64,000 nt of DNA from Rhodoferax fermentans (GTDB lineage: Bacteria > Pseudomonadota > Gammaproteobacteria > Burkholderiales > Burkholderiaceae_C): positions 2,480,001-2,544,000 of the forward strand of contig NZ_MTJN01000002.1 of assembly GCF_002017865.1 (NCBI RefSeq), read 5' to 3'. Position numbers and translations under genes: made by a program. Positions 1 through 64,000 of this stretch are shown here, piece by piece. A model generated the notes under the pieces. It was not told the origin of the DNA, did no database searches, and was given only the letters and a program-made list of their open reading frames with translations. The first letter of the stretch is position 1. Each line of letters begins with the position of its first letter.

Positions 1-787
1 GCAACTTGGCTGGCGAGCACTGGCGTTTGGCCAAGTGGTCGGTAAACGCGGCGTTCTCGAGTTTGCCGCGCACTTGGCGAAAGTGGCGATTGACAGCAGC
101 CCGCACGTCTCGCCAGCGCCACCATTTAGCTTCATCGATTTTCCAGGAAGCGCTTGGGTGGACATGGATGCGGTAGTCTTCCCAGGCGTGCTTGCTCGGG
201 TCCAGCGCAAAACAAAGAAACGCCCCCATCAAACTGTCGGTTCGGTACAAGCCCACCGGCAGGCGAATGTGTTTATCACGCATTTGCCCAATGGTGTGGC
301 CCTTGATGCAGCAGAAGTTGCCGTGGTAGCCGGTGTTGACAATCATGTTTTCCCTCAAAGCCTTGGCCGAGCGACCCATGGTTGGCACGCCCGTGCCTGC
401 CAAAGCCTGGGTGTTGGCGGCCACCGCATGACCCAGCAGGTCCACGGCATCGGGATTGAGCCTGACATAACCGTCGACAAAAAAAGCAATCTCCTCACCA
501 GCCCAGATTTGATGGATGTATTGGTTCCAGGCGTTGGCCTTGTCACCCAGCGGGATGGACCAAACCTGGATGGCGGGGCCACCCTCATCTTTGGCGGCGC
601 TGAGTTGACGCTGAGTCAGTTCTTGCGCCAAAGCGCTGGCCAATGCCTGGTTGCCATTGACCAGGACATGGATCACCGCGCATGAGGCAGCAGACACCTT
701 TGCGGCGTCGAGCGTTTGCCGCAATCGGGACAGGGACTCCCGGCAGGCAAATATGACCACAGTCCATGGGTGCTGGCGGGTGTTCAT
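1..787 (-). CDS. Glycosyltransferase family 2-like protein, 3' end beyond window
   Basis: About 262 codons are open from an ATG at 787 to the left edge with no stop, so the C-terminus is missing. The N-terminus (TVVIFACRES followed by SLSRLRQTL) looks like the first strand and helix of a GT-A glycosyltransferase. FFVDGYVRLNPDAV near residue 100 occupies the place of the nucleotide-sugar binding acidic motif. The gene is co-directional with the exosortase-A exopolysaccharide operon and lies 69 bp after its amidotransferase gene, so a role in assembling the same polysaccharide is inferred. No good ribosome binding site precedes the ATG. The opposite-strand reading frame over the same bases lacks any recognisable motif and is a shadow. 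The exact sugar donor and acceptor cannot be read from the sequence. Confidence 0.7.
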   Translation of the reverse strand, partial: MNTRQHPWTVVIFACRESLSRLRQTLDAAKVSAASCAVIHVLVNGNQALASALAQELTQRQLSAAKDEGGPAIQVWSIPLGDKANAWNQYIHQIWAGEEIAFFVDGYVRLNPDAVDLLGHAVAANTQALAGTGVPTMGRSAKALRENMIVNTGYHGNFCCIKGHTIGQMRDKHIRLPVGLYRTDSLMGAFLCFALDPSKHAWEDYRIHVHPSASWKIDEAKWWRWRDVRAAVNRHFRQVRGKLENAAFTDHLAKRQCSPAKL

Positions 788-811
788 ATACAGGCAAATT
801 ACTATAAAGTC

Positions 812-850
812 AATAGCGTTATGCCCTTTATCTGTAAGGGCTAGATGCCT
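812..850. repeat. Dispersed TAGCCC hairpin repeat, copy 1
   Basis: The bases read aatagcgttatgcccttta followed by tctgtaagggctagatgcc, the family pattern of an AGCTA or AATAGC box, a GCCCTTA/TAAGGGC stem and a GAGGCC-like tail. It lies between the end of the amidotransferase gene and the start of the glycosyltransferase gene, both on the minus strand. Confidence 0.7.
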
Positions 851-856
851 ATTTTT

Positions 857-2764
857 CTACAAAGCCTCCGGTCGCTCTGCTGCCTGCCGCAAAAACGCAT
901 CAAACATCAGCAAGGTCCACAGCGGTGCTGAATGGTCGCGCTGGCCGCTCAGGTGCTGGCGGACCATGGTCTGCAGAGTCTCTTGATTGAAGTAGCCGGT
1001 GGCTTCCAGTTGTGGGCCCAGCACCGCCTGCTGCAGGCGCTCGCGCAGCGGGCCGCGCAACCATTTGGCCAAGGGCACCGAAAACCCCATCTTGGGTCGG
1101 TACAACACATCGTTGGGCAGGCTGGGCTCAAAGGCCTTTTTCAGCAACCATTTGCCTTCTTGTCCCTTGATCTTGAGCTCGCTGGGCAGGGTGGCCAGCC
1201 ATTCAATGAGCTCGTGGTCCATCAGCGGTTCACGCACTTCAAGCGAGTGCGCCATGCTGGCGCGGTCCACCTTGGTGTTGATGTCACCGACCAGCCAGGT
1301 TTTGTAGTCCAAGTACTGCACCAGCGCCAGCGGGTCGGTGGTGTTGGCCTTCGCCGCGTGGTGTTTGAACACCTCCTGCGCCCGGTATCCAGCCAAAATG
1401 CGCTTGAACCCTGATGAATAAAGGGATTCACGCTCATCAGAACGTAGCACCGAGACGCTGTGCAAGTAGGCCTGGGTGGAATCCAGCGCCAGCGCCTGGA
1501 AGGTGGTTTTGGCGCGGAACATGCGCGGTGCCCAGTCCAGCTTTGGGAACAGGTGACCCAGGGTGCCAAACAGCGGCTGGCGCAGGCCCAGAGGCACCAG
1601 GTTGCGGGCACGTTCCTCGGCGGCGTGCAGGCGGTAGCGCCGGTAGCCGCCAAAACTCTCGTCGCCCCCATCGCCGGAAAGCGCCACAGTCACATGTTTA
1701 CGCGCCAGCTGGCAAACGCGGTAGGTCGGGATGGCGGAGCTGTCGGCAAAGGGTTCGTCGTACAGCCTGGCCAAGGTGTCGATCAGGTCGAAGTCGTCAC
1801 TTTTGACAATTTCCAGGTGGTGGTCGGTGTGGTAACGCTCGGCCACTTGCTGGGCAAAGGCGGATTCGTTGAACTTGGGGTCGTCAAAACCGATGGCGCA
1901 GGTGCGCACGGGGGTACTTGAGACACTGGCCATGGTGGCCACCACCGCGCTGGAGTCGACGCCGCCGGACAGGAAGGCGCCCAGCGGCACCTCGGCCATC
2001 AGGCGTAGCCGGATCGATTCGTCGAGCCGCGCGCGCAACTCGTGCACAGCGTCTTCACCACTGATACGGTTGTCGAGTGAGAAGCTCACATCCCAATACG
2101 GTTTGGGCTCAGGCAGACCCTGGCCATGGCGCAGGGTGAGCGTGTGCGCCGGAGCCAGTTTGTGGGCACCGGTGTAGATGCAGCGTGGGTCGGCCACATA
2201 ACCCAGGGCAAAGTACTCCTCCACCGCCAGCGGGTCGATGTTGCGGACAAAGTCTGGATGCGCGGTGATGACCTTCAGCTCGGAGCCAAAAATGAAACTG
2301 CCGTCGCTGAGCAGCGCGTAGAACATCGGTTTGACGCCCAGGCGGTCACGTGCTAGGAACAGGGTTTGCTGGTTGCGGTCCCACAGAGCGAAGGCAAACA
2401 TGCCACGCAGGCGTTGCACACAGGCTTCGCCCCAGGCCTCCCAGGCGTGGATGATCACCTCGGTGTCGCTGCGGGTGCGAAACACGTGGCCCAGCGCCTT
2501 CAGTTCGGTGGTCAGCGCCTGGTAGTTGTAGATTTCGCCGTTGAACACTATGGCCACGCTGTGGTCTTCGTTGAACAGCGGTTGTTGCCCGGTGGAGAGG
2601 TCGATCACCGACAGGCGCCGGTGACCAAAGGCCAGACCGGGCTCCAGGTGCAGGCCGAGTTCGTCCGGGCCGCGGTGCGCCTGCACGTTGTTGATGCGCT
2701 CCATCAGCTTGGGCGCAAAGTCGCGTTTGCTGTGCGTGTCAAAAAGTCCGGCGATGCCACACAT
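857..2764 (-). CDS. Asparagine synthase-like amidotransferase of the XrtA/PEP-CTERM system
   Basis: The 635-residue protein begins MCGIAGLFD, so Cys2 becomes the N-terminal glutaminase nucleophile after Met removal. That motif fixes the start at 2764 although the frame is open 102 codons further upstream. An N-terminal class-II glutamine amidotransferase domain (about residues 2-200, with AHRGPDE and NGEIYNY) is followed by an AsnB-like ATP pyrophosphatase domain (SGGVDSS near residue 265). Length and position next to exosortase A match the family of PEP-CTERM-associated amidotransferases, thought to amidate a sugar or amino acid in the exopolysaccharide rather than to make free asparagine. 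It starts 8 bp after the exosortase stop, so the two are translated from one message. Ordinary asparagine synthetase is the alternative, but the gene context argues against it. Confidence 0.92.
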   Translation of the reverse strand: MCGIAGLFDTHSKRDFAPKLMERINNVQAHRGPDELGLHLEPGLAFGHRRLSVIDLSTGQQPLFNEDHSVAIVFNGEIYNYQALTTELKALGHVFRTRSDTEVIIHAWEAWGEACVQRLRGMFAFALWDRNQQTLFLARDRLGVKPMFYALLSDGSFIFGSELKVITAHPDFVRNIDPLAVEEYFALGYVADPRCIYTGAHKLAPAHTLTLRHGQGLPEPKPYWDVSFSLDNRISGEDAVHELRARLDESIRLRLMAEVPLGAFLSGGVDSSAVVATMASVSSTPVRTCAIGFDDPKFNESAFAQQVAERYHTDHHLEIVKSDDFDLIDTLARLYDEPFADSSAIPTYRVCQLARKHVTVALSGDGGDESFGGYRRYRLHAAEERARNLVPLGLRQPLFGTLGHLFPKLDWAPRMFRAKTTFQALALDSTQAYLHSVSVLRSDERESLYSSGFKRILAGYRAQEVFKHHAAKANTTDPLALVQYLDYKTWLVGDINTKVDRASMAHSLEVREPLMDHELIEWLATLPSELKIKGQEGKWLLKKAFEPSLPNDVLYRPKMGFSVPLAKWLRGPLRERLQQAVLGPQLEATGYFNQETLQTMVRQHLSGQRDHSAPLWTLLMFDAFLRQAAERPEAL

Positions 2765-2772
2765 AGATTTGC

Positions 2773-4362
2773 TCAGGGAGTAGAAGGGTTGTGCTGGGCG
2801 ATGTCTAGCAACTTGATGATGCTTGGGCCATTGGCTTGCACAAAAGCCTGCAGGCGTTGCGCACCTTCGACACTTTGGCCTTTGTCGGTGTAGAGGATCA
2901 GAACGGCTGAGTCGTCGCCACGCCCCAGCAGGCGCTGTAACGCGCCATACAGCTTGGCCTGTGCCTGACTGGCGGTCAGCTGGCCGTTGACCCAATAGAC
3001 TTGCCAGACCACCAGTCGCTCGTCCGCCGGGCTGGCAGATGCAGAGAGTTTCCGCAGTTCCCCCTCGCAAACACTGATCTGTTTGCTATCAAAATTAATG
3101 TATCGAGAGCTGCGACTGACTTGCGCCCACTGGGTGTCTTTGGAGGTGACCAGCACGTTCTCTGAGCTGACCAGTTTGCGCTGGTAGTTTTGCTGGCGGT
3201 AATAAGCCAAGTAAAGCCCAACACGCTGGTCTCCCTGCACGAAGCTGGTATTGAGACTGGCCGAAGGGTTCTGGAAAGCTGGTTCAAAGATCGCAGGGGT
3301 TTGGGTGTCAGCCAGCCAGTCGGGTGCCAGCTGGTTTGGCGCCGAGAGCTGCACCGGTGTGTTCACGTTGTTGTGGTCCAGCGCCCAGCGTGCGGCCAGT
3401 GGCCAAGCCAGGATCAGTGCTGCCAACAGCGCAAACAGCTCAAACCGGGGGCGTGTTCCAGCGTTGTCACCTGGCAAAGGTTTGTTGAGGGTGACCGAGT
3501 CGATGTCGGCCGCGCTGACACTGGGCTCCGGCTCGGACCAGCGTGCACCGATCCAAAACATCAGCAAAATGACAAAGCCAAAAAACACCCAGCCGTAGAT
3601 GATGTGGTCGACCCCGGCGGCCAATTTGTTGCCTGACAGGTGGCCCAGCATCACGATCATGTAGGCACGCAACCAGTTGGCCAGCACCGGGACCAGGATC
3701 GAGACGATGATGAACAACACCCGGCGTTTCGTGGACTGGTAGTTCAGGTAGGCAAACAGGGTGCCCACGGTGAGTGAGGCAATCAGGTAACGCACGCCGC
3801 TGCAGGCTTCCACCACCGACCAATTGCCTGAGGGGATGACAAATTGCAGCCCCTCGCGGTAGACCGGGATGCCGCTCAGGCGCAAGGCCATCACGGTGAA
3901 GTCGGCGGTCCATTCCATCAGCTGGGGCATGGCGAATTCGCCAAACGGCACCGCAAAAAACAGGAAAAGCAGCGGGAACAGCAACGAACGTGCTACCGTC
4001 AGCCCCAGCAAAGTTGGCACCAGCAGCGCCAACATGGCCACAAACGCCAGTTGTGTCAGCGCATTCACCGCGACAAGGTCACCTAGCAGCCAGCCAAAAC
4101 CGACCAACACCAGTGCTATCAGGCCCCAGGCGCTGGGCTGAGGCTGCAGATGGGATAGATGTGTGTGGCGACGCCACACCATCCACAGCACCAGTGGCAG
4201 CACCAGAAAACCGTGGGTGAAGGTCTCGGAGCGCCACCAGATGTCCACCATGGCACTGGCCGTGTCAAAGTACAGCGCCACCAAAATGACCGCCAGCAAG
4301 CCAAACAACAGACTGGCACGGGGCCAGTGGTGTTGGGGCTTGAGTTGCACAGCAGGGGTCAT
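2773..4362 (-). CDS. xrtA: Exosortase A with fused EpsI domain
   Basis: This 529-residue inner-membrane transpeptidase is predicted to recognise PEP-CTERM tails and process them during sorting to the surface. The first ~290 residues are a run of hydrophobic helices carrying the exosortase catalytic set: Cys187 in EACSGVRYL, Arg232 in NWLRAY and His253 in VDHIIYGW. From about residue 340 a soluble EpsI-like domain follows after one more membrane helix. The start at 4362 overlaps the upstream glycosyltransferase stop by four bases (ATGA), which supports it over the earlier in-frame start 18 codons upstream. A likely substrate, the PEP-CTERM protein at 14721-15521, lies in the same window. Confidence 0.95.
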   Translation of the reverse strand: MTPAVQLKPQHHWPRASLLFGLLAVILVALYFDTASAMVDIWWRSETFTHGFLVLPLVLWMVWRRHTHLSHLQPQPSAWGLIALVLVGFGWLLGDLVAVNALTQLAFVAMLALLVPTLLGLTVARSLLFPLLFLFFAVPFGEFAMPQLMEWTADFTVMALRLSGIPVYREGLQFVIPSGNWSVVEACSGVRYLIASLTVGTLFAYLNYQSTKRRVLFIIVSILVPVLANWLRAYMIVMLGHLSGNKLAAGVDHIIYGWVFFGFVILLMFWIGARWSEPEPSVSAADIDSVTLNKPLPGDNAGTRPRFELFALLAALILAWPLAARWALDHNNVNTPVQLSAPNQLAPDWLADTQTPAIFEPAFQNPSASLNTSFVQGDQRVGLYLAYYRQQNYQRKLVSSENVLVTSKDTQWAQVSRSSRYINFDSKQISVCEGELRKLSASASPADERLVVWQVYWVNGQLTASQAQAKLYGALQRLLGRGDDSAVLILYTDKGQSVEGAQRLQAFVQANGPSIIKLLDIAQHNPSTP

Positions 4363-5579
4363 GGATGGGCCTTCGGGTTCAGATAGGTGTCGATTTTGGA
4401 CAGGTGGGCGGACCAACTGTAATCACTGAGCACCCGCTGTCGCCCGGCAATACCCACACGGGCACAACGCTCAGGTGAGGCCAGCAAAGCACTGATCTGG
4501 GAGATGAAGTGCGCCGGGGTGGTGGCGCACAACAATTCAGCCTCAGGCTTGGCCTCGACCGCCTGTGCGCACGAGTCAGATGCCACCACCGGCCGGGCCA
4601 TGGCCATAGCCTCCAGAATCTTGTTCTGAATGCCCCGCGCCACCCGAAGGGGGGCGACCACTACCGTTGCGTGCTGCAGATAGGGTCGCACATCGGGTAC
4701 CGTGCCGGTCACCACCACGCCCGGGCCGGCCAGGGCTTGCACAGCGGGTGGTGGGCTGCGCCCGACGATGTAAAAACACAATTGTGGCCACTGTTGCCGC
4801 AGGTCGGGCAGCATGTCGGCCACAAACCAGGTCACGGCATCGATGTTGGGCCAGTAGTCCATGGCACCGGTAAACACCAGCGGGATGGGTTTCGGCTGAT
4901 CAGCTGTGCCAGCAAAAGGCGAAGGGCGATTCGGCTCAGGGGCAAAGAACTCGGCGTCGACCCCGTTGCTGATGGCATCGACGGTGCCAGCGCTTTCAGG
5001 CGCCAGCTGCTTGAACAAGTTGGCTTCGTTGTCGGTCACAAAAAACGAGCGTTGGGCACTTTGGGCCACACTGCGCTCGAACGCCTGCAGTCGTTCACCT
5101 TCGCGTCGGTACAGCCAGGACAGCGGCCAGCGGTGGTCGGGCGCGTACTGGGTCCACTTGGCCGAATCCACGTCCACAAAGTCCACCAGCATCGGAACTT
5201 TGGATGACACCTGGATGTACTGCGCCATGACCGACGAGAAGATGACCACGGCGTTGATGTTGTGTTCAGCCAGTGTTTGTTGCACCCAGCGTTGCAGCCC
5301 GGCGTTTTGGTAGTAGTGCTGGCTGAGCGATTGCCCGGTGAGCAAGCCGGCCAGACTGCGCAACTTGGCGTTGCGCGGCTGCAGGCGTGCCACAAACAGG
5401 TCCGGGCAGAGTGCGCGCACAGTGTCGAGGTAGGCCTCGTCTGCCGGGTCGTCGATGAAGGTGCCCAAAAACACCCGATGCGACTGGGTCAGGTGTTTGA
5501 GCAAATGGTAGGAGCGCACCTTGTCACCCTTGTTGGGGGGGTAGGGCAGGCGGTGCACCAAGTAAAGCAACTTGCCCAT
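4359..5579 (-). CDS. XrtA-associated family 4-type glycosyltransferase (TIGR03087-like)
   Basis: The 406-residue product starts MGKLLYLVHRLPYPPNKGDK, the typical glycine-poor entry of GT-B glycosyltransferases whose PPNKGDK loop lies near the acceptor site. The C-terminal half has the donor-binding Rossmann fold with the family's late acidic region (GIQNKILEAMAMARPVV, about residues 320-335). The start at 5579 was chosen because this N-terminal motif is conserved and the 25 upstream codons would overlap the FemAB-like gene. It is the glycosyltransferase usually found directly before exosortase A. It presumably adds one sugar of the exopolysaccharide repeat on the cytoplasmic face. The sugar is not identifiable from sequence. 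Confidence 0.9.
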   Translation of the reverse strand: MGKLLYLVHRLPYPPNKGDKVRSYHLLKHLTQSHRVFLGTFIDDPADEAYLDTVRALCPDLFVARLQPRNAKLRSLAGLLTGQSLSQHYYQNAGLQRWVQQTLAEHNINAVVIFSSVMAQYIQVSSKVPMLVDFVDVDSAKWTQYAPDHRWPLSWLYRREGERLQAFERSVAQSAQRSFFVTDNEANLFKQLAPESAGTVDAISNGVDAEFFAPEPNRPSPFAGTADQPKPIPLVFTGAMDYWPNIDAVTWFVADMLPDLRQQWPQLCFYIVGRSPPPAVQALAGPGVVVTGTVPDVRPYLQHATVVVAPLRVARGIQNKILEAMAMARPVVASDSCAQAVEAKPEAELLCATTPAHFISQISALLASPERCARVGIAGRQRVLSDYSWSAHLSKIDTYLNPKAHP

Positions 5580-5587
5580 AGTGTGTC

Positions 5588-6628
5588 TCAGGCCAGGTTG
5601 CGCACGATGAACGGCCCGAGCCAGTTGGCCAGGCCAATCGGCATCCGCCGCCATGTGCTGATCAGCAGCTTGAATTTGGCATTGGACGGGTTGTTCTGAG
5701 GGATGCTGTCGCGTTTGTACAGGCGGTAGGCGTAGTGCAGCTGTGTCGGCTCAAAGCCCCAGTTTTTCTTGAAGGCATAAGGGCCAGTGTCTTTTTTACT
5801 GCGGCCGTAGTCAAACACCTTGAGCCCACGCGCGCAGGCGCGGCGCATCAGCTCCCAGTACTTGAAGTCGTTGGCGGCCAGGTCACGTGCGGCTTCATCA
5901 TCCCCGGCGTAATAGGGCAGGACCTCATCGCGGAAGTAAAAGCTCAGCACACTGCTCAGCGGTTTGCCACTGGGTGAAACCACGGTGAGCACCTCGCAAT
6001 CCGGGCCAAACACCTGCATGAGTGCCTGGAAGTATTTCTTGGGTAAGGCCGGGGTACCGTGGCGGTGGACGTTGTCGGCAAACAGCGCAAAAAAGCGGTC
6101 TACCTTGGGGTCGATTTCGCTGCGCAGCTCGTTCTTGATGCCTTTGCGCACCATGGCGCGTTGTTTGCGCGGTATGGCCAGCATGTTGGCCTCTTCCGTC
6201 GGCAGAATTTCTTTGCGGAAGGTCACATACAGCTCTTGCGTCGGCCAATCGGGGTGGCGGTTGTCCACATGGCGCAATTCCAGATGGTCCACGCCCAGGT
6301 TCTCGGCGATTTTCTGGGCTTCCTGCTCCAGTGCCGCCGCTGCCTGTTCGTTGCTGGCTGCCACGCCACCGTAGACCGTGAACGGCAAACTGGTCAGCGA
6401 GTTGCCAAACAGCCAGCTGTGGATATGGCCCAGTGGCAACACGCCTTCGATCTGTCCGTTGGCGTCCTCGACATACAAGAAATAACTGTCGTGTTTGAAC
6501 ACATCGGTGACGATGGTTTGCCAGCCTGCCCGGTGGAAGAACGTGGCCTGAGGGCAGGCCAACACAAACGCATCCCAGCGCTGGGCGGTGGTGGTGTCGT
6601 GGGGTAGAAGACGTTTGACCTGTGCCAT
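5588..6628 (-). CDS. FemAB-like protein of the XrtA/PEP-CTERM system
   Basis: The 346-residue protein resembles the FemAB/GNAT-type peptidyltransferases found in exosortase-A loci (TIGR03019-like). Recognisable stretches are FFHRAGWQTIV near the N-terminus, IPRKQRAMVRKGIKN in the middle, and DYGRSKKDTGPYAFKKNWGF near residue 300, which matches the conserved C-terminal acyltransferase fold. FemAB enzymes transfer an amino acid from a charged tRNA, so here the acceptor is probably a component of the exopolysaccharide or its lipid carrier; that is inference. ATG 6628 is 7 bp after the deacetylase stop. An earlier in-frame start at 6661 would overlap that gene by 26 bases. Confidence 0.9.
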   Translation of the reverse strand: MAQVKRLLPHDTTTAQRWDAFVLACPQATFFHRAGWQTIVTDVFKHDSYFLYVEDANGQIEGVLPLGHIHSWLFGNSLTSLPFTVYGGVAASNEQAAAALEQEAQKIAENLGVDHLELRHVDNRHPDWPTQELYVTFRKEILPTEEANMLAIPRKQRAMVRKGIKNELRSEIDPKVDRFFALFADNVHRHGTPALPKKYFQALMQVFGPDCEVLTVVSPSGKPLSSVLSFYFRDEVLPYYAGDDEAARDLAANDFKYWELMRRACARGLKVFDYGRSKKDTGPYAFKKNWGFEPTQLHYAYRLYKRDSIPQNNPSNAKFKLLISTWRRMPIGLANWLGPFIVRNLA

Positions 6629-6635
6629 GCCGATG

Positions 6636-7496
6636 TCAGACCGCCAGCGGCAAAGGCGCAATCTGGTTCATAAATACTTGGTCGACCCTGCCCCAGGTGA
6701 AGTCGCTCAGCAGGCGGTCCAAGCGCGCCTGGGTTTGCCCGATGTTGACGTAGTGGCGGAACTGTGACTTGCGGTCAATGCCTGCAACGCGGGGTTGGTC
6801 TGGGTCGACCTCCCAAGGGTGGAAGTAAAACATGCCTGGCTGTTGGTCACGGGTGTTTACACGTTGGATCAGCCAGCGCGTCACCGGGTAGGGCAGCAGC
6901 CTGAAGTAGCCACCGCCGCTGGAGGGGAAGTTGCGGTCGAACAGCCGCACCGTGGTGATCGGGATTTCGGTCAGTCCGGGCCGTACTTCATAGGCAAATC
7001 GGGGTGAATCCGGCATGCCGTAATGGTCGTGTGCTATCGGATAGATACTGGAGCTGTAGTGGTAGCCGGCCTCCAGCAGGCTGTCATAGGCCCACAGATT
7101 GCCCTTGCCGATGGAAAAGCTCGGTGCCCGGTAACCCAGGATGCGCTGGCCCGACAGGTCTTCGAGCAGTTTCTTGGCGCGGTCAATGTCGTTGAAAAAG
7201 TCTTCAGGTGACTGGTCGCTGGCGCGTTGGTGGCCGTAGCCGTGGCTGGCGAGTTCGTGCCCGTTGTCGACAATCTGGCGCACCAGCTGGGGGTAACGTT
7301 CGGCAATCCAGCCCAGCGTGAAAAAGGTGGCCTGGGTGTGGTGGCGCGCCAGCAACTCCAGGATGGTGTTGATGTTGCGCTCCACGCGGCATTCGCGGCT
7401 GTCCCACTCGGTGCGGGCGATGTAGGGGGCAAACGCCGAGACCTGAAAATAGTCCTCGACATCGATCGTCATCGCGTTGGTCAAACGGGTTGGCAT
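6636..7496 (-). CDS. XrtA-type polysaccharide deacetylase
   Basis: This 286-residue carbohydrate esterase family 4 (NodB-like) protein is expected to remove acetyl groups from the exopolysaccharide or its precursor. The NodB motif 1 is TIDVEDYFQ, with the metal-binding acidic pair. Motif 2 is HELASHGYGHQ, with the two zinc ligands. Motif 3 is GYRAPSFSIG. The C-terminal region with FYFHPWEVDPDQPR matches the extension typical of exosortase-associated deacetylases (DUF3473-like). ATG 7496 is preferred because the MPTRLTNAMTIDVEDYF start is standard. The longer frame would reach 29 bases into the upstream ATPase gene. Confidence 0.93.
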   Translation of the reverse strand: MPTRLTNAMTIDVEDYFQVSAFAPYIARTEWDSRECRVERNINTILELLARHHTQATFFTLGWIAERYPQLVRQIVDNGHELASHGYGHQRASDQSPEDFFNDIDRAKKLLEDLSGQRILGYRAPSFSIGKGNLWAYDSLLEAGYHYSSSIYPIAHDHYGMPDSPRFAYEVRPGLTEIPITTVRLFDRNFPSSGGGYFRLLPYPVTRWLIQRVNTRDQQPGMFYFHPWEVDPDQPRVAGIDRKSQFRHYVNIGQTQARLDRLLSDFTWGRVDQVFMNQIAPLPLAV

Positions 7497-7524
7497 GCGG
7501 TGGCCTGTGTAGGAGTGCTCGGGG

Positions 7525-8637
7525 TCAAGCTTCTTTGTCCGGTGTGGCACCACTGGCGGCCTTGACCAGCCGTTGCAGCATCACCAGGATTTCCAAGTTG
7601 ATGCGTTCCAGGCGCAAGGCGCTGGCTTCGAGGCGGCGCAACCGAATGTCATATTGCTCGGCATTCAGTGTGGCGATCTGGCCCGAGATAGCTTGGCCTA
7701 GGCCAGCTGGAAACTGCAGCTTGGCCAGATCAGCATCTGAGGCGTTGGCCGAGGACAAATCAGAAATAAACGAGTCGGTCCAGCCAGGTCCTTCGGGTGA
7801 GGAGATGGGTTTGGACATCGAGACCGACTCGTCGTTGATCTCGCTGACCACCTCGTTGACCTCTTCCGTACCAAAACAATCTTTGCTGGCCAGATAACCC
7901 GACAGCAACAGGCGGTCACACACCAGGTTGATGCGCCGTGGGATACCGTTGGTGGCCTTGAAGATGGCTTCAAAGGCCGCAGCGTCAAAGGCGGGTCGTT
8001 CGGGTTTGGCCCCGGCACATTTGAGGCGGTGTTCGATGTAACCTTGTGTTTCGGCCAGATCCAGCGGTCCAATATGGCAGGTAGCGGTAACCCGCTGGCG
8101 CAGTTGCTGCATGCCTGGGCTTTGCAGAATGGCGCGAAATTCGGGCTGACCAATCAGAAACGTTTGCAGCAGGGCCTGCTGGCCATATTGGAAGTTGGAA
8201 AGCATGCGCAGCTCTTCGACAGCACGGTGGGTCAGGTTTTGAGCCTCATCCACAATCAGCAGGCAACGTTGCCCCTGGCTGGCGTGGCTGACAAGAAAAG
8301 CCTCCAGCGCCATCAGCAAGTCGGACTTGGAGACATCCTTGACCCGCACACCAAAAGCCGCACCTACCATGCGCAGGGTGTCTTCGGCATCGAGCTGAGT
8401 GGTGACCAGGTTGGCTGCCACCACCTTGCCTGCTTCCAGGCTATCCAGCAGGCCGCGTACCACGGTGGTTTTGCCGGCACCAATTTCACCGGTAATGACG
8501 ATGAAACCTTCATTACGCATGACGCCATACTCAAGGTAAGCCTTGGCACGTCTGTGCTGTTTGCTAGCGTAATAGAAGCGTGGATCGGGGTTGATCTGGA
8601 AGGGTTCGCTACTTAATCCGTAATAGGCTGCATACAT
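7525..8637 (-). CDS. XrtA/PEP-CTERM-associated ExeA-like ATPase
   Basis: The 370-residue AAA-type ATPase begins MYAAYYGLSSEPFQINPDP, the hallmark N-terminus of the ExeA/GspA-like ATPases in exosortase loci (TIGR03015-like). Walker A is GEIGAGKTT at residues 50-58 and Walker B is LLIVDEAQN around 126-134, followed by a sensor-like TFLIGQPEF. The last ~100 residues are a poorly conserved tail ending in a leucine/arginine-rich amphipathic helix. It probably powers assembly or secretion of the polysaccharide or the sorted proteins, but its partner is unknown. Only 3 bp separate it from the outer-membrane protein gene, so the two are co-translated. Confidence 0.93.
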   Translation of the reverse strand: MYAAYYGLSSEPFQINPDPRFYYASKQHRRAKAYLEYGVMRNEGFIVITGEIGAGKTTVVRGLLDSLEAGKVVAANLVTTQLDAEDTLRMVGAAFGVRVKDVSKSDLLMALEAFLVSHASQGQRCLLIVDEAQNLTHRAVEELRMLSNFQYGQQALLQTFLIGQPEFRAILQSPGMQQLRQRVTATCHIGPLDLAETQGYIEHRLKCAGAKPERPAFDAAAFEAIFKATNGIPRRINLVCDRLLLSGYLASKDCFGTEEVNEVVSEINDESVSMSKPISSPEGPGWTDSFISDLSSANASDADLAKLQFPAGLGQAISGQIATLNAEQYDIRLRRLEASALRLERINLEILVMLQRLVKAASGATPDKEA

Positions 8638-8640
8638 GGG

Positions 8641-10167
8641 TCAAAACTGCACATTGAGGTTGCCAGTCACCGCGTTCTCGGTGTAGGGATTGGTGGCGTT
8701 GTCAGATACCACCCGGCGCAGGCCCAGTGAAGCTGCTGTTCGTCTGCCAACTTTGCCGGAGAGGTTGACATTGAAAGATTTGAGGGTGGTTTCCTCGGCC
8801 GCTGTGCTGCCGGAGGTGTTTTGCCGCGATAACGACATACCCAAGGAATAGTCCGGTGTCAGACGGTGGCTGTAGTTGACGCTGAAGCCGTTTTGGACGA
8901 CTGTGGCTCCGTTGGACAAGTTGTCCACGACACTGGTGATGGTGTCCAGTCGATTGTTCTCGGTGCGTGTCAGCAAAAAAGTGATAGTGTCACGTACACC
9001 CAGCAGGGCCAGAGACAGGTTCTGGCTGCGTTGAACCGAAATTGCCGAGGTCAAAAAGCCACCCACAACAGGGGTGTTGGCACTCAGACCATATGACTGC
9101 AACAAGGCGTTGACCCTCTGGGCTCGTTCTGCGGCCGAGAGCCCACTGCCTTCCAACTGGCTGTAGAACAAGTCATAAAGGTTGCCAATGACCCCTACAC
9201 CATTTTGGTTGGGGGTGGTTGAGACATCTTTACTGTCTGAAAACCGCCAGACGGTCCGGGAGCTGCGATGCTCAAAACTCACGTTGTGGGTGTTGCCAAA
9301 AGAACGCTTGCCGGTGAGTGCAGATAACGTGGTTCTCTCCGACGGGAACCAGTTGATCCCCACACTGCTGGTGCTGTAGTTTTGTTTGTCCAAACTGGTG
9401 TAATTGTTCGATTCCTGGCCAGCATTGGCGGACAGCTTGACCAGGGGGGTGACCTCGTAAGTCAAACCCAGGCTGTAGGTGTTGGCTTCGGTGGCACGTC
9501 CGGTGCTGTAATTGGCTTGCTGGCGTGACAGGTCTGCGGTCCACCCCAAGCTGCGATAAGCTGACGCATTGCTGACCTTGATCACGCTGTCGGTGGTGGC
9601 GCTGTTGGACGCGGTTGAGCTGTCACTGGAAGTCACCGATCGGCTAACACGTGCCTCGTAATTGGCGGCATCACCGAGCCGACCCTTGACATAGGGAGAT
9701 AGTTTGAAATTCTCCACCTCCGTCCGGTTGGCGTTGATGGCCGTGTTGTTGGTGGATTGGGTGCCAAACGCCGAGATGGTTTGTTGCGAGATGTTGCCGC
9801 TGAAATCCAAGAATGCCCAGTTATCAATCGCTTCGAAGGTGCCAAAGGTGTTGAGTGCGTTCTGGTTGCGACTGGCCGACGTACCCTGGGCGTAATTCAC
9901 ATGTGTCAGCGCGTAATCAAGATAGGTTTTGAGTCTGGCACCATTGACATTGACATGGATGCCAGGGCTGATTTCGGTGATTTGATCAGACTTGGCGGCC
10001 GCACCGCTGAGCGCCACATTGTCCGTCACCGTTTCGTTCACTGTCACGCGTGTCGAGATGGATACCGCTTGCGTGGTCGCTCCGGGCACGGCATCTTGAG
10101 CCCAGGCCGCAGTCCCAGACAACAGCAACAATGTCGCAAGAGAGGGCGTGGCGCGCAAGGTGTTCAC
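8641..10167 (-). CDS. XrtA-associated outer-membrane beta-barrel protein (TIGR03016-like)
   Basis: The 508-residue protein has a signal peptide (about residues 1-23, ending AAWAQ). A long succession of alternating strands rich in Ser, Thr, Asn, Gln and aromatics follows, and it ends in NLNVQF, a C-terminal Phe typical of Bam-inserted barrels. Few Cys and many short polar turns also fit an outer-membrane barrel. Its place between the tyrosine autokinase and the ATPase is the standard one for the PEP-CTERM outer-membrane protein family. It may form the exit channel or anchor for polysaccharide, but no direct functional residue is visible. The start overlaps the kinase stop by four bases (10164-10167). 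Confidence 0.88.
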   Translation of the reverse strand: MNTLRATPSLATLLLLSGTAAWAQDAVPGATTQAVSISTRVTVNETVTDNVALSGAAAKSDQITEISPGIHVNVNGARLKTYLDYALTHVNYAQGTSASRNQNALNTFGTFEAIDNWAFLDFSGNISQQTISAFGTQSTNNTAINANRTEVENFKLSPYVKGRLGDAANYEARVSRSVTSSDSSTASNSATTDSVIKVSNASAYRSLGWTADLSRQQANYSTGRATEANTYSLGLTYEVTPLVKLSANAGQESNNYTSLDKQNYSTSSVGINWFPSERTTLSALTGKRSFGNTHNVSFEHRSSRTVWRFSDSKDVSTTPNQNGVGVIGNLYDLFYSQLEGSGLSAAERAQRVNALLQSYGLSANTPVVGGFLTSAISVQRSQNLSLALLGVRDTITFLLTRTENNRLDTITSVVDNLSNGATVVQNGFSVNYSHRLTPDYSLGMSLSRQNTSGSTAAEETTLKSFNVNLSGKVGRRTAASLGLRRVVSDNATNPYTENAVTGNLNVQF

Positions 10168-11087
10168 GCTGCTTGCTCCGCCTGGTTGTCGTGACCATAC
10201 CCCGCACCATACCCATAGCTGTAGCCATACCCACTCTTGAACAAAGAGCTTGCGCGGTTCAACAGCAGCAGCTTCACGGGGCAGGCATCAATGGTGGCCA
10301 GCGCCTGCTTGACCTCGGATTGCAGCGTTTTCCCGGCATGCACCACCGTCACAATCTGCCCCATATGGGTGGCCAGCACCCGTGCTTCGGTGGTGATCAG
10401 CAAAGGGGGAGAGTCAAAAATGATGATCCGGTCCGGGTAACGCGCTGCCATGTCTTCCAGCAGATTGACCATGGCATCGCTGGCCAGCAGTTCTGTGGCA
10501 CGTGGATGGGGTGTTCCACTGGGCAAAATGGTCAATTTCTCGACGTTGGTTTTGAGCAAGACGGACGACATGTCCAGCTTGTCATCCAAGACCAAGTCAA
10601 GCAAGCCCGGCCCATCGGGCAAGCCCAGCATGCGCATGACCGACGGGCGAGCCACATCGGCATCCACCAGCATCACGGTGTTGTCCAACTCCGTGGCGAT
10701 GCTCATGGCCAGATTGATCGAGGTGAAGCTTTTTCCCTCGCCGGGCAAGGCGCTGGTCACCATGATCAGGTTGCCATTGGTTATGACGGAAGCACCTTTG
10801 CCCATCGCGTTTTTGATCAAAGGACGTTTGATCACACGGTATTGGTCTGCAATCTCGGAGCGTGCTGAACTGGGGTTGATAAATCCTGCTTTGGTCAGAG
10901 CGTCCAAGTCCAAGTCGACCCGCCGCGATGTGGCTACTGGCTCGGGAGGCTTTGGTGTAGCTGCGGGGAGGTCTGCCCCCGCCAGTGGAGGTTTTGGTGT
11001 CGCTGCAGTGGATGTGCTTGGCATCTCCACACCCGCTTGCCGCAATTGTTCCAGCCGTCGGGCTGCCTGTTCAATCAAGCTACTCAT
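10164..11087 (-). CDS. Tyrosine-protein autokinase of the exopolysaccharide system (CapB/Wzc-C type)
   Basis: This 307-residue bacterial tyrosine kinase domain protein regulates polymer length together with the chain-length determinant encoded just upstream. Walker A is ALPGEGKS (residues 113-120), Walker A' is MLVDADVARPS (about 139-149) and Walker B lies in IIIFDSPPLL. The C-terminus carries a tyrosine cluster (GYGYSYGYGAGYG), the usual autophosphorylation site. The N-terminal ~50 residues are a Pro/Ala-rich linker in which an AATPKPP unit occurs twice about 14 residues apart, a small internal duplication. The kinase is encoded separately from its membrane activator, as in XrtA loci, rather than fused as in Wzc. 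Confidence 0.92.
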   Translation of the reverse strand: MSSLIEQAARRLEQLRQAGVEMPSTSTAATPKPPLAGADLPAATPKPPEPVATSRRVDLDLDALTKAGFINPSSARSEIADQYRVIKRPLIKNAMGKGASVITNGNLIMVTSALPGEGKSFTSINLAMSIATELDNTVMLVDADVARPSVMRMLGLPDGPGLLDLVLDDKLDMSSVLLKTNVEKLTILPSGTPHPRATELLASDAMVNLLEDMAARYPDRIIIFDSPPLLITTEARVLATHMGQIVTVVHAGKTLQSEVKQALATIDACPVKLLLLNRASSLFKSGYGYSYGYGAGYGHDNQAEQAA

Positions 11088-11094
11088 AGGTCAT

Positions 11095-12660
11095 TCATCC
11101 TGCTTGGTTGGACGTCAGGAACAGCGCAGCCATTCCGAGACCGAACACAACTACCAGACCCCCGGTAGCGGCTAAAAATTTCACCAACTCAGACTTTCTC
11201 CGCTGTGCACTGCCATCATCGACCTGCAGGGATACCACCCCAAGCAAGGGCAAGCCCAAGGTTTCACTCATGGCGTTCGCATCGTAGAACACAGCTCGGA
11301 TCTGACCCAGCAGGAAGGTCACACCCAAGCCTGCCGCCAAAGCTGCCAGCAAGGCCAACGGCATCAGTAGCAGACGGTTGGGTGCGACGGGTTTGGGCGA
11401 CGCACGCGGAGGGTCAATCAGTCGGAAATCAGCCACGCCAGTGGCGTTGTCCAGATCGCCCGACATGGTGGCTGATTCCCGCCGGGATACCAGGTCGTTG
11501 TAGTTTTTCTTGTTGATCTCGTAATCGCGATTGAGCTGGGCGAACTCCGCCTCAATTTGTGGCGCGGTCTTCATGGCCTCGCGTGCTTTGGCGTAACGTG
11601 CATCGTATTCAGCCACGCGTGCCCTCAAAGACGCAACTAGAACTTCTGAAGTGGCCATGACCCGACTCAGTTCCTGATAAGCCAACGTGTTGTTAGAAGG
11701 CGCAGCAGATGGGTTTGCCAACGCGGCTTTGCGCAATTCCTGGATCTCCTTGCGTTTCTGGTCTTCCAGGTCTTTGATCAGACGTCGCGCACCTACCACA
11801 TCAGGATGTTGTTCGGTGAAGCGTTGTAACAAGGCGTCTAGATTGCGTTTTTGGGCATCAATACGCGAGTCAATCTCAGGTGTAGAAATCGAAGCCGAGG
11901 TGTCAGACATCAGGTTCTTGGAGTTGGTCGCGCGTTCAGCGTCCAACTGCTTTTTGGCTGCATCCCGTGCGTTTTCAGCTTCACGCAGTTCCAATCGAGC
12001 TTGTCGCAGCTGCTCTGAAATGGCGCCCAACTGACCGGCCATGTCTCGCCCTTCGGTGGTCTGAAGGTCAATGTTGCGTAGTTTGAATTCCTTGAGCCGC
12101 GCCTCAGCTTCTTCGAGCTTGGTCACGTAGGTCTTGATTTGTTCTTCGATGAATTTTTTGGCAGTGTCTGAGTCCTGGCGTGAGCTGCCCATGCTGGATT
12201 CGACAAAGATCGACACCAAAGACTGCACCACTTTTTTCGCCTTTTCAGGATCCGTGTCCCGATAGGCCAGTGTGTAGATGTTGTCACGGCCCACATTTTT
12301 GATTTCCAATGTCTTTGATACCCTATCAATCAGCGCATCCTGCTCGCCTTTGGATGCGTTGCCTAGGTCCAGGTCTGCCATGCGGATCAATTTTTCGACA
12401 TTGGGGCGAGTGATCAATGTGCGACTGAGCATCATCACTTGCTGCTCCACATTCGGCTGCACAGCTAAGCCCGACATCAAAGGCTTCAGAATGGATTGTG
12501 TATCCACATAAATGCGTGCACTGGCTTCATATTTGTCAGGTACTGCCATCACCCCTATGGCACCGACAATGGCGACCAACCAGGCTGCTATCAGGCCGCG
12601 CCAGCGGTGTTTCCACATGCCCCGGGCTATGGTTGTTATCTGACTAATCAACTCATCCAT
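11095..12660 (-). CDS. XrtA-system polysaccharide chain-length determinant (Wzz/EpsF-like)
   Basis: The 521-residue polysaccharide co-polymerase has one membrane helix near residues 20-40 and C-terminal helices around 425-450 and 495-515. The large periplasmic part between them is mostly predicted coiled coil (long Glu/Lys/Ala/Arg-rich stretches from about 160 to 370). The N-terminal Wzz-type domain includes YEASARIYVDTQSIL. The Pro-rich segment before the second membrane helix (DPPRASPKPVAPNR) is the conserved Wzz motif. It should set polymer length and activate the autokinase encoded 7 bp downstream. No kinase domain is fused to it. Confidence 0.92.
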   Translation of the reverse strand: MDELISQITTIARGMWKHRWRGLIAAWLVAIVGAIGVMAVPDKYEASARIYVDTQSILKPLMSGLAVQPNVEQQVMMLSRTLITRPNVEKLIRMADLDLGNASKGEQDALIDRVSKTLEIKNVGRDNIYTLAYRDTDPEKAKKVVQSLVSIFVESSMGSSRQDSDTAKKFIEEQIKTYVTKLEEAEARLKEFKLRNIDLQTTEGRDMAGQLGAISEQLRQARLELREAENARDAAKKQLDAERATNSKNLMSDTSASISTPEIDSRIDAQKRNLDALLQRFTEQHPDVVGARRLIKDLEDQKRKEIQELRKAALANPSAAPSNNTLAYQELSRVMATSEVLVASLRARVAEYDARYAKAREAMKTAPQIEAEFAQLNRDYEINKKNYNDLVSRRESATMSGDLDNATGVADFRLIDPPRASPKPVAPNRLLLMPLALLAALAAGLGVTFLLGQIRAVFYDANAMSETLGLPLLGVVSLQVDDGSAQRRKSELVKFLAATGGLVVVFGLGMAALFLTSNQAG

Positions 12661-12742
12661 AGGGGAAGTTCTTATAAATCAATAGTACATGCAAGACGAA
12701 GCCTGTATGGCTCAAGCAGAACCATGCAGGAGAGGCAAAGAA

Positions 12743-13408
12743 TCAGAACCAGCCCTGAGGAATGATTAACACATCACCCGGTTTCATCTCGACATTGGCG
12801 GAGATGTCGCCACGCTTGATCAGATCTTTCAGGCGCACTGAGTAGCGCTTGTCACCTTCAGCGGCACGGGTGATTGATGCACCATTGCCGTCGGCAAAAT
12901 CGGTGAGACCACCCACAGCGATCATCACATCAAGCAATGTCATCTTCTGCTTATAAGGAAGGGCTTGAGGTTTCGCTGCTTCGCCCACCACACGAATCTG
13001 CTCGCTGTAGGGGCCTATGAAACCCGTCACGATCACCGTCACCACCGGGTCTCGTACCAATTTACTCAAGGCCTTTTCAACATCACGGGCGATTTCTGTG
13101 GATGTCTTGCCCTGCACCACCAGTTCATCCACCAGCGGGGTGGCCAGTTTGCCGTCCGGTCGAACTGGGACCGACATGGACAGCTCTGGGTTGCGCCAGA
13201 CGATGATGTTGAGGTTGTCCCCTGGGCCTACGATGTAGTTGTAGTCAGGTGTAGCCGCTATGGAGGGTGCAGGCGGGTAATTACCTCCGGTGGCACAACC
13301 AACCAGCCAGACTGCGGCCAAGCCAGCGGCGGCGCAGCGCCAAATACGAGTCAAGATCGGTGCGTTGGAAAAATAGCTTTTCAAGATAAATCCCCTGGGT
13401 GAGGCCAT
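12743..13408 (-). CDS. Polysaccharide export lipoprotein of the XrtA system (Wza/EpsE-like)
   Basis: This 221-residue outer-membrane export protein has a type II signal peptide with lipobox LVGC (Cys38). A polysaccharide export domain follows (YIVGPGDNLNIIVWRNPELS) and then one SLBB-like domain (IRVVGEAAKPQALPY). The family forms the channel through which exopolysaccharide crosses the outer membrane. It is the first gene of the minus-strand EPS operon; 129 bp separate it from the ThiF-like gene. That gap is unusually A/T-rich (13440-13470) and is the likely promoter region, although I could not define convincing -35/-10 boxes. Confidence 0.93.
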   Translation of the reverse strand: MASPRGFILKSYFSNAPILTRIWRCAAAGLAAVWLVGCATGGNYPPAPSIAATPDYNYIVGPGDNLNIIVWRNPELSMSVPVRPDGKLATPLVDELVVQGKTSTEIARDVEKALSKLVRDPVVTVIVTGFIGPYSEQIRVVGEAAKPQALPYKQKMTLLDVMIAVGGLTDFADGNGASITRAAEGDKRYSVRLKDLIKRGDISANVEMKPGDVLIIPQGWF

Positions 13409-13537
13409 TGCAAGACGCGGGAAGCAGTGAAGACAAATATTAAAGCAATATAACGCATTATTGATGCAAGTCCGCGTCAGAAAACATATCAGTTGTTGAA
13501 CTGCTTATCGTCTGATGAATCGTTTCGGAGTAAGGTG

Positions 13538-14431
13538 TCAGCGCGTTGACTTGCTTCCTTTTAGCACTGGCCTTATGAATTTGAGCAGCAACTGTTGCAG
13601 CGGATTGGCATTTCCAAAGGGTCGCCAGGTGTGTTTGAGCTTTTGGTGGTAGGCGTCAAAATGCATGCCCCATGGGGCCGCTTTGATCTCTCCGCGTTTG
13701 AGCAGCACTTTGAGCACCGACGTGCCCATCACGCCGGCGCAAAGCTCGCACGCCATGATGGTGGAGGGGCCGCGCTTCTCCGAAAAATTCACAGCCTCGG
13801 GCGCCACCAGATAGTCACGGTTGAGCATGGCGGGTGACAAACCGGCGATAAAGCGCGCGTACTGCTCCTGCTGCGCGTGGCCTTCCACCTTGAAATAGTC
13901 TTCAAAGCCCATGCCCGTCGGACTGAAGTAGAGAAAAGCGACACCCATGCCTAGCGGCGCTGCTGTCAGGGCCGGAATGCCTTTCTCGCGGCATTTGGCA
14001 AATACCATACGTCGCTCGGGCAAGGCAAAGAAATCCAGCCCATCCACATACACATCCACGTCTTTCAGAAAGTCATCCACGTTCTCGGGCGTCACGCCTT
14101 GCGGAAACAGCCTCAACTCGGTTTCGGGGTTGATGTCTTGGGCCAACCGGGCCACGGTGTCGATCTTGGGATGCCCCATATACGGCATGAATGCACCTGC
14201 CTGGCGGTTCATGTTGTGCACAGCAAAGTCGTCAAAGTCGGCAATGTTGAAGCGGGCCAATCCCAGTCGACTTAATGTCAGCAGGTGGGCGCCACCCACG
14301 CCACCTAGGCCGGCGATGGCGACACGACTTTGGCGTAACTTGTCCTGCTCGGCCAGCGTAATCCAGCCGATGTTTCGAGAGAAGGCGCGGTCGTAATTAA
14401 AAGTCAAAGTGTGTTCATTGGCAGAACCCAT
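13538..14431 (-). CDS. ThiF/MoeB/HesA family E1-like adenylyltransferase
   Basis: The 297-residue protein has the E1-like Rossmann nucleotide-binding motif IAGLGGVGGAHLLTLSRLGL (residues ~39-58) and the following NIADFDDFAVHNMNRQ, which matches the ATP/Mg-binding D...N..RQ pattern of ThiF and MoeB. A MACELCAG segment contributes two cysteines but no clear second CxxC pair, so zinc binding is uncertain. Members of this family activate the C-terminus of small ubiquitin-like proteins by adenylation, but no such partner is encoded nearby. It sits between the EPS operon and the divergent PEP-CTERM gene. Whether it serves that system or was placed there by chance is unknown. Confidence 0.82.
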   Translation of the reverse strand: MGSANEHTLTFNYDRAFSRNIGWITLAEQDKLRQSRVAIAGLGGVGGAHLLTLSRLGLARFNIADFDDFAVHNMNRQAGAFMPYMGHPKIDTVARLAQDINPETELRLFPQGVTPENVDDFLKDVDVYVDGLDFFALPERRMVFAKCREKGIPALTAAPLGMGVAFLYFSPTGMGFEDYFKVEGHAQQEQYARFIAGLSPAMLNRDYLVAPEAVNFSEKRGPSTIMACELCAGVMGTSVLKVLLKRGEIKAAPWGMHFDAYHQKLKHTWRPFGNANPLQQLLLKFIRPVLKGSKSTR

Positions 14432-14638
14432 GGCAAACCTCTCTTTTGTGTGTCAGCAAAGCACTGCCCATATTAAAGCCGAAGCAGACTCTAGCTCGAA
14501 GGCGCCCTCTTGAACATACCTTCGTCAGTCGTACCCATTGGGAATGGCTTCGGATTTGTTGTCGATTTTTCTTACATTGAAACACGGGCTGGAAAGCGAA
14601 GTTTTTGTAACCTATTGATTTATATAGAAAACAGGATT

Positions 14639-14655
14639 TTGGCACGTTCTGTGCT
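14639..14655 (+). promoter_or_regulatory. Sigma-54 (-24/-12) promoter of the PEP-CTERM gene
   Basis: TTGGCACGTTCTGTGCT matches the RpoN consensus YTGGCACGRNNNTTGCW at all but two positions. The invariant GG (14641-14642) and GC (14653-14654) have correct spacing. Transcription would begin near 14666, leaving a leader of about 55 bases before the ATG at 14721. Sigma-54 promoters controlled by the PrsK/PrsR pair are known for PEP-CTERM genes. A spaced TTACA...TGTAA pair upstream (about 14570-14612) is a weak candidate activator site. Confidence 0.75.
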
Positions 14656-14720
14656 TTTGTTCCTACGTGGTCAATTTGACCTCGTGGTTTAGTAGATGCA
14701 ACGTACTTAGGAGTGTCATT

Positions 14721-15521
14721 ATGAAAAAATCTTTGCTTTCGCTGGCTGTGGCCGCAGCGCTTGGCTTGGCAAGTGCGTCTGCATCTGCCGCCCTGATCAA
14801 TGTAGGGGGGGTGACTTGGGATCCGGACGCTTTTTTTGACTTTAGTGCGACGGATGCAGTTTTCGAAAGCGTCGTTACGAATGTTGGCGATACTTTGATC
14901 GGATATGGAAAAATCACATCCATTAATGGCGATACGACTGGGTTTTGCGCTGGCTGTGAATTGACGTACAAAGTCTCCTACACCCTTGCGAGTATCAGTG
15001 GGTTAGCTAACGAAAAGTTTACCTTCTCTGGCGGTAACATTGACTTGTACGTTGATGGCAGCCCGGATTGGAGTGCATCCACAAACCCCACTGGTTTGGC
15101 TGCAAGTGCCACCGACGGTGCGCTGTTCCTAAGTTTAGTGGGACGCCAAACTTATGATGCTTTCACGGGTAAGTACGGAACATTGCACTCTAGCGCGACC
15201 CCGACAGTGGGTGAGACAGGTTCTGGATATGGCTACCTAGATGTCGTGGCGGGTGCGGGTTTGGCGGCCGAAAATTTTGACACCAATGGCAGAATTACTG
15301 TGGAGGACAGCATTGGGACGTTCGGTTTGGCCGATATCAAGTTCACCAACACTTTTCAGTTACTTGATAATCCATTCGTCACTGACGGCAAGTTGATGGT
15401 CATGAGCAGTGCCAGTACATTTTCAGGTAACACGATTCCTGAGCCGGGCTCCATGGCTTTGATCGGCCTCGGTCTGGCTGGTCTAGGTTTGGCACAACGC
15501 CGCCGCAAAGCAGCAAAATAA
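14721..15521 (+). CDS. PEP-CTERM sorting-domain protein
   Basis: The 266-residue protein has an N-terminal signal peptide (MKKSLLSLAVAAALGLASAS, cleaved near ASA-A). Its C-terminal sorting tail consists of PEP near residue 240, a hydrophobic helix (MALIGLGLAGLGLA) and the basic end QRRRKAAK. This is the exosortase recognition signal, so exosortase A encoded at 2773-4362 is the expected processing enzyme. The mature middle has no domain I recognise. It is rich in Gly, Ser, Thr and Asp and contains one close Cys pair (FCAGCEL). The start at 14721 follows an AGGAG at 14709-14713. The G+C content is lower than in the neighbouring housekeeping genes, common for surface proteins. Confidence 0.93.
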   Translation: MKKSLLSLAVAAALGLASASASAALINVGGVTWDPDAFFDFSATDAVFESVVTNVGDTLIGYGKITSINGDTTGFCAGCELTYKVSYTLASISGLANEKFTFSGGNIDLYVDGSPDWSASTNPTGLAASATDGALFLSLVGRQTYDAFTGKYGTLHSSATPTVGETGSGYGYLDVVAGAGLAAENFDTNGRITVEDSIGTFGLADIKFTNTFQLLDNPFVTDGKLMVMSSASTFSGNTIPEPGSMALIGLGLAGLGLAQRRRKAAK

Positions 15522-15542
15522 GTCTGTCAGTGTTCTGACGCG

Positions 15543-15576
15543 CGCAAAAGAGCCCGCCTTGGCGGGCTCTTTTGCG
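15543..15576 (+). terminator. Rho-independent terminator of the PEP-CTERM gene
   Basis: Two perfectly complementary 16-base arms (15543-15558 and 15561-15576) are separated by only TT. The stem is GC-rich in its centre and ends in an A-run/T-run pair (AAAAG/CTTTT), so it can work in both directions. It begins 21 bases after the stop codon. Confidence 0.92.
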
Positions 15577-15644
15577 TTGGGTGTGTGAGAACCGTGTAGT
15601 CTGGCAGAGGACCTGAAGTCCGGTGTTTGGTGAAAGTGTTTAGT

Positions 15645-15692
15645 CTTTTTGTGTGCTATCCCTTATCTTGAAAGGGTGTCTAGCTAGCATAT
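15645..15692. repeat. Dispersed TAGCCC hairpin repeat, diverged copy 2
   Basis: The segment contains gctatcccttatcttgaaag followed by ggtgtctagctagcatat, a degenerate version of the repeat (CCCTTATC..GAAAGGG stem and a TAGCTAGC box). It lies between the PEP-CTERM terminator and the decayed toxin-antitoxin module. Nothing else is recognisable between 15577 and 15840. Confidence 0.5.
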
Positions 15693-15839
15693 ATATTGCA
15701 GTCGATCGCGTTAGTTTGTCAAAAGTCGCAACCAATAGGCGCGACTAACACCAGACCGCTGTGGGCCAACCAGCATCCCTTCAGGCGCATGGTCGCCGCA
15801 GGCATCTCACTTGAGGTTGCCATCCTCGTCTGCTCCCTT

Positions 15840-16020
15840 CAATGAAACTATGGCACTTTGCGGACGGCATGGCTTCGAGCAAATGGTGGACCACTCGCAC
15901 CATCTGTTTTGCCTATTTGACTACCTCGGCAGTCACTTGAAAGGCGATCCGCTTGAAACGACTACTCAAAATTGGGTGCAAGCAGTGGCAAATACCGCGG
16001 AATGCAATGAAGCGCGGTGA
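15840..16020 (+). pseudogene. Degraded MazE-type antitoxin
   Basis: No single frame encodes a whole antitoxin, but short pieces in different frames line up in the order expected for a MazE/DUF3018-like antitoxin. They are AWLRANG (15867-15887), a W.TTRT..FA piece (15884-15916), RQS (15927-15935), and LKGDPLETTTQNWVQAVANT leading to a TGA at 16018-16020. The last piece overlaps the start of the toxin-like gene by 14 bases, the usual antitoxin-toxin arrangement. At least two frameshifts are needed to connect the pieces. This reading relies on my memory of the family pattern, so it is tentative. Confidence 0.45.
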
Positions 16021-16279
16021 TTTGGTCACCATCGCTTTGCTGGGCGATTACGGTAAACCAAGACCCGTGTCAGTACTTCAGTCTGACCTGTTTGATGAGC
16101 ACCCCTCAGTTACGATCTTGCCTGTGACGGGGGAGCTGAGGGATGCACCCCTGTTTCGAATCCGGGTGGTGCCAAGTGTGGCGAATGGCTTGCAAAAGAC
16201 TTCGGACATCATGGTGGACAAAGTGCAAACCGTGCCCCGAGAACCCATTGGTGATGTTTTTGGTCACGTATCTGCGTAG
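16007..16279 (+). CDS. PemK/MazF-family toxin, probably truncated by an in-frame amber codon
   Basis: The 90-residue product is a MazF/PemK endoribonuclease-like protein: MKRGDLVTIALLGDYGKPRP is the classic start, followed by VLQSDLFDEHPSVTILPVT, LFRIRV and MVDKVQTVPRE. It stops at TAG 16277-16279 after FGHVSA. In the same frame the sequence continues QMLEVSRSLAVFLGVIG to TAG 16331-16333, which is the normal last helix of the family, so a sense codon (possibly GAG) probably mutated to TAG. The normal length would be 108 codons. MazF toxins cut mRNA and are held in check by the upstream antitoxin, which is itself decayed here. Loss of the last helix probably inactivates or weakens the toxin. 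Confidence 0.8.
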   Translation: MKRGDLVTIALLGDYGKPRPVSVLQSDLFDEHPSVTILPVTGELRDAPLFRIRVVPSVANGLQKTSDIMVDKVQTVPREPIGDVFGHVSA

Positions 16280-16350
16280 CAGATGCTTGAGGTCAGTCGA
16301 TCTCTTGCGGTGTTTCTCGGGGTGATTGGTTAGCGAAGCACGACTGATAG

Positions 16351-17757
16351 TCACACATGCCGCAGTGCATCCACAATTTTCAGGTCAGCCGCCCGGTAAG
16401 CCGGCCACCAGGCTGACAGAACCGCAATCATGATCAAGCCGATGGTCGTCCCGACAATCATGCGGGTTTCACCCAGTACGGTGATGGTCAGTGGCAGCGG
16501 CTCCACATTGCCTGGCGGCAGCCAGTCCAGTCCAGACAGGTTGACGAGCGCCGCTAACACTAGCGCCAGCATCACACCCAGCACCGCACCGCACATGCCG
16601 ATCAGCGCTCCTTCCGTTACAAAAAGACCTCTGATTCCAGAGCGGCGTAGGCCAATAGCGCGCAGGGTGCCAATTTCTACTGTGCGTTCCACCACCGCCG
16701 TGTTCATGGTATTACTCACTGTGAACAGAACAATGCCACCTATCAGGATGAAAACAAAACCAAAAATGGTGTCAAACATGCGGATGGTCTGCACATAAAA
16801 CGGGTTCAGGGTCCGAAAGTCGAGCACGGCCAGCGGCTGGTTGGCAGAGAACTTGGCCAGAATGGGCGTTAAGCGTTCCGTGGCGGTCGCAATCTGGTCA
16901 GAGTGCCGCAACTGCAGCATGATGGATGTGGCTTTGGGAGGAGATGACCCATACATCAGCTTCTGGATGTGGGGAAACTGCATGATCATGTACACCTCAT
17001 CCAGCTCTTTGATGCCTTGTTCCTGAGCTTTAATGACTTCAACGGCCGTGACGTTGGGCGCACCACCTGCGTTGACCACCAGCACATCAAGCCGCCTAGG
17101 GTTGGGGGCAGGTTTGCCTTGGCCACTCGAGGTGTCAGTGGCGTCTTGCTGGCTAAGTGCGGCAATGTCGTCTGGTACGCCAGCGCTGTCTAGAGTAGCA
17201 TCACTCTGGGGTTTGGGGCAGCTGTCTATATGGAGTGCTTCACACAATTGCAGCACTCGTGCCACGCCAATGCCCACGATGGCAGCATCTTCAGCGGCGC
17301 CCTCCAGCACAAAGGGCGGTTCCTTTTTTTTGACATCAAAGTCGTTCCACTCGTGCATGCGGTTAATGTCCTGAGCGACAAAACCGTTCCCAATGATGGT
17401 GCGAGATACGTTGGCAGCGTAATTGCCTGCAATGCCGCCAAACTGCAGGGTGGGGGAGGCCACCAGCACCATGTCGCGCAACACTTCGTCGGTCTGAATG
17501 GCTTTGATCAGTTCCTGGTAGTTGTTGATACCGTAGGCACTTGGGTTTCCGTTGCCGTACTGGTAAAAGTCGCGGTGCTGGATCTGCAGGTGCCCGCCCG
17601 TGCGCACATGGTGGGTGTGCATCATGTAGTTGATATTTGCACTAAAACCCCCAAACAGCAAAATCGATGTTGACCCAATTGCCATCGCCAGCAAGGTGGC
17701 CAGCGACCGGCGGCGGTTGCGCAGCAGGTTGCGCACGGCCAATGACAAGGTCATCAT
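16351..17757 (-). CDS. ABC transporter permease, MacB/LolC (FtsX-like) type
   Basis: The 468-residue membrane protein has the type VII ABC topology: one helix near the N-terminus (residues ~18-40), a large periplasmic domain (about 45-310), then three C-terminal helices. VERTVEIGTLRAIGLRRSGI lies in the cytoplasmic coupling loop of the FtsX domain. Its start overlaps the stop of the ATPase gene by four bases (17754-17757), so the two form a translationally coupled pair. Such transporters move lipoproteins, peptides or other envelope molecules, or transmit force, without importing a substrate. The periplasmic domain has an unusually polar insertion (QSDATLDSAGVPDDIAALSQ and beyond) of unknown role. 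No membrane-fusion protein is encoded nearby. Confidence 0.88.
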   Translation of the reverse strand: MMTLSLAVRNLLRNRRRSLATLLAMAIGSTSILLFGGFSANINYMMHTHHVRTGGHLQIQHRDFYQYGNGNPSAYGINNYQELIKAIQTDEVLRDMVLVASPTLQFGGIAGNYAANVSRTIIGNGFVAQDINRMHEWNDFDVKKKEPPFVLEGAAEDAAIVGIGVARVLQLCEALHIDSCPKPQSDATLDSAGVPDDIAALSQQDATDTSSGQGKPAPNPRRLDVLVVNAGGAPNVTAVEVIKAQEQGIKELDEVYMIMQFPHIQKLMYGSSPPKATSIMLQLRHSDQIATATERLTPILAKFSANQPLAVLDFRTLNPFYVQTIRMFDTIFGFVFILIGGIVLFTVSNTMNTAVVERTVEIGTLRAIGLRRSGIRGLFVTEGALIGMCGAVLGVMLALVLAALVNLSGLDWLPPGNVEPLPLTITVLGETRMIVGTTIGLIMIAVLSAWWPAYRAADLKIVDALRHV

Positions 17758-18491
17758 GCTGAGGCCTCCATGCCTTTGCGGCGGATACCACGGATACGGC
17801 CATCTTTGAGGAAGATGGTGTCGTCAGCCGCGCTGATGACATCGGAGTCATGCGACGAAAAGATGAAGGAAATCTGGAAACGGTCCACCATGCGTCGCAT
17901 CAGGCCCAGGATGGCGGCGCCGGTTTCGCTGTCGAGGTTGGCGGTGGGTTCATCCGCGATCACCAGCTTGGGTTTGCGCACCAAGGCACGCGCTATGGCC
18001 ACACGCTGACGCTGCCCCCCTGAGAGCTGGCCGGGCAGGTGGTGTGCCTTGTCGGCCAGGCCCACAGCTTCAAGCAGTTTGGGCACGCGGTCGGCGCGGG
18101 TTTTGGCCGAGGCGCCGGTCAGCAGCAGCGGGTACTCGATGTTTTCGTAAGCACTGAGCACCGGCAGCAGGTTGAAGTTCTGGAAGATGAAGCCAATGTT
18201 CTTGGCGCGAAAGTCCGACAGCGCATCGTCAGAGAGTTCCCCAACATTGCAACCGGCCACCATGACCTCGCCCGCATCGGGCTTGTCGATACAACCAAAC
18301 ATGTTAAGCAAGGTGGTTTTGCCACTGCCCGACGGCCCGAGTAACACAGTGAAGCAGGCCGGGCGCACCAGGATGTCAACACCCTTGATCACCGGCACAC
18401 TCACCGAGTCCATGTGGTAGGTTTTTTCCACCCGGGTCAGCAAGGCCACCGGCCCTTGATACGGTGTGTTGTCTGGCTCTTTGTCGCTCAT
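17754..18491 (-). CDS. ABC transporter ATP-binding protein, LolD/MacB type
   Basis: The 245-residue ATPase has Walker A GPSGSGKTTLL, the Q-loop in FIFQNFNLLPVLSAYEN, signature LSGGQRQRVAIARAL, Walker B LVIADEPTANLD and the H-switch SSHDSD. The FQ.FNLLP..SA.EN segment is characteristic of the LolD/MacB branch, which couples to FtsX-like permeases like the one encoded immediately downstream. ATG 18491 was chosen because it lies after the stop-rich leader and begins MSDKEPDNTPYQGP. The longer frame adds 24 low-complexity residues. The 18554-18585 region upstream has a loose CTGGCGC/GCGCCAG inverted repeat. Confidence 0.92.
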   Translation of the reverse strand: MSDKEPDNTPYQGPVALLTRVEKTYHMDSVSVPVIKGVDILVRPACFTVLLGPSGSGKTTLLNMFGCIDKPDAGEVMVAGCNVGELSDDALSDFRAKNIGFIFQNFNLLPVLSAYENIEYPLLLTGASAKTRADRVPKLLEAVGLADKAHHLPGQLSGGQRQRVAIARALVRKPKLVIADEPTANLDSETGAAILGLMRRMVDRFQISFIFSSHDSDVISAADDTIFLKDGRIRGIRRKGMEASA

Positions 18492-18600
18492 GTCTTGCCC
18501 TGCATCCTTCGGCCGCGTGAGCCAAGCTGTTGAAAGACCGCACCCGAAGGTGCCTGGCGCCAATTATTACCCTAACCAGCGCCAGTCAGGCAAGCAAGAT

Positions 18601-20109
18601 TTAGCGGCTGCTCGGGAAACTGAACACCGTGCCTTCGCGCACACCGGCGCTGGGCCAGCGCTGGGTGATGGTCTTGCGTTTGGTGTAAAAACGCACGGCG
18701 TCCGGGCCGTAGGCGTGTAAATCACCAAACAGGCTGCGTTTCCAGCCACCAAACGAGTGGTAGGCCACTGGCACCGGCAGCGGCACATTCACACCGACCA
18801 TGCCGACCTGGATGTTGTCGGTGAAGTAGCGGGCAGCCTCGCCGTCGCGGGTGAAGATGCAGGTGCCGTTGCCGTATTCGTGGGCGTCGATCAGGTCCAT
18901 GGCTTCCTGCAGGGTTTTCACACGCACCACACCGAGCACCGGGCCAAAAATTTCTTCCTGGTAAATCGTCATGCCGGGTTTGACATGGTCAAACAGGCAG
19001 GGGCCCATAAAGTAACCGGCTGCATGACCCGCCACCTGGACGCCACGGCCATCCACCAACAGTGTGGCGCCTTCTTTCACGCCCTGGTCGACGTACGTCT
19101 TCACCTTCTCGAAGTGGGCCTTGGTGACCAGCGGACCCATGTCGCTGCTGGCGTCGGTGCCGGGGCCGACTTTCATCTTGGCGATCTCGGTCTTCAGACC
19201 GGCGATCACCGCCTCGGCCGTGTCATCCCCCACAGCCACCACCAGCGGAATCGCCATACAGCGCTCACCACAAGAGCCAAAAGCGGCGCCCATCAGCGCG
19301 TTGACCGCGTTGCCAATGTCGGCATCAGGCATCAACACCGCATGGTTCTTGGCGCCGCCCAGGGCCTGCACCCGTTTGCCGTGTTTGCAACCTTCGGCGT
19401 AGATGTATTCAGCAATCGGTGTCGAGCCCACAAAACTCACGGCTTTGACACGTGGGTCTTGCAGCAAGGTGTCCACCGCTTCCTTGTCACCGTGAACCAC
19501 ATTGAGCACACCGGGTGGCAGGCCGGCTTGTAACGCCAGCTCGGCCACGCGCAGGGTCGAACTGGGGTCGCGCTCGGAGGGTTTGAGCACAAAAGTGTTG
19601 CCGCAGGCCACCGCCATCGGCCACATCCACAGCGGCACCATGGCCGGGAAGTTGAATGGCGTGATGCCAGCGGTGACACCCAGTGCCTGGAACTCGCTCC
19701 AGGAGTCAATCGCCGGGCCGACGTTTTTACTGTGTTCACCCTTGAGTAATTCGGGCGCATAAGAGGCGTATTCGACGTTTTCGATGCCGCGTTGCAACTC
19801 ACCCAACGCGTCGCTCAACACCTTGCCGTGTTCAGCGGTGATCAGGGCGCAAAGTTCGTCGGCGTGTTGCTCCAGCAGTTCTTTGAGCTTGCTCATGACG
19901 CGGGCGCGTTTGAGCGGCGGTGTGTTGCGCCAAGCCGGAAAAGCCGCCTGCGCGCTGATGATGGCTCGCTCCACCGTGAGTTTGTCGGCCAGCAACACCT
20001 GTTTCTCAACCTGCCCTGTGGCGGGGTTGAACACGTCAGCGCTGCGGCTGCCGCCTGAGACCAACTGGCCGTTGATCAGGTGCTGGATGGTGGGGAGAGT
20101 GGTGGTCAT
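18601..20109 (-). CDS. mmsA: CoA-acylating methylmalonate-semialdehyde dehydrogenase
   Basis: The 502-residue aldehyde dehydrogenase oxidises (methyl)malonate semialdehyde to propionyl- or acetyl-CoA with NAD and release of CO2. It carries ITPFNFPAMVPLWMWP, the LGGAKNH motif (250-256), and the catalytic Cys284 in FGSCGERCMA, typical of MmsA rather than of other aldehyde dehydrogenases. The C-terminal GGWKRSLFGD and FYTKRKTIT motifs also match. It lies just downstream of the transaminase gene on the same strand, consistent with beta-alanine being deaminated to malonate semialdehyde by one enzyme and oxidised by the other. A repeat copy separates the two genes, so both may still share one transcript. 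Confidence 0.95.
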   Translation of the reverse strand: MTTTLPTIQHLINGQLVSGGSRSADVFNPATGQVEKQVLLADKLTVERAIISAQAAFPAWRNTPPLKRARVMSKLKELLEQHADELCALITAEHGKVLSDALGELQRGIENVEYASYAPELLKGEHSKNVGPAIDSWSEFQALGVTAGITPFNFPAMVPLWMWPMAVACGNTFVLKPSERDPSSTLRVAELALQAGLPPGVLNVVHGDKEAVDTLLQDPRVKAVSFVGSTPIAEYIYAEGCKHGKRVQALGGAKNHAVLMPDADIGNAVNALMGAAFGSCGERCMAIPLVVAVGDDTAEAVIAGLKTEIAKMKVGPGTDASSDMGPLVTKAHFEKVKTYVDQGVKEGATLLVDGRGVQVAGHAAGYFMGPCLFDHVKPGMTIYQEEIFGPVLGVVRVKTLQEAMDLIDAHEYGNGTCIFTRDGEAARYFTDNIQVGMVGVNVPLPVPVAYHSFGGWKRSLFGDLHAYGPDAVRFYTKRKTITQRWPSAGVREGTVFSFPSSR

Positions 20110-20134
20110 GATGTGTCAAAAATAAGAGAAAACA

Positions 20135-20175
20135 GGCTTTAGCCCTTATCTGATAAGGGCTAGAAGCTATCAGAA
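20135..20175. repeat. Dispersed TAGCCC hairpin repeat, copy 3
   Basis: The bases ggctttagcccttatctgat and aagggctagaagctatcag form the typical AGCCCTTATC/GATAAGGGCT stem plus the AGCTATCA box. It sits 3' of the transaminase gene and upstream of mmsA. Confidence 0.8.
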
Positions 20176-20186
20176 CTATAACGGCT

Positions 20187-21536
20187 TCAAGCGGTGGCGT
20201 TGAGGCATTCTCCGAGTGCGTTGACCAGGCTGTCGATCTGCTCGGGGGTGCTGATGAACGGCGGAGCGAGCTGGATGGTGTCGCCACCGTAGCGCACGTA
20301 AAAGCCCTTCTTGAGCATCGCCATCGCCACCTCATATGGCCGTCTGGCGGGTTCACCCGGCACGGGGCTGATGGTGAAGCCTGCGGCCAGGCCCAGGTTG
20401 CGGATGTCGGCCACGTGTTTGGCGCTGCGCAGGCTGTGCACCGCGTTTTCAAAATGGGGTGCCAGCGCCTTCACACGGTCAATCATGTTCTCGCGCACCA
20501 GGATGTCCAGGGTGGCCAGGCCCACCGCACAAGGCACTGGGTGTGCCGAGTAGGTGTAACCGTGGGCGAATTCGAGCATGTATTCCGGGCCACCAGCGGC
20601 CATGAAGGTGTCGTAGATCTCCTTGCTGGCCATCACCACACCGAGCGGCTGGGCGCCGTTGGTGATCTGTTTGGCAGCATTCAGGATGTCGGGCGTCACG
20701 CCAAAGTATTCGGCGCCGGTGTAGGCACCCAGGCGGCCAAAGCCAGTGATCACTTCGTCAAAAATCAGCAGGATGTTGTTGGCGGTGCAGATCTCGCGCA
20801 GGCGCTTGAGGTAACCCTTGGGCGGCACCACCACACCGGCCGAGCCCGACATGGGTTCCACGATGACGGCGGCGATGTTGGAGGCGTCATGCAGGGTTAT
20901 CAGCTTGAGCAGGTCGTCGGCCAGGTCCGCGCCTTGTTCCGGGCAACCCTTGAAAAACGATCCGGGCGCGGGCTGGGTGTGGGGCAGGTGGTCGGCCGCA
21001 ATGCCCTGGCCAAAGGTCTTGCGGTTGCCGCCAATACCACCGACAGAAATGCCGCCAAAGTTGACACCGTGGTAACCCTTTTCGCGGCCAATCAGCAGGC
21101 TCTTGCTGCTCTGGCCCTTGGCGCGCCAGTAGGCACGTGCTAGTTTCAAGGACGTGTCAGCCGACTCGGAGCCGGAGCCGGTGAAAAACGCGTAGTCCAG
21201 CCCGTCAGGCGTGAGTTCCTTGAGCTTGTTCGCCAGGGCAAAGGACAGCGGGTGTCCAAACTGGAAGGCAGGCGAATAGTCCAGCGTGGCGAGTTGGTTG
21301 CGCGCAGCTTCCACAATTTCGGCGCGGCCATGGCCCAGGCCGGAGCACCACAGGCCCGACAGACCATCGAAAATCTTGCGGCCATCGCTGTCAAAGTAGT
21401 AGCAGCCTTCGGCGCGGGTGATCATGCGCGGCGCCGCCTTGAAGTTGCGGTTGGCGGTAAATGGCATCCAGTGCGCGTCGAGCCAGGCGGCGTCCAGTCG
21501 CGGTTGAGCCAGAGCTTTGCTATCGGTCAGGTCCAT
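20187..21536 (-). CDS. bauA: Omega-amino acid (beta-alanine):pyruvate aminotransferase
   Basis: This 449-residue class-III PLP transaminase moves the amino group of beta-alanine or related omega-amino acids to pyruvate. Asp260 in LIFDEVITGFGR binds the cofactor pyridine nitrogen and Lys289 in AAKQITNGAQPLG forms the Schiff base. GLSGLWCSGLGHG, FTGSGSESADT and the NFGGISVGGIGGN stretch are typical of the omega-transaminase/BauA group. The start at 21536 begins MDLTDSKALAQPRLDAAWL; the 21 upstream codons look like leader sequence. It is divergent from a LysR regulator with a 124 bp shared control region, and co-directional with mmsA downstream, forming a likely two-step catabolic unit. Confidence 0.93.
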   Translation of the reverse strand: MDLTDSKALAQPRLDAAWLDAHWMPFTANRNFKAAPRMITRAEGCYYFDSDGRKIFDGLSGLWCSGLGHGRAEIVEAARNQLATLDYSPAFQFGHPLSFALANKLKELTPDGLDYAFFTGSGSESADTSLKLARAYWRAKGQSSKSLLIGREKGYHGVNFGGISVGGIGGNRKTFGQGIAADHLPHTQPAPGSFFKGCPEQGADLADDLLKLITLHDASNIAAVIVEPMSGSAGVVVPPKGYLKRLREICTANNILLIFDEVITGFGRLGAYTGAEYFGVTPDILNAAKQITNGAQPLGVVMASKEIYDTFMAAGGPEYMLEFAHGYTYSAHPVPCAVGLATLDILVRENMIDRVKALAPHFENAVHSLRSAKHVADIRNLGLAAGFTISPVPGEPARRPYEVAMAMLKKGFYVRYGGDTIQLAPPFISTPEQIDSLVNALGECLNATA

Positions 21537-21660
21537 GGTGATTCCTTGTGGTGGTGCGTGTTGTGGTGCCAAGTTGGCGCGGCAACAGGTACAAAGCAAG
21601 GATTGTGCGCAGTGCCTTACTCTTATGATTGCTTAACTATCACTGCTTGGTTGCAAATCT

Positions 21661-22614
21661 ATGCAAGTAAATACCCGCGCCGCCCTGGGCCAGTTGAGCG
21701 ACATGGACATCCGCCTGCTGCGGGTGTTCAAGACCGTGGTCGACTGCGGCGGTTTGGCGGCAGCCGAGCTGGAGCTCAACATCGGTACCAGCACGGTCAG
21801 CCGCCACATCAAAGACCTGGAAACCCGCCTGGGCCTGACCCTGTGTCGACGTGGCCGCGCTGGTTTTGCGCTGACACCCGAAGGCGAGCAGATTTATGCC
21901 GAAACCCTGCGCCTGCTGGCTGGGGTCGATGCGTTTCGCAGCCGGGTCGATGAGATCCACCAGCGCATGGGCGGTGAGTTGCACCTGGCGGTGTTTGACA
22001 AAACTGCCAGCAACCCAGACGCGTTTATTGGTGAGGCGATCAGCTTGTTTCAGGCGCAGGCGCCGGATGTCAGCCTGCACCTGCATGTGGCGCCGCTCAA
22101 TGTGATCGAGCGCGGTGTGCTCGACGGCCAGTTCCAGGTCGGTGTGGTGCCGGGCCACCGTACCTCGGGCGCGTTGGTCTATGACGAGTTGTTCAGCGAG
22201 ACCATGTATTTGTACTGTGGCCGTGCCCATCCACTGTTTGCGACGGGTGCGGCGCAGCAGCCGGGCGACTGGGCGGCTTTACACGCACATGCCTTTGCCG
22301 GGCTGGGTTACCACTCACCCAACATGGAGCTGGCCCAAAAAGTGCAGCTCACCCGCCAGGCCACCGGCTACGACCAGGAGTCGATTGCCACGCTGATCCT
22401 CTCGGGCCGTTACCTGGGCTTTTTGCCCGACCACTACGCCGAGAGTTTTGTGCGCCAGGGGCGGCTGCGTGCGGTTCAGCCAAGCGTGTTCAGCTACCGC
22501 TGCAGTTTTTTTGGCATCGTGCGGACCTCACCGCAGGCCGCGCGGGTCACGTTAGCGTTTCAAGCCTGCCTGCACCAGGCGCATGTGGCGGGCCGTGCTA
22601 CGCTTGCCGCATGA
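21661..22614 (+). CDS. LysR-family transcriptional regulator
   Basis: The 317-residue protein has an N-terminal winged helix-turn-helix (about residues 15-75: LRVFKTVVDCGG, ELNIGTSTVSRHIKDLETRL) and a C-terminal periplasmic-binding-like effector domain. It is transcribed divergently from the beta-alanine transaminase gene, the usual arrangement for a LysR regulator and its target. Control of the bauA-mmsA pair in response to an omega-amino acid is therefore inferred. Neither possible ATG (21661 or 21703) has a strong ribosome binding site. I chose the first because its MQVNTRAALGQLSDMD leader is familiar in relatives. Confidence 0.88.
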   Translation: MQVNTRAALGQLSDMDIRLLRVFKTVVDCGGLAAAELELNIGTSTVSRHIKDLETRLGLTLCRRGRAGFALTPEGEQIYAETLRLLAGVDAFRSRVDEIHQRMGGELHLAVFDKTASNPDAFIGEAISLFQAQAPDVSLHLHVAPLNVIERGVLDGQFQVGVVPGHRTSGALVYDELFSETMYLYCGRAHPLFATGAAQQPGDWAALHAHAFAGLGYHSPNMELAQKVQLTRQATGYDQESIATLILSGRYLGFLPDHYAESFVRQGRLRAVQPSVFSYRCSFFGIVRTSPQAARVTLAFQACLHQAHVAGRATLAA

Positions 22615-22630
22615 TGTTTTATAAGATTTA

Positions 22631-22672
22631 TGCCTCTAGCCCTTATCTAAAAAGGGCGAGTAGCTATCAAAA
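22631..22672. repeat. Dispersed TAGCCC hairpin repeat, copy 4
   Basis: The bases tgcctctagcccttatctaa and aaagggcgagtagctatcaa show the GCCTCTAGCCCTTATC left half, the imperfect AAGGGC arm and the TAGCTATCAA box. It lies between the LysR gene and the carrier gene, both on the plus strand. Confidence 0.8.
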
Positions 22673-22705
22673 AAGCGTAGTTTTTGCGCCCCAAGAGGCC
22701 ACACC

Positions 22706-23980
22706 ATGAGCCCGATCTTGCATGACCTGGAGGGCCTCAACAGCGCCATCGTGGCTATTTTTGTCACGGTCTACTTGGGTATGGTGCTCGGTGGCCTGCC
22801 ACGGCTGAAGCTCAACCGCTCGGGCATTGCCCTGCTGGGGGCGATTGCGGTGATTGGTATCGGCGCCATCAGCACCGAAGAAGCGGCCCGCGTGGTGGAC
22901 CTGCCGACCATGCTGCTGCTGTTTTCGTTCATGGTGCTGTCGGCGCAGATGCGCCTGGGTGGTTTTTACACCGCGGTGACGCGCCGTGTGGCGGCTTTGC
23001 CGCTGGGGCGTACCGGGCTGATGGGCGCCATCATTGGCGTGTCGGGCGCGTTGTCGGCGATTTTTTCCAACGACATCATTTGCCTGGCGATGACGCCGGT
23101 GGTGCTGCAACTGTGCCTTCAGCGCGGTTTGGCGCCAGTGCCGTTTCTGGTCGGGCTGGCCTGTGCCGCCAACATTGGCTCGGCCGCCACCCTGATTGGC
23201 AACCCGCAAAACATGCTGATTGGCTCACTCATGCACTTGCACTTTGGTGACTACCTGCGCCAGGCCTTGTTGCCTGTGGGCCTGAGCCTGGGGGTGTTGT
23301 GGGCCTGGCTGGTGTGGGTGCCTGCGGCCAACCCCGCGTCACCGGGTGTGGCGCCCAGCCCGGCGCCGAGCCGAGTAGAGGTGGACCTGGACGCCGCCGA
23401 TGTCTTTGCTTTTGACCGCTGGCAGACTGTCAAGGGCTTGCTGGTGGCCAGTGCCTTGATGTTGGTCTTTCTTTTTACCGACTGGCCGCGTGAGGTGGCC
23501 GCGCTGGTGGGCGCCGGGGTGTTGCTGATGAGCCGCCGTTTCCATTCCTCCCACGTGATGGGCTATGTTGATTGGGAATTGCTGGTGTTGTTTGCCGGGC
23601 TGTTTGTGGTCAACCACGCTTTCGCCTCGACTGGATTGGCGACTGATGCGGTGGCTGCGCTGGCCGCCCAAGGTGTGCACCTGAGCCACCCGGCGCCACT
23701 GTTTGTGGCCGGGGTGGGTTTGTCGAACCTGGTGTCGAACGTGCCTGCGGTGATGCTGTTGTTGCCGCACCTGCAAGGCCAGCAGGCCGGGGTGACGCTG
23801 GCGCTGGTTAGCACTTTTGCGGGCAACTTGCTGCTGGTGGGCTCGATAGCCAACCTGATCATGGTGGATCTGGCGCAAAAGGGTGGCGTGGCGATCAACT
23901 GGCGCGACCACGCGCGCATCGGCCTGCCGGTGACGCTGCTCACACTGGGGGTGATTGCGCTGACGTTGCGCTTGTCCTGA
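22706..23980 (+). CDS. SLC13/ArsB-NhaD superfamily anion permease
   Basis: The 424-residue inner-membrane protein has about 11 hydrophobic helices. The two signature loops of the ion-transporter superfamily are present: SNDIICLAMTPVV in the first half with GSAATLIGNPQNMLIGS after it, and SNLVSNVPAVMLLLP in the second half with GNLLLVGSIANLIMV. This paired NP/SN pattern marks CitT/ArsB/NhaD-like carriers that use a sodium or proton gradient. The substrate cannot be deduced. The gene follows the LysR gene in the same direction, so a substrate linked to the nearby catabolic genes is possible but not shown. Confidence 0.88.
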   Translation: MSPILHDLEGLNSAIVAIFVTVYLGMVLGGLPRLKLNRSGIALLGAIAVIGIGAISTEEAARVVDLPTMLLLFSFMVLSAQMRLGGFYTAVTRRVAALPLGRTGLMGAIIGVSGALSAIFSNDIICLAMTPVVLQLCLQRGLAPVPFLVGLACAANIGSAATLIGNPQNMLIGSLMHLHFGDYLRQALLPVGLSLGVLWAWLVWVPAANPASPGVAPSPAPSRVEVDLDAADVFAFDRWQTVKGLLVASALMLVFLFTDWPREVAALVGAGVLLMSRRFHSSHVMGYVDWELLVLFAGLFVVNHAFASTGLATDAVAALAAQGVHLSHPAPLFVAGVGLSNLVSNVPAVMLLLPHLQGQQAGVTLALVSTFAGNLLLVGSIANLIMVDLAQKGGVAINWRDHARIGLPVTLLTLGVIALTLRLS

Positions 23981-24006
23981 GTCCTGTGTTGGCGGACGGT
24001 GCCGGC

Positions 24007-24390
24007 TCAGTGGGTGGTGTGGGCGCTGCTGTGCTGCACCCGTTTGCCGTGGGGCAACTCATGCAGCCGGGTGAACATGTCCCGGCAATAACCCTGAATT
24101 TTCAGGCACTTGTTGATCTCGTCCACCGGCAGCGGGCCTGACACCACCACGATGTCGTTGGCCTTGTCCAGCGCCCCCGAGGCACGCAGGCGTCGACGGG
24201 TGTTGTTGGCCCAGGAGTGGATGCGGTTGGGGCTGCCATGTTCGCGCAGCGCACCGGTGCTGGCCTCAAAGGCAATCGCCACGGTGTCGGATTTCAGGCG
24301 CAGGCGGTGTTCCCCTGTGACCCGGCTGGCGGGCGAGCTCAGGTCATACAGGTGGTAGTTGCCTTCTTTGAGTTGGTATTGCAGCGTCAT
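24007..24390 (-). CDS. Conserved hypothetical protein
   Basis: I do not recognise this 127-residue soluble protein. It has no signal peptide or membrane helix. It contains HRLRLKSDTVAIAFEASTG, a central basic stretch (NRIHSWANNTRRRLR) and a C-terminal region with two cysteines (NKCLKIQGYC). ATG 24390 is supported by GGAGG just upstream and is preferred over the in-frame start 11 codons earlier. The gene is convergent with the carrier gene and lies 78 bp from the dadA stop. Codon use resembles its neighbours, so it is probably a real resident gene. Confidence 0.6.
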   Translation of the reverse strand: MTLQYQLKEGNYHLYDLSSPASRVTGEHRLRLKSDTVAIAFEASTGALREHGSPNRIHSWANNTRRRLRASGALDKANDIVVVSGPLPVDEINKCLKIQGYCRDMFTRLHELPHGKRVQHSSAHTTH

Positions 24391-24468
24391 GGAACCTCCG
24401 GTCATGACGCGCATTTTGCGCAAGCCTTTGGGTTTCTAAAGCCCAAATAGACTGGGAAAAACCCGCTA

Positions 24469-25797
24469 TCAAGCGGTTTTTCGCGGAAAGCCGTAACAGT
24501 TGAAGGCCATCTCAGGCTGCTGACCGCAGATCAGCTCGGCCAGCGCCTTGCCCGAACCCGCGCCATGGGTCCAGCCCAGGGTGCCGTGACCGGCGTTGAC
24601 CCACAACTTGCCGACCGGCGTTTTGCCGATGTAGGGGATGTTGGTGGGGGTGGCCGGGCGCAGACCAGCCCAATACGACGGGTCGCCACCTTCCTCGGGG
24701 GTACGGGTGTCACACACGCCGGGCATGACCTGCTCGATGCGGTTGGACAACATGCGGCAGCGTGCACGCGCCACCGGGGAGTCCAGCGTCAAGTCGTAGT
24801 CACCGACCTCGATGGTGCCAGCCACACGCAACTGGTTGCCCAGGCGGCTCATGGCGATTTTCTTGGCGTCGTCGATCATCGACACCTGGGGCGCTTGTTC
24901 GGGGCGCAGCAGCTTGAAGGTGGCGCTGTAGCCCTTGCCCGGGTAGATCGGCAAGTCCACCCCCACCGTGCGCAGCAGCGGTGCGCTGTAAGCGCCGCAG
25001 GCCACCACCACATGGTCGGCCTTGATCTGGCGCGTCTTTTGCGAGCCTTTTTTGCCTCTAGCCCCTGTGGATACTGGCTTGACGGTTACAGAATCAATAG
25101 CGCCGCCGGTGCTGTTGAGGGCCACGATGTCGTGGCTGTACAAAAACTCGGCACCGCGCGCCGCACAGAGCTTGGCCAAGGCCTGGGTGAAGACAAAAGC
25201 ATCTCCCGATTCGTCGCTGGGGGTGTAGGTGCCGCCGACAATCTGCTCGGCAAATGGGGTCAGTGCTGGCTCAATACGCAGCAGCTCGGCGCGGTCCACC
25301 ACGCGGCGTGCCACACCGTAGCGGGCCATCAGCGCGGCGGCCTCGCCTGCGCTGTCAAAGGATTTTTGCTCGGTGTAGTAGTGGGCAATGCCTTTTTCCA
25401 GGCGTTGGTACTCGATGCCGGTGGTCTGCACCAGATCCTTGAACGCGGCGTGGCTGTAGGCGCCCAGGGAGACGAGTTGCTGCACATTGCGTTCAAAAGC
25501 GCGGTCATGGCATTGGCTCAGGAACAGCAGGCTCCAGCGCCATTGTTGCCAGCTCAGACGCGGGCGAAACAGCAGCGGCGCTTCTTTGCTGAGCATCCAT
25601 TTCAGGGCCTTGATCGGGGTGTCCCGATTGGCCCAGGGCTCGCAATAACTGACCGAGATTTGTGCCGCATTGGCAAAACTGGCCTCCATCGAGGCGTCGG
25701 GCTGACGGTCGATGACGGTGACTTGGTGGCCGCGTTCCAGCAGATGCCAGGCGGTGCTGATGCCGATGATGCCGGCGCCGAGGATAGTGATTTTCAT
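24469..25797 (-). CDS. dadA: D-amino acid dehydrogenase small subunit-like FAD enzyme
   Basis: The 442-residue flavoprotein begins MKITILGAGIIGISTAWHLL, an FAD-binding Rossmann motif. It matches DadA over ANAAQISVSYCEPWA, GGTYTPSDESGDA and the C-terminal NAGHGTLGWTHGAGSGKALA. DadA deaminates D-amino acids at the membrane and feeds electrons to the respiratory chain. A 15-20 residue stretch rich in Lys, Gly and Ser (around SVTVKPVSTGARGKKGSQKT) interrupts the normally compact region before VVVACGAYS. At DNA level it coincides with a diverged copy of the dispersed hairpin repeat. The gene is divergent from an ArgP-like LysR gene 90 bp away. Confidence 0.93.
   Translation of the reverse strand: MKITILGAGIIGISTAWHLLERGHQVTVIDRQPDASMEASFANAAQISVSYCEPWANRDTPIKALKWMLSKEAPLLFRPRLSWQQWRWSLLFLSQCHDRAFERNVQQLVSLGAYSHAAFKDLVQTTGIEYQRLEKGIAHYYTEQKSFDSAGEAAALMARYGVARRVVDRAELLRIEPALTPFAEQIVGGTYTPSDESGDAFVFTQALAKLCAARGAEFLYSHDIVALNSTGGAIDSVTVKPVSTGARGKKGSQKTRQIKADHVVVACGAYSAPLLRTVGVDLPIYPGKGYSATFKLLRPEQAPQVSMIDDAKKIAMSRLGNQLRVAGTIEVGDYDLTLDSPVARARCRMLSNRIEQVMPGVCDTRTPEEGGDPSYWAGLRPATPTNIPYIGKTPVGKLWVNAGHGTLGWTHGAGSGKALAELICGQQPEMAFNCYGFPRKTA
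25051..25100. repeat. Diverged hairpin repeat inside dadA, copy 5
   Basis: Plus-strand tttgcctctagcccctgtgg and, 28 bases on, aatcaatagc match the ends of the dispersed repeat; GCCTCTAGCCC is identical to the left half of copy 4. The stem has degenerated and the segment is read in frame as part of the dadA protein. Confidence 0.5.
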
Positions 25798-25887
25798 GGG
25801 CCGAGAGTGTCCGCGAGATCATGGGCCGCTTTTGGCAGGATTAAACTTATCCAGAATTCATTAGCAACCCTTATTCACTAATGCCCC

Positions 25888-26838
25888 ATGAGTACTTTTG
25901 ATCCTGCCGCCCTGGAATGCCTCGCGGCCATTGTGGAAGAGGGTGGTTTTGAGCGTGCGGCAGTGCGTTTGTCCATCACCCAGTCGGCGGTGTCGCAGCG
26001 CCTGCGTTCCCTCGAGGTGCAGGTGGGCACGGTGCTGATTGTGCGCAGCCGCCCGCTCAAAGCCACCCAGGCCGGGCGCCTGCTGCTCAAACACGCGATG
26101 CAGATGCGCCTGTTGCGTGCCGATCTGGAGCGTGACCTCAAGGACCTCTCGCCCGGCGCGGCCGGTGCGGCGGGTGAAGACGAGCGTATCTCGATTGCGA
26201 TCAACGCCGACAGCATTGCCACCTGGACCCTGCCCGCGCTGAGCCCGCTGGCGCACCAGGGTCTGGGTCTGGAGATCATTACCGACGACCAGGATTTCAC
26301 CTTCGAGTGGTTGCGTGAGGGCCGTGTGCTGGGCTGTGTGACGACCTTGCGCGCGGCCTTGCGCAGCTGCAAGGTGGAGCCACTGGGCACCATGGCCTAT
26401 GTGGCGGTGGCCGAGCCCGGTTTTGCCGCAGCGCGCTGCCCGCAGGGCCTGAGCCCCCACAATTTCAGTCGCCTGCCTTTCATCGCCTTCAACCGCAAGG
26501 ACGACCTGCAGGCCGAGTTTGTCGCCAGCGCCTGTGGTCTGCGCCAGGTGTCCTTGAGCCAGATGTATGTGCCCAGCTCCGAGGGCCAGTTGCGTGCGGT
26601 GCTGGCGGGCTGGGGTGTCAGTGTCTTGCCCGAGCTCAAGGTGGCCGAGCACCTCAAAAACGGCAGCCTGGTCGACCTGATGCCCGGCCACCGCCTGCCG
26701 GTGGCGCTCTACTGGCATTGCTGGAACCTCAACTCGGCGGTGCTTGATGCGCTGACCCATGCCCTCAAAACCGCTGCTGGTGTGGCCTTGAGCCCACCCA
26801 AGCCAGAATCTAAACTCATCAGTAGCAAAAAAGTCTGA
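25888..26838 (+). CDS. LysR-family regulator, ArgP/IciA type
   Basis: The 316-residue regulator has an N-terminal helix-turn-helix (ERAAVRLSITQSAVSQRLRSLE, about residues 20-42) and an effector domain with features of the ArgP branch: IAINADSIATWTLPAL, DDQDFTFEWLREGRVLGCV and FVASACGLRQ. ArgP proteins sense lysine or arginine and usually drive an exporter gene. Here the divergent neighbour is the D-amino acid dehydrogenase instead, so control of amino acid breakdown is inferred. The ATG at 25888 is 90 bp from the dadA start. A tetR gene follows on the same strand 37 bp later. Confidence 0.9.
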   Translation: MSTFDPAALECLAAIVEEGGFERAAVRLSITQSAVSQRLRSLEVQVGTVLIVRSRPLKATQAGRLLLKHAMQMRLLRADLERDLKDLSPGAAGAAGEDERISIAINADSIATWTLPALSPLAHQGLGLEIITDDQDFTFEWLREGRVLGCVTTLRAALRSCKVEPLGTMAYVAVAEPGFAAARCPQGLSPHNFSRLPFIAFNRKDDLQAEFVASACGLRQVSLSQMYVPSSEGQLRAVLAGWGVSVLPELKVAEHLKNGSLVDLMPGHRLPVALYWHCWNLNSAVLDALTHALKTAAGVALSPPKPESKLISSKKV

Positions 26839-26875
26839 CAGATCAAGATGTGAATTTGGCGGCTAAAATTCAGCC

Positions 26876-27493
26876 ATGAGCGCCATCGACACCCCCAAAA
26901 CCTCGTTCAAACAACGCATGCTGCAGGTGCGTGAAGACGCCATCGTGCATGCTGTCAACCGCCTGCTGGCCGAAAAAGGCTTTGACGCGATGACGGTGGA
27001 CGAGGTGGCAGCCCAGGTTGGCATCGCCAAGGCCAGCCTGTACAAACACTTTCCCAGCAAGGAAGACCTGGCCGCGGCAGCGATGGTGCGGGTGATGCAG
27101 CGTGCCCAGGACTTCATCAGCAGCTTGCCACCCGAGGCCGACCCGCTCGAGAACCTGCGTGCGGTGGTGCGCTGGGTGCTGCAGGTCAAACTGGCCGGTG
27201 ACATGCCCACGCTGCCCAGCCAGAACTCCAGCCTGCGCGCCACCTTGATGGCCAACAACGATTACATGGACGGCCTGATGGAGGTCAGCGATCGCCTGGG
27301 TGCCTGGATCGAAGCAGCGCAAGCGGCTGGCCAGCTCAGCGCCAAGCTGCCAGCGATCGCGATTTTGTACACCTTCTTCGCACGCGCCTGTGACTCGGTG
27401 GTGGAGTTTCTGCAGATGGGTGGGCTGTTCACCGACGAGCAGATCACCGAGCTGGTGCTGAGCACCTGTTTTGAGGGTCTGATTGCCCGCTAG
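26876..27493 (+). CDS. TetR-family transcriptional regulator
   Basis: The 205-residue protein has the N-terminal TetR helix-turn-helix (AVNRLLAEKGFDAMTVDEVA, then VGIAKASLYKHFPSKEDLA, about residues 25-65). The all-helical ligand-binding C-terminal domain has no signature I can tie to a ligand. It follows the ArgP-like gene by 37 bp in the same direction and may be co-transcribed. Its target is unknown, since no efflux gene lies next to it. The stop codon TAG (27491-27493) is formed by the first bases of a dispersed repeat copy, so the repeat may have supplied the current C-terminus. Confidence 0.88.
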   Translation: MSAIDTPKTSFKQRMLQVREDAIVHAVNRLLAEKGFDAMTVDEVAAQVGIAKASLYKHFPSKEDLAAAAMVRVMQRAQDFISSLPPEADPLENLRAVVRWVLQVKLAGDMPTLPSQNSSLRATLMANNDYMDGLMEVSDRLGAWIEAAQAAGQLSAKLPAIAILYTFFARACDSVVEFLQMGGLFTDEQITELVLSTCFEGLIAR

Positions 27494-27523
27494 CCCTTAT
27501 GCATAAAGGGTTTTTTGCTATCG
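27490..27523 (+). terminator. Hairpin repeat copy 6 acting as terminator of tetR
   Basis: The bases tagcccttatgcataaaggg are followed at once by TTTTTT. CCCTTTATGC pairing with its complement and the T-run give a textbook intrinsic terminator built from the dispersed repeat. It lies between the convergent tetR and universal stress protein genes. Confidence 0.7.
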
Positions 27524-27547
27524 AAGACGGAGTGAATTGAGGCGCTC

Positions 27548-27967
27548 TCAGCGTACGATCAGCACCGGCACTTTGCAGCTCGCCAGCACCTCGGTGGCGA
27601 CCGAACCCATCACCAGGTTGAGCAGTGCGCCATGGCCGTGGGAGCCCATCACCACCAGGTCAAACTTGCCTTCGGTGGCGGTTTTGGCGATCAGTTCGCT
27701 GGGTCGGCCGGTTTTCCAGACAAACTTCGGTGTGATGCCATGGCGTTGCAGGTATTTGGTGACCGGCGCCATCACCCGCAGGCCCTCTTCTTCATAATAT
27801 TTGTTCACCAGTTCCTTGCCCAGCGCGGAGCGGGCTTGAGACGGCAAAACCACCTGGGCGGTCACGGCGGTGTAGTCGTTTTTGGGGGAAAACAGCTCGT
27901 GGGCGGCCAGGTAGGCCAACATTTTTTTGGTGTAGGGGCTGCCGTCAACGGCCAGCAAAATCTTCAT
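27548..27967 (-). CDS. Universal stress protein, UspA family
   Basis: The 139-residue cytoplasmic protein begins MKILLAVDGSPYTKKMLAYL and has the ATP-binding signature GSHGHGALLNLVMGSVATEV (G-2x-G-9x-GS), so it is an ATP-binding type Usp. Such proteins aid survival of stress or starvation through poorly defined mechanisms. ATG 27967 follows AGGAGA with good spacing and is preferred over the 43-codon upstream extension, which would start in noncoding DNA. The upstream 240 bp to the GGDEF gene hold no recognisable regulator site; I looked for an FNR box and did not find a convincing one. Confidence 0.92.
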   Translation of the reverse strand: MKILLAVDGSPYTKKMLAYLAAHELFSPKNDYTAVTAQVVLPSQARSALGKELVNKYYEEEGLRVMAPVTKYLQRHGITPKFVWKTGRPSELIAKTATEGKFDLVVMGSHGHGALLNLVMGSVATEVLASCKVPVLIVR

Positions 27968-28207
27968 CAAGTGTCTCCTTGAACGGTGAACAACCAGTTT
28001 AACCACAGTGTGTGCTTGTTCACCTTGCTGGCAATCCCCCAATCGGGGGATAGCCAGCTCACTCAATACCGGGTAAATTCTGCCGATATGTAACAAAACT
28101 CAAGTTCAAGGTTCAGCGTGTGATGTTGTTGACTTCTTTTTGCCACCGGGCTGGGTTCCCTGCGTCGGGGGCTTTCCCGGTGAGGGCAAACCAGGGAAGT
28201 AACACGC

Positions 28208-30433
28208 GTGTTGGTTGATCTGTTCACCCAGTTGCTGGCGCAATTGGGGCAGGCTGAGCGTGCCGGGAGCGGGCACACACATGCCTTGGTCGCGTCACCT
28301 CAGCGCTTTCAGGCGCTTTTTGGGCAGGTGACGCAGATGGTCTGGCTCAAAGACCCGCAGGGCCGCTATCTCGCGTGTAACTCCGCCTTTGAGACCTTCT
28401 CCGGCGTGCCTGCGGCGCACCTGTGTGGCCGCACGAACGCCGACTTGTTGTCCCCCGAAGACGCGCAGCGTTACCACCAGCTGGACCAGACCTGTCTGGC
28501 CGCCACACAACCCGTGGTGGCCGAGTGCTGGGCCAGCGTGGCGGCTGGTTCACGGCGGGCGTTGCTGGAGATCACCAAAGTGGTGTTGTGCAATGCAGAT
28601 GGGCGTGCCGACGGCATCCTGAGCATGGGCCGGGACATCACGGCGCGCTGGTACCAGACACAGTTTGAGCAATTGCGCAGCCAGATTCTTGAACTGTTGG
28701 CCAACGGTGCTGAATTGCCGCACTTGCTGCAGGCGCTGGCGGATGGGCTGCGCGGCTTGCAGCCTGAGCAGGCCTGTCTGGTGGCGCTGGTGACACCTGG
28801 CCACGGTTGTGGTCAGACCCTGCAGGTGGTGGCGTCAGCCGGTGTGTCTGACGAGACACTGCGTCTGGTGGATGGCCAGGATGTGGGTCCGGGTCAGGGG
28901 GCCTGTGCTGCGGCGGCAGCCAGCGGGCAGCGGGTGGTGATCCCCAACCTCGCGCTGCACCGCACGCTGGCCCCGCAGCTGGGGCAACCGATTGTCCAGG
29001 GGGCGTGCTGGGCACAACCGTTTTTGGCCCTGTCGGGCCAGGTTCTGGGGGTGTTGTCGGTGCTGGTGGCCACACCGGCGACACCCGGTGACGAAGACCT
29101 GGAGCTGCTGGCGCAATTGGCCCGTCTGGCCGGGCTGGCGGTGGAGCGGCATCAGGTTGCGCAACAGTTGCGTACCAACGAGGCCAGCTTTCGGGCGCTG
29201 GCTGAACACACGCCCGAGGCGGTGCTGGTGCATCGGGGTGGCACCATTTTGTATGTGAATCCGGCCGCGCAACGCCTGTTTGGCGCCAAGTCCAGCGCCG
29301 ACCTGTTGGGTACCTCGACCCAAAAACGTATTGCGCCAGCCTTTTTGGCGCAGCAACTCGCACGCATGCAGGCGATAGAGACGGCCCAGCCGATCGAACC
29401 CATGGTGGAGTCGCGCTTTGTCCGTCTCGATGGCAGTGAATTTGATGTGGAGGTGCAGGGCACCGCCATGGTTTATGGCGGTGCGCCCGCCATCCACGTG
29501 TCGATCCGCGACATCTCCGAGCGCAAGCGGGCCGAGACCCAGTTGCGGGTGGCGGCCAGTGTGTTCAGCCATGCCATCGAGGGCATCATGATCACCGCAC
29601 CCGATGGTCGAATCATTGATGTCAATGCGGCGTTCACACGCATCACCGGCTACAGCCGTGACGAGGTACGTGGGCATACACCCAGTATGCTCAATTCAGG
29701 TCGCAACACGCCGCTGTTTTACCAACAGCTGTGGCAAGACCTGGTGCAACACGGCAGCTGGTCGGGTGAGTTGTGGAACCGCCGCAAGGATGGTGACATC
29801 TACGCCCAGATGCTGCACATCAGCGCGGTGCACGACCAGCGTGGCCAGGTGATCCAGTATGTGGCGCTGTTCTCCGACATCACCGAACGCAAGGCCCATG
29901 AACGCCGCCTCGACCAGCTGGCCCATTTTGATGCGCTGACAGGTCTGCCCAACCGTGCCCTGCACGCCGACCGTCTGCAACATGCGATGGCTCAGGCGCA
30001 GCGCCGCCAGCAGAAACTGGGTGTGGCGTTCATTGATCTGGACGGTTTCAAGGCGATCAACGACAGCCACGGCCATGACGCTGGTGACCACCTGCTGATC
30101 ATGCTGGCGCGGCGCATGCGGCTGGCGTTGCGTGAGGTCGACACCTTGTCGCGCCTGGGCGGCGACGAGTTCGCCGCCGTGATTGTGGACCTGGCACAAG
30201 AGAGCGACTGCGACCCGCTGCTGCAGCGCCTGCTGCAGGCGGCCAACCAGCCGGTGCTGTATGGCACAGCGGTGCTGCAGGTCTCGGCCAGTGTCGGGGT
30301 GGCGTTTTACCCTCAGGCCAAGGAGGTCAGCCCGGAGCAGCTGCTGCGTCAGGCCGACATGGCGATGTACCGTGCCAAACAGTCTGGCAAAAACCAGTTT
30401 CAGACCTCTGGGTTTGTGGATTCCCTGTTCTGA
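28208..30433 (+). CDS. PAS-GAF-PAS-PAS diguanylate cyclase
   Basis: The 741-residue sensor enzyme is predicted to make cyclic di-GMP. Its order is a PAS domain (~33-150), a GAF domain (~165-315), two PAS/PAC domains (~325-440 and ~445-570, each ending DISERK- or DITERK-like) and a GGDEF domain (~575-735). The active-site motif GGDEF is at 651-655, and REVD five residues before it is a product-inhibition I-site. No EAL domain and no transmembrane segment are seen, so it is probably cytoplasmic. The frame has no usable ATG near its start. GTG 28208 is preceded by AGGGAAG at proper spacing. It may affect exopolysaccharide and motility decisions, but that is inference. Confidence 0.92.
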   Translation: MLVDLFTQLLAQLGQAERAGSGHTHALVASPQRFQALFGQVTQMVWLKDPQGRYLACNSAFETFSGVPAAHLCGRTNADLLSPEDAQRYHQLDQTCLAATQPVVAECWASVAAGSRRALLEITKVVLCNADGRADGILSMGRDITARWYQTQFEQLRSQILELLANGAELPHLLQALADGLRGLQPEQACLVALVTPGHGCGQTLQVVASAGVSDETLRLVDGQDVGPGQGACAAAAASGQRVVIPNLALHRTLAPQLGQPIVQGACWAQPFLALSGQVLGVLSVLVATPATPGDEDLELLAQLARLAGLAVERHQVAQQLRTNEASFRALAEHTPEAVLVHRGGTILYVNPAAQRLFGAKSSADLLGTSTQKRIAPAFLAQQLARMQAIETAQPIEPMVESRFVRLDGSEFDVEVQGTAMVYGGAPAIHVSIRDISERKRAETQLRVAASVFSHAIEGIMITAPDGRIIDVNAAFTRITGYSRDEVRGHTPSMLNSGRNTPLFYQQLWQDLVQHGSWSGELWNRRKDGDIYAQMLHISAVHDQRGQVIQYVALFSDITERKAHERRLDQLAHFDALTGLPNRALHADRLQHAMAQAQRRQQKLGVAFIDLDGFKAINDSHGHDAGDHLLIMLARRMRLALREVDTLSRLGGDEFAAVIVDLAQESDCDPLLQRLLQAANQPVLYGTAVLQVSASVGVAFYPQAKEVSPEQLLRQADMAMYRAKQSGKNQFQTSGFVDSLF

Positions 30434-30512
30434 ATGCGGCCGCGCTGACCGGCTGGGTCAGCCCGTCAGCGCGACCATCACCTGGCGCGGTGCCCCGTCT
30501 CGACGTGCTTAG

Positions 30513-31688
30513 GGCAACACTGATCAAGTCCCCAGTTGGCCCATGACTTGCATGGTTCGTGGCATCCCAAGCAGGAGATGCAGATGAAACAACAAACTCT
30601 GGCCATGGCCGAACAACAAAGCTTTGAGACCTACCGCAAGCCCACGCGGCGCGATGAGTTCTTGAAGACCATGGAAGTCATCGTTCCCTGGGCCGCTCTG
30701 TGCGAAGTCATCGAGCCGTTTTACCCCAAGGCCGGTAATGGGCGTCCCCCCATCGGGCTTGAGCGTATGCTGCGCATCCACTTCATCCAGCACTGGTTCA
30801 ACCTGGCAGACCTGGCCTGTGAAGAAGCTCTGTACGACAGCGTGAGCCTGCGTCGCTTCGTGGGCATTGACCTGGGGCGTGAATCTGTGCCGGACGCCAC
30901 CACGGTGTTGAACTTTCGCAAACTCCTCAACAAGCACAAACTTGGCCAAGCCCTGTTTGCCCAAGTAGGCGCTGTCTTGCAAAGCAAGGGCTTCAAGCTC
31001 AACACCGGCACCATTGTGGACGCCACCATCATTGGTGCACCGAGTTCCACCAAGAATGCGAATAAGGCGCGCGACCCGGACATGCACCAAACCCGCAAGG
31101 GCCAACAGTGGTACTTTGGCATGAAGTTGCACATCGGTGTGGACAGCCAAAGTGGTCTGGCCCACCATGCGGTGGTCACAGCAGCCAACGTGCATGACAA
31201 ACACCCACTGCCCAGTTTGTTGCATGGCAAGGAGCAACGCGTCTATGGCGACAGTGCCTACGCCAGCCAGAAGGAGCTGATCCGCAGTGCAGCACCCAAG
31301 GCCAAAGACTTCACCAACCAGCGCAGTCGCCGCTCTGGTGTGGTCGATGAAGGCATTCGCGCCAAGAACCGCAACAAATCCAAGATCCGCTCACGCGTGG
31401 AGCATGTATTTGCTGTGGTCAAGCGCCTGTGGGGCTTTGGCAAGGTGCGTTACCGTGGGTTGCAGAAGAACGCCACGCGGGCGTTTACTGCTTTGGCGCT
31501 GGCCAACATCTATCTCTGCCGACAAAGGCTGATGGCACAGGTGCGTCCATGAGGGCGCAATAGGGGGTGAATTCCCCCTGAAACAGCCTCAAAGGGGGCA
31601 AAAGCGAGCTCAGCTGGTCGCAATTTCGACAACTTCGGTTTCTCGATACCGCTGGGGCCTGCTTTGACTCTACTTGTTCAGCGTTGCC
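30513..31688 (+). mobile_element. IS5-family insertion sequence, copy A
   Basis: The element is 1176 bp with terminal inverted repeats GGCAACACTGATCAAGT (left) and GGCAACGCTGAACAAGT (right, reverse complement), two mismatches in 17. It is flanked by the direct repeat TTAG (30509-30512 and 31689-31692), which fits the YTAR target duplication of IS5 elements. It carries one transposase gene and a 136 bp tail after it. Copy B at 35315-36490 has the same length, the same encoded transposase and opposite orientation. Confidence 0.95.
30584..31552 (+). CDS. IS5-family DDE transposase (copy A)
   Basis: This 322-residue transposase starts MKQQTLAMAEQQSFETYRKP after an AGGAG six bases upstream. The DDE residues are visible as VDATIIGAPSSTKN (first Asp), VYGDSAYAS (second Asp) and RVEHVFAVVKRLWGF (Glu, in the Y/R...E box of IS5 proteins). 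The N-terminal DUF772-like region (LERMLRIHFIQHWFNLAD) is also typical. The frame is uninterrupted and identical in protein sequence to the copy at 35451-36419, so both elements should be active or recently active. A long opposite-strand frame within the element is a shadow. Confidence 0.96.
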   Translation: MKQQTLAMAEQQSFETYRKPTRRDEFLKTMEVIVPWAALCEVIEPFYPKAGNGRPPIGLERMLRIHFIQHWFNLADLACEEALYDSVSLRRFVGIDLGRESVPDATTVLNFRKLLNKHKLGQALFAQVGAVLQSKGFKLNTGTIVDATIIGAPSSTKNANKARDPDMHQTRKGQQWYFGMKLHIGVDSQSGLAHHAVVTAANVHDKHPLPSLLHGKEQRVYGDSAYASQKELIRSAAPKAKDFTNQRSRRSGVVDEGIRAKNRNKSKIRSRVEHVFAVVKRLWGFGKVRYRGLQKNATRAFTALALANIYLCRQRLMAQVRP

Positions 31689-32726
31689 TTAGGCGAGCGC
31701 CGAGGAGCGCTGCCAAAGGTTGATGCCACCTTCGACCGCCTGCTGGTCGATCGCGGCCAGTTCTTCTGCCGAAAACGACAGGTTTTTCAAGGCGCCCACC
31801 AGCTCGGTGATTTGCGCCGGTTTGCTGGCGCCAATCAAAGCCGAGGTGACCTTGCCATCACGCAGCACCCAGGCCGTGGCCATCTGTGCCAGGCTCTGAC
31901 CACGCGCTTGAGCGATCTCGTTGAGCGCACGCACGTGTTTGAGGTTTTTTTCACTGAGGAAATCGGGCTTGAACGAGCCACCGCCGGGCCGGTTGATGCG
32001 CGCGTCTGCCGGCACACCGTTGAGGTATTTGTCGGTCAGCAGCCCCTGCGCCAGTGCGCTGAACGCAATACAACCCATGCCCAACTCGCCCAGGGTATCG
32101 AGCAAATCTTCCTCCACCCAGCGGTTGAGCAGGCTGTAGGACGGCTGGTGGATCAGCGCGGACACGCCCATGCTTTTGAGGATCGCGTGGGCTTCGCGTG
32201 TTTTGGCGGCTGAATAACTGCTGACACCGACGTACAGCGCCTTGCCCTGTTGCACCGCCGTGGCCAGTGCGCCCATGGTTTCTTCGAGCGGGGTGTTGGG
32301 GTCAAAGCGGTGGCTGTAAAAAATGTCGACATAGTCCAACCCCATGCGCTGCAGGCTTTGGTCCAGGCTGGCCAGCACATATTTGCGCGAACCACCGCCC
32401 TGGCCGTAAGGGCCGGGCCACATGTCGTAACCGGCCTTGCTCGAGATGATCAGTTCGTCGCGATACGGTTTGAAGTCGCGACGCAGGTGCGCGCCAAAGT
32501 TGGTCTCGGCGCTGCCGTAGGGTGGGCCGTAGTTGTTGGCCAGGTCGAAGTGGGTGATGCCCGCGTCAAACGCGGTGTGCAACATGTCGCGTTGGGTCTG
32601 CAGTGGCGTGGCGTCGCCAAAGTTGTGCCACAGCCCCAAGGTGATGGCGGGGAGTTTGAGACCACTGTGACCGCAGCGGTGATAAGCCATGCTGTCATAA
32701 CGGGTGGACGCGGCAAGGTAGCTCAT
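31689..32726 (-). CDS. Aldo/keto reductase, L-glyceraldehyde-3-phosphate reductase type
   Basis: The 345-residue AKR14-like enzyme is closest in pattern to E. coli YghZ/GpsR. The catalytic set is Asp and Tyr in FDLANNYGPPYGSAE, Lys in IISSKAGYDMWPGPYG and His in DIFYSHRFD. It reduces small aldehydes with NADPH. The C-terminus EGGINLWQRSSALA is the normal family end, so it is complete even though its TAA stop lies inside the TTAG duplicated by insertion sequence copy A. ATG 32726 follows GAGG by six bases; a TTG four codons earlier is less likely. Its terminator region has been replaced by the insertion sequence. Confidence 0.92.
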   Translation of the reverse strand: MSYLAASTRYDSMAYHRCGHSGLKLPAITLGLWHNFGDATPLQTQRDMLHTAFDAGITHFDLANNYGPPYGSAETNFGAHLRRDFKPYRDELIISSKAGYDMWPGPYGQGGGSRKYVLASLDQSLQRMGLDYVDIFYSHRFDPNTPLEETMGALATAVQQGKALYVGVSSYSAAKTREAHAILKSMGVSALIHQPSYSLLNRWVEEDLLDTLGELGMGCIAFSALAQGLLTDKYLNGVPADARINRPGGGSFKPDFLSEKNLKHVRALNEIAQARGQSLAQMATAWVLRDGKVTSALIGASKPAQITELVGALKNLSFSAEELAAIDQQAVEGGINLWQRSSALA

Positions 32727-32756
32727 GGAATGCCTCAAATTGATGAATAAAAAACG

Positions 32757-32796
32757 ATTCTAGCCCTTGTTCAATAAGGGCCAGAAGCTATTAATT
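32757..32796. repeat. Dispersed TAGCCC hairpin repeat, copy 7
   Basis: The bases attctagcccttgttcaata followed by agggccagaagctattaat keep the TAGCCCTT/AAGGGC stem and the AGCTATTA box. It lies in the 184 bp between a small gene (32911-33147) and the aldo/keto reductase, both on the minus strand. Confidence 0.75.
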
Positions 32797-32910
32797 AAAT
32801 AGTATTTGAGACAGGCCGGTGGTGATCTGCTGGCGCGCCAACTTGGCCGAAGGTGGCGCTTGAAGGCCCACAAAGCGCGCCGTTGCGGCACGCCGGGAGA
32901 GGGTGTGTGC

Positions 32911-33147
32911 TCAGTTGAGCAGGTAGTCGTCCTGATCGTCCAGGGCTTGTGCGTCGATCATCGCGTCATAGGCGGCGCGGCTGGCCAATGCGGCGGAGGT
33001 CAAGGGGATCAGCGGTTTGTCCAGCGGGCGCAGCTTGTGGCGACGCAGGGCGCGCAACTGGGGCGATTGCGCGATGGTCTGCAGCACGCGCTCGGGCTCC
33101 ATCATCAGGCTGAACGGGTTCAGTGCTTCGGTGGTGGTGGTGGTCAT
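32911..33147 (-). CDS. Small hypothetical protein
   Basis: The 78-residue product starts MTTTTTEALNPFSLMMEPER after AGGAGC with good spacing. I do not recognise a family. It is soluble, has a basic centre (LRALRRHKLRPLDKP) and an acidic C-terminus (AQALDDQDDYLLN), and contains no Cys. The good ribosome binding site and the biased codon third positions suggest a real gene. It is separated from the aldo/keto reductase by a repeat copy and shows no operon partner. Confidence 0.6.
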   Translation of the reverse strand: MTTTTTEALNPFSLMMEPERVLQTIAQSPQLRALRRHKLRPLDKPLIPLTSAALASRAAYDAMIDAQALDDQDDYLLN

Positions 33148-33385
33148 GGGGTGCTCCTGCTTCTGCCAATCACGAATCACGAGATGTGATCCGTTGAAAT
33201 GGAATGTATCCGTGCCGCTTCAAAACCTAAAGTCGGCGTATGCCGCTGCCGAGTGTCAGAAGTTGTCTGACAGGCTGTCAGCGATGTGAGGGACTAGGTG
33301 GGCACCGAAGCATCGGCTTTTGACGGGGTGGATTGCGGCGTGCCAGCTTGATGAATCACAAACGATAGCGGTGTGCGCTGCGCAT
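33148..33385. other. Intergenic stretch without recognised features
   Basis: I see no credible gene, promoter or repeat in these 238 bases. They precede the first paired-hairpin element and probably contain the promoter of the small gene at 32911-33147. Confidence 0.5.
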
Positions 33386-33673
33386 CAGCCGCTTGGGGCA
33401 CCCGCCTCATACTGGGGTACCAGAAAACGGAGTTTCGGCGCAGCCAAATCGGCGGTCACCCCAAGCGGCGGCTGCGCCGATACCGTTGACAGGCGAACGG
33501 TATTGAAGGGAACCCGAATCCGGTTTGAGCCAATGATTCCGGCAGACCACCACCTTCAGATTGGCCGAAGCGCCAGCGAGGTATGGCCTCTGGGCGGGTG
33601 ACGATTTGGCTACGCCGAAACTTCGTTTTCTGGTACCCCAGTATGAGGAGCCCGCCCAGAGGTCATGCCTCGC
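33386..33673. repeat. Paired-hairpin repeat element, copy 1 (intact)
   Basis: A 46-base core beginning CTCATACTGGGGTACCAGAA occurs at 33406-33451, and its inverted copy at 33602-33647. Each core is the loop of a hairpin whose arms are unrelated between the two sites. The first has cagcc..gcttgggg arms (33386-33405 with 33452-33474). The second has 23-base arms with 21 matches (33576-33598 with 33651-33673). The spacer includes CGTTGACAG and CCGGTTTG, which recur in copy 2. Short reading frames through the core (SYWGTRKRSFG) exist on both strands and look fortuitous. Confidence 0.75.
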
Positions 33674-33732
33674 GGGTGGGTCCTGAGGCACTGCCCCCCC
33701 AAATGAGGGAACTCAGGATGACAGCCTGCCGT

Positions 33733-35124
33733 TTACAGCAACCGCACCTTCACACTTTTGCCCTTGACCTTGCCGACATTGAGTTTCTGCATCGCTTCGA
33801 GCGCGATGTCACGCTGCACCGCCACAAACGTAGTGAACTCGGTGACATTGATTTTGCCGATCTGCTCGCGGCTGTAACCGGCGTCTGCCGTGAGGGCGCC
33901 CAGCACATCACCGGGGCGGATTTTTTCCTTGCGCCCACCCAAAATTTGTAGCGTGATCATGGGTGGCAGCAAGGGCCCGCTGCCTTTGGGCGTGAGTTCG
34001 TCGAGTTTGTGCCAGACCGAGGGTTGGTTTTGGTACTGCTCAATCTTGCCCACCGCACCCATCTCGTACATGGCGGCCAGGCTCAGTGCCAGGCCGGTCT
34101 CACCCGCGCGGCCGGTGCGGCCGATGCGGTGGACATGGACCTCGGGGTCGGGTGTGATGTCGACGTTGATCACCGCCTCCAACTCCTTGATGTCGATGCC
34201 GCGCGAGGCCACGTCGGTGGCCACCAGCACCGAGATGCTGCGGTTGGCAAACTGCGCCAGCACCTGGTCACGCTCGCGCTGCTCCAGATCACCATGCAGT
34301 GCCAAAGCGCTCACCCCTTGTTGTTTCAGGTATGCCACCAACTCGTTGCATTGCTGTTTGGTGTTGCAAAACGCCAGTGTGCTGACCGGGCGGAAGTGGT
34401 TGAGCAGCTTGACCACCACCTCAAAACGGGTTGGGCGGGTCACCTCATAAAAACGTTGTTCGATCAGGCTCTCTGAGGTGGTGGGCTGCGCCACCGTGAT
34501 GCGTTCGGGCGAACGCATGAACTGTTTGGCCAGCTTGTCGATGCCTTCCGGGTAGGTGGCCGAAAACAACAGGGTCTGGCGCTCTGGCGGACACTGTTTG
34601 GTGACGGTGGCGATGTCCTCGAAAAAGCCCATGTCGAGCATGCGGTCGGCCTCATCCAGCACCAGGGTGTTCAGGGCTTCCAGGCTCAGGTAACCGCGCG
34701 CCAGGTGGTCCATCACGCGCCCCGGTGTGCCCACAATGATGTGGGCGCCGTTTTCAAGAGAAGCACGCTGGCCGCGTAAGGCCACACCACCACACAGCGT
34801 CACCACCTTGATGTTGTCCATCGCACGCGCCAGGCGACGGATTTCCACGGTGACCTGGTCGGCCAGTTCACGCGTTGGGCACAACACCAGCGACTGCACC
34901 GCAAAACGGCGCGGGTTTAGCCGCTCCAGCAGGGCCAGGCCAAAGGCGGCGGTTTTGCCGCTGCCGGTTTGCGCCTGGGCAATCAGGTCCTTGCCAGCCA
35001 GGGCGGCGGGCAGGCTGGTCGCCTGGATCGGGGTCATGCTCAGGTAACCCAGCTGCGCCAGGTTATCCAGGGTGGCCGGGTTCAGGGGCAGGGAATTGAA
35101 CAGGGTGTTGTCGGATGCGGTCAT
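33733..35124 (-). CDS. dbpA: DEAD-box ATP-dependent RNA helicase DbpA
   Basis: The 463-residue helicase has all DEAD-box motifs: MTPIQ (Q), AQTGSGKT (I), PTRELADQ (Ia), VLDEADRML (II), SATYPEG (III), VATDVASRGID (V) and HRIGRTGR (VI). The C-terminal ~75 residues (GGRKEKIRPGDVLGALTADA and the KINVTEF region) are the DbpA RNA-binding domain that recognises hairpin 92 of 23S rRNA, so a role in late 50S ribosome assembly is assigned. MTASDNTLFNSLPL aligns with the E. coli DbpA start, hence ATG 35124 rather than 35166. Paired-hairpin elements flank the gene on both sides. Confidence 0.93.
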   Translation of the reverse strand: MTASDNTLFNSLPLNPATLDNLAQLGYLSMTPIQATSLPAALAGKDLIAQAQTGSGKTAAFGLALLERLNPRRFAVQSLVLCPTRELADQVTVEIRRLARAMDNIKVVTLCGGVALRGQRASLENGAHIIVGTPGRVMDHLARGYLSLEALNTLVLDEADRMLDMGFFEDIATVTKQCPPERQTLLFSATYPEGIDKLAKQFMRSPERITVAQPTTSESLIEQRFYEVTRPTRFEVVVKLLNHFRPVSTLAFCNTKQQCNELVAYLKQQGVSALALHGDLEQRERDQVLAQFANRSISVLVATDVASRGIDIKELEAVINVDITPDPEVHVHRIGRTGRAGETGLALSLAAMYEMGAVGKIEQYQNQPSVWHKLDELTPKGSGPLLPPMITLQILGGRKEKIRPGDVLGALTADAGYSREQIGKINVTEFTTFVAVQRDIALEAMQKLNVGKVKGKSVKVRLL

Positions 35125-35314
35125 GGGGGGATTATCGGTTCCGGGTGCCCGATTCATGTTGCTCATGCGAAGGTGGTTCGCGCTGCGTGGTAGCCGGTGG
35201 GGGCATCCCTCTCATACTGGGGTACCAGAAAACGAAGTTTCGGCGCAGCCAAATCGGGGGCTACTCCCACCGGCTACCACGCCGAAAGCGTTGACAGACG
35301 CACTGTGTTGTTAG

Positions 35315-36490
35315 GGCAACGCTGAACAAGTAGAGTCAAAGCAGGCCCCAGCGGTATCGAGAAACCGAAGTTGTCGAAATTGCGACCAGCTGAGCTCGCT
35401 TTTGCCCCCTTTGAGGCTGTTTCAGGGGGAATTCACCCCCTATTGCGCCCTCATGGACGCACCTGTGCCATCAGCCTTTGTCGGCAGAGATAGATGTTGG
35501 CCAGCGCCAAAGCAGTAAACGCCCGCGTGGCGTTCTTCTGCAACCCACGGTAACGCACCTTGCCAAAGCCCCACAGGCGCTTGACCACAGCAAATACATG
35601 CTCCACGCGTGAGCGGATCTTGGATTTGTTGCGGTTCTTGGCGCGAATGCCTTCATCGACCACACCAGAGCGGCGACTGCGCTGGTTGGTGAAGTCTTTG
35701 GCCTTGGGTGCTGCACTGCGGATCAGCTCCTTCTGGCTGGCGTAGGCACTGTCGCCATAGACGCGTTGCTCCTTGCCATGCAACAAACTGGGCAGTGGGT
35801 GTTTGTCATGCACGTTGGCTGCTGTGACCACCGCATGGTGGGCCAGACCACTTTGGCTGTCCACACCGATGTGCAACTTCATGCCAAAGTACCACTGTTG
35901 GCCCTTGCGGGTTTGGTGCATGTCCGGGTCGCGCGCCTTATTCGCATTCTTGGTGGAACTCGGTGCACCAATGATGGTGGCGTCCACAATGGTGCCGGTG
36001 TTGAGCTTGAAGCCCTTGCTTTGCAAGACAGCGCCTACTTGGGCAAACAGGGCTTGGCCAAGTTTGTGCTTGTTGAGGAGTTTGCGAAAGTTCAACACCG
36101 TGGTGGCGTCCGGCACAGATTCACGCCCCAGGTCAATGCCCACGAAGCGACGCAGGCTCACGCTGTCGTACAGAGCTTCTTCACAGGCCAGGTCTGCCAG
36201 GTTGAACCAGTGCTGGATGAAGTGGATGCGCAGCATACGCTCAAGCCCGATGGGGGGACGCCCATTACCGGCCTTGGGGTAAAACGGCTCGATGACTTCG
36301 CACAGAGCGGCCCAGGGAACGATGACTTCCATGGTCTTCAAGAACTCATCGCGCCGCGTGGGCTTGCGGTAGGTCTCAAAGCTTTGTTGTTCGGCCATGG
36401 CCAGAGTTTGTTGTTTCATCTGCATCTCCTGCTTGGGATGCCACGAACCATGCAAGTCATGGGCCAACTGGGGACTTGATCAGTGTTGCC
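35315..36490 (-). mobile_element. IS5-family insertion sequence, copy B
   Basis: It is 1176 bp with the same inverted repeats as copy A but in opposite orientation, flanked by TTAG at 35311-35314 and 36491-36494. It inserted into the middle of a paired-hairpin repeat. The two copies bracket 3.6 kb containing the aldo/keto reductase, a small gene and dbpA. Confidence 0.95.
35451..36419 (-). CDS. IS5-family DDE transposase (copy B)
   Basis: This is a 322-residue transposase with the same protein sequence as that encoded at 30584-31552, including VDATIIGAPSS, VYGDSAYAS and RVEHVFAVVKR. The identity of the two copies means that either they duplicated recently or they are kept identical by gene conversion. 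Start choice is as for copy A (AGGAG six bases before ATG 36419). Confidence 0.96.
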   Translation of the reverse strand: MKQQTLAMAEQQSFETYRKPTRRDEFLKTMEVIVPWAALCEVIEPFYPKAGNGRPPIGLERMLRIHFIQHWFNLADLACEEALYDSVSLRRFVGIDLGRESVPDATTVLNFRKLLNKHKLGQALFAQVGAVLQSKGFKLNTGTIVDATIIGAPSSTKNANKARDPDMHQTRKGQQWYFGMKLHIGVDSQSGLAHHAVVTAANVHDKHPLPSLLHGKEQRVYGDSAYASQKELIRSAAPKAKDFTNQRSRRSGVVDEGIRAKNRNKSKIRSRVEHVFAVVKRLWGFGKVRYRGLQKNATRAFTALALANIYLCRQRLMAQVRP

Positions 36491-36751
36491 TTAGGTCCAG
36501 AACCCGGTTTGGCCCGTCCGATTGGACCGCCACTGTCTTGCGCTCTGCCAAAATCGCCAGCCGGGTAGGCCCTTGGGGCGGCTGACGATTTCTGGTACTC
36601 CAGTATGAGGAAGTCGCCCCAAGGGCTTGCCCGGCGGGTCGATCCAAGAAGCGCGGCTAGTGACGATGGTTTAACAAACGCATAAAAACACCCGCGATCA
36701 CCGGAAACCCAGCTTGTGCAAAATGCAAGCCATTCACTTCAGAAGCCCCCC

Positions 36752-38233
36752 ATGCGCAAAACCCTGTTTCCTCTTATCTTGGCCAGTGCCCTGCTCACCG
36801 GCTGCGGCAGTGCGGTGCTCAACCCGGTCACCGGCCAGGCCGAGCGCTCGGTGATGAGTGAGCAAGATGAACTGACCGAGGGCGCCAAGGCGCACCAGCA
36901 GGTGCTCAAGGAGTACGGCGTGGTCAAAGACGCCAAAGTGCAGGCCTATGTCAACAACTTGGGGCAACGCCTGGCCAAACTGTCGCATCGAGACCACTTG
37001 CAGTGGCATTTCACCGTGCTTGACAGCCCCGAGATCAACGCTTTTGCGCTGCCTGGCGGTTATGTCTATGTCACACGCGGCATCATGGCCTATTTACAAA
37101 CCGAGGCCGAGCTGGCCGGGGTGATGGGTCATGAAATTGGCCACGTCACAGCCCGCCACGGTGCCCAGCGCGCCACGCGCCAGCAGGACGCGGGCCTGGG
37201 TGTGCTGGCTGCCACGGTCTTGGGTGCGGTGCTGGAGAGCCAGGGTGTCAGTGGTGCCGGGCGGCTGGCCAGCCAGGTGTCGCAGACGGCCGCGGCGGGG
37301 TATGTGGCCTCGTATGGGCGCGAGCAGGAATTACAAGCCGACGGCCTGGGTGCCGAGTACCTGGCGCGCAGCGCCTACGACCCGCGCAACATGGTCCGGG
37401 TGATTGGTGTGCTCAAAGACCAGGAGCGTTTTGTGGCGGACCAGGCCCGTGCCGCCGGTCGACCGGCACCGACGGGCAACAGCTGGCTGGCTTCGCACCC
37501 GAGCAACGATGCGCGCCTGCAGCAGATCACCCAGCTGGCGACCCAGTACCAGGGCAGTTACAGCGACGAAGGGCGTGACCGTTATTTACAAGTGCTGCGT
37601 GGCCTGCCCTTTGGAGAGAGTGCCGAGCAGGGGCTGACACGAGGCGCCAACTTCTACCACCCGGTGCTGGGTTTTGCGCTCACCGCCCCGGCAGGTTGGC
37701 AGATCCAGAACGAGGCCGAGCAACTGGCGGTGGTCAACGCCACCGGGGATGCCGCCCTGCTGGTGCAGGTGGTGCCGCCCACGGCTGGCAAAACCCACGA
37801 GGAGGTGATCCGCAAGCTGCTGCAGCCCAGCCAGGGCAGGGTAGAGCGTTTGACGCTCAACGGACTGGCGGCCACGCATTTTGTCGGCAGCCGCACCACG
37901 ACCCAGGGCCAGATCCAGCGGCTGGATGTCACGCTGGTCAGTGGTCCGCAAGACCGGATGTACCTGTTGCGCCCGGCCGGTCAAAGTGCCGCCTTGCGTG
38001 CGGCCCAGGGCGCGTTGGCCCAGGCCCAAGGCAGTTTCCGGCCTTTGAGTTCGGCTGAGCGAACCGCTGCCCGCGCCTGGACGATCAAAACCGTGGCTTA
38101 CCCGCGTGGTGGTTTTGCCGAACTGGCGCGCGTGTCACCGCTGCCCAGCGCAGAGCAGCAGCTGCGCCTGATCAACGGGTTCTATACCGGGGGTGAGCCC
38201 AAGGTGGGCCAATTGGTCAAGGTGGTGGAGTAA
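36752..38233 (+). CDS. M48-family metalloprotease lipoprotein (BepA/LoiP-like)
   Basis: The 493-residue protein has a lipoprotein signal (LLTGC, Cys18), so it is anchored in the envelope facing the periplasm. The zinc protease motif HEIGH is at 127-131, and the third ligand is probably the Glu in REQELQADGLG. The second half (from ~300) is a separate beta-rich region without TPR repeats, ending in a LysM-like or NTF-like fold that I cannot name. M48 lipoproteins degrade misfolded outer-membrane proteins. The start at 36752 was chosen because the signal peptide begins there; 12 upstream codons are open but lack signal character. Confidence 0.88.
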   Translation: MRKTLFPLILASALLTGCGSAVLNPVTGQAERSVMSEQDELTEGAKAHQQVLKEYGVVKDAKVQAYVNNLGQRLAKLSHRDHLQWHFTVLDSPEINAFALPGGYVYVTRGIMAYLQTEAELAGVMGHEIGHVTARHGAQRATRQQDAGLGVLAATVLGAVLESQGVSGAGRLASQVSQTAAAGYVASYGREQELQADGLGAEYLARSAYDPRNMVRVIGVLKDQERFVADQARAAGRPAPTGNSWLASHPSNDARLQQITQLATQYQGSYSDEGRDRYLQVLRGLPFGESAEQGLTRGANFYHPVLGFALTAPAGWQIQNEAEQLAVVNATGDAALLVQVVPPTAGKTHEEVIRKLLQPSQGRVERLTLNGLAATHFVGSRTTTQGQIQRLDVTLVSGPQDRMYLLRPAGQSAALRAAQGALAQAQGSFRPLSSAERTAARAWTIKTVAYPRGGFAELARVSPLPSAEQQLRLINGFYTGGEPKVGQLVKVVE

Positions 38234-38251
38234 GCAAGTAGCTATCGCAGA

Positions 38252-38297
38252 AATAGCTATCAGCCCTTTATCTATAAGGGCTAAAGGCCAATTTGAT
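38252..38297. repeat. Dispersed TAGCCC hairpin repeat, copy 8
   Basis: The bases aatagctatcagcccttta and tctataagggctaaaggcca, then atttgat, give the full pattern of AGCTA box, stem and GGCCAATTTGAT tail. It lies between the convergent M48 protease gene and the small gene at 38305-38511 and may terminate both. Confidence 0.85.
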
Positions 38298-38304
38298 GGA
38301 TAAC

Positions 38305-38511
38305 TCAGGCAAACGCGTTGACCAGCGTGCCAATGGCGCCTGTGACGGCCAGCACCGGTGCCACCGCAGGCACAGACTGCAACAGGGTTTGGGCGACCGA
38401 GCTGTCGGCGGCCAGTGCTTTTTTGAGCACCAGGGCTGCCGCAACACCGGTGCCGACATTTTGGGCGGCCTGGCTGGCGGCTTGCACCACGGATGAGCTG
38501 GTGATGTTCAT
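38305..38511 (-). CDS. Small YjfB-like (putative motility) protein
   Basis: The 68-residue protein MNITSSSVVQAASQAAQNVG continues with VLKKALAADSSVAQTLLQSV. That pattern resembles the YjfB family (short proteins with a central VLKKAL and a LLQ-P motif found near motility genes). The function of the family is unknown. It is Ala/Val-rich with no cysteine. ATG 38511 is preferred over 38526 because the family begins at MNI or MDI. It is convergent with the M48 protease gene. Assignment is from pattern memory only. Confidence 0.55.
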   Translation of the reverse strand: MNITSSSVVQAASQAAQNVGTGVAAALVLKKALAADSSVAQTLLQSVPAVAPVLAVTGAIGTLVNAFA

Positions 38512-38638
38512 GAAAAAGTCTCCCACAAGGACAAGGCGGGTGCCTTAACGACTTATCGGCGCAAAACCGCGTCACTTGACTGTTTCTGCCTCGTGTGGAA
38601 TGTGTCGACTTCTAAAATCAAGCGATTTGAAGGTTTGT

Positions 38639-39793
38639 ATGCATCCGCTCCATATTTCCACCAGTTTTGACGCTGGCGCCATCGAGGTTGTCAGCCTGGT
38701 CGACCCGCAGGACATTCAGCTCAAGATCCGCCCCGACAACGCCAGCGACTTCGCCCAGTGGTTTTACTTCTGCCTGCAGGGCGCCGCCGGTGTGCCGGTG
38801 CGGCTGAACTTTGTCAACGCAGGCCAAAGCGCCTACCCCAAGGGCTGGACCGATTACCGCGTGGTCGCCAGTTACGACCACCAGAACTGGTTCCGGCTCG
38901 ACACCCACTTTGACGGCCAGGTGCTGAGCACCAGCTTCACCCCGGCGGGCAACAGCGTCTACCTGGCCTACTTCGAGCCGTATTCGTATGAACGGCATCT
39001 GGACCTGATTGGCTCGGCCGCCAACTCCGAACATGTGACGCTGGAGCGCCTGGGCGCCACGGTGGATGGCCGCGACATGACCCTGCTGCAGCTCACCAAC
39101 GCCCAGAGCCCGGTGCCGCTGGCACAACGCAAAAAGATCTGGCTGATCGCCCGCCAGCACCCCGGCGAGAGCATGGCCGAGTGGTTTGTGGAGGGTTTTC
39201 TGGAGCGCCTGCTCGACGAGGCCGACCCGGTGGCCCGCGTGTTGCTGGACCAATGTGTGTTTTACGTGGTGCCCAACATGAACCCGGACGGCGCTGTGCG
39301 TGGCAACCTGCGCACCAATGCCGCCGGTGCCAACCTGAACCGTGAGTGGGCCACACCGAGTCTGGAGACGTCACCCGAGGTGTATTGGGTGCGCCAGAAG
39401 ATGCTGGAAGTCGGTGTGGACCTGAACCTGGACGCCCATGGTGACGAGGCCCTGCCCTACAACTTTGTGGTTGGCACCGAAGACACGCCCGGCTACAGCC
39501 CGCGCATCGCTGCGCTTGAAGAGGCTTTCAAGGCCAGCTGGTTAGCCGCCAGCCCGGACTTCCAGATCAAACACGGCTACCCGCGCGGCAAACATGGCGA
39601 GGCCAACCTGACGCTGGCCACCAACTGGATCGGCCAGCAGTTTGGCTGCCTGGCCTTCACCATCGAGATGCCGTTCAAGGACAACGCCAACCTGCCCGAC
39701 CCGCAAGTCGGCTGGAACGGTGAACGCTCCAAACGCCTGGGCGCCAGTGTGTTGCAGCCGGTGCTGGCGGTGTTGAACCAGTTGCGGGCCTGA
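38639..39793 (+). CDS. M14-family zinc carboxypeptidase (cytosolic type)
   Basis: The 384-residue enzyme has an N-terminal beta-sandwich domain (~1-140) typical of cytosolic carboxypeptidase-like M14 proteins and a catalytic domain. Zinc ligands His174 and Glu177 lie in ARQHPGESMAEW and His267 in NLDAHGDEALPY. The catalytic Glu343 lies in FTIEMPFKD. It has no signal peptide, so it probably acts on cytosolic peptides. The first ATG of the open frame (38576) adds 21 atypical residues, and MHPLHISTSFDAG is the normal family start. Its neighbours do not reveal a pathway. Confidence 0.9.
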   Translation: MHPLHISTSFDAGAIEVVSLVDPQDIQLKIRPDNASDFAQWFYFCLQGAAGVPVRLNFVNAGQSAYPKGWTDYRVVASYDHQNWFRLDTHFDGQVLSTSFTPAGNSVYLAYFEPYSYERHLDLIGSAANSEHVTLERLGATVDGRDMTLLQLTNAQSPVPLAQRKKIWLIARQHPGESMAEWFVEGFLERLLDEADPVARVLLDQCVFYVVPNMNPDGAVRGNLRTNAAGANLNREWATPSLETSPEVYWVRQKMLEVGVDLNLDAHGDEALPYNFVVGTEDTPGYSPRIAALEEAFKASWLAASPDFQIKHGYPRGKHGEANLTLATNWIGQQFGCLAFTIEMPFKDNANLPDPQVGWNGERSKRLGASVLQPVLAVLNQLRA

Positions 39794-39812
39794 GTCAGCC
39801 TGACATCAATAC

Positions 39813-39862
39813 CAAATTGATAGCTGTTAGCCCTTATCAAATAAGGGCTAACGCCAGATTTA
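39813..39862. repeat. Dispersed TAGCCC hairpin repeat, copy 9
   Basis: The bases caaattgatagctgttagcc and cttatcaaataagggctaac, then gccagatttag, form a 10-base TTAGCCCTTAT/ATAAGGGCTAA stem. It sits between the convergent M14 peptidase and oppF genes, where it can terminate both. Confidence 0.88.
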
Positions 39863-39871
39863 GTTCAAAAG

Positions 39872-40861
39872 TCAGGCCAGCAGGCAAGCGACCTGCGTGT
39901 CCGCGCCGTTGGTGTGCAACTCGGGTATGGTCTCGGCACATGGGGCCTGCGCCTTGGGGCAGCGGGTGCGGAACACACAACCCGAAGGTGGGTTCATCGG
40001 TGAGGGCAAGTCCCCCTGCAGCAGCTGAATCACCTTGCCGCGCTCCAGCTCCGGGTCGGGGATCGGGATGGCGGAGAGCAGCGCCTGGGTGTAGGGGTGG
40101 CGCGGCTCGTTGTAGAGCGCGTTTTTCTCGGCAAACTCCATGGCACGGCCCAGGTACATCACCATGATGCGGTGGCTGATGTGGCGCACCACCGCCAGGT
40201 CGTGCGCAATGAAGATCAGCGCCAGGCCCAGCTCTTTTTGCAACTCCTTGAGCAGGTTGATGATCTGCGCCTGGATCGACACGTCGAGCGCCGACACCGG
40301 CTCGTCACAAACAATCAGCTTGGGCGACAAAATCAACGCCCGTGCGATGCCGATGCGCTGGCACTGGCCGCCCGAGAACTCGTGCGGGTAGCGGTTGATC
40401 TGCTGCGGTGTCAGGCCGACGCGTCCCATCATGGCGCGCACCTTTTCCATCACCTCGTCCTTGCTCATCTGCGGGTAATGGGTGCGTAAGGGTTCGGCAA
40501 TGGTCTGCGCCACCGTCATGCGCGGGTCCAGGCTGGCCAGCGGGTCCTGGAAAATCATCTGGATGTCTTTGCGCACCGCCATCCAGGCGCTCGGTGAGGC
40601 ACCTTGCATCTCCTGACCCATCCAGCGGATTGACCCAGAGTTGGCGGGGTTGAGGTTCAGCAGGGCCCGCGCCAGCGTGGACTTGCCACAGCCGGACTCA
40701 CCCACCACACCCAGGGTTTCACCGGCATGTAAGTCAAACGAGATGCCGTTGACGGCCTTGAGGCTGCGCGGCGCTGACCACGGCCAGTCTTTCTTGTCCT
40801 TGAAGTGGAACGCCACCTTGACGTCGCGTACCGACAGGATCGGGGTTTGTTGTTTATCCAT
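39872..40861 (-). CDS. oppF: Oligopeptide ABC transporter ATP-binding protein OppF
   Basis: The 329-residue ATPase has Walker A GESGCGKSTLARALL, Q-loop FQDPLASLDPRMT, signature FSGGQCQRIGIARAL, Walker B LIVCDEPVSALD and the H-loop IAHDLAVVRHIS. The C-terminal oligopeptide/dipeptide extension includes the cysteine motif FRTRCPKAQAPC, which in this group binds an iron-sulfur cluster or zinc. It overlaps oppD by eight bases (start 40861, oppD stop at 40854). The signature Gln-Cys-Gln is a small variation on the usual Gln-Gln/Arg-Gln. It energises peptide import with OppD. Confidence 0.94.
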   Translation of the reverse strand: MDKQQTPILSVRDVKVAFHFKDKKDWPWSAPRSLKAVNGISFDLHAGETLGVVGESGCGKSTLARALLNLNPANSGSIRWMGQEMQGASPSAWMAVRKDIQMIFQDPLASLDPRMTVAQTIAEPLRTHYPQMSKDEVMEKVRAMMGRVGLTPQQINRYPHEFSGGQCQRIGIARALILSPKLIVCDEPVSALDVSIQAQIINLLKELQKELGLALIFIAHDLAVVRHISHRIMVMYLGRAMEFAEKNALYNEPRHPYTQALLSAIPIPDPELERGKVIQLLQGDLPSPMNPPSGCVFRTRCPKAQAPCAETIPELHTNGADTQVACLLA

Positions 40862-41846
40862 GGGCGAGCTCCCGGCTGACGATGGCGCTATCGCGGTGGC
40901 AGGCGCGCAAGTGGTGTGTGGCTCCTGACATGGGCTGCAGAGTAGCCAGCTGGGTCTGGCATTGGGTGTCTGCCAAGCTGCAGCGCGGGCTGAACGGGCA
41001 ACCCTTGGGCATATGCGCCATGTTGGGCGGCGCGCCGGGAATGGCCAGCAAGGATTCGTCGTCGCGGTCCATACGCGGCACCGCTTTGAGCAGGCCCAGG
41101 GTGTAGGGGTGGCTGGCGGTCTTGAACAGCTGCTGGGCGCTGCCTTGTTCCATGACACGCCCGCCATACATCACCACCACCTGGTCACACAGGCCGGCCA
41201 CCACACCGAGGTCGTGGGTGATCAGCACAATCGCGGTGCCAAAGTCGCGCTGCAGGTCACGCAGCAGGGTCAGCATCTGGGCCTGAACCGTCACGTCCAG
41301 CGCGGTGGTGGGCTCATCCGCAATCAGCACCTCGGGTTCACACAACAAGGCCATCGCAATCATCACACGCTGGCGCATGCCGCCCGAGAACTCATGCGGG
41401 TACATGTTGATGCGTTTGGCGGCCTCGGGGATACGCACCGCGTCGAGCATGCGCACCGAGGCGGCCTTGGCTGTGGCGCGGTCCTGGCCCTTGTGGAACT
41501 GCAGCACCTCGGTCATCTGCCGCTCCACCGTCAGGTAGGGGTTGAGCGAGGTCATCGGGTCCTGAAAAATCATCGCCATGCGGTTGCCGCGGATCTGGTT
41601 CAACTCAGACGCGGGCAGGGTCAGCAGGTTCTTGCCCTGGTACAACGCCTGGCCGCTGGCCTGACCATTACGCGCCAGCAAGCCCATCAGGGCCAGCACG
41701 GTCTGGCTTTTGCCCGAGCCGCTTTCGCCTACGATGCCGAGAGTCTGGCCCTTGTCGAGCGCAAAGTTGAGGCCATTGACGGCGTAGACGGTGCCGTCCT
41801 GGGTGGCAAACTGGACCGCCAGATCGGTCACTTCAAGGAGTTTCAT
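40854..41846 (-). CDS. oppD: Oligopeptide ABC transporter ATP-binding protein OppD
   Basis: The 330-residue ATPase partner of OppF has Walker A GESGSGKSQTVLAL, FQDPMTSLNPYLTVE, signature FSGGMRQRVMIAMAL, Walker B LIADEPTTALD and the ITHDLGVVAGLCD H-loop. The C-terminal CPFSPRCSLADTQC motif is the oligopeptide-transporter extension. The gene lies 11 bp after oppC, so the operon is tightly packed. Two different ATPases per transporter is normal for Opp and Dpp systems. The choice of Opp over Dpp rests on the binding protein and on permease similarity. Confidence 0.94.
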   Translation of the reverse strand: MKLLEVTDLAVQFATQDGTVYAVNGLNFALDKGQTLGIVGESGSGKSQTVLALMGLLARNGQASGQALYQGKNLLTLPASELNQIRGNRMAMIFQDPMTSLNPYLTVERQMTEVLQFHKGQDRATAKAASVRMLDAVRIPEAAKRINMYPHEFSGGMRQRVMIAMALLCEPEVLIADEPTTALDVTVQAQMLTLLRDLQRDFGTAIVLITHDLGVVAGLCDQVVVMYGGRVMEQGSAQQLFKTASHPYTLGLLKAVPRMDRDDESLLAIPGAPPNMAHMPKGCPFSPRCSLADTQCQTQLATLQPMSGATHHLRACHRDSAIVSRELAHG

Positions 41847-41857
41847 GCAGTGGCCTC

Positions 41858-42772
41858 TTATCGGTCTTTGGGGTCGAGTGCGTCACGCAGGCCGTCCCCG
41901 ATGTAGTTGAAACAGTACAACGCGGCCGACAACATCAGCGACGGGAAAATCAGAATCCATGGCGAGATTTCCATGACCTGGGTGCCGTCGTGGATCAGCA
42001 CACCCCAGCTGGTCATCGGTTCCTGGATACCCAGACCCAGGAAGGACAACACCGACTCGGTCAGGATCACGCCCGGCACGGTGACGGTGGTGTAGATCAC
42101 CACAATGCCGAGCAAATTTGGCACGATGTGCTGGAAGATGATGCGCCGCGTCGGCACGCCAATGGCGCGCGCCGCTTCCACAAACTCCTTGGAGCGCAAG
42201 GAGAGCGTCTGGCCGCGCACCACCCGCGCCATGTCCATCCAGGAAAACACGGTGATGGTGATCACCACCAGGTAAAAGGCCCGCCCGAGCAGGGTCACCA
42301 TCAGGATGGCGATCAGCAGGTAGGGCACGGCGTACATCATGTCGACCACCCGCATCATCACCGCATCAACCTTGCCACCCAGAAAACCGGCAGTGGCACC
42401 CCAGGCAATGCCCAGGCTGACCGAGGTCAGCGTGGCCATCAGCCCGACCATCAGCGAGATGCGCCCACCCACCAGGCAGCGCACCAGCAGGTCACGACCC
42501 GATTCGTCGGTGCCGAACCAGTGCATGTTTTTGAGCATCGGGCCCTGGCTCATGGCGTCCCAGTCTGTGCTGTCAAAGGCATTGGGCAGCAACATCGGGC
42601 CAAAAATGCAGGCCAAGGTGATCAGGGCCAGCAGCACCAGGCTGAACACCGCAGCGCGGTTGCGCATGAAGCGCACACGGGCGGCGTACCAGAGGCTGTG
42701 GCCCTGGATGTCGGCTTCCAGCGCCTGGCTCAGCGTTGCCACCAGGGCATCGTTTTTGTTTTTGAACATCAT
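41858..42772 (-). CDS. oppC: Oligopeptide ABC transporter permease OppC
   Basis: The 304-residue inner-membrane protein has the OppC extra N-terminal segment (SLWYAARVRFMRNRAAVFSL) followed by six predicted helices. The EAA loop EAARAIGVPTRRIIFQHIVPN contacts the ATPases. The DESGRDLLVRCLVGGRISL motif is typical of OppC/DppC. It pairs with OppB, encoded 12 bp upstream, to form the translocation channel for short peptides. Start MMFKNKNDALVA at 42772 lacks a rival. Confidence 0.94.
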   Translation of the reverse strand: MMFKNKNDALVATLSQALEADIQGHSLWYAARVRFMRNRAAVFSLVLLALITLACIFGPMLLPNAFDSTDWDAMSQGPMLKNMHWFGTDESGRDLLVRCLVGGRISLMVGLMATLTSVSLGIAWGATAGFLGGKVDAVMMRVVDMMYAVPYLLIAILMVTLLGRAFYLVVITITVFSWMDMARVVRGQTLSLRSKEFVEAARAIGVPTRRIIFQHIVPNLLGIVVIYTTVTVPGVILTESVLSFLGLGIQEPMTSWGVLIHDGTQVMEISPWILIFPSLMLSAALYCFNYIGDGLRDALDPKDR

Positions 42773-42784
42773 GGTGTGTGCGGC

Positions 42785-43705
42785 TCAGTAGCGAATCTTG
42801 GGGTCCAGCAGCGCATAGGCCAGGTCCACCAGCAGGTTAAACACCACGGTGACCACGGTGATCAGGACCACCAGGCCCAGCACCAGGGTGTAGTCGCGGT
42901 TGCCGGCGCCGTTGACAATGAGTTTGCCCAGGCCGGGCAGTGAAAACACCGACTCGGTTACCACCGCTGCGGTGATGCTGGATATGGCCAGCGGCCCGAT
43001 CAGCGAGACCACCGGCAGCAACGCCGGTTTCATCGCGTGGCGCAGCACCAGGGTAGACATCGGCAAACCTTTGGCACGGGCGGTGCGGATGAAGTTGCTG
43101 CTGAGCACCTCGATCATGCTGCCGCGCATGACGCGCGCGATGGTGGCCACGTTGATGAACACCAGCAGCGCCATCGGCAAGACCATGTAGCGTGGTGCAA
43201 AGTTGTCCCAGCCACCCGAGGGGGCCAGCTTGAACCAGATCGCAAACACCAGGATCAAACTGGGCCCGATGACAAAGGAGGGGAACACACTGCCAATGCT
43301 GCTGAGCAGCATCGTGAAGTAATCCACCACGCTGTTTTGCTTCAAAGCGGCCAGGGTGCCCAGCGCCACACCCAGAAACAAGGCGATCAACAAGGAGCCG
43401 CCGCCAATGGCGGCCGAAATCGGCAGGGCTTTGGCCACCAGGTCGTTGACGCTCCAGTCTTCATACCGGAACGAGGCGCCCAGGTCACCGTGCAACAGGC
43501 TGTTGAGGTAGAGCAGGTACTGCTTCCACAAGGGTTCATTCAAATGGTATTTGGCCTGCAAGTTGGCCAAAACCGCCTCGGACAACTTGTGCTCCGAGTC
43601 AAACGGCCCACCCGGGGTCAGGTGCAGCAGCAAATAACACAGGGTAATGACCGCCAGCAGCGTCGGAATCGCCGCGAGCAGGCGTCGCAGGGCATAGGTC
43701 CACAT
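42785..43705 (-). CDS. oppB: Oligopeptide ABC transporter permease OppB
   Basis: The 306-residue permease begins MWTYALRRLLAAIPTLLAVI with the standard OppB membrane entry and HLTPGGPFDSE loop. The EAA loop is RTARAKGLPMSTLVLRHAMKPAL and the C-terminus ends in the LVDLAYALLDPKIRY motif. ATG 43705 follows GGAGA by seven bases; the longer frame adds 15 residues without homology. A GC-rich hairpin lies between oppA and this gene and may reduce its expression relative to the binding protein. Confidence 0.94.
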   Translation of the reverse strand: MWTYALRRLLAAIPTLLAVITLCYLLLHLTPGGPFDSEHKLSEAVLANLQAKYHLNEPLWKQYLLYLNSLLHGDLGASFRYEDWSVNDLVAKALPISAAIGGGSLLIALFLGVALGTLAALKQNSVVDYFTMLLSSIGSVFPSFVIGPSLILVFAIWFKLAPSGGWDNFAPRYMVLPMALLVFINVATIARVMRGSMIEVLSSNFIRTARAKGLPMSTLVLRHAMKPALLPVVSLIGPLAISSITAAVVTESVFSLPGLGKLIVNGAGNRDYTLVLGLVVLITVVTVVFNLLVDLAYALLDPKIRY

Positions 43706-43766
43706 CAGCCAATCTCCAATAACAAGTTGCCGGTTGGGTGCTTGTGGCATACACCGGCCAGAAAAT

Positions 43767-43797
43767 CGCCGCCAGTTGAGGTGTCAAGCTGGCGGCG
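43767..43797 (-). terminator. Hairpin between oppA and oppB (partial terminator)
   Basis: Nine perfectly paired bases CTGGCGGCG/CGCCGCCAG (43789-43797 with 43767-43775) enclose a 13-base loop. On the minus-strand transcript the stem is followed by ATTTTC. It begins 20 bases after the oppA stop, a common position for a hairpin that keeps the binding-protein message more abundant. Confidence 0.65.
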
Positions 43798-43816
43798 GCA
43801 GAGGGGAAGCAAGCGT

Positions 43817-45430
43817 TTAGTGCTTGATGATGTAGAGGTCTTTGGCGCGGTAGCGGTCCAGGCTGTTGGTGGCGGTGTAGCCACCCACATAGGACTTGAC
43901 CAGGCGCGGCACCGTGTATTGCAGCAGCGGCAGCATCGGGTAGTCGTCCATGATCATTTTGGCGGCCTCGGTCAACAGGGCCTTGCGTTTGGCCGGGTCG
44001 GCGCTCTGGTTGCCTTGGTCAATCAGGGCTTCGGCCTTGCGGTTGCAGTTTTTCTGCTGGTTTTGATCGGAATCACACTGCACCAGGGTCAAGAAGGTGG
44101 TGGCGTCGTTGTAGTCGGCGATCCAGCCATTGCGGGCGATCTGGTACTCACCGTCGTTGCGCTTTTTGATCAGCACCTTGAACTCCATGGCTTCGAGTTC
44201 CACATCCAGCCCGAGTTTGGATTTCCACTCCGAGGCGGCAAAAATCGCCATTTTCTTGTGGTAATCGCTGGTGTTGTACGAGAACTTGAGCTTGGTGCCA
44301 GCTGCCACTCCAGCTTCAGCCAGCAGTTTTTTGGCTTCAGCCAAACGTTTGTCCATCGGCCAGCTGGCCCAGTCGTAGCTGGTGACGTCGGCACCGTTGA
44401 TGCCTTTGACCATCACGCCGTAGGCCGGGACCTGGCCGTCGGCAGTCACGCGTTGGGCCAGGATGTCGCGGTCAATCGCCATCGAGAGTGCTTTGCGCAC
44501 ACGGATGTCTTTGAGCAGCGGGTCGGTGTTGAGGAACGAGTAATAACGCAGCCCCAGCATCGGTGAATTGCGGATCTCTTTGGGGAACTGGGCCTTGTAC
44601 TTCTCGTAGGTGCCGGGGGGCAACTGGTAGACCATGTCGTTTTCGCCGGACTCAAACAGCTTGACGTCGGCGTTGCCATCTTCCACTGCCAGGTAGGTGT
44701 ACTTGGTCAACTGCACGTTCTTGGCATCCCAGTAGGTGGGGCTTTTGGTCAGCACAATCTTGCTGTTGACTTCCCAGCTGGCCAGGGTGAAGGCGCCGTT
44801 GCCGACGATGTTGGCGGGTTTGGTCCAGTCCTTGCCAAACTTTTCAACCGTGGCCTTGTGTACCGGGCCCAACTGCGTGTTGGTGAGCAGATCGGGCATA
44901 AAAGCCACTGGGTACGGGGTCTTGATCTCCAGCGTGTGTTTGTCCAGCGCCTTCACGCCCAGTTCACTGGGGGGCAACTTGCCAGCCACGATGTCCTTGC
45001 CATGGAGAAAGAAGATGCCAAAAGAAGAGGCATATTCCGAGGCGGTTTTGGGGTCCACAAAACGGCGCAGCGCATACACAAAGTCGTCGGCAGTGAGGGC
45101 GTCGCCGTTGGACCATTTTGCATTCTGGCGCAGCTTGAAGACCCAGGTGGTGGGCTCGGTTTGTTTCCAGCTCTCGGCCACCCCCGGCACAATTTTGCCG
45201 GCGCCGTCAGCGGCTGTCAGGCCCTCGAACAGTTCACGGATGACGTTGTTGGCGGGCACACCTTCGGCACGTGCCGGGTCCAGGGTGTCGGGCTCGGAAC
45301 CGTTGTTGCGCACCATTTCCTGCTTGGCAGCAAGCTGGACTCCTGCCGGGACTGTGGCAGCAAAAGAGGCACCCCAAGTGATCAGCAGGGCGGCCGCCAG
45401 GCTGGTTTTGGCAAAACGGAAAGTCATCAT
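43817..45430 (-). CDS. oppA: Periplasmic oligopeptide-binding protein OppA
   Basis: The 537-residue protein has a Sec signal peptide (residues ~1-24, ending GASFA) and the SBP_bac_5 fold. Signature stretches include VRNNGSEPDTLDPARAEGVPA, TADDFVYALRRFVDP and KALSMAIDRDIL. It captures peptides in the periplasm for the OppBCDF channel encoded downstream. The leading RNNGSEPDTLDP is typical of OppA/MppA rather than DppA. It starts 36 bp after the gshA stop, so it may have its own promoter or be read from gshA. Confidence 0.94.
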   Translation of the reverse strand: MMTFRFAKTSLAAALLITWGASFAATVPAGVQLAAKQEMVRNNGSEPDTLDPARAEGVPANNVIRELFEGLTAADGAGKIVPGVAESWKQTEPTTWVFKLRQNAKWSNGDALTADDFVYALRRFVDPKTASEYASSFGIFFLHGKDIVAGKLPPSELGVKALDKHTLEIKTPYPVAFMPDLLTNTQLGPVHKATVEKFGKDWTKPANIVGNGAFTLASWEVNSKIVLTKSPTYWDAKNVQLTKYTYLAVEDGNADVKLFESGENDMVYQLPPGTYEKYKAQFPKEIRNSPMLGLRYYSFLNTDPLLKDIRVRKALSMAIDRDILAQRVTADGQVPAYGVMVKGINGADVTSYDWASWPMDKRLAEAKKLLAEAGVAAGTKLKFSYNTSDYHKKMAIFAASEWKSKLGLDVELEAMEFKVLIKKRNDGEYQIARNGWIADYNDATTFLTLVQCDSDQNQQKNCNRKAEALIDQGNQSADPAKRKALLTEAAKMIMDDYPMLPLLQYTVPRLVKSYVGGYTATNSLDRYRAKDLYIIKH

Positions 45431-45466
45431 GAACAGCTCCTTAACCTTGAAGGTAAAGGGGTGATT

Positions 45467-47041
45467 TTAGGAGCCTGTTGGGGCGAAATACGCTGCCACA
45501 AAGTCCTCGAACGGCATTTCGGTGAGGGCATCCATGGCTGCCTGCTCGACCAGCGAGGTCTGCACACTGGCACGAAAGCGCGCCTCAACCTCCTTGGGCA
45601 GCGGGGTGGACTGCAGGTTTTGGGTGTGGGTGCGGGACATCTCGACGGCAAAATTGAAATAACTGCCGTGTTGCCGGGTGGCCTCGACCACCTGGGCTGA
45701 GGGGGTCAGTTCCGGCTGGTCAATACGCTGACGCAGGCGTTGCAGGGCCACGGTGTACTGCTGGCCGCCGTAGGTGGTGTCCAGCATCGCTGCAAAGGGC
45801 AGCATCTCGTCGAACAGTTCATGCGCCAGCGTTTGCAAGGGCTGCTCGCGGTTGTGCACCAGCAGATGCAGACCCGGCTGGCGGCCACGCGTGACCACAC
45901 GGTGTTTGTTTTCGTCGTTTTCACCTTGTTCGCGGCTGGTGATCGGCGGGCTGTCGCGGAACAGGCACATCAACAGGAGCGCGTCGGCAAACAGGCTTTG
46001 CTCGGGGGTGACACCGATGTCCACAAACGGGTTCAGGTCAAACAGCCGCATCTCCACATACTGCACACCGTAGGTCTGCAGTGCCAGCGCCGGGCGCTCA
46101 CCTTTGGCGCCGATGCGTTTGGGGCGCATCGGTGCGTAAAACTCGGCTTCCAACTGCAACACGCAGTCGCTGAGTTGCTTCCAACGCTCGCCGTCGCGCA
46201 CGCCCATCTCGGCGTAGTAGGGGTCGTGGGTGCGGATGGCCGCCTCCAGCCCTTGGGTGTACTCCGTCAGGGAGTTGAAGCCGATCGCGAGTTTGTCCTG
46301 GGCGTGGTTCTGGTAACCCAGGTCACTCATGCGCAGGCTGGTGGCGTAAGGGCCGTACAGGGTGCCTGGGCTCAGCTCGGTCAGGTCACTCGGGTGGCCT
46401 TGTAAAAACGACTTGCACAGTGCCGGTGAGGCGCCAAACAGGTAGGGAATCAGCCAGCCAAAGCGCAGGAAGTTGCGGATCAGACCGAAGTAGCGGCGGC
46501 TGATGAAGTCCTGCAGCGGTTCCTTGGACTGGCAGCAGTCCTGTAATACCGGCCAGAAGGCCTCGGGCAATGACCAGTTGTAGTGGGCGCCGGCAATGGT
46601 CTGCATGGCGCGGCCATAACGCAGGCCCAGGCCTTCGCGGTACACCTCTTTAAAACGTGCCGCGTTGGAGGGGCCGTAGTTGGCAATCGCGATATCGGCG
46701 TCCTCACCGATCTTGCAGGGCATGGAACCGGCCCACAAAAATTCACCACCGAGCTGCTGGGCGCTGAAGCGGTGGATGTCCTTGAGAAAAGCCAGCGGGT
46801 AGGCCGGGTCGGTGGAGGGTGGGGTGATGAATTCGAGCAGCGCCTCGGCGTAGTCGGTGGTGATCCAGGGATGGGTCAGCTTGGCGCCCAGCGCCGCCGG
46901 GTGGGGCGTGCGCGCCAGTTGCCCGACGCGATCCACCCGCAGGCACTCACGCTCGTAACCACGCTGGATGCCGCGCAACAGATGGGCTTGGGCGGGTTCG
47001 GAAAACTGGCGGACTTGGTTGCAACAGGTGAATTTCAGCAT
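45467..47041 (-). CDS. gshA: Glutamate-cysteine ligase
   Basis: The 524-residue enzyme catalyses the first step of glutathione synthesis, joining glutamate and cysteine with ATP. It matches the gammaproteobacterial-type GshA: RGIQRGYERECLRVDRVG near the start, EFITPP, GPSNAARFKEVYREGLGLRYG, TIAGAHYNWSLP and YVEMRLFDLNPF are all conserved. ATG 47041 begins MLKFTCCNQV. The 49 further codons upstream are leader sequence. The 262 bp between it and the transporter gene contain a ggccagc..gctggcc inverted repeat (47251-47273) of unclear role. Confidence 0.95.
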   Translation of the reverse strand: MLKFTCCNQVRQFSEPAQAHLLRGIQRGYERECLRVDRVGQLARTPHPAALGAKLTHPWITTDYAEALLEFITPPSTDPAYPLAFLKDIHRFSAQQLGGEFLWAGSMPCKIGEDADIAIANYGPSNAARFKEVYREGLGLRYGRAMQTIAGAHYNWSLPEAFWPVLQDCCQSKEPLQDFISRRYFGLIRNFLRFGWLIPYLFGASPALCKSFLQGHPSDLTELSPGTLYGPYATSLRMSDLGYQNHAQDKLAIGFNSLTEYTQGLEAAIRTHDPYYAEMGVRDGERWKQLSDCVLQLEAEFYAPMRPKRIGAKGERPALALQTYGVQYVEMRLFDLNPFVDIGVTPEQSLFADALLLMCLFRDSPPITSREQGENDENKHRVVTRGRQPGLHLLVHNREQPLQTLAHELFDEMLPFAAMLDTTYGGQQYTVALQRLRQRIDQPELTPSAQVVEATRQHGSYFNFAVEMSRTHTQNLQSTPLPKEVEARFRASVQTSLVEQAAMDALTEMPFEDFVAAYFAPTGS

Positions 47042-47303
47042 GGGATTCTTGTGTGATCGGCAAAACGGCAGGCAGTATGGCAGTTTTTGCACCGGTTCGG
47101 AGCCTGCGCCCAACGCGCGGGTAGGGAGCGCGCTGTCTGGCGTGGTGACTCTGTGTGACAGACATGGGGCCAGATGCCGACCTTGCAACCCTCTCTGAAT
47201 CCCTTTGCCGCGGGGGGTGGGTAGAACAGCTCTGCCTGTTCATGCTCGGCGGCCAGCACTGTCAGCGCTGGCCTGGCCCCGCAGGGTTTGACAAGGCCTG
47301 TGC

Positions 47304-47900
47304 TTAGGCGCCCAACCAGGGCTTGCCAACCGGCAGCACATCGCGGCCAAACACGTCGGCAAACACAATGTGCGCCATGACGTACCAGGCGCTCAGTGCG
47401 GTCAGCATGAGTTCATAAGCGGCCACCACGGTCATTTCGGGGTAGCCAAAGTGCGCCAGATCCAGCAGCACAAAGCCGATCAGCAACAGGGTGAAAACGA
47501 TGGCCAGGGCGCTGCTGATGCGCATGGCACCCACCCACAGGATGGCAGTGAACAGAGTCCAGCCGACCATGAACCAGCCGATGTCGGTGGTGCTGGCCGG
47601 GTAGATGTCGAACTGGTTGCCCAGCAGCATCAGCACCAGCGAGATCCAGAAGGCGCCGTAACCGGTGAAGGCGCAGTAACCAAAGTTGTTGCCGGTTTTC
47701 ATCTCCTGCAGGCCCGCCACCATCTGCGCCAGACCGCCAAAAATCAGCCCGATCCAGATGACCGGCCCCAGCCCCATCCAACCCAGGTTGTGGAACTGGA
47801 GCACCAGGGTGGCCAGACCAAACCCCCCCAGGCCAGCGACGGCTGGATTACCCATTTTTTGTTGTGTGTTGTTGTTGCTGACCAAAATTTGCTCTGACAT
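47304..47900 (-). CDS. satP: Acetate/succinate uptake transporter, YaaH/SatP family
   Basis: The 198-residue membrane protein has six predicted helices and the GPR1/FUN34/YaaH signature. Key segments are GNPAVAGLGGFGLATLVLQF (N-terminal NPA motif), the helix GLIFGGLAQMVAGLQEM and FGYCAFTGYGAFWISL. Family members import acetate or succinate with protons. The start MSEQILVSNNN at 47900 was selected from a longer open frame that runs antiparallel through the amn gene. A start six codons upstream (47918) is also possible. No promoter element was recognised. Confidence 0.9.
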   Translation of the reverse strand: MSEQILVSNNNTQQKMGNPAVAGLGGFGLATLVLQFHNLGWMGLGPVIWIGLIFGGLAQMVAGLQEMKTGNNFGYCAFTGYGAFWISLVLMLLGNQFDIYPASTTDIGWFMVGWTLFTAILWVGAMRISSALAIVFTLLLIGFVLLDLAHFGYPEMTVVAAYELMLTALSAWYVMAHIVFADVFGRDVLPVGKPWLGA

Positions 47901-48062
47901 GCTCTTGTTTCTGTACATTGATAAGATAGTTGACCACCCCAGGAGCCGATGGCCCGCGAAATGGGAGGCGGATTCTATTGACCCAGATCGTCGTCCAGCA
48001 TGATCTATCGCAGCATTGATGGATTTGTGCAAAAGTTCGACGACACAGCAGCCCCTGTCCTT

Positions 48063-49556
48063 ATGCCTTACCTGCCAGAATTTATTGCCCCTTTGCGATT
48101 TACCGACCCAGCCGCCGCGCTGGCCCAGGCGCAGCTGATTTACGACAACAGCATCGGACATTTGCGCCAGGCCATGCAGCGTTATGTGGCGGGTGAGGAG
48201 ATGCCCGGCCATGTACGTGCCTGTTACCCCTTTGTGCGTGTTCAGACCGAGACCATGGCACGCCAGGGCTCGGGTGCGGCGAAGCGGCTGAGCTACGGTT
48301 TTGTGTCTGGGGCCGGTCGTTTTGAGACCACGCTGAGCCGCCCTGATCTGTACGCCAAGTACTACCTGGAACAGTTCACCCTGTTGCTCGACAACCACCA
48401 GGTGGAACTCGAGGTGGGCACCAGCACCCAGCCGATTCCGGTGCACTTCTCGTTTGCCGACAACGAACATGTGGAAGGCACGTTGAGTGCCGAGCGCCGT
48501 GCCCGCATGCGTGATGTGTTTGACCTGCCCGATCTGGCGGCCATGGACGATGGCATCGCCAACGGCACTTATGAGCCCAACCGTGGTGAGCCGCAACCGC
48601 TGTCCCTGTTCACCGCGCCACGGGTCGACTACTCGCTGCAGCGCCTGCGTCACTACACCGGTACCGCGCCCGAGCATTTCCAGAACTTTGTGTTGTTCAC
48701 CAACTACCAGTTCTATATTGATGAATTCATTGCCCTAGGCCACGCTGCTATGGGGGATGCAGCTAGCGAATATGTAGCGTTTGTCGAACCCGGCAATGTC
48801 GTGACCCGCCGAATTGCGGCGGATGGCGTCGCGCCACAGAGCACAGGCACACCGCCGCCACGCTTGCCGCAAATGCCCGCTTACCACCTGGTGCGCGCCG
48901 ACGGCAGCGGCATCAGCATGGTCAATATCGGAGTGGGCCCGGCCAATGCCAAAACCATCACCGACCACATCGCGGTGTTGCGCCCGCATGCCTGGATCAT
49001 GCTCGGCCACTGCGCTGGCCTGCGCACCACTCAGCAACTCGGTGACTACGTGCTGGCGCATGGGTATGTGCGTGAGGACCATGTGCTTGACGAAGAACTG
49101 CCGCTGTGGGTGCCAATTCCGGCGCTGGCCGAAATCCAGGTGGCGCTGGAATCTGCGGTGTCCGAAGTGACCCGGCTGAAAGGCGCGGCGCTCAAAAGCA
49201 TCATGCGCACCGGCACCGTGGCCTCGACCGACAACCGCAACTGGGAACTGCTGCCTGACAACGGCCCGCAGCGCCGCTTCAGCCAGAGCCGCGCGGTGGC
49301 GCTGGACATGGAGAGCGCCACCATTGCCGCCAATGGTTTCCGCTTTAGGGTGCCTTACGGCACGCTCTTGTGTGTGAGCGACAAACCGCTGCATGGCGAA
49401 ATCAAACTGCCCGGCATGGCCAACCACTTCTACCGCGAGCGTGTCGACCAACATTTACGCATTGGCATGCGCGCGCTAGAGCTGTTGCGCGAACAGGGTG
49501 TGGACCAGCTTCACAGCCGCAAGCTGCGCAGTTTTGCCGAGGTGGCTTTCCAGTAA
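48063..49556 (+). CDS. amn: AMP nucleosidase
   Basis: The 497-residue enzyme splits AMP into adenine and ribose 5-phosphate, controlling the adenylate pool. The N-terminal domain has FTDPAAALAQAQLIYDNSI, YPFVRVQTE and GSGAAKRLSYGFVS. The C-terminal nucleoside-phosphorylase-like half has NIGVGPANAKTITDH, MLGHCAGLRTTQQLGDYVLA and the catalytic acidic motif ALDMESATIAANG. I chose ATG 48063 (MPYLPEFIAPLRF), where relatives begin. The frame is open to another ATG at 48000, adding 21 residues. Neither has a clear ribosome binding site. Confidence 0.93.
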   Translation: MPYLPEFIAPLRFTDPAAALAQAQLIYDNSIGHLRQAMQRYVAGEEMPGHVRACYPFVRVQTETMARQGSGAAKRLSYGFVSGAGRFETTLSRPDLYAKYYLEQFTLLLDNHQVELEVGTSTQPIPVHFSFADNEHVEGTLSAERRARMRDVFDLPDLAAMDDGIANGTYEPNRGEPQPLSLFTAPRVDYSLQRLRHYTGTAPEHFQNFVLFTNYQFYIDEFIALGHAAMGDAASEYVAFVEPGNVVTRRIAADGVAPQSTGTPPPRLPQMPAYHLVRADGSGISMVNIGVGPANAKTITDHIAVLRPHAWIMLGHCAGLRTTQQLGDYVLAHGYVREDHVLDEELPLWVPIPALAEIQVALESAVSEVTRLKGAALKSIMRTGTVASTDNRNWELLPDNGPQRRFSQSRAVALDMESATIAANGFRFRVPYGTLLCVSDKPLHGEIKLPGMANHFYRERVDQHLRIGMRALELLREQGVDQLHSRKLRSFAEVAFQ

Positions 49557-49561
49557 AAAGT

Positions 49562-49598
49562 GCTCTCAGCCCTTATTTATAAAGGGCTGAGTGATACT
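49562..49598. repeat. Dispersed TAGCCC hairpin repeat, copy 10
   Basis: The bases gctctcagcccttatttata and aagggctgagtgatac form a CTCAGCCCTT/AAGGGCTGAG stem. It begins six bases after the amn stop and lies between the convergent amn and purT genes. Confidence 0.85.
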
Positions 49599-49617
49599 GA
49601 AAATATAGCGATATTGT

Positions 49618-50844
49618 TCACGCCACCCGTGGCTTGACCTTGGACGCCGCCAGCTTGGCGTGGGTGCGTGCCACTTCGACATCGGCATCAAAAGCCAGCG
49701 CCACACCCATGCGGCGTTTGGTGAAGCTCTCGGGTTTGCCAAACAGGCGCAGGTCGGTGTTGGGCACCCGCAGGGCTTCGTCCACACCGTCAAACACCAC
49801 GCCCTGGGCGTCGACGCCACCGTAGATCACCGCGCTGGCGCCGGGACTGCGCAGGGTGGTGTTGACTGGCAGGCCCAGGATCGCGCGGGCATGCAACTCG
49901 AATTCACTTTGCACCTGGGTGGTCAATGTCACCAGGCCGGTGTCGTGTGGGCGTGGTGACACTTCGCTGAACCAGACCTGGTCACCTTTGACAAACAGCT
50001 CGACCCCGAACAGGCCCAGGCCGGAAGACTGGCCGTCCAGCCCCACGCCCAAATCGTCGGTGACGGCTTTGGCGATCTGCTGTGCTTTGGCCAATGCCAG
50101 AGTGCTCATCGGGTGCGGTTGCCAGCTCTCGACATAGTCGCCGTTGACCTGGATGTGGCCCACCGGTTCGCAAAAATGGGTGCCGATCTGGCCGTCGGCA
50201 CCCTTGGCGCGCACCGTCAGCAAAGTTATCTCGTAGTCAAAGTCGATGAAACCTTCGACGATGACGCGGCCATGGCTGACGCGCCCACCGGCCATGGCGT
50301 GGTCCCAGGCTTTGGCCACATCGGCCGGGCCGCTGATCTTGCTCTGGCCCTTGCCGGAGCTGCTCATCACCGGCTTGACGATGCAGGGGTAACCAATGCC
50401 CGCGTCGATGGCGGCCTGCAACTCGGCCAGCGAGTCGCAGAATTGGTAGGGGCTAGTTGGCAGGCCCAGGGTTTCGGCGGCCAGGCGGCGGATGCCTTCA
50501 CGGTCCATCGTCAGGCGGGTGGCTCGGGCGGTGGGGATGACACGCACCGTGCCGGTGGCTTCCAGCACTTCGAGCATCGGTGTGGCAATCGCCTCGATCT
50601 CGGGTACCACCAGGTCGGGCTTTTCTTCCTCGATCAGCGCACGCAGCATGGCCGGGTCACTCATGGTGATGGTGCGGCTGTGGTGTGCCACTTGCTGGCC
50701 AGGTGCGTTGTCGTAGCGGTCCACCGCGATGGTCTCCACCCCCAGGCGCTGCAGCGCAATCAGCACCTCTTTGCCCAGTTCACCACTGCCCAGCAGCATA
50801 ACTTTGGTGGCGTGGGGGGATAGCGGGGTGCCGAGGGTGGTCAT
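49618..50844 (-). CDS. purT: Formate-dependent phosphoribosylglycinamide formyltransferase
   Basis: The 408-residue ATP-grasp enzyme formylates GAR with formate and ATP in purine synthesis, replacing the folate-dependent PurN step. It has [20 protein letters not shown] at the N-terminus, the ATP-grasp lid [17 protein letters not shown] and the metal site region [19 protein letters not shown] 50844 ([15 protein letters not shown]) is the family start. The open frame extends 193 codons upstream through the fez promoter region as noise. It is divergent from the six-gene iron-storage operon and shares its 270 bp upstream region. Confidence 0.95.
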
Positions 50845-50979
50845 GGTGCTGCGCCGACAGGCGTCCTGAAAAAGTTGGGATGGGCGTGTGTTGCCGAGCG
50901 GGTGCTGCACCGGCTCAGGCTCACAACAAGGGAGGTCTGAGTTTAACTTTGTGCCTTGGCAGACTGGTGTGCCGGTCGG

Positions 50980-51028
50980 TTGACGTGGATCAAAGGCTCC
51001 CCCTCGGTCGGCAGCTAGAGTTGCTGCC
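50980..51028 (+). promoter_or_regulatory. FNR/Anr-type box and class II promoter of the fez-like operon
   Basis: TTGACGTGGATCAA at 50980-50993 fits the FNR consensus TTGAT-N4-ATCAA with one change. Its centre (50986.5) is 41.5 bases before 51028. A -10-like TAGAGT lies at 51016-51021, exactly where a class II FNR-activated promoter needs it. The start codon at 51115 follows after a leader of about 87 bases. This suggests expression of the operon under oxygen limitation. Confidence 0.65.
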
Positions 51029-51114
51029 AGAACCTTGAATGACACATTCAAGCCACCAGCCAGCCAGCCGCAGCTTCTTTGCGGCAAGCCAGCCAAGGAT
51101 GATTTCGATGATCC

Positions 51115-51501
51115 ATGACGGCCCAACAACCCACTTCTCTTCGCAGCGCAACGCCCGGGACTGATCCCTGGTCGGTCGTGTCTCTGTTTGCGCCTTACCT
51201 GCGCCTGGCGCACCAGATCCCCGGGCGGGTGCGCCTCAAGTTGGATGCGGCGGCGCTGGACGTGCCGCTGCTGCGCGGCCTGGGTGCCCAGGCTTTGCAA
51301 CAGGCGCTGGCGTCGGTGCGCGGGGTGCAGGATTTTTCGTTCAACCTGCTGGCACGTTCCTGTGTCATCACCTATGACAACGCCACCATTCCGGATGCGG
51401 CCTGGCCCGACTTGCTGGCGCAACGGCCATCGGTCTCAGCCCAGACGCTGTTGGCGATCCTGCAAGAAAGTTATGAGGAGTTGCGTTGTGGCCAACACTG
51501 A
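51115..51501 (+). CDS. HMA-like domain protein, first gene of a fez (ferrosome)-like operon
   Basis: The 128-residue protein has a beta-alpha fold resembling a heavy-metal-associated domain, but the CxxC metal motif is absent. In its place is [11 protein letters not shown] (residues 33-43). The same arrangement (HRLADRVRFRF) opens the P1B-type ATPase encoded by the last gene of the operon. In Fez proteins, as I recall, such basic HMA-like domains occur in the accessory protein and in FezB. No signal peptide or clear membrane helix is seen. It overlaps the ferritin-like gene by 14 bases. Exact biochemical role is unknown; assembly of an iron compartment is inferred from context. Confidence 0.72.
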
Positions 51502-52204
51502 CGAAAGCATTCTGCGCAGCCAGCGACTCCAGCCAGCAGCGCCCTGGCCGCTGCTGCACCAGGCCTTGCGCATGGCGCTGTATGACGAGTACGCCGCACG
51601 TGCGTATTACGCGGGTGTGGTTCAGGCCTTTGGCCAACAAGCCCCGTTTGCCAACATTCTGAAGTCTGAGGCCCAGCACATTGCGACGCTGGTGCGACTG
51701 TGCCAGCGTTACGGTGTGCCTCGCCCGCTGGACCCTTTTCCGGCAGAGACCACCATCTCTGCGTCCTGGCGAGTCAATTTGGAGCGTGGTGTCAGCGGTG
51801 AACTGGCCAATATCCGCTTGTATGACTACCTGTTGACCTGGGTGGCCGAGCCAGATGTGCGCCAGGTGTTTCTGCGTGTGCAGGCCGCTTCGCGCGACAA
51901 ACACCTGCCTGCTTTTCAGCGGGCCCTTGAAAAAGCCGTGGCGCTGGAGAACTGGCATGCCCAACAAGGCGTGGCCCCGAGCCAGGCTTATGTGCGCCAT
52001 GGCCCGCTGTCGGACGCGCTGGAGCGTGGTCTGGCTTTGCTGGCCAGCCAACACGGCGCTTTTGGCCTGATCGGCACCCTGGTCCGCACCACGCACCCGG
52101 CCATGCTGGCAGGTTTGGTGGCGGGTGGCGCGGCGGTGCATCTGCTGCGCCAGAGCCGAGCCGCCCCGGCCGCCCCATCCCATTCACCGACTCAGGAGGA
52201 CTGA
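51488..52204 (+). CDS. Ferritin-like (DUF2202-type) protein of the fez-like operon
   Basis: The 238-residue protein has a four-helix ferritin-like domain. DEYAARAYYAGVV and ILKSEAQHIATLV give the first E...ExxH metal half, and LERGVSGELANIRLYDYLL with SRDKHLPAFQRAL gives the second. An iron-binding di-metal site is therefore likely. The last ~45 residues contain a small hydrophobic segment (MLAGLVAGGAAVHLL) that may tether it to a membrane, unusual for this family. The open frame has no ATG in the right place. GTG 51488 is preceded by GAGGAG seven bases upstream and overlaps the previous gene. A distant in-frame ATG at 51473 is possible. Confidence 0.78.
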   Translation: MANTDESILRSQRLQPAAPWPLLHQALRMALYDEYAARAYYAGVVQAFGQQAPFANILKSEAQHIATLVRLCQRYGVPRPLDPFPAETTISASWRVNLERGVSGELANIRLYDYLLTWVAEPDVRQVFLRVQAASRDKHLPAFQRALEKAVALENWHAQQGVAPSQAYVRHGPLSDALERGLALLASQHGAFGLIGTLVRTTHPAMLAGLVAGGAAVHLLRQSRAAPAAPSHSPTQED

Positions 52205-52205
52205 T

Positions 52206-52454
52206 ATGTTGCCCTTGCTTCCCTTTGTTGCCGGCATAGTGACCGGCGCTGCTGTGACCAAACTCTGGCGCAGCAAGACCGCCAAGCACACGCCGGACCA
52301 GGCGCAGGACAGCTTGCACCAAAGCACGCTGCCGAACCAGCCAGGTCTCGCGTCCCCCTTAGCGCCAGTGTCCGAGCTTGAGCGCCAACCCGCGCGCACC
52401 GCCGTGCCCAGAAAACGCCGTGCACCCAAAACCACAGACGAGGTGCGTGGATGA
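52206..52454 (+). CDS. Small membrane-anchored protein of the fez-like operon
   Basis: The 82-residue product starts MLPLLPFVAGIVTGAAVTKLW, one short glycine-containing membrane helix. A charged, Pro/Ala/Arg-rich tail ending RKRRAPKTTDEVRG follows. The start follows AGGAGG at 52194-52199, the strongest ribosome binding site of the operon. The stop overlaps the next start by four bases (ATGA, 52451-52454). I do not recognise a named family. The basic tail could contact lipid or phosphate-rich material. Confidence 0.72.
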   Translation: MLPLLPFVAGIVTGAAVTKLWRSKTAKHTPDQAQDSLHQSTLPNQPGLASPLAPVSELERQPARTAVPRKRRAPKTTDEVRG

Positions 52455-52762
52455 GGGCGCTGTCCTTGCCCCGTGCCGCCCAGCCGACCGCCGAGGCGTT
52501 TGTGAAAGGCCTGGTGACCACCGGCGTGCTGGCGAGCATTCAGAAGCGGCCAGGTCGACCGGTGCTGGACAAACTGGTCGTGCGCCGAGCATTGCAAGGT
52601 GGCGCCGCCTTGGCAGCGGGAACCGTTGCCGCACAGGCCTGGCAGCGCCAGGACCTTGGCCGGGCTTTGACCGCCATCGCCTTGGGGACCGCCAGCGTGA
52701 TGGTGTTGGAACAGTGGATGAAAGAAACCAAGGAGAAGCAAGATGGGCAAGAAAAAGCGTAA
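52451..52762 (+). CDS. Small hydrophobic protein of the fez-like operon
   Basis: The 103-residue protein has a basic N-terminus and two hydrophobic, glycine/alanine-rich helices (ALQGGAALAAGTVAAQAW and ALTAIALGTASVMVL). These look like a membrane hairpin with small-residue packing motifs. The C-terminus is highly charged (MKETKEKQDGQEKA). It overlaps the preceding gene by four bases and the following one by 20, so translation is coupled. No family is recognised with confidence. A structural role in a membrane compartment is inferred from the operon. Confidence 0.7.
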   Translation: MRALSLPRAAQPTAEAFVKGLVTTGVLASIQKRPGRPVLDKLVVRRALQGGAALAAGTVAAQAWQRQDLGRALTAIALGTASVMVLEQWMKETKEKQDGQEKA

Positions 52763-53141
52763 ACAGCAGGCTGGCTGGGGCGAGCCCGGCTATGGGGCCA
52801 TGCAAGGCATGGACCCGGCCGGTATGGGCATGGGCGGCGGTGCGATGGGGGCCAACGCGGGCGGTGCTTATGGCTCTGCGCAAGCCGGGCCTGGTGTGGG
52901 CAACGGCTTGTTGCACAACTTGCAAGGGCTGGTCGGCAACCGGCAAACCGAGCAGTTCTTGATCGGGGCGCTGCTCGGTGCGGCGGCGGTGTATGTGCTC
53001 GGTGACGAGGCCATGCGTGCCAAACTGATGAAAACCGCCATGAAACTTTATACCGGTGTGGCGGGTGGTTTCGAGGAAGTCAAAGAGCAAATGGCGGACA
53101 TCAAGGCCGAGGTGGCCGCGGAGCAGCGCAGCAAGGGATGA
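52743..53141 (+). CDS. Glycine/methionine-rich small membrane protein of the fez-like operon
   Basis: The 132-residue protein begins with a basic MGKKKRKQQAG, then a low-complexity Gly/Met/Ala region with repeated GMG and GPG turns (~15-60). A membrane helix FLIGALLGAAAVYVLG follows at about 79-94, and then a charged helix (GGFEEVKEQMADIKAEVAAE) resembling YtxH-like coiled coils. The Gly/Met-rich part could bind metal or form a flexible coat; that is a guess. ATG 52743 follows GGAG. Its stop overlaps the ATPase start by four bases (ATGA). Confidence 0.72.
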   Translation: MGKKKRKQQAGWGEPGYGAMQGMDPAGMGMGGGAMGANAGGAYGSAQAGPGVGNGLLHNLQGLVGNRQTEQFLIGALLGAAAVYVLGDEAMRAKLMKTAMKLYTGVAGGFEEVKEQMADIKAEVAAEQRSKG

Positions 53142-55270
53142 ACCCGTCAGCCGCCTCCCCCTTTGTGGCCCTGAGGCCGGTCCATCGGCTGGCGGATCGG
53201 GTGCGTTTTCGTTTTGACCTGGCGCAGGGAACGTTGTTGGAACCACCGGGCATCACCCGTGCTGTGGAAAACCTGCCAGGTGTGCGCACGGTGCGGCTGG
53301 CGTGGCGAGCGCGTTCTTTGACGATCACGTTTGCCCCCGACGAGACCGATGTAGAGCGGCTCACAGCCGCCTTGCGCGACCTGCACCTGCCGCCCCATCT
53401 GCCGCAGACCCCGGCGCACCCGGTGCATGGCAAGGCGTGGATGCCGGTGGCCGCCAGTGCCGCCTTGTTGCTGAGCACCAAGCAGCTGTCACCACCGTTG
53501 CAACGTGCGACCACACTGACCGCCGCCTTGCCGCTGTATGGCGAGGCGCTGGGTGATGTGTTCAAGGAGGGCATCAACTCGCATGTGCTGGAGGCCTTGG
53601 CGGTGGCGATCTCCACTGCCAGCCAGGACTACGTGGCCGCCAACACCACGGTCTTCATGCTGGCCTTGGGCGAGTACCTGGAGAACTCGATTGCCCGGCG
53701 CTCCAACGACCTGCTCAAGAACTTGCTGCGTCCGGACACCGGCTGGGTCTGGGTCGAGCAGGACGGGGTGGAGCGTCAGATCGAGGCCTCCGAGGTGACG
53801 GTGGGTGCCACGGTGATTGTGGGGGCTGGTGCGGCTATTCCCGTGGATGGCACCGTGCTGGGCGGTGAGGCCATGGTCAATGAGGCTTCGATGACCGGTG
53901 AGGCGGTACCTGTGTCACGCCGCCGGGGTGATGTGGTGTTGTCAGGCACCGTGGTTGAGGAAGGGCGGTTGCGCATTTATGCCGAACATGTCGGGCGCAA
54001 GACGGCGGCCGCACGCATTGCCGACTATGTCGAGCAGTCCTTGCAAGCCAAAAGCCAAACGCAACTCGGTGCGGCCCGGCTGGCCGACAAGCTGGTGCCG
54101 GGCGTGCTGGGCCTGGCCGGTGTGACCTGGTGGCTGACCGGTGACTGGCGCCGTGCCGCCGCCGTGCTGCAGGCCGACTATGCCTGTGCCCTCAAGCTGG
54201 CGACCCCGGTGGCCTTCAAGTCGGCGATGTTCCGTGCAGGCCAAAGCGGCATTTTGATCAAGGGTGCTGACGTGCTGGAGCGGCTGGCCGAGGTGGACAC
54301 CTTTGTGTTTGACAAGACCGGCACCCTCACCACCGGCCATCTGGCGGTGACCGATTCGATCGCTTTTGACCCGCAGTACAGCGCCGAGGACCTGATTGAC
54401 TTGGCCGCCTCGGTGGAGGAGCATTACTTCCACCCGCTGGCGCTGGCGGTGGTCCAGGCGGCGCGCCAGAACCAGGGCCGCCACTTTGACCACAAAGAAG
54501 TGGAATTCATTGCTGCCCACGGCGTGGCCACGGTGATTGAGGGTCAACGGGTAGTGGTGGGCTCGCGCCATTTTGTTGAGGACGACGAGGGTGTGCGCAT
54601 CAACACCCGCCAGCGCCAACGCATTGAGCGCTTGTTTGCCCAGGGCAAGACCCTGCTCTATATTGGTTTTGGTGGCCGCTTGCTTGGGGTGATTGCCCTC
54701 AAGGACCAGTTGCGCGAGGCCAGTGCGGCCACCGTGGCGCGCTTGCGCAGCCTGGGTGTCAAACGTATCGTCATGCTCACAGGCGACCACCCCGATCGCG
54801 CCGCCGAGATTGCGGCACAGATCGGCCTGGATGAGTTTCATGCCCAGTTGTTGCCTGAGGACAAGGCGGCACTGGTGGCGCAGATGAAGGCCGACGGTGC
54901 CAAACTGGCCTTTGTTGGCGACGGCATCAACGATGCACCGGCGCTGGCGGGCGCGCATGTGGGTTTTGCCATGGCGCAAGGCGCCGACATCGCCCGCCTG
55001 AGCTCGGACATCGCCTTGCTGGAGGACGACATCGCGCGGGTAGCCGACGCCAAGCAACTGGCCAACGCCACCCTGCGCCTGATCGGGCGCAATTTCAAGC
55101 TCACGGTGGGCCTCAATTCCGCCATCCTGGCCGCCGCGGCAGCGGGCAAGCTCACGCCGGTGGCGGCGTCGGTGGCGCACAACGGCAGCACCATTGGCAT
55201 CCTGCTCAACGCCCTGCGTGGGGGACAGGCTGCGCTGCCCAGACGGCGGGCACAGTTGTCCCCGCGCTGA
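53138..55270 (+). CDS. fezB: P1B-type metal-transporting ATPase, FezB-like (ferrosome)
   Basis: The 710-residue pump has an N-terminal HMA-like domain without CxxC (HRLADRVRFRF at 16-26), the TGEA actuator loop (253-256), phosphorylation motif DKTGT (392-396), an HP dipeptide (432-433) and GDGINDAPAL (from 594). The membrane metal site reads YAC (348-350, in DYACALKLATP) where copper and zinc pumps have CPC. That Cys-poor motif fits the P1B-6 group to which FezB of ferrosomes belongs, as I recall it. It probably loads iron into a membrane-bounded storage compartment together with the five proteins encoded upstream. A pump for another metal is the alternative. Confidence 0.85.
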   Translation: MNPSAASPFVALRPVHRLADRVRFRFDLAQGTLLEPPGITRAVENLPGVRTVRLAWRARSLTITFAPDETDVERLTAALRDLHLPPHLPQTPAHPVHGKAWMPVAASAALLLSTKQLSPPLQRATTLTAALPLYGEALGDVFKEGINSHVLEALAVAISTASQDYVAANTTVFMLALGEYLENSIARRSNDLLKNLLRPDTGWVWVEQDGVERQIEASEVTVGATVIVGAGAAIPVDGTVLGGEAMVNEASMTGEAVPVSRRRGDVVLSGTVVEEGRLRIYAEHVGRKTAAARIADYVEQSLQAKSQTQLGAARLADKLVPGVLGLAGVTWWLTGDWRRAAAVLQADYACALKLATPVAFKSAMFRAGQSGILIKGADVLERLAEVDTFVFDKTGTLTTGHLAVTDSIAFDPQYSAEDLIDLAASVEEHYFHPLALAVVQAARQNQGRHFDHKEVEFIAAHGVATVIEGQRVVVGSRHFVEDDEGVRINTRQRQRIERLFAQGKTLLYIGFGGRLLGVIALKDQLREASAATVARLRSLGVKRIVMLTGDHPDRAAEIAAQIGLDEFHAQLLPEDKAALVAQMKADGAKLAFVGDGINDAPALAGAHVGFAMAQGADIARLSSDIALLEDDIARVADAKQLANATLRLIGRNFKLTVGLNSAILAAAAAGKLTPVAASVAHNGSTIGILLNALRGGQAALPRRRAQLSPR

Positions 55271-55413
55271 TGCGCTTTCGGCCGGGCTCTGACCGGCGCT
55301 TCGGGCTGCCAACAACGGCCGCTGTGTTGGCTTTTTGCCTTGGACTGTCCGGCCGGGCAGGGTTGATCTGGCGACCTTGTCGCCACGGTTGCCAGCTCGG
55401 TCACAATTTGGCC

Positions 55414-56337
55414 ATGAGTGAACCCATCTTTTCAGTACAGGGCCTGGTCAAACGTTACGGCGAGGCCACCGTGGTCAACGACATGTCCTTTGCCATTGCG
55501 CCGGGTGAATGCCTGGGCGTGATCGGCCCCAATGGCGCGGGCAAAACCACCACCATCCGGATGTGCCTGGGCCTGACCGTGCCCGACGCGGGCAGTGTCA
55601 ACGCGTTTGACCTGCAGATGCCGCGCGACGCGCTGGCCATCAAGGCCCAGCTCGGTGTGGTCAGCCAGATGGACACGCTGGACCCTGATTTCAGCTGTGC
55701 CGAGAACCTGCTGGTCTACGGCCGCTACTTTGGTTTGAAAGACAAACAGATTCGGGAGCGTATCCCCAGCCTGCTCGAATTTGCCAGCCTGACGGCCAAG
55801 GCCAACGCCAAACCCGGTGAGTTGTCGGGCGGCATGAAGCGCCGCCTTAGCCTGGCGCGCGCGCTGGTCAACAACCCGCGCCTGCTGCTGCTGGACGAGC
55901 CGACCACTGGGCTGGACCCGCAGGCGCGCCACCTGATGTGGGAGCGCCTGCAGCTGCTGTTGCAGCAGGGCAAGTCGATTTTGCTGACCACCCATTTCAT
56001 GGACGAGGCCGAGCGCCTGTGCAACCGCCTGCTGGTGGTGGACCACGGCAAAAAAATCGCCGAAGGCGCACCGCGCGACCTGATCCGCCAGCATCTGGAG
56101 CCCGATGTAGTCGAGGTGTTTGGCAACGGTGCGCTGGCGCTGGTGGATGCGCCGCTCAAAGCCTATGCGGCGCGGGTTGAGGTCAGTGGTGAAACCGTGT
56201 TTTTCTACACCGCCGATGCCAAACCCTTGCTGGCCGCGCTCGCCGCCCACCCGCAGTTGCGCACCCTGCACCGCCCAGCCAATCTGGAGGACTTGTTCCT
56301 CAAGCTGACCGGCCGCCAAATCCGTGAGGACGCTTGA
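55414..56337 (+). CDS. NodI-type ABC transporter ATP-binding protein
   Basis: The 307-residue ATPase has Walker A GPNGAGKTTTIRM, the Q-loop VSQMDTLDPDF, signature ELSGGMKRRLSLARAL, Walker B LLLLDEPTTGLDPQARH and TTHFMDEAERLC. This pattern and the C-terminal region (from ~225) match the NodI/DRA branch of ABC-2 exporters. In rhizobia NodI exports lipo-oligosaccharides, but such pairs are common in betaproteobacteria without nodulation genes, so a general export role is likelier. ATG 55414 (MSEPIFSVQGLVKRYG) is chosen over 48 upstream codons overlapping the fezB end. The two are not an obvious operon. Confidence 0.9.
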   Translation: MSEPIFSVQGLVKRYGEATVVNDMSFAIAPGECLGVIGPNGAGKTTTIRMCLGLTVPDAGSVNAFDLQMPRDALAIKAQLGVVSQMDTLDPDFSCAENLLVYGRYFGLKDKQIRERIPSLLEFASLTAKANAKPGELSGGMKRRLSLARALVNNPRLLLLDEPTTGLDPQARHLMWERLQLLLQQGKSILLTTHFMDEAERLCNRLLVVDHGKKIAEGAPRDLIRQHLEPDVVEVFGNGALALVDAPLKAYAARVEVSGETVFFYTADAKPLLAALAAHPQLRTLHRPANLEDLFLKLTGRQIREDA

Positions 56338-56342
56338 ATACT

Positions 56343-57188
56343 ATGACAACAAGAGCTACAACCCCAATGGCTATCAGGGCTGAGGGCCAAAAAGCCCCAT
56401 CGATCTGGCGTGCGCCGGAACTCTCCATGCGCTGGTGGCCGGTGTTTCTGCGCAACCTGCTGGTGTGGCGCAAGCTGGCGATTCCGAGCCTGGTCGGCAA
56501 CATTGCCGAGCCGCTGATGTGGCTGCTGGCCTTTGGTTACGGCATGGGTGCCTTGATTGGCCAGGTCACGGTCGACGGGGTGCAGGTGCCTTACATCCTG
56601 TTCCTCGCGAGCGGCTCAATCTGCATGAGCGCCATGAATGCGGCCAGTTTCGAGGCGCTCTACTCCGCGTTTTCAAGGATGCACGTGCAGAAAACCTGGG
56701 ACGGGATCATGAACGCGCCGGTCAACCTGGACAACATTGTGCTGGCCGAGATGTTGTGGGCTGCCTTCAAATCGCTGTTCACCGTGACCGCGATCCTGGG
56801 GGTGATGCTGGCCTTGGGCATCAGCTACAGCCCGAAACTGGTGCTCGCCTGGCTGGTGCTGGCGGGGGTGGGCATCACCTTCAGTTGTGTGGCGCTGATC
56901 TTCAACGCGCTGGCCAAGGGGTATGACTTTTTCACCTACTACTTCACGCTGTTTTTGACGCCGATGATGTTCCTGAGCGGCATCTTTTTCCCGCTGGACC
57001 AGTTGCCGCCGCTGGTGCGCGCCGTGTCGCACTGGCTGCCGCTGACCAACGCGGTGGCGCTGGTGCGCCCGCTGTTCATGGACCAGTGGCCCATCGACTG
57101 GTTGCGCCCGCTGCTGGTGTTGGTGGGGTTTACCGTGGGCGGCTTCTGGATCGCGCTGGCGCTCACACGCAAGCGCTTTCAGGGTTAA
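56343..57188 (+). CDS. NodJ-type ABC-2 transporter permease
   Basis: The 281-residue inner-membrane protein has six predicted helices and the ABC-2 signature FFTYYFTLFLTPMMFLSGIF. MRWWPVFLRNLLVWRKLAIP is the usual NodJ-like N-terminal stretch. It pairs with the ATPase encoded just upstream. The first ~20 residues (MTTRATTPMAIRAEGQKAPS) have no homology to the family. Their DNA is a diverged copy of the dispersed hairpin repeat, so the original start may lie further in, or the repeat replaced it. ATG 56343 is taken; a TTG at 56334 overlaps the ATPase stop. Confidence 0.88.
   Translation: MTTRATTPMAIRAEGQKAPSIWRAPELSMRWWPVFLRNLLVWRKLAIPSLVGNIAEPLMWLLAFGYGMGALIGQVTVDGVQVPYILFLASGSICMSAMNAASFEALYSAFSRMHVQKTWDGIMNAPVNLDNIVLAEMLWAAFKSLFTVTAILGVMLALGISYSPKLVLAWLVLAGVGITFSCVALIFNALAKGYDFFTYYFTLFLTPMMFLSGIFFPLDQLPPLVRAVSHWLPLTNAVALVRPLFMDQWPIDWLRPLLVLVGFTVGGFWIALALTRKRFQG
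56351..56390. repeat. Diverged hairpin repeat inside the NodJ-type permease gene, copy 11
   Basis: The bases aagagctacaaccccaatgg and ctatcagggctgagggccaa retain the AGCTA box, a GGGCT arm and the GAGGGCCAA tail. The left stem has decayed. It encodes much of the non-homologous N-terminus of the permease. Confidence 0.45.
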
Positions 57189-57212
57189 GCGCGGGCTGTC
57201 ACTTGCTCTTGT

Positions 57213-57264
57213 TGATATAGCTACTAGCCCTTGATGTGCAAGGGCTAGAGGCCAATTTGATATT
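57213..57264. repeat. Dispersed TAGCCC hairpin repeat, copy 12
   Basis: The bases tgatatagctactagccctt and gatgtgcaagggctagaggc, then caatttgatat, form a CTAGCCCTTG/CAAGGGCTAG stem and are close to the family consensus. It lies between the convergent permease and dipeptidase genes. Confidence 0.88.
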
Positions 57265-57269
57265 GAAAT

Positions 57270-58247
57270 TCAGAGAGGTTTCGCCGCCCAGACCTGGCCC
57301 GCCACCCGCAGCATATTGCCGCCCAACACCTGCTTGGCCTCAGCCTCGCTCATGCCCACCGCACACAGGGCTTCGGGCAGCTGCTGCCAGGTGTCGATCG
57401 GCGCGTAGTGCATGCCGCTGATGGCCTGACCATAACCGGCGCTTTGGGGCCACCAGTAGCTGGGGTCAAAGTCGCCGGGCGGGGTGTCATTGAGTTCGGG
57501 CTGGGAAAACCCATTGTCCAGGCCAATGCCCACATGGTCGATGCCGACCAGGTTGGCCACATAGGCGGCATGCCGCGCCACATCCACGACGCTGGGTTGC
57601 TCAACCCCCAGAAAACGTGACACACCTGACACACACACCACCCCACCGGTGGCCGCGCAGGCGCGGATTTGTTCGTCGGTGATGTTGCGGCCATGGTCCA
57701 CCAGGGCCAGCGGGTTGGCGTGGCTGAAGGCCACCGGCTGACTCGATGCCGCCATGATCTCCAGGCTGCAGTTGCGCCCGGTGTGGGAGCAGTCTATCAG
57801 CAGTCCGGCGGCATTCACGGTCTCGACCATCTGGCGCCCAAGCGCGGTGAGGCCGCGTTTCTCGTCGTGACAGCCATCGGCCACGCTGTTGTTGCGGTTG
57901 TAGGCAAAGTGGATCTGGCGCACCCCCAGGCGCGCGTAGAGCGCCACCATCTCGGGCTGCTCCAGCAGCGGCATGGCGCCCTCCAGGTCAAAACCGATGG
58001 CGATCTGGCCATTTGCCTGGGCGCGGGCGATGTCGGCCAGGTTGTTGACCTGCACATACTTGTCCGGGTGGGCCGCGATGGTGGCGCGGTAACCGGCGAT
58101 CACCGACATGATCTGAGGCAGCGGGTTCATGTCCATGCCGACGTTGATCGACACATAGTTGAGCCCGTAGCTGCGTAACTGGTTGATCGGTGCAAAACTG
58201 GCCTGCGGGTGCAGCGGCAGGCACATGTGGGCGTCCCAACGGGTCAT
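57270..58247 (-). CDS. Membrane dipeptidase, peptidase M19 family
   Basis: The 325-residue zinc enzyme resembles renal dipeptidase. It has the WDAHMCLPL start (a D-x-H metal motif), GFDLEGAMPL with the bridging Glu, HFAYNRNNSVADGC, LLIDCSHTGRNCS and PVAFSHANPLALVDHGRNITDEQI, and VGIGLDNGFS. M19 enzymes cleave dipeptides, including D-residue ones. No signal peptide is visible, so it is probably cytosolic despite the family name. ATG 58247 is chosen at MTRWDAHM; an upstream extension of 16 codons is not conserved. No partner genes are nearby. Confidence 0.9.
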   Translation of the reverse strand: MTRWDAHMCLPLHPQASFAPINQLRSYGLNYVSINVGMDMNPLPQIMSVIAGYRATIAAHPDKYVQVNNLADIARAQANGQIAIGFDLEGAMPLLEQPEMVALYARLGVRQIHFAYNRNNSVADGCHDEKRGLTALGRQMVETVNAAGLLIDCSHTGRNCSLEIMAASSQPVAFSHANPLALVDHGRNITDEQIRACAATGGVVCVSGVSRFLGVEQPSVVDVARHAAYVANLVGIDHVGIGLDNGFSQPELNDTPPGDFDPSYWWPQSAGYGQAISGMHYAPIDTWQQLPEALCAVGMSEAEAKQVLGGNMLRVAGQVWAAKPL

Positions 58248-58360
58248 GGTGTTCCAGCGAAGTTGTTGTTGGTTTTGGGCTTGTGTCCACCGCAAGCAAG
58301 CCCTGGTTAGTCGGGCTGCTCAAACGCCCGGCGACACGGTGCAGTCAGGGGGGGAGTGTG

Positions 58361-58768
58361 TCACACCTTGCGGTTCAAGATCAGGCCACGCTGGAACTGG
58401 TCCATGGCACGTGTCAGGGCCAAGGCTTCCTCGCTGGGGAACTGGCGGACCACTTCCTGGGTGGCGCGGTCGATGAACTTGACGATGGAGCGACCGCTGG
58501 TTTTGTCCACGGAAAACTGTAACTCCGGCGCCAGTGTTTGCACCCGTTGTTTCAAATCCTCGGTGGCCCGTTGGATCTCTTCTTCCGACGCTTTGGGTCT
58601 GCTGGCAGATGCCTCGGTTTTGGCCCGGTTGTTGCCTGAGTTGTTGCGCAGGTTGTCTGTTGCAGCCTGGACCGGATGCACTCCAGGCACCGGACTGACG
58701 GGTGCACGTGTCACCGCCGCGCCTGCAACTGGGGGTGGGCTGTTGGGGGTTGATGCAATCGGGTTCAT
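58361..58768 (-). CDS. flaG: Flagellar protein FlaG
   Basis: The 135-residue protein has a low-complexity N-terminal part rich in Pro, Ala and Thr (~1-58). The FlaG domain follows (about 60-133: LQFSVDKTSGRSIVKFIDRA then TQEVVRQFPSEEAL). FlaG influences filament length. The start follows AGGAG with good spacing. It is isolated here from other flagellar genes, which is unusual because flaG normally sits by fliC/fliD. The motility-associated YjfB-like gene lies 20 kb away. No promoter motif of the flagellar type was found with certainty. Confidence 0.88.
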   Translation of the reverse strand: MNPIASTPNSPPPVAGAAVTRAPVSPVPGVHPVQAATDNLRNNSGNNRAKTEASASRPKASEEEIQRATEDLKQRVQTLAPELQFSVDKTSGRSIVKFIDRATQEVVRQFPSEEALALTRAMDQFQRGLILNRKV

Positions 58769-58920
58769 GCTGCACTCCTGTTTTCAGTCGCAAGTGTCTG
58801 GTCAGAGGCCAGACAACGATGGGCGCTTCACCTGCCATCGGTGATCCGATGGTAGCGATCCGTATATGTATAACGGCTGTTGGATCTGAAACTTGAGTGC
58901 CTGTGTTTGTGTGCTCAATA

Positions 58921-58966
58921 ATGCCGTTAGCCCAATCAATAAAAGGGTTAATAGCTATCAAATTTG
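58921..58966. repeat. Dispersed TAGCCC hairpin repeat, copy 13
   Basis: The bases atgccgttagcccaatcaat and aaaagggttaatagctatca, then aattt, keep the TTAGCCC box and AATAGCTATCAAATTTG tail with a weakened stem. It lies at the end of the serC remnant and supplies its stop codon. Confidence 0.65.
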
Positions 58967-59120
58967 ACAAATTTGATGTGGGGCAGATGTTGGCGCCTGA
59001 CGTCCGGCATGAACTCGATCACGCGCTGCACCGCCGTCAGACTCCGCGCGTTGTAGATCGAAGCCCGCATACCGCCCTTTGCAAGGTGCTCGGCGGGCAT
59101 GAGGCCAATCAGGGCAGCTG
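58948..59120 (-). pseudogene. serC: C-terminal fragment of phosphoserine aminotransferase
   Basis: One frame reads ALIGLMPAEHLAKGGMRASI followed by YNARSLTAVQRVIEFMPDVR and runs to TAA at 58948-58950. GGMRASIYNA is the hallmark of the SerC C-terminus, and the A-V-Q-x-x-x-x-F-M spacing also fits. The body of the gene is absent. The fragment overlaps the 3' end of the GMC oxidoreductase gene in another frame, and its tail runs into a dispersed repeat. It is therefore a relic left by a deletion or rearrangement, not a gene. Confidence 0.6.
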
Positions 59121-60704
59121 GTCAGCCCTGATCATATCGGCCGCCTTCTCAGCAATCATCATCACTGGCGCGTTGGTGTTGCCGCTGATGATGCTGGGCA
59201 TGATGGAAGCGTCCACCACACGCAGGCCCTGCAGCCCATGCACACGCAACTGCGCGTCCACCACGTCCATCTCGGTGTTGCCCATGCGGCAACTGCCGAC
59301 CGGGTGGTAGATGGTGTCGGCGTAGTCTCGGATCACCCGCTCAATCTGCTCATCGGTCTGCGCGCTGGCGGTGGCTGGCAGCTCCCTGCCTTCAAAGCGG
59401 GCCAGGGCGGGTTGTTGCAGGATCTCGCGCATCAGCTTGAAACCGCGCACCAGGCGATCCATGTCGTCGCGGTGGCTCAGAAAGTCGGGGTCCACCAGTG
59501 GCAGGGCCAGCGGGTCCTTGCTGGCGAGCCGGATGCTGCCCGCGCTCTTAGGCCGCAGCAGGCACACATGGCAGGAGAAACCATGCCCCCAGCTCAGCGT
59601 GCGGCCGTGGTTGATGAGTTTGCCCACCACAAAATGCAGTTGCAGATCGGGCGTGGCCTCTTCTGGCTGGCTCTTGATGAAGCCACCGGCCTCGGCAAAG
59701 TTGGTGGTCAACAGGCCGGTGCGGTGTTGGCGCCATTGCAGCATGCCTTGTCCTATCTTGATACCGCCCCCCAGCGACAGGCCAAACAGCTCGGTGTTGT
59801 TGTGTACATGCACCACCTGCACGATGTCCGGGTGGTCATGCAGGTGCTGGCCGACGCCGGGCAGTTCGTGCAAGGGCGCGATGCCGGTGTCAACCAGGTG
59901 TTGGTGCGGCCCGATGCCCGAGAGCATCAGGATCTGTGGCGACTGGATGGCCCCGGCGCAGAGCAGCACCTCGCGCTGGCAATTGAGCTGTTTGAGCTGG
60001 CCGTCCTGCATGAACTGCACACCCACAGCGCGTTTTTTCTCCAGCAGGATACGTGTCACCTGGGCGCCGGTGAACACCTGCACATTGGGGCGCGCCAGGG
60101 CCGGTGTCAGATAGGCCTTGGCAGCACTGCATCGTTCACCGCCTTGGTGTGTGACTTGGTACAAACCCACACCTTCCTGGCTGGCCCCATTGAAGTCCGG
60201 GTTGATGTGGTGTCCGGCCTGGGCGGCAGCCTGCACAAAACGCAGGCCAAACGGGTTGGGGCTGTGTAAATCCATCACATTGAGCGGGCCGTCTCCACCA
60301 TGCAGTTCGTCAGCCCCACGTTCGTTGCCCTCAGACTTCTTGAAGTAGGGCAACACATCCTGCCAGGCCCAGCCCGGGTTGCCAAGCGCTGCCCAGCGGT
60401 CATAGTCTTGGCGCTGGCCGCGGATGTAACACATGGCGTTGATCGAGCTGGAGCCACCCAGCACCTTGCCGCGCGGCTGGTATCCACGGCGCCCGTTCAG
60501 CCCAGGTTGCGGTGTGGTGTTCAGGCCCCAGCCCGCCAGGCTGAACTTGGCCAGCACGCCCAGGCCGGCCGGGCAGTGGATCAGCACGCTGCTGTCTGGT
60601 GGACCGGCCTCCAGCAGGGCCACGGTGGTGTTGGGGTCTTCCGACAGGCGTGCGGCCAGCACACACCCTGCCGAGCCGCCGCCGATGATGAGGTAGTCAA
60701 ACAT
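59109..60704 (-). CDS. GMC-family FAD-dependent oxidoreductase (choline/alcohol dehydrogenase-like)
   Basis: The 531-residue flavoenzyme begins MFDYLIIGGGSAGCVLAARL (FAD Rossmann motif) and has the GMC signatures GKVLGGSSSINAMCYIRGQ and GAIQSPQILMLSGIG. The catalytic His lies in YHPVGSCRMG near the C-terminus. The family oxidises primary alcohols such as choline or alkanols. The exact substrate cannot be told apart by eye. Its stop overlaps a serC remnant. The upstream 166 bp are shared with the divergent srkA gene. Confidence 0.92.
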   Translation of the reverse strand: MFDYLIIGGGSAGCVLAARLSEDPNTTVALLEAGPPDSSVLIHCPAGLGVLAKFSLAGWGLNTTPQPGLNGRRGYQPRGKVLGGSSSINAMCYIRGQRQDYDRWAALGNPGWAWQDVLPYFKKSEGNERGADELHGGDGPLNVMDLHSPNPFGLRFVQAAAQAGHHINPDFNGASQEGVGLYQVTHQGGERCSAAKAYLTPALARPNVQVFTGAQVTRILLEKKRAVGVQFMQDGQLKQLNCQREVLLCAGAIQSPQILMLSGIGPHQHLVDTGIAPLHELPGVGQHLHDHPDIVQVVHVHNNTELFGLSLGGGIKIGQGMLQWRQHRTGLLTTNFAEAGGFIKSQPEEATPDLQLHFVVGKLINHGRTLSWGHGFSCHVCLLRPKSAGSIRLASKDPLALPLVDPDFLSHRDDMDRLVRGFKLMREILQQPALARFEGRELPATASAQTDEQIERVIRDYADTIYHPVGSCRMGNTEMDVVDAQLRVHGLQGLRVVDASIMPSIISGNTNAPVMMIAEKAADMIRADQLP

Positions 60705-60870
60705 ATGAGGTCTCCCGGCGCAACCAGAGTCTCTTCGCTGTTATTTTGGGCAGGCCGTGGACGCAGGTTAGCGCAAAAGCAACGGGGGGTTTAGAGGTGT
60801 TTGCCAAAGCGCACGCAGGGCGGATTCTTTCGGGCATGATAGTGGGCTGAATAATACGGGAGCGGGCATC

Positions 60871-61944
60871 GTGCAGGAACAAACATCGTCTGACGGACAC
60901 CCCTATCAAGCTCTGACGCCCGATCTGGTGCAGGATGCACTGGTCAGCATTGGCCTGTATGGGGATGGCCGACAGATGGCCCTGAGCTCCTACGAAAACC
61001 GGGTTTACCAGCTGCATCTGGACGATGGCAGCACCGTGGTGGCCAAGTTTTACCGTCCCGGACGCTGGAGCGAGGCGCAGATTCTGGAAGAGCATGCGTT
61101 CTCTGCCGAGTTGATGGACGCAGAAATTCCGGTGGTGGGGCCGCTGGTGATTCAGGGGCGCACCTTGCACCACTTTGGCGGGTTTGCCTTCAGTGTGAGC
61201 CCAAGCCGGGGTGGGCGCAGCCCCGAGCTCGACGACCCCGATGTGCTGGAGTGGGTAGGCCGCTTCCTGGCGCGTATCCACACTGTGGGCGCGGCCCGGC
61301 CCTTTGCCGTGCGCCCGGCGCTCGATCTGCAGAGTTTTGGCCTTGAGCCCCGCGACTGGCTGCTCAGCCACGACAAGGTGCCGCTGGATGTGCAGTCGGC
61401 CTGGGAAAAGGCGTCCGCAGACGCACTCAAGTTAATAGCTACCTTCCCTTTGAATATAAGGGCTACAGGCCAAAATGATTCAGAAGATGCGGCTGAGGAC
61501 GCGCAGCCTAACCACACCCTGCGCAGCCTGCGCTTACATGGCGACTGCCACCCCGGCAACATCCTTTGGACACCGCTGGACGCTCCGGCTGCCAGCTTGC
61601 CGGGGCCACATTTTGTCGACCTGGACGACGCCCGCATGGGGCTGGCGGTGCAAGACCTCTGGATGTTGCTCAGCGGCGACCGCCAGCAGCGCACCCGCCA
61701 ACTCGGTGCGTTGGTGGATGGTTACGAACAGTTTCGCGCCTTTGATCGGCGTGAGCTGGCGCTGATCGAACCCTTGCGCACGCTGCGCCTGATCCACTAC
61801 AGCGCCTGGCTGGCGCGGCGCTGGGACGACCCGATTTTTGCCATCAACTTCCCCTGGTTCGGCTCCAGCGATTACTGGCAGGGCCAGGTGTTGATGCTGC
61901 AGGAGCAGATCGAGGCGATGCAGGAGGAACCGCTGGTGGTGTAG
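60871..61944 (+). CDS. srkA: Stress-response kinase A (YihE/RdoA-like)
   Basis: The 357-residue protein kinase has the phosphotransferase-like fold: TVVAKFYRPGRWSEAQI near the N-lobe lysine, LRLHGDCHPGNILW as the catalytic loop and FVDLDDARMG as the metal site. SrkA phosphorylates Ser/Thr in proteins and protects against stress-induced death. It starts with GTG 60871; no ATG is in a suitable place. Just before the catalytic loop an extra ~25-residue segment (LKLIATFPLNIRATGQNDSE) is encoded by a near-consensus copy of the dispersed hairpin repeat. The N-lobe lysine and catalytic Asp are intact, so the protein may still fold. Confidence 0.92.
   Translation: MQEQTSSDGHPYQALTPDLVQDALVSIGLYGDGRQMALSSYENRVYQLHLDDGSTVVAKFYRPGRWSEAQILEEHAFSAELMDAEIPVVGPLVIQGRTLHHFGGFAFSVSPSRGGRSPELDDPDVLEWVGRFLARIHTVGAARPFAVRPALDLQSFGLEPRDWLLSHDKVPLDVQSAWEKASADALKLIATFPLNIRATGQNDSEDAAEDAQPNHTLRSLRLHGDCHPGNILWTPLDAPAASLPGPHFVDLDDARMGLAVQDLWMLLSGDRQQRTRQLGALVDGYEQFRAFDRRELALIEPLRTLRLIHYSAWLARRWDDPIFAINFPWFGSSDYWQGQVLMLQEQIEAMQEEPLVV
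61431..61481. repeat. Hairpin repeat inside srkA, copy 14
   Basis: The bases gttaatagctaccttccctt and tgaatataagggctacaggc, then caaaatgat, preserve the AATAGCTA box, the CCCTTT..ATAAGGG stem and the AGGCCAAAATGAT tail. It is in frame within srkA, adding codons without a stop. Confidence 0.75.
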
Positions 61945-61971
61945 CCAGCACCGCTTAGCGCTGGACTGCGT

Positions 61972-62403
61972 TTACTCGATGTGAAGTTTTTGCGCCACGT
62001 TGGTGGCCAGCTTCTTGGGCAGCGTCAGTGTCAGCACACCGTTGTCAAACTTGGCTTTGGCCTGCGTTTGGTCGATGTCCTGTGGCAGCTGGAAACTGCG
62101 TGACACTGCGCCAAAATAGCGTTCACTGCGCAGCACGGTGTCGTTGTCACCGCTGCTGTCCTGCTGTTTCACCTCGGCTTCCAGTGTCACCAGGTTGCCG
62201 TCCAGCGAGACGTGGATGTCTTCCTTGGGCACACCCGGGATCTCGGCATGCACGGTGTAGCCATCCTTGTTTTCCTTCACATCCACCTTGATCTGCGCGG
62301 CAGACGGCAGCGGGTCGCCGTGCAGGGGTCGGACGTAAAAAGCCGGAGCAAGGTCGCGGAAAAAGTCGTTCAAAAGAAAGCTGCGGTTGGTCAAGGCATT
62401 CAT
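61972..62403 (-). CDS. Small heat shock protein, Hsp20 family
   Basis: The 143-residue chaperone has an alpha-crystallin domain (~45-135) with KVDVKENKDGYTVHAEIPGV, FGAVSRSFQLPQDID and the closing FDNGVLTLTLPK. These are the usual landmarks of the beta-sandwich dimer. The N-terminal ~40 residues hold hydrophobic FFRDLAPAF that binds unfolded clients. ATG 62403 follows a strong GAAGGAGG. I looked at the ~60-base leader for an RNA thermometer and did not find a convincing ROSE or four-U helix. It is not in an operon with the downstream gene. Confidence 0.93.
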   Translation of the reverse strand: MNALTNRSFLLNDFFRDLAPAFYVRPLHGDPLPSAAQIKVDVKENKDGYTVHAEIPGVPKEDIHVSLDGNLVTLEAEVKQQDSSGDNDTVLRSERYFGAVSRSFQLPQDIDQTQAKAKFDNGVLTLTLPKKLATNVAQKLHIE

Positions 62404-62527
62404 GGCATCCTCCTTCAGGTTTGAACTCGGACTGAGCGTCCGGCGTGTGAACACCGGGGCTCATCCGTACTGAAGATGCGGTGCAGCGGGCGACTTTTCA
62501 AGCCCTGTGCGGGCGCAGCTGAGGGGC

Positions 62528-62971
62528 TTATTTGCCCTTGATGGCCAGCAGCTCCACCTCAAACAGCAGTGTGGCGTTGGGTGGGATCACACCACCGGCG
62601 CCACGCGTGCCGTAGGCAATGGCGGCAGGGCAGGTGAGTTTGGCCTTGCCGCCGACCTTCATGCGTTGGACACCTTCGGTCCAGCACGGGATGACATTGC
62701 CCAGTGGGAATTCAATGGCCTGGTTGCGTTTGTAGGAGCTGTCGAATTCGCGCCCGTCCGGGAACGTGCCGCGGTAGTTGACCTTGACCACGTCGCTGGC
62801 CAGCGGGCTGGCCCCGCTGCCGTCCTGGAGCGAGCGGTACACCAGTCCGCTGGTCGTGACAACGGCGCCGCTTTCTTTGGCGGCAGCTTCCAGGGTGGCG
62901 TCTGCGGCCCAGGCCACCGACAAGTTGACCAACAGGGCGCAGGCTGCGGTGATGTGTAAAACAGTTTTCAT
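62528..62971 (-). CDS. FKBP-type peptidyl-prolyl isomerase, secreted
   Basis: The 147-residue protein has an N-terminal signal peptide (residues ~1-22, ending VAWAA) and one FKBP domain: VKVNYRGTFPDGREFDSS, PLGNVIPCWTEGVQRMKVGGKA and IAYGTRGAGGVIPPNATLLF. It should assist folding of proline-containing proteins in the periplasm. It carries two Cys (in IPCW and LTCP). The gene stands alone, 125 bp from the hsp20 start. Like E. coli FkpA it is secreted, but it lacks the FkpA dimerisation arm. Confidence 0.92.
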   Translation of the reverse strand: MKTVLHITAACALLVNLSVAWAADATLEAAAKESGAVVTTSGLVYRSLQDGSGASPLASDVVKVNYRGTFPDGREFDSSYKRNQAIEFPLGNVIPCWTEGVQRMKVGGKAKLTCPAAIAYGTRGAGGVIPPNATLLFEVELLAIKGK

Positions 62972-63079
62972 GGATGCGTGTTGTGGGGTAAGAGCAAAGG
63001 GCCGCCATTGTCGCCGCCGTCGCGTTCACCTGACCGTGCCTCTGGTATGGGCTGGTGTTGTGGACTTGAGACTGGCATC

Positions 63080-64000
63080 ATGGCTGGCATGCATCCCAAG
63101 CTGCCACCGCTGATCCAGGCGCTGCTGGCGCCGCAACGTTACCCGGGCGAGGTGGCGCGGGTGGAGCTGGTCGAAACCCACATCTCCTGGGTGTTGCTGG
63201 CGGGTGACTTCGCCTACAAGATCAAGAAACCGGTCAAGCTGGCGTTTCTGGACTTCAGCACCTTGGCGTTGCGCCAGCAGGCCTGCCAAGATGAGTTGCG
63301 CCTGAACCGTCGCCTGGCACCCGACATCTACCTGGATGTGGTGAGTCTCAACGCTTCACCGCAAGGCCCGCAGTGGGGCGGCACGGGTGAGGTGCTGGAT
63401 TTCGCGGTGCGCATGTGTCGCTTTGATCAAACCGGGCGGCTGGATCAGGTGTGTGTGCGTGGGGAACTGCGGCCCGCCCACCTGTCCGATCTGGCGCAGC
63501 GCCTGGTGGCTTTTCATGAGGCCGCTGCTTTTGCCGCACCGGACACCCGTTTTGGTGAGCCCGATCAGGTGATGGCGCCGATGCGCGACAACTTCAGTGA
63601 TCTGGCCCACATGCTCACGGCGCCACCCGACGCGAATGTTCTGACCCGTTTGGCACAACTGCAAACCTGGACCCAGGCGCAATTCACGCGGCTGGCACCG
63701 TTGATGCAAGCGCGCAAACTGGGCGGCTGGGTGCGTGAATGCCATGGCGACTTGCACCTGGCCAATCTGGTGTTGATCAACGGGGCTGTGCGCCTGTTTG
63801 ACTGCCTGGAGTTCAACGAGGACCTGCGTTGGATCGACGTGGTCAGCGACATCGCCTTCACCTACATCGACCTGCTGGAACATGGCCAGCCCGGCTTGGC
63901 GAACTGGCTGGTCGACGAGGTGTTCAGCCACAGCGGCGACTACCAGGGCGCGCTGTTGCTGCGGTTTTACGCCGTCTACCGCTGTCTGGTGCGCGCCAAG
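63080..64000 (+). CDS. Aminoglycoside phosphotransferase-like kinase, 3' end beyond window
   Basis: From ATG 63080 the frame is open for 307 codons to the right edge without a stop. KIKKPVKLAFLDFSTL is a nucleotide-binding lysine region, and HGDLHLANL with FDCLEFNEDLRWIDVVSDIA forms the catalytic and metal-binding loops of the phosphotransferase fold. The arrangement matches a family of two-domain proteins in which a C-terminal AAA-type kinase domain (beyond this window) follows. The substrate is unknown; antibiotic resistance should not be assumed. A second ATG three codons on (63089) is also possible. Confidence 0.82.
   Translation, partial: MAGMHPKLPPLIQALLAPQRYPGEVARVELVETHISWVLLAGDFAYKIKKPVKLAFLDFSTLALRQQACQDELRLNRRLAPDIYLDVVSLNASPQGPQWGGTGEVLDFAVRMCRFDQTGRLDQVCVRGELRPAHLSDLAQRLVAFHEAAAFAAPDTRFGEPDQVMAPMRDNFSDLAHMLTAPPDANVLTRLAQLQTWTQAQFTRLAPLMQARKLGGWVRECHGDLHLANLVLINGAVRLFDCLEFNEDLRWIDVVSDIAFTYIDLLEHGQPGLANWLVDEVFSHSGDYQGALLLRFYAVYRCLVRAK

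Follow-up and report, generated by a model that had tools for sequence, protein, structure and literature searches.

The closest described systems are the ferrosome (fez) operons of Rhodopseudomonas and Shewanella. In R. palustris CGA009, six fez genes (RPA2333-2338) have been reported to make ferrosomes (PMC12016538). Fez clusters of the Desulfovibrio and Clostridia type comprise FezA, FezB and FezC, the last being a DUF4405-type cytochrome (PMC10979944), and the P1B-6 group of ATPases, to which the original prediction assigned FezB, was named without biochemistry (PMC4932525). Here, we describe an operon of Rhodoferax fermentans located in a stretch of 64,000 nucleotides, referred to as the window. 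Judged from its genes, the operon is probably of the ferrosome type and represents a distinct subtype that comprises a ferritin-like protein.

Gene layout and homology with fez operons

As had been predicted, the gene calls yielded six tightly packed genes on the plus strand between positions 51115 and 55270. Neighboring genes overlap at all junctions but one, by 14, 4, 20 and 4 bases, respectively; the exception is the 1-base gap between g2 and g3. The first gene, g1 (51115-51501), encodes a small HMA-like protein of 128 amino acids without a CxxC motif. It is followed by g2 (51488-52204), encoding a ferritin-like protein of 238 amino acids with a C-terminal hydrophobic segment, a member of what we term the F2 family; its GTG start was picked by us, the longest reading frame beginning at 51188. 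The F3 protein g3 (52206-52454; 82 amino acids), with an N-terminal hydrophobic segment and a polar tail, was likewise assigned an ATG start within the reading frame 52125-52454. The F4 protein g4 (52451-52762; 103 amino acids) is a small membrane protein, and the F5 protein g5 (52743-53141; 132 amino acids) combines a Gly/Met-rich N-terminus, one hydrophobic segment and a charged C-terminus. The last gene, g6 (53138-55270), encodes a FezB-type P1B ATPase of 710 amino acids with a degenerate HMA N-terminus and the sequence DYACALKLATP in TM4. At least one hydrophobic segment is present in each of g2, g3, g4 and g5. The predicted parts, namely an HMA-like protein, a tailed ferritin-like protein, small membrane proteins and a YAC-type P1B ATPase, were confirmed. 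GC contents are 0.649 (operon), 0.642 (neighboring purT-like gene), 0.623 (ABC genes) and 0.604 (whole window); this contrast is not telling, and we discarded the notion of a compositional island.

Models of the HMA, F4 and F5 families that were built from F2-type loci only, devoid of any R. palustris or Shewanella operon sequence, matched at the expected places in R. palustris (3.6e-13, 1.6e-5 and 3e-17, respectively) and in Shewanella (1.6e-16, 2.1e-8 and 8e-16). Homologues of HMA, F4, F5 and FezB are found in the same order in R. palustris (L049) and Shewanella (L047), and HMA, g4 and g5 occupy the same slots there instead of belonging to an unrelated family. With g4 alone as query, neither R. 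palustris nor Shewanella yielded a protein at E<=1; its link to these operons depends on the family model. The gene layout goes beyond chance, as other phyla share this gene order. Taken together, the clade of the ATPase and the homologous neighbors in the same order support the ferrosome reading put forward in the original prediction.

The slot between the HMA and F4 genes

The proposed resemblance to the Rhodopseudomonas and Shewanella operons holds for the order of HMA, F4, F5 and FezB. It does not extend to the slot between HMA and F4, which in those operons contains a proline-rich membrane protein (FP) and in the window contains g2 and g3. What is new here is the pairing of a tailed ferritin-like protein with a small membrane protein at the place that the proline-rich protein holds in those operons. 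F2 (16 loci) and FP (19 loci) are mutually exclusive, both being present in 0 of 80 loci. As the window lacks FP and carries g2 and g3 in the slot, we filed it as a subtype other than that of Rhodopseudomonas and Shewanella. The R. palustris operon, compared here as that of strain XCP, shares the FezB clade and the order of HMA, F4 and F5, but has FP, lacks a ferritin-like gene and is adjoined by FeoA/FeoB. The operons of Shewanella, Ferrimonas and Photobacterium (L047, L038 and L039) follow the scheme HMA - x - F4 - F5 - FezB as in the window, whereas their x is a long Pro-rich FP; in 8 of 10 loci of this clade a CXXC-family gene is located upstream.

Operons of Thauera, Pseudothauera, Arcobacter, Sulfurospirillum, Campylobacter and Helicobacter (L073, L060, L077, L051, L058, L065, L078, L059, L062 and L057) share all six genes of the window, HMA-F2-F3-F4-F5-FezB. 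They differ from the window in that FezB is followed by a FezC-like gene in the Campylobacterota loci of this set, most of which also lie close to a Fur-family gene, as indicated by profiles, and in that FeoB is located near the operon in the three Zoogloeaceae loci. The extra ferritin-like gene noted in the original prediction is real and common to one branch, which comprises betaproteobacteria, two gammaproteobacterial MAGs and Campylobacterota. Among 399 genomes of the order to which the window belongs, tailed F2 adjoins a FezB-type ATPase in all 7 carriers, and tail-less F2 in 4 of 4 cases is found in genomes without a FezB-type ATPase.

In the Desulfovibrio- and Clostridia-type clusters, the FezB-type ATPase forms the sister clade (100/99); these clusters contain neither F4 nor F2, and matches to F5 are weak or missing. 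In the window, the 1.5 kb to either side of g6 yielded no FezC-type gene, nor did 15 kb around the relative L019, and DUF4405 matches are located elsewhere in the genome of the window. FezC is not a constant feature of the clusters, because Shewanella L047 likewise yielded no such match.

The g2 protein itself is barely DUF2202-like (22.2 bits vs. a cut-off of 22). Among 15 members of its family, 12 show a match to DUF2202 and 7 to Rubrerythrin at E<=0.1, and the family profile matches MJ0754 (3q4n) with an E-value of 4e-8. By profile, g2 is thus homologous to DUF2202/rubrerythrin-type proteins, to which it adds the C-terminal hydrophobic tail (residues 204-220) and the setting of a fez-type operon. 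The five presumed ligands E34, E61, H64, E105 and H139, named by alignment and general knowledge, are intact in g2. They are likewise complete in 10 other tailed copies and in 5 of 5 tail-less relatives, which argues against g2 being a structural pseudo-ferritin, in which the fold would serve as a scaffold or membrane-shaping part of a true ferrosome operon and the metal site would be a relic. We regard this reading as possible, though less likely than not. In its favor, 9 of the 20 tailed homologues, on several branches, lack part of the ligand set (it is complete in 11, including the window), while similarity, tail and gene position are kept; F2 of L057, L059 and L062 lacks ligands. As 9 of 20 sets are incomplete, the subtype cannot depend on iron binding by g2. 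In addition, a scaffold role would fit the position of g2 in the slot of the proline-rich protein and the alignment of the F2 tail region with FP (54 columns, probability 67). The same hydrophobic stretch of FP is also aligned by F3 (probability 83, 20 columns) and F5 (64, 23 columns), and FP itself resembles F5 (probability 95); homology of the F2 tail and FP is hence suggestive only and was not retained.

The ATPase g6 and the HMA protein g1

The P1B nature of g6 is indicated by its match to TIGR01525 (489.2 bits). In TM4, DYACALK takes the place of CPC, corresponding to DYSCAVK in R. palustris and DYSCALK in Shewanella. The pattern D[YF][SA]C, derived from our own alignment, occurs in 84 of 104 collected ATPases, and [CSAT]PC in 13 of 104. 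As anticipated in the original prediction, g6 was placed in the FezB clade: in the careful tree, 35 FezB-type rows including g6, R. palustris XCP and Shewanella sp. TC10 form one clade that is split from 8 CPC pumps at 100/100, and a wider tree also separates them. The comparison uses XCP and TC10 as reference strains in place of CGA009 and S. putrefaciens, and ferrosomes have been shown in strains other than XCP and TC10. The HMA-like protein g1 weakly resembles HMA_2 (PF19991, 27 bits vs. a cut-off of 30) and is the single HMA_2 match in its own genome.

In mycobacterial effluxosomes, too, small membrane proteins accompany a metal pump. The operon could in this manner encode a complex of the cytoplasmic membrane that exports Fe(II) or Mn(II) without forming an organelle, in which the small proteins organize the pump and the ferritin-like protein buffers iron at the cytosolic face. 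Sequence alone cannot separate a cytoplasmic from an organelle membrane. We nevertheless consider such a complex unlikely, as the ATPase and three of its neighbors are related to the R. palustris operon type, the six genes of which are reported to make ferrosomes in CGA009 (PMC12016538).

An ordinary resistance operon for copper, zinc, cadmium or cobalt is highly improbable: g6 does exceed the cut-offs of TIGR01525 and TIGR01512, both heavy-metal or cadmium family ATPase models, and the solved structures closest to it by sequence are copper pumps, but TM4 motif and tree led us to reject a copper or zinc pump, the genome's own seven CPC pumps lie across the 100/100 branch, CxxC is absent from g1 and from 37 of 38 short HMA relatives, and iron genes adjoin the operon in some relatives. 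As raw observations, FeoB was found by motif in 8 of 93 regions, including R. palustris and Thauera, and Fur-family genes (Pfam) adjoin the operons of Arcobacter L051 and Campylobacter L059.

Insertion site, upstream region and proposed function

The operon lies on a segment (50875..55394) inserted between purT-like and ABC-transporter genes, both named by eye, which are adjacent in relatives. L141 aligns to positions 50874 and 55395 of the window with 35 bases in between, and in 13 of 29 relatives read the site is empty, the alignments of the flanking genes being 35-204 bases apart. The operon is probably a mobile cassette at a variable site.

An FNR-like palindrome, TTGACGTGGATCAA, is located on the plus strand at 50980..50993, 121 bases upstream of the first start codon. 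The motif TTGAYNNNNRTCAA occurs only once in 64 kb, at 50980-50993 (0.16 expected). The interval of the original prediction starts at 50980, the first base of the palindrome. FNR-like boxes agreeing at 9 or more of 10 positions were found in 5 of 30 upstream regions (window, L019, L060, L191 and L025), and the box is only in part a general trait of the subtype. Of 10 F2 loci evaluated in the order of the window and in the Zoogloeaceae, 4 carry a box, a count that includes both the window and its near copy L019 and leaves out L190. The upstream region of L048 scores 7, irrespective of a 3-base shift of the start. No canonical Fur box with up to 3 mismatches was found in the window, and a scan for promoters and terminators yielded nothing usable (1 promoter-like site vs. 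0.5 expected, and 6 terminator-like sites vs. 4.1). Expression of the operon is probably switched on by FNR at low oxygen.

In the ferrosome reading, which we favor, the FezB-type ATPase would most likely pump ferrous iron from the cytosol into a membrane compartment, to whose formation or population the small glycine/alanine-rich membrane proteins would contribute. A ferritin-like domain, anchored to the membrane through its C-terminal hydrophobic tail, would together with its small partner g3 substitute for the usual proline-rich membrane protein. With its five carboxylate and histidine ligands kept, g2 of the window probably binds, and perhaps oxidizes, the pumped iron.

Our search of the literature for DUF2202 returned no paper, a weak sign of absence in print with the primary ferrosome papers outside that search. 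One review containing the terms ferrosome, ferritin-like and gene cluster treats ferritins as separate stores in its passages on ferrosomes.

The tailed ferritin-like protein in place of the usual membrane protein points to two modes of iron storage having been joined in one system. Going further, we tentatively propose, with slightly less than even confidence, that some betaproteobacteria and Campylobacterota have ferrosomes in which a membrane-tailed ferritin-like protein replaces the proline-rich protein, acting as ferroxidase or nucleator in some species and as a pseudo-ferritin scaffold where the site is lost, so that one organelle would unite two principles of iron storage. A ferritin-like domain in the slot of the proline-rich protein gives this slot a testable function, and natural g2 copies with and without the presumed ligands, as in Thauera and Campylobacter concisus, respectively, provide ready-made comparisons. 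Moreover, ferrosomes are predicted in Thauera, Arcobacter, Sulfurospirillum and Campylobacter.

The operon and its ATPase

Six plus-strand genes with overlapping junctions were found at 51115-55270, confirming the coordinates and the description given in the original prediction; four junctions overlap and one is a single-base gap. The betaproteobacterial origin named in that prediction agrees with the relatives identified. The genes code for a small HMA-like protein (g1; PF19991 at 27 bits, under the cut-off of 30), a ferritin-like protein (g2; DUF2202 at 22.2 bits, barely at the cut-off of 22), three small proteins (g3-g5), each containing one or two hydrophobic segments, and a P1B ATPase (g6). 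The g6-type ATPase is scarce among relatives, being present in 3 of 60 genomes at E ≤ 1e-150 and in 9 of 398 genomes of the phylum at E ≤ 1e-95, the window's own included in both counts; one of the nine (G386) carries no FezB-type motif. A TM4-region alignment, run against named genomes, yielded 565 loci confirmed among 589 stretches, the best 80 of which include Rhodopseudomonas palustris XCP, Rhodomicrobium, Magnetospirillum fulvum, Thauera, Pseudothauera, Shewanella sp. TC10, Ferrimonas, Photobacterium, Arcobacter, Sulfurospirillum, Campylobacter, Helicobacter, Desulfovibrio and Clostridia. Among the 104 ATPases collected, TM4 contains D[YF][SA]C in 84 and [CSAT]PC in 13, and CPC is present in all seven fetched ATPase paralogues of the window's genome.

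Phylogenetic trees were built after thinning of the rows. In the careful tree of 43 chosen rows (8 CPC pumps and 35 FezB-type ATPases), the FezB-type ATPases stand apart from the CPC pumps with a support of 100/100 and form two clades, one of Desulfovibrio and Clostridia (100/99) and one of Proteobacteria and Campylobacterota (100/99). The latter comprises a part with R. palustris and Shewanella (99/97) and a part with the window, Thauera, Campylobacterota and others (100/98). A quicker 86-row tree agreed, its 15-row outgroup not forming one clade, with L101 and the long row L078_2047 outside; two loci (L033 and L094) bear the motif, yet fell outside the FezB clade. With regard to the ferrosome link, the operon is of an already known kind.

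Gene order and surroundings

Gene order was compared by profile searches across all ORFs of 93 loci, where L019, a near copy with a 96% identical ATPase, stands for the window operon. A motif-bearing ATPase ORF was found in 80 loci, L033 and L094 included, and in none of the other 13. The window order is HMA-F2-F3-F4-F5-FezB, F2 to F5 denoting the families of g2 to g5. Shewanella sp. TC10 shows HMA-FP-F4-F5-FezB, FP being the proline-rich membrane protein of other ferrosome (fez) operons, and R. palustris XCP has the same series preceded by FeoA and FeoB. As some seeds came from the tested loci and the earlier search had been iterated, the homology search was redone with models built from F2-type loci only. 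These matched HMA, F4 and F5 of R. palustris (3.6e-13, 1.6e-5 and 3e-17) and of Shewanella (1.6e-16, 2.1e-8 and 8e-16). As single queries, window g1 (0.019 and 1.5e-5) and g5 (4.9e-7 and 6.4e-6) likewise found their counterparts in R. palustris and Shewanella, respectively, and g4 found none in either operon. The six genes of the R. palustris fez operon are reported to make ferrosomes in strain CGA009 (PMC12016538), and we infer that strain XCP has the same operon.

Additional genes were seen beside these operons. Upstream of gammaproteobacterial operons (L047:2975-3460, L038:3571-3960, L026:5610-6128) lies a small basic protein ending in PPCKxCPA...CKC, possibly a metal-binding extra part. 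A second HMA protein precedes F2-less operons in M. fulvum (L072:4405-4866), L074 and L075; by eye, the end of the L072 protein resembles the FezC-like family, and it is possibly an HMA-FezC fusion. Of 10 Campylobacterota loci compared, 9 have a short FezC-like protein after FezB (e.g., L051:8383-8652); the one tested gave a weak match to DUF4405 (E 0.019, under the cut-off).

Raw counts place FeoB (by motif) in 8 of 93 fetched regions (L024, L037, L040, L042, L049, L060, L073, L077) and Fur-family genes (three-sequence profile) at L049 (weak), L051, L053, L058, L059, L062, L065 and L078, with Pfam confirming L051 and L059, the two queried. Elsewhere in the window's genome, FeoB_N matched strongly. 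The FNR-like palindrome TTGAYNNNNRTCAA at 50980-50993, 121 bases upstream of g1, is the sole copy in the 64-kb window (0.16 expected). Upstream of the operon, boxes scoring 9 or 10 out of 10 also occur in L019, L060, L191 and, in another subtype, L025; the other 25 of 30 upstream regions contain no box as good as 9/10. No Fur box was found.

The insertion site was compared in the best 29 of 48 genus loci around the ABC-transporter gene, besides the window's; this gene and its purT-like neighbour were named by eye. In 13 loci the two genes lie 35-204 bases apart with the operon absent between them, 4 contain about 0.9-1.4 kb of other sequence, in which no fez-family protein was found, 11 have no purT-like gene within the 1.5 kb read, and only G004 has the operon. 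Given these empty, otherwise filled and occupied sites, the operon is therefore a cassette at a variable site. The four loci with other sequence (L142, L125, L126, L134) belong to other species of the genus, and L142 carries what by eye resembles a VapBC-type toxin-antitoxin pair; the site is possibly a local insertion hot spot. Since G004 is the only one of 35 same-genus relatives with the ATPase, a recent gain of the operon appears more likely than many losses.

The ferritin-like subtype

With every ORF assigned to its best family, 16 of the 80 loci carry F2 and 19 carry FP on the operon strand, and no locus carries both. One further locus, a Methylocystaceae MAG, has a tail-less F2 relative with a Gly/His-rich end on the opposite strand (L036:3944-4528), upstream of an F2-less operon. 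In the careful tree, 12 of 15 rows of the window's clade have F2. A single gain and a single loss, in the Azospirillum/Magnetospirillum/MS502-43 group, would be enough to explain this pattern, the counts not separating gain from loss.

A second sample comprised 399 genomes of the window's order, 11 of which encode F2-like proteins. In each of the seven with a C-terminal tail, a FezB-type ATPase lies no more than 2.5 kb away on the same contig (truncated by the contig end in G750), and none of the four tail-less genomes has a FezB match at E ≤ 1e-150. Two of the seven are the window and G044 (L020); the five examined further show the order HMA-F2-(F3)-F4-F5, with no F3 match in L189. Eight further genomes (family f20) have lower-scoring FezB-type ATPases (612-644 bits) without F2. 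Small-genome members of this family (L178-L183, L185, L186) carry FezB-type ATPases beside HMA genes, with DYSCALR or similar where printed, a type that by eye looks nearer to Desulfovibrio clusters.

In the PDB, the F2 profile matched MJ0754 (3q4n; E 4e-8) and 9viw, which is labelled bacterioferritin (9e-5); a weak match (0.044) was to 5n5e, an encapsulin-related ferritin-like protein. At E ≤ 0.1, DUF2202 matched 12 and Rubrerythrin 7 of 15 members. The presumed ligands E34, E61, H64, E105 and H139 are all kept by 11 of 20 tailed proteins, including the window's, and by all 5 tail-less ones, counted without the partial sequences L063 and L067; the set is incomplete in L020, L162, L164, L165, L166, L169, L057, L059 and L062. 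The g2 tail is a hydrophobic segment (204-220) with GxxxG spacing. This tail aligned with FP over 54 columns (probability 67) and with F3 and F5 along the hydrophobic stretch only, which is no more than a hint at a membrane module common to F2 and FP.

Proposed mechanism

In our searches of literature other than the two key ferrosome papers, we found no account of the ferritin-like subtype, the mutual exclusion of F2 and FP, the tie of F2 to the operon in the second sample or the repeated ligand loss; set against that literature, the ferritin-like subtype of the fez operon appears to be new. Judging from its clade and from reports on ferrosomes, FezB would carry Fe(II) into a compartment that the HMA protein may assemble together with F3-F5, the small membrane proteins. 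In the window's subtype, the membrane-tailed ferritin-like protein would occupy the position otherwise taken by the proline-rich protein; copies with an intact site would bind iron and may oxidise it. As the ligand site was lost recurrently, either this chemistry is dispensable or the fold is structural.
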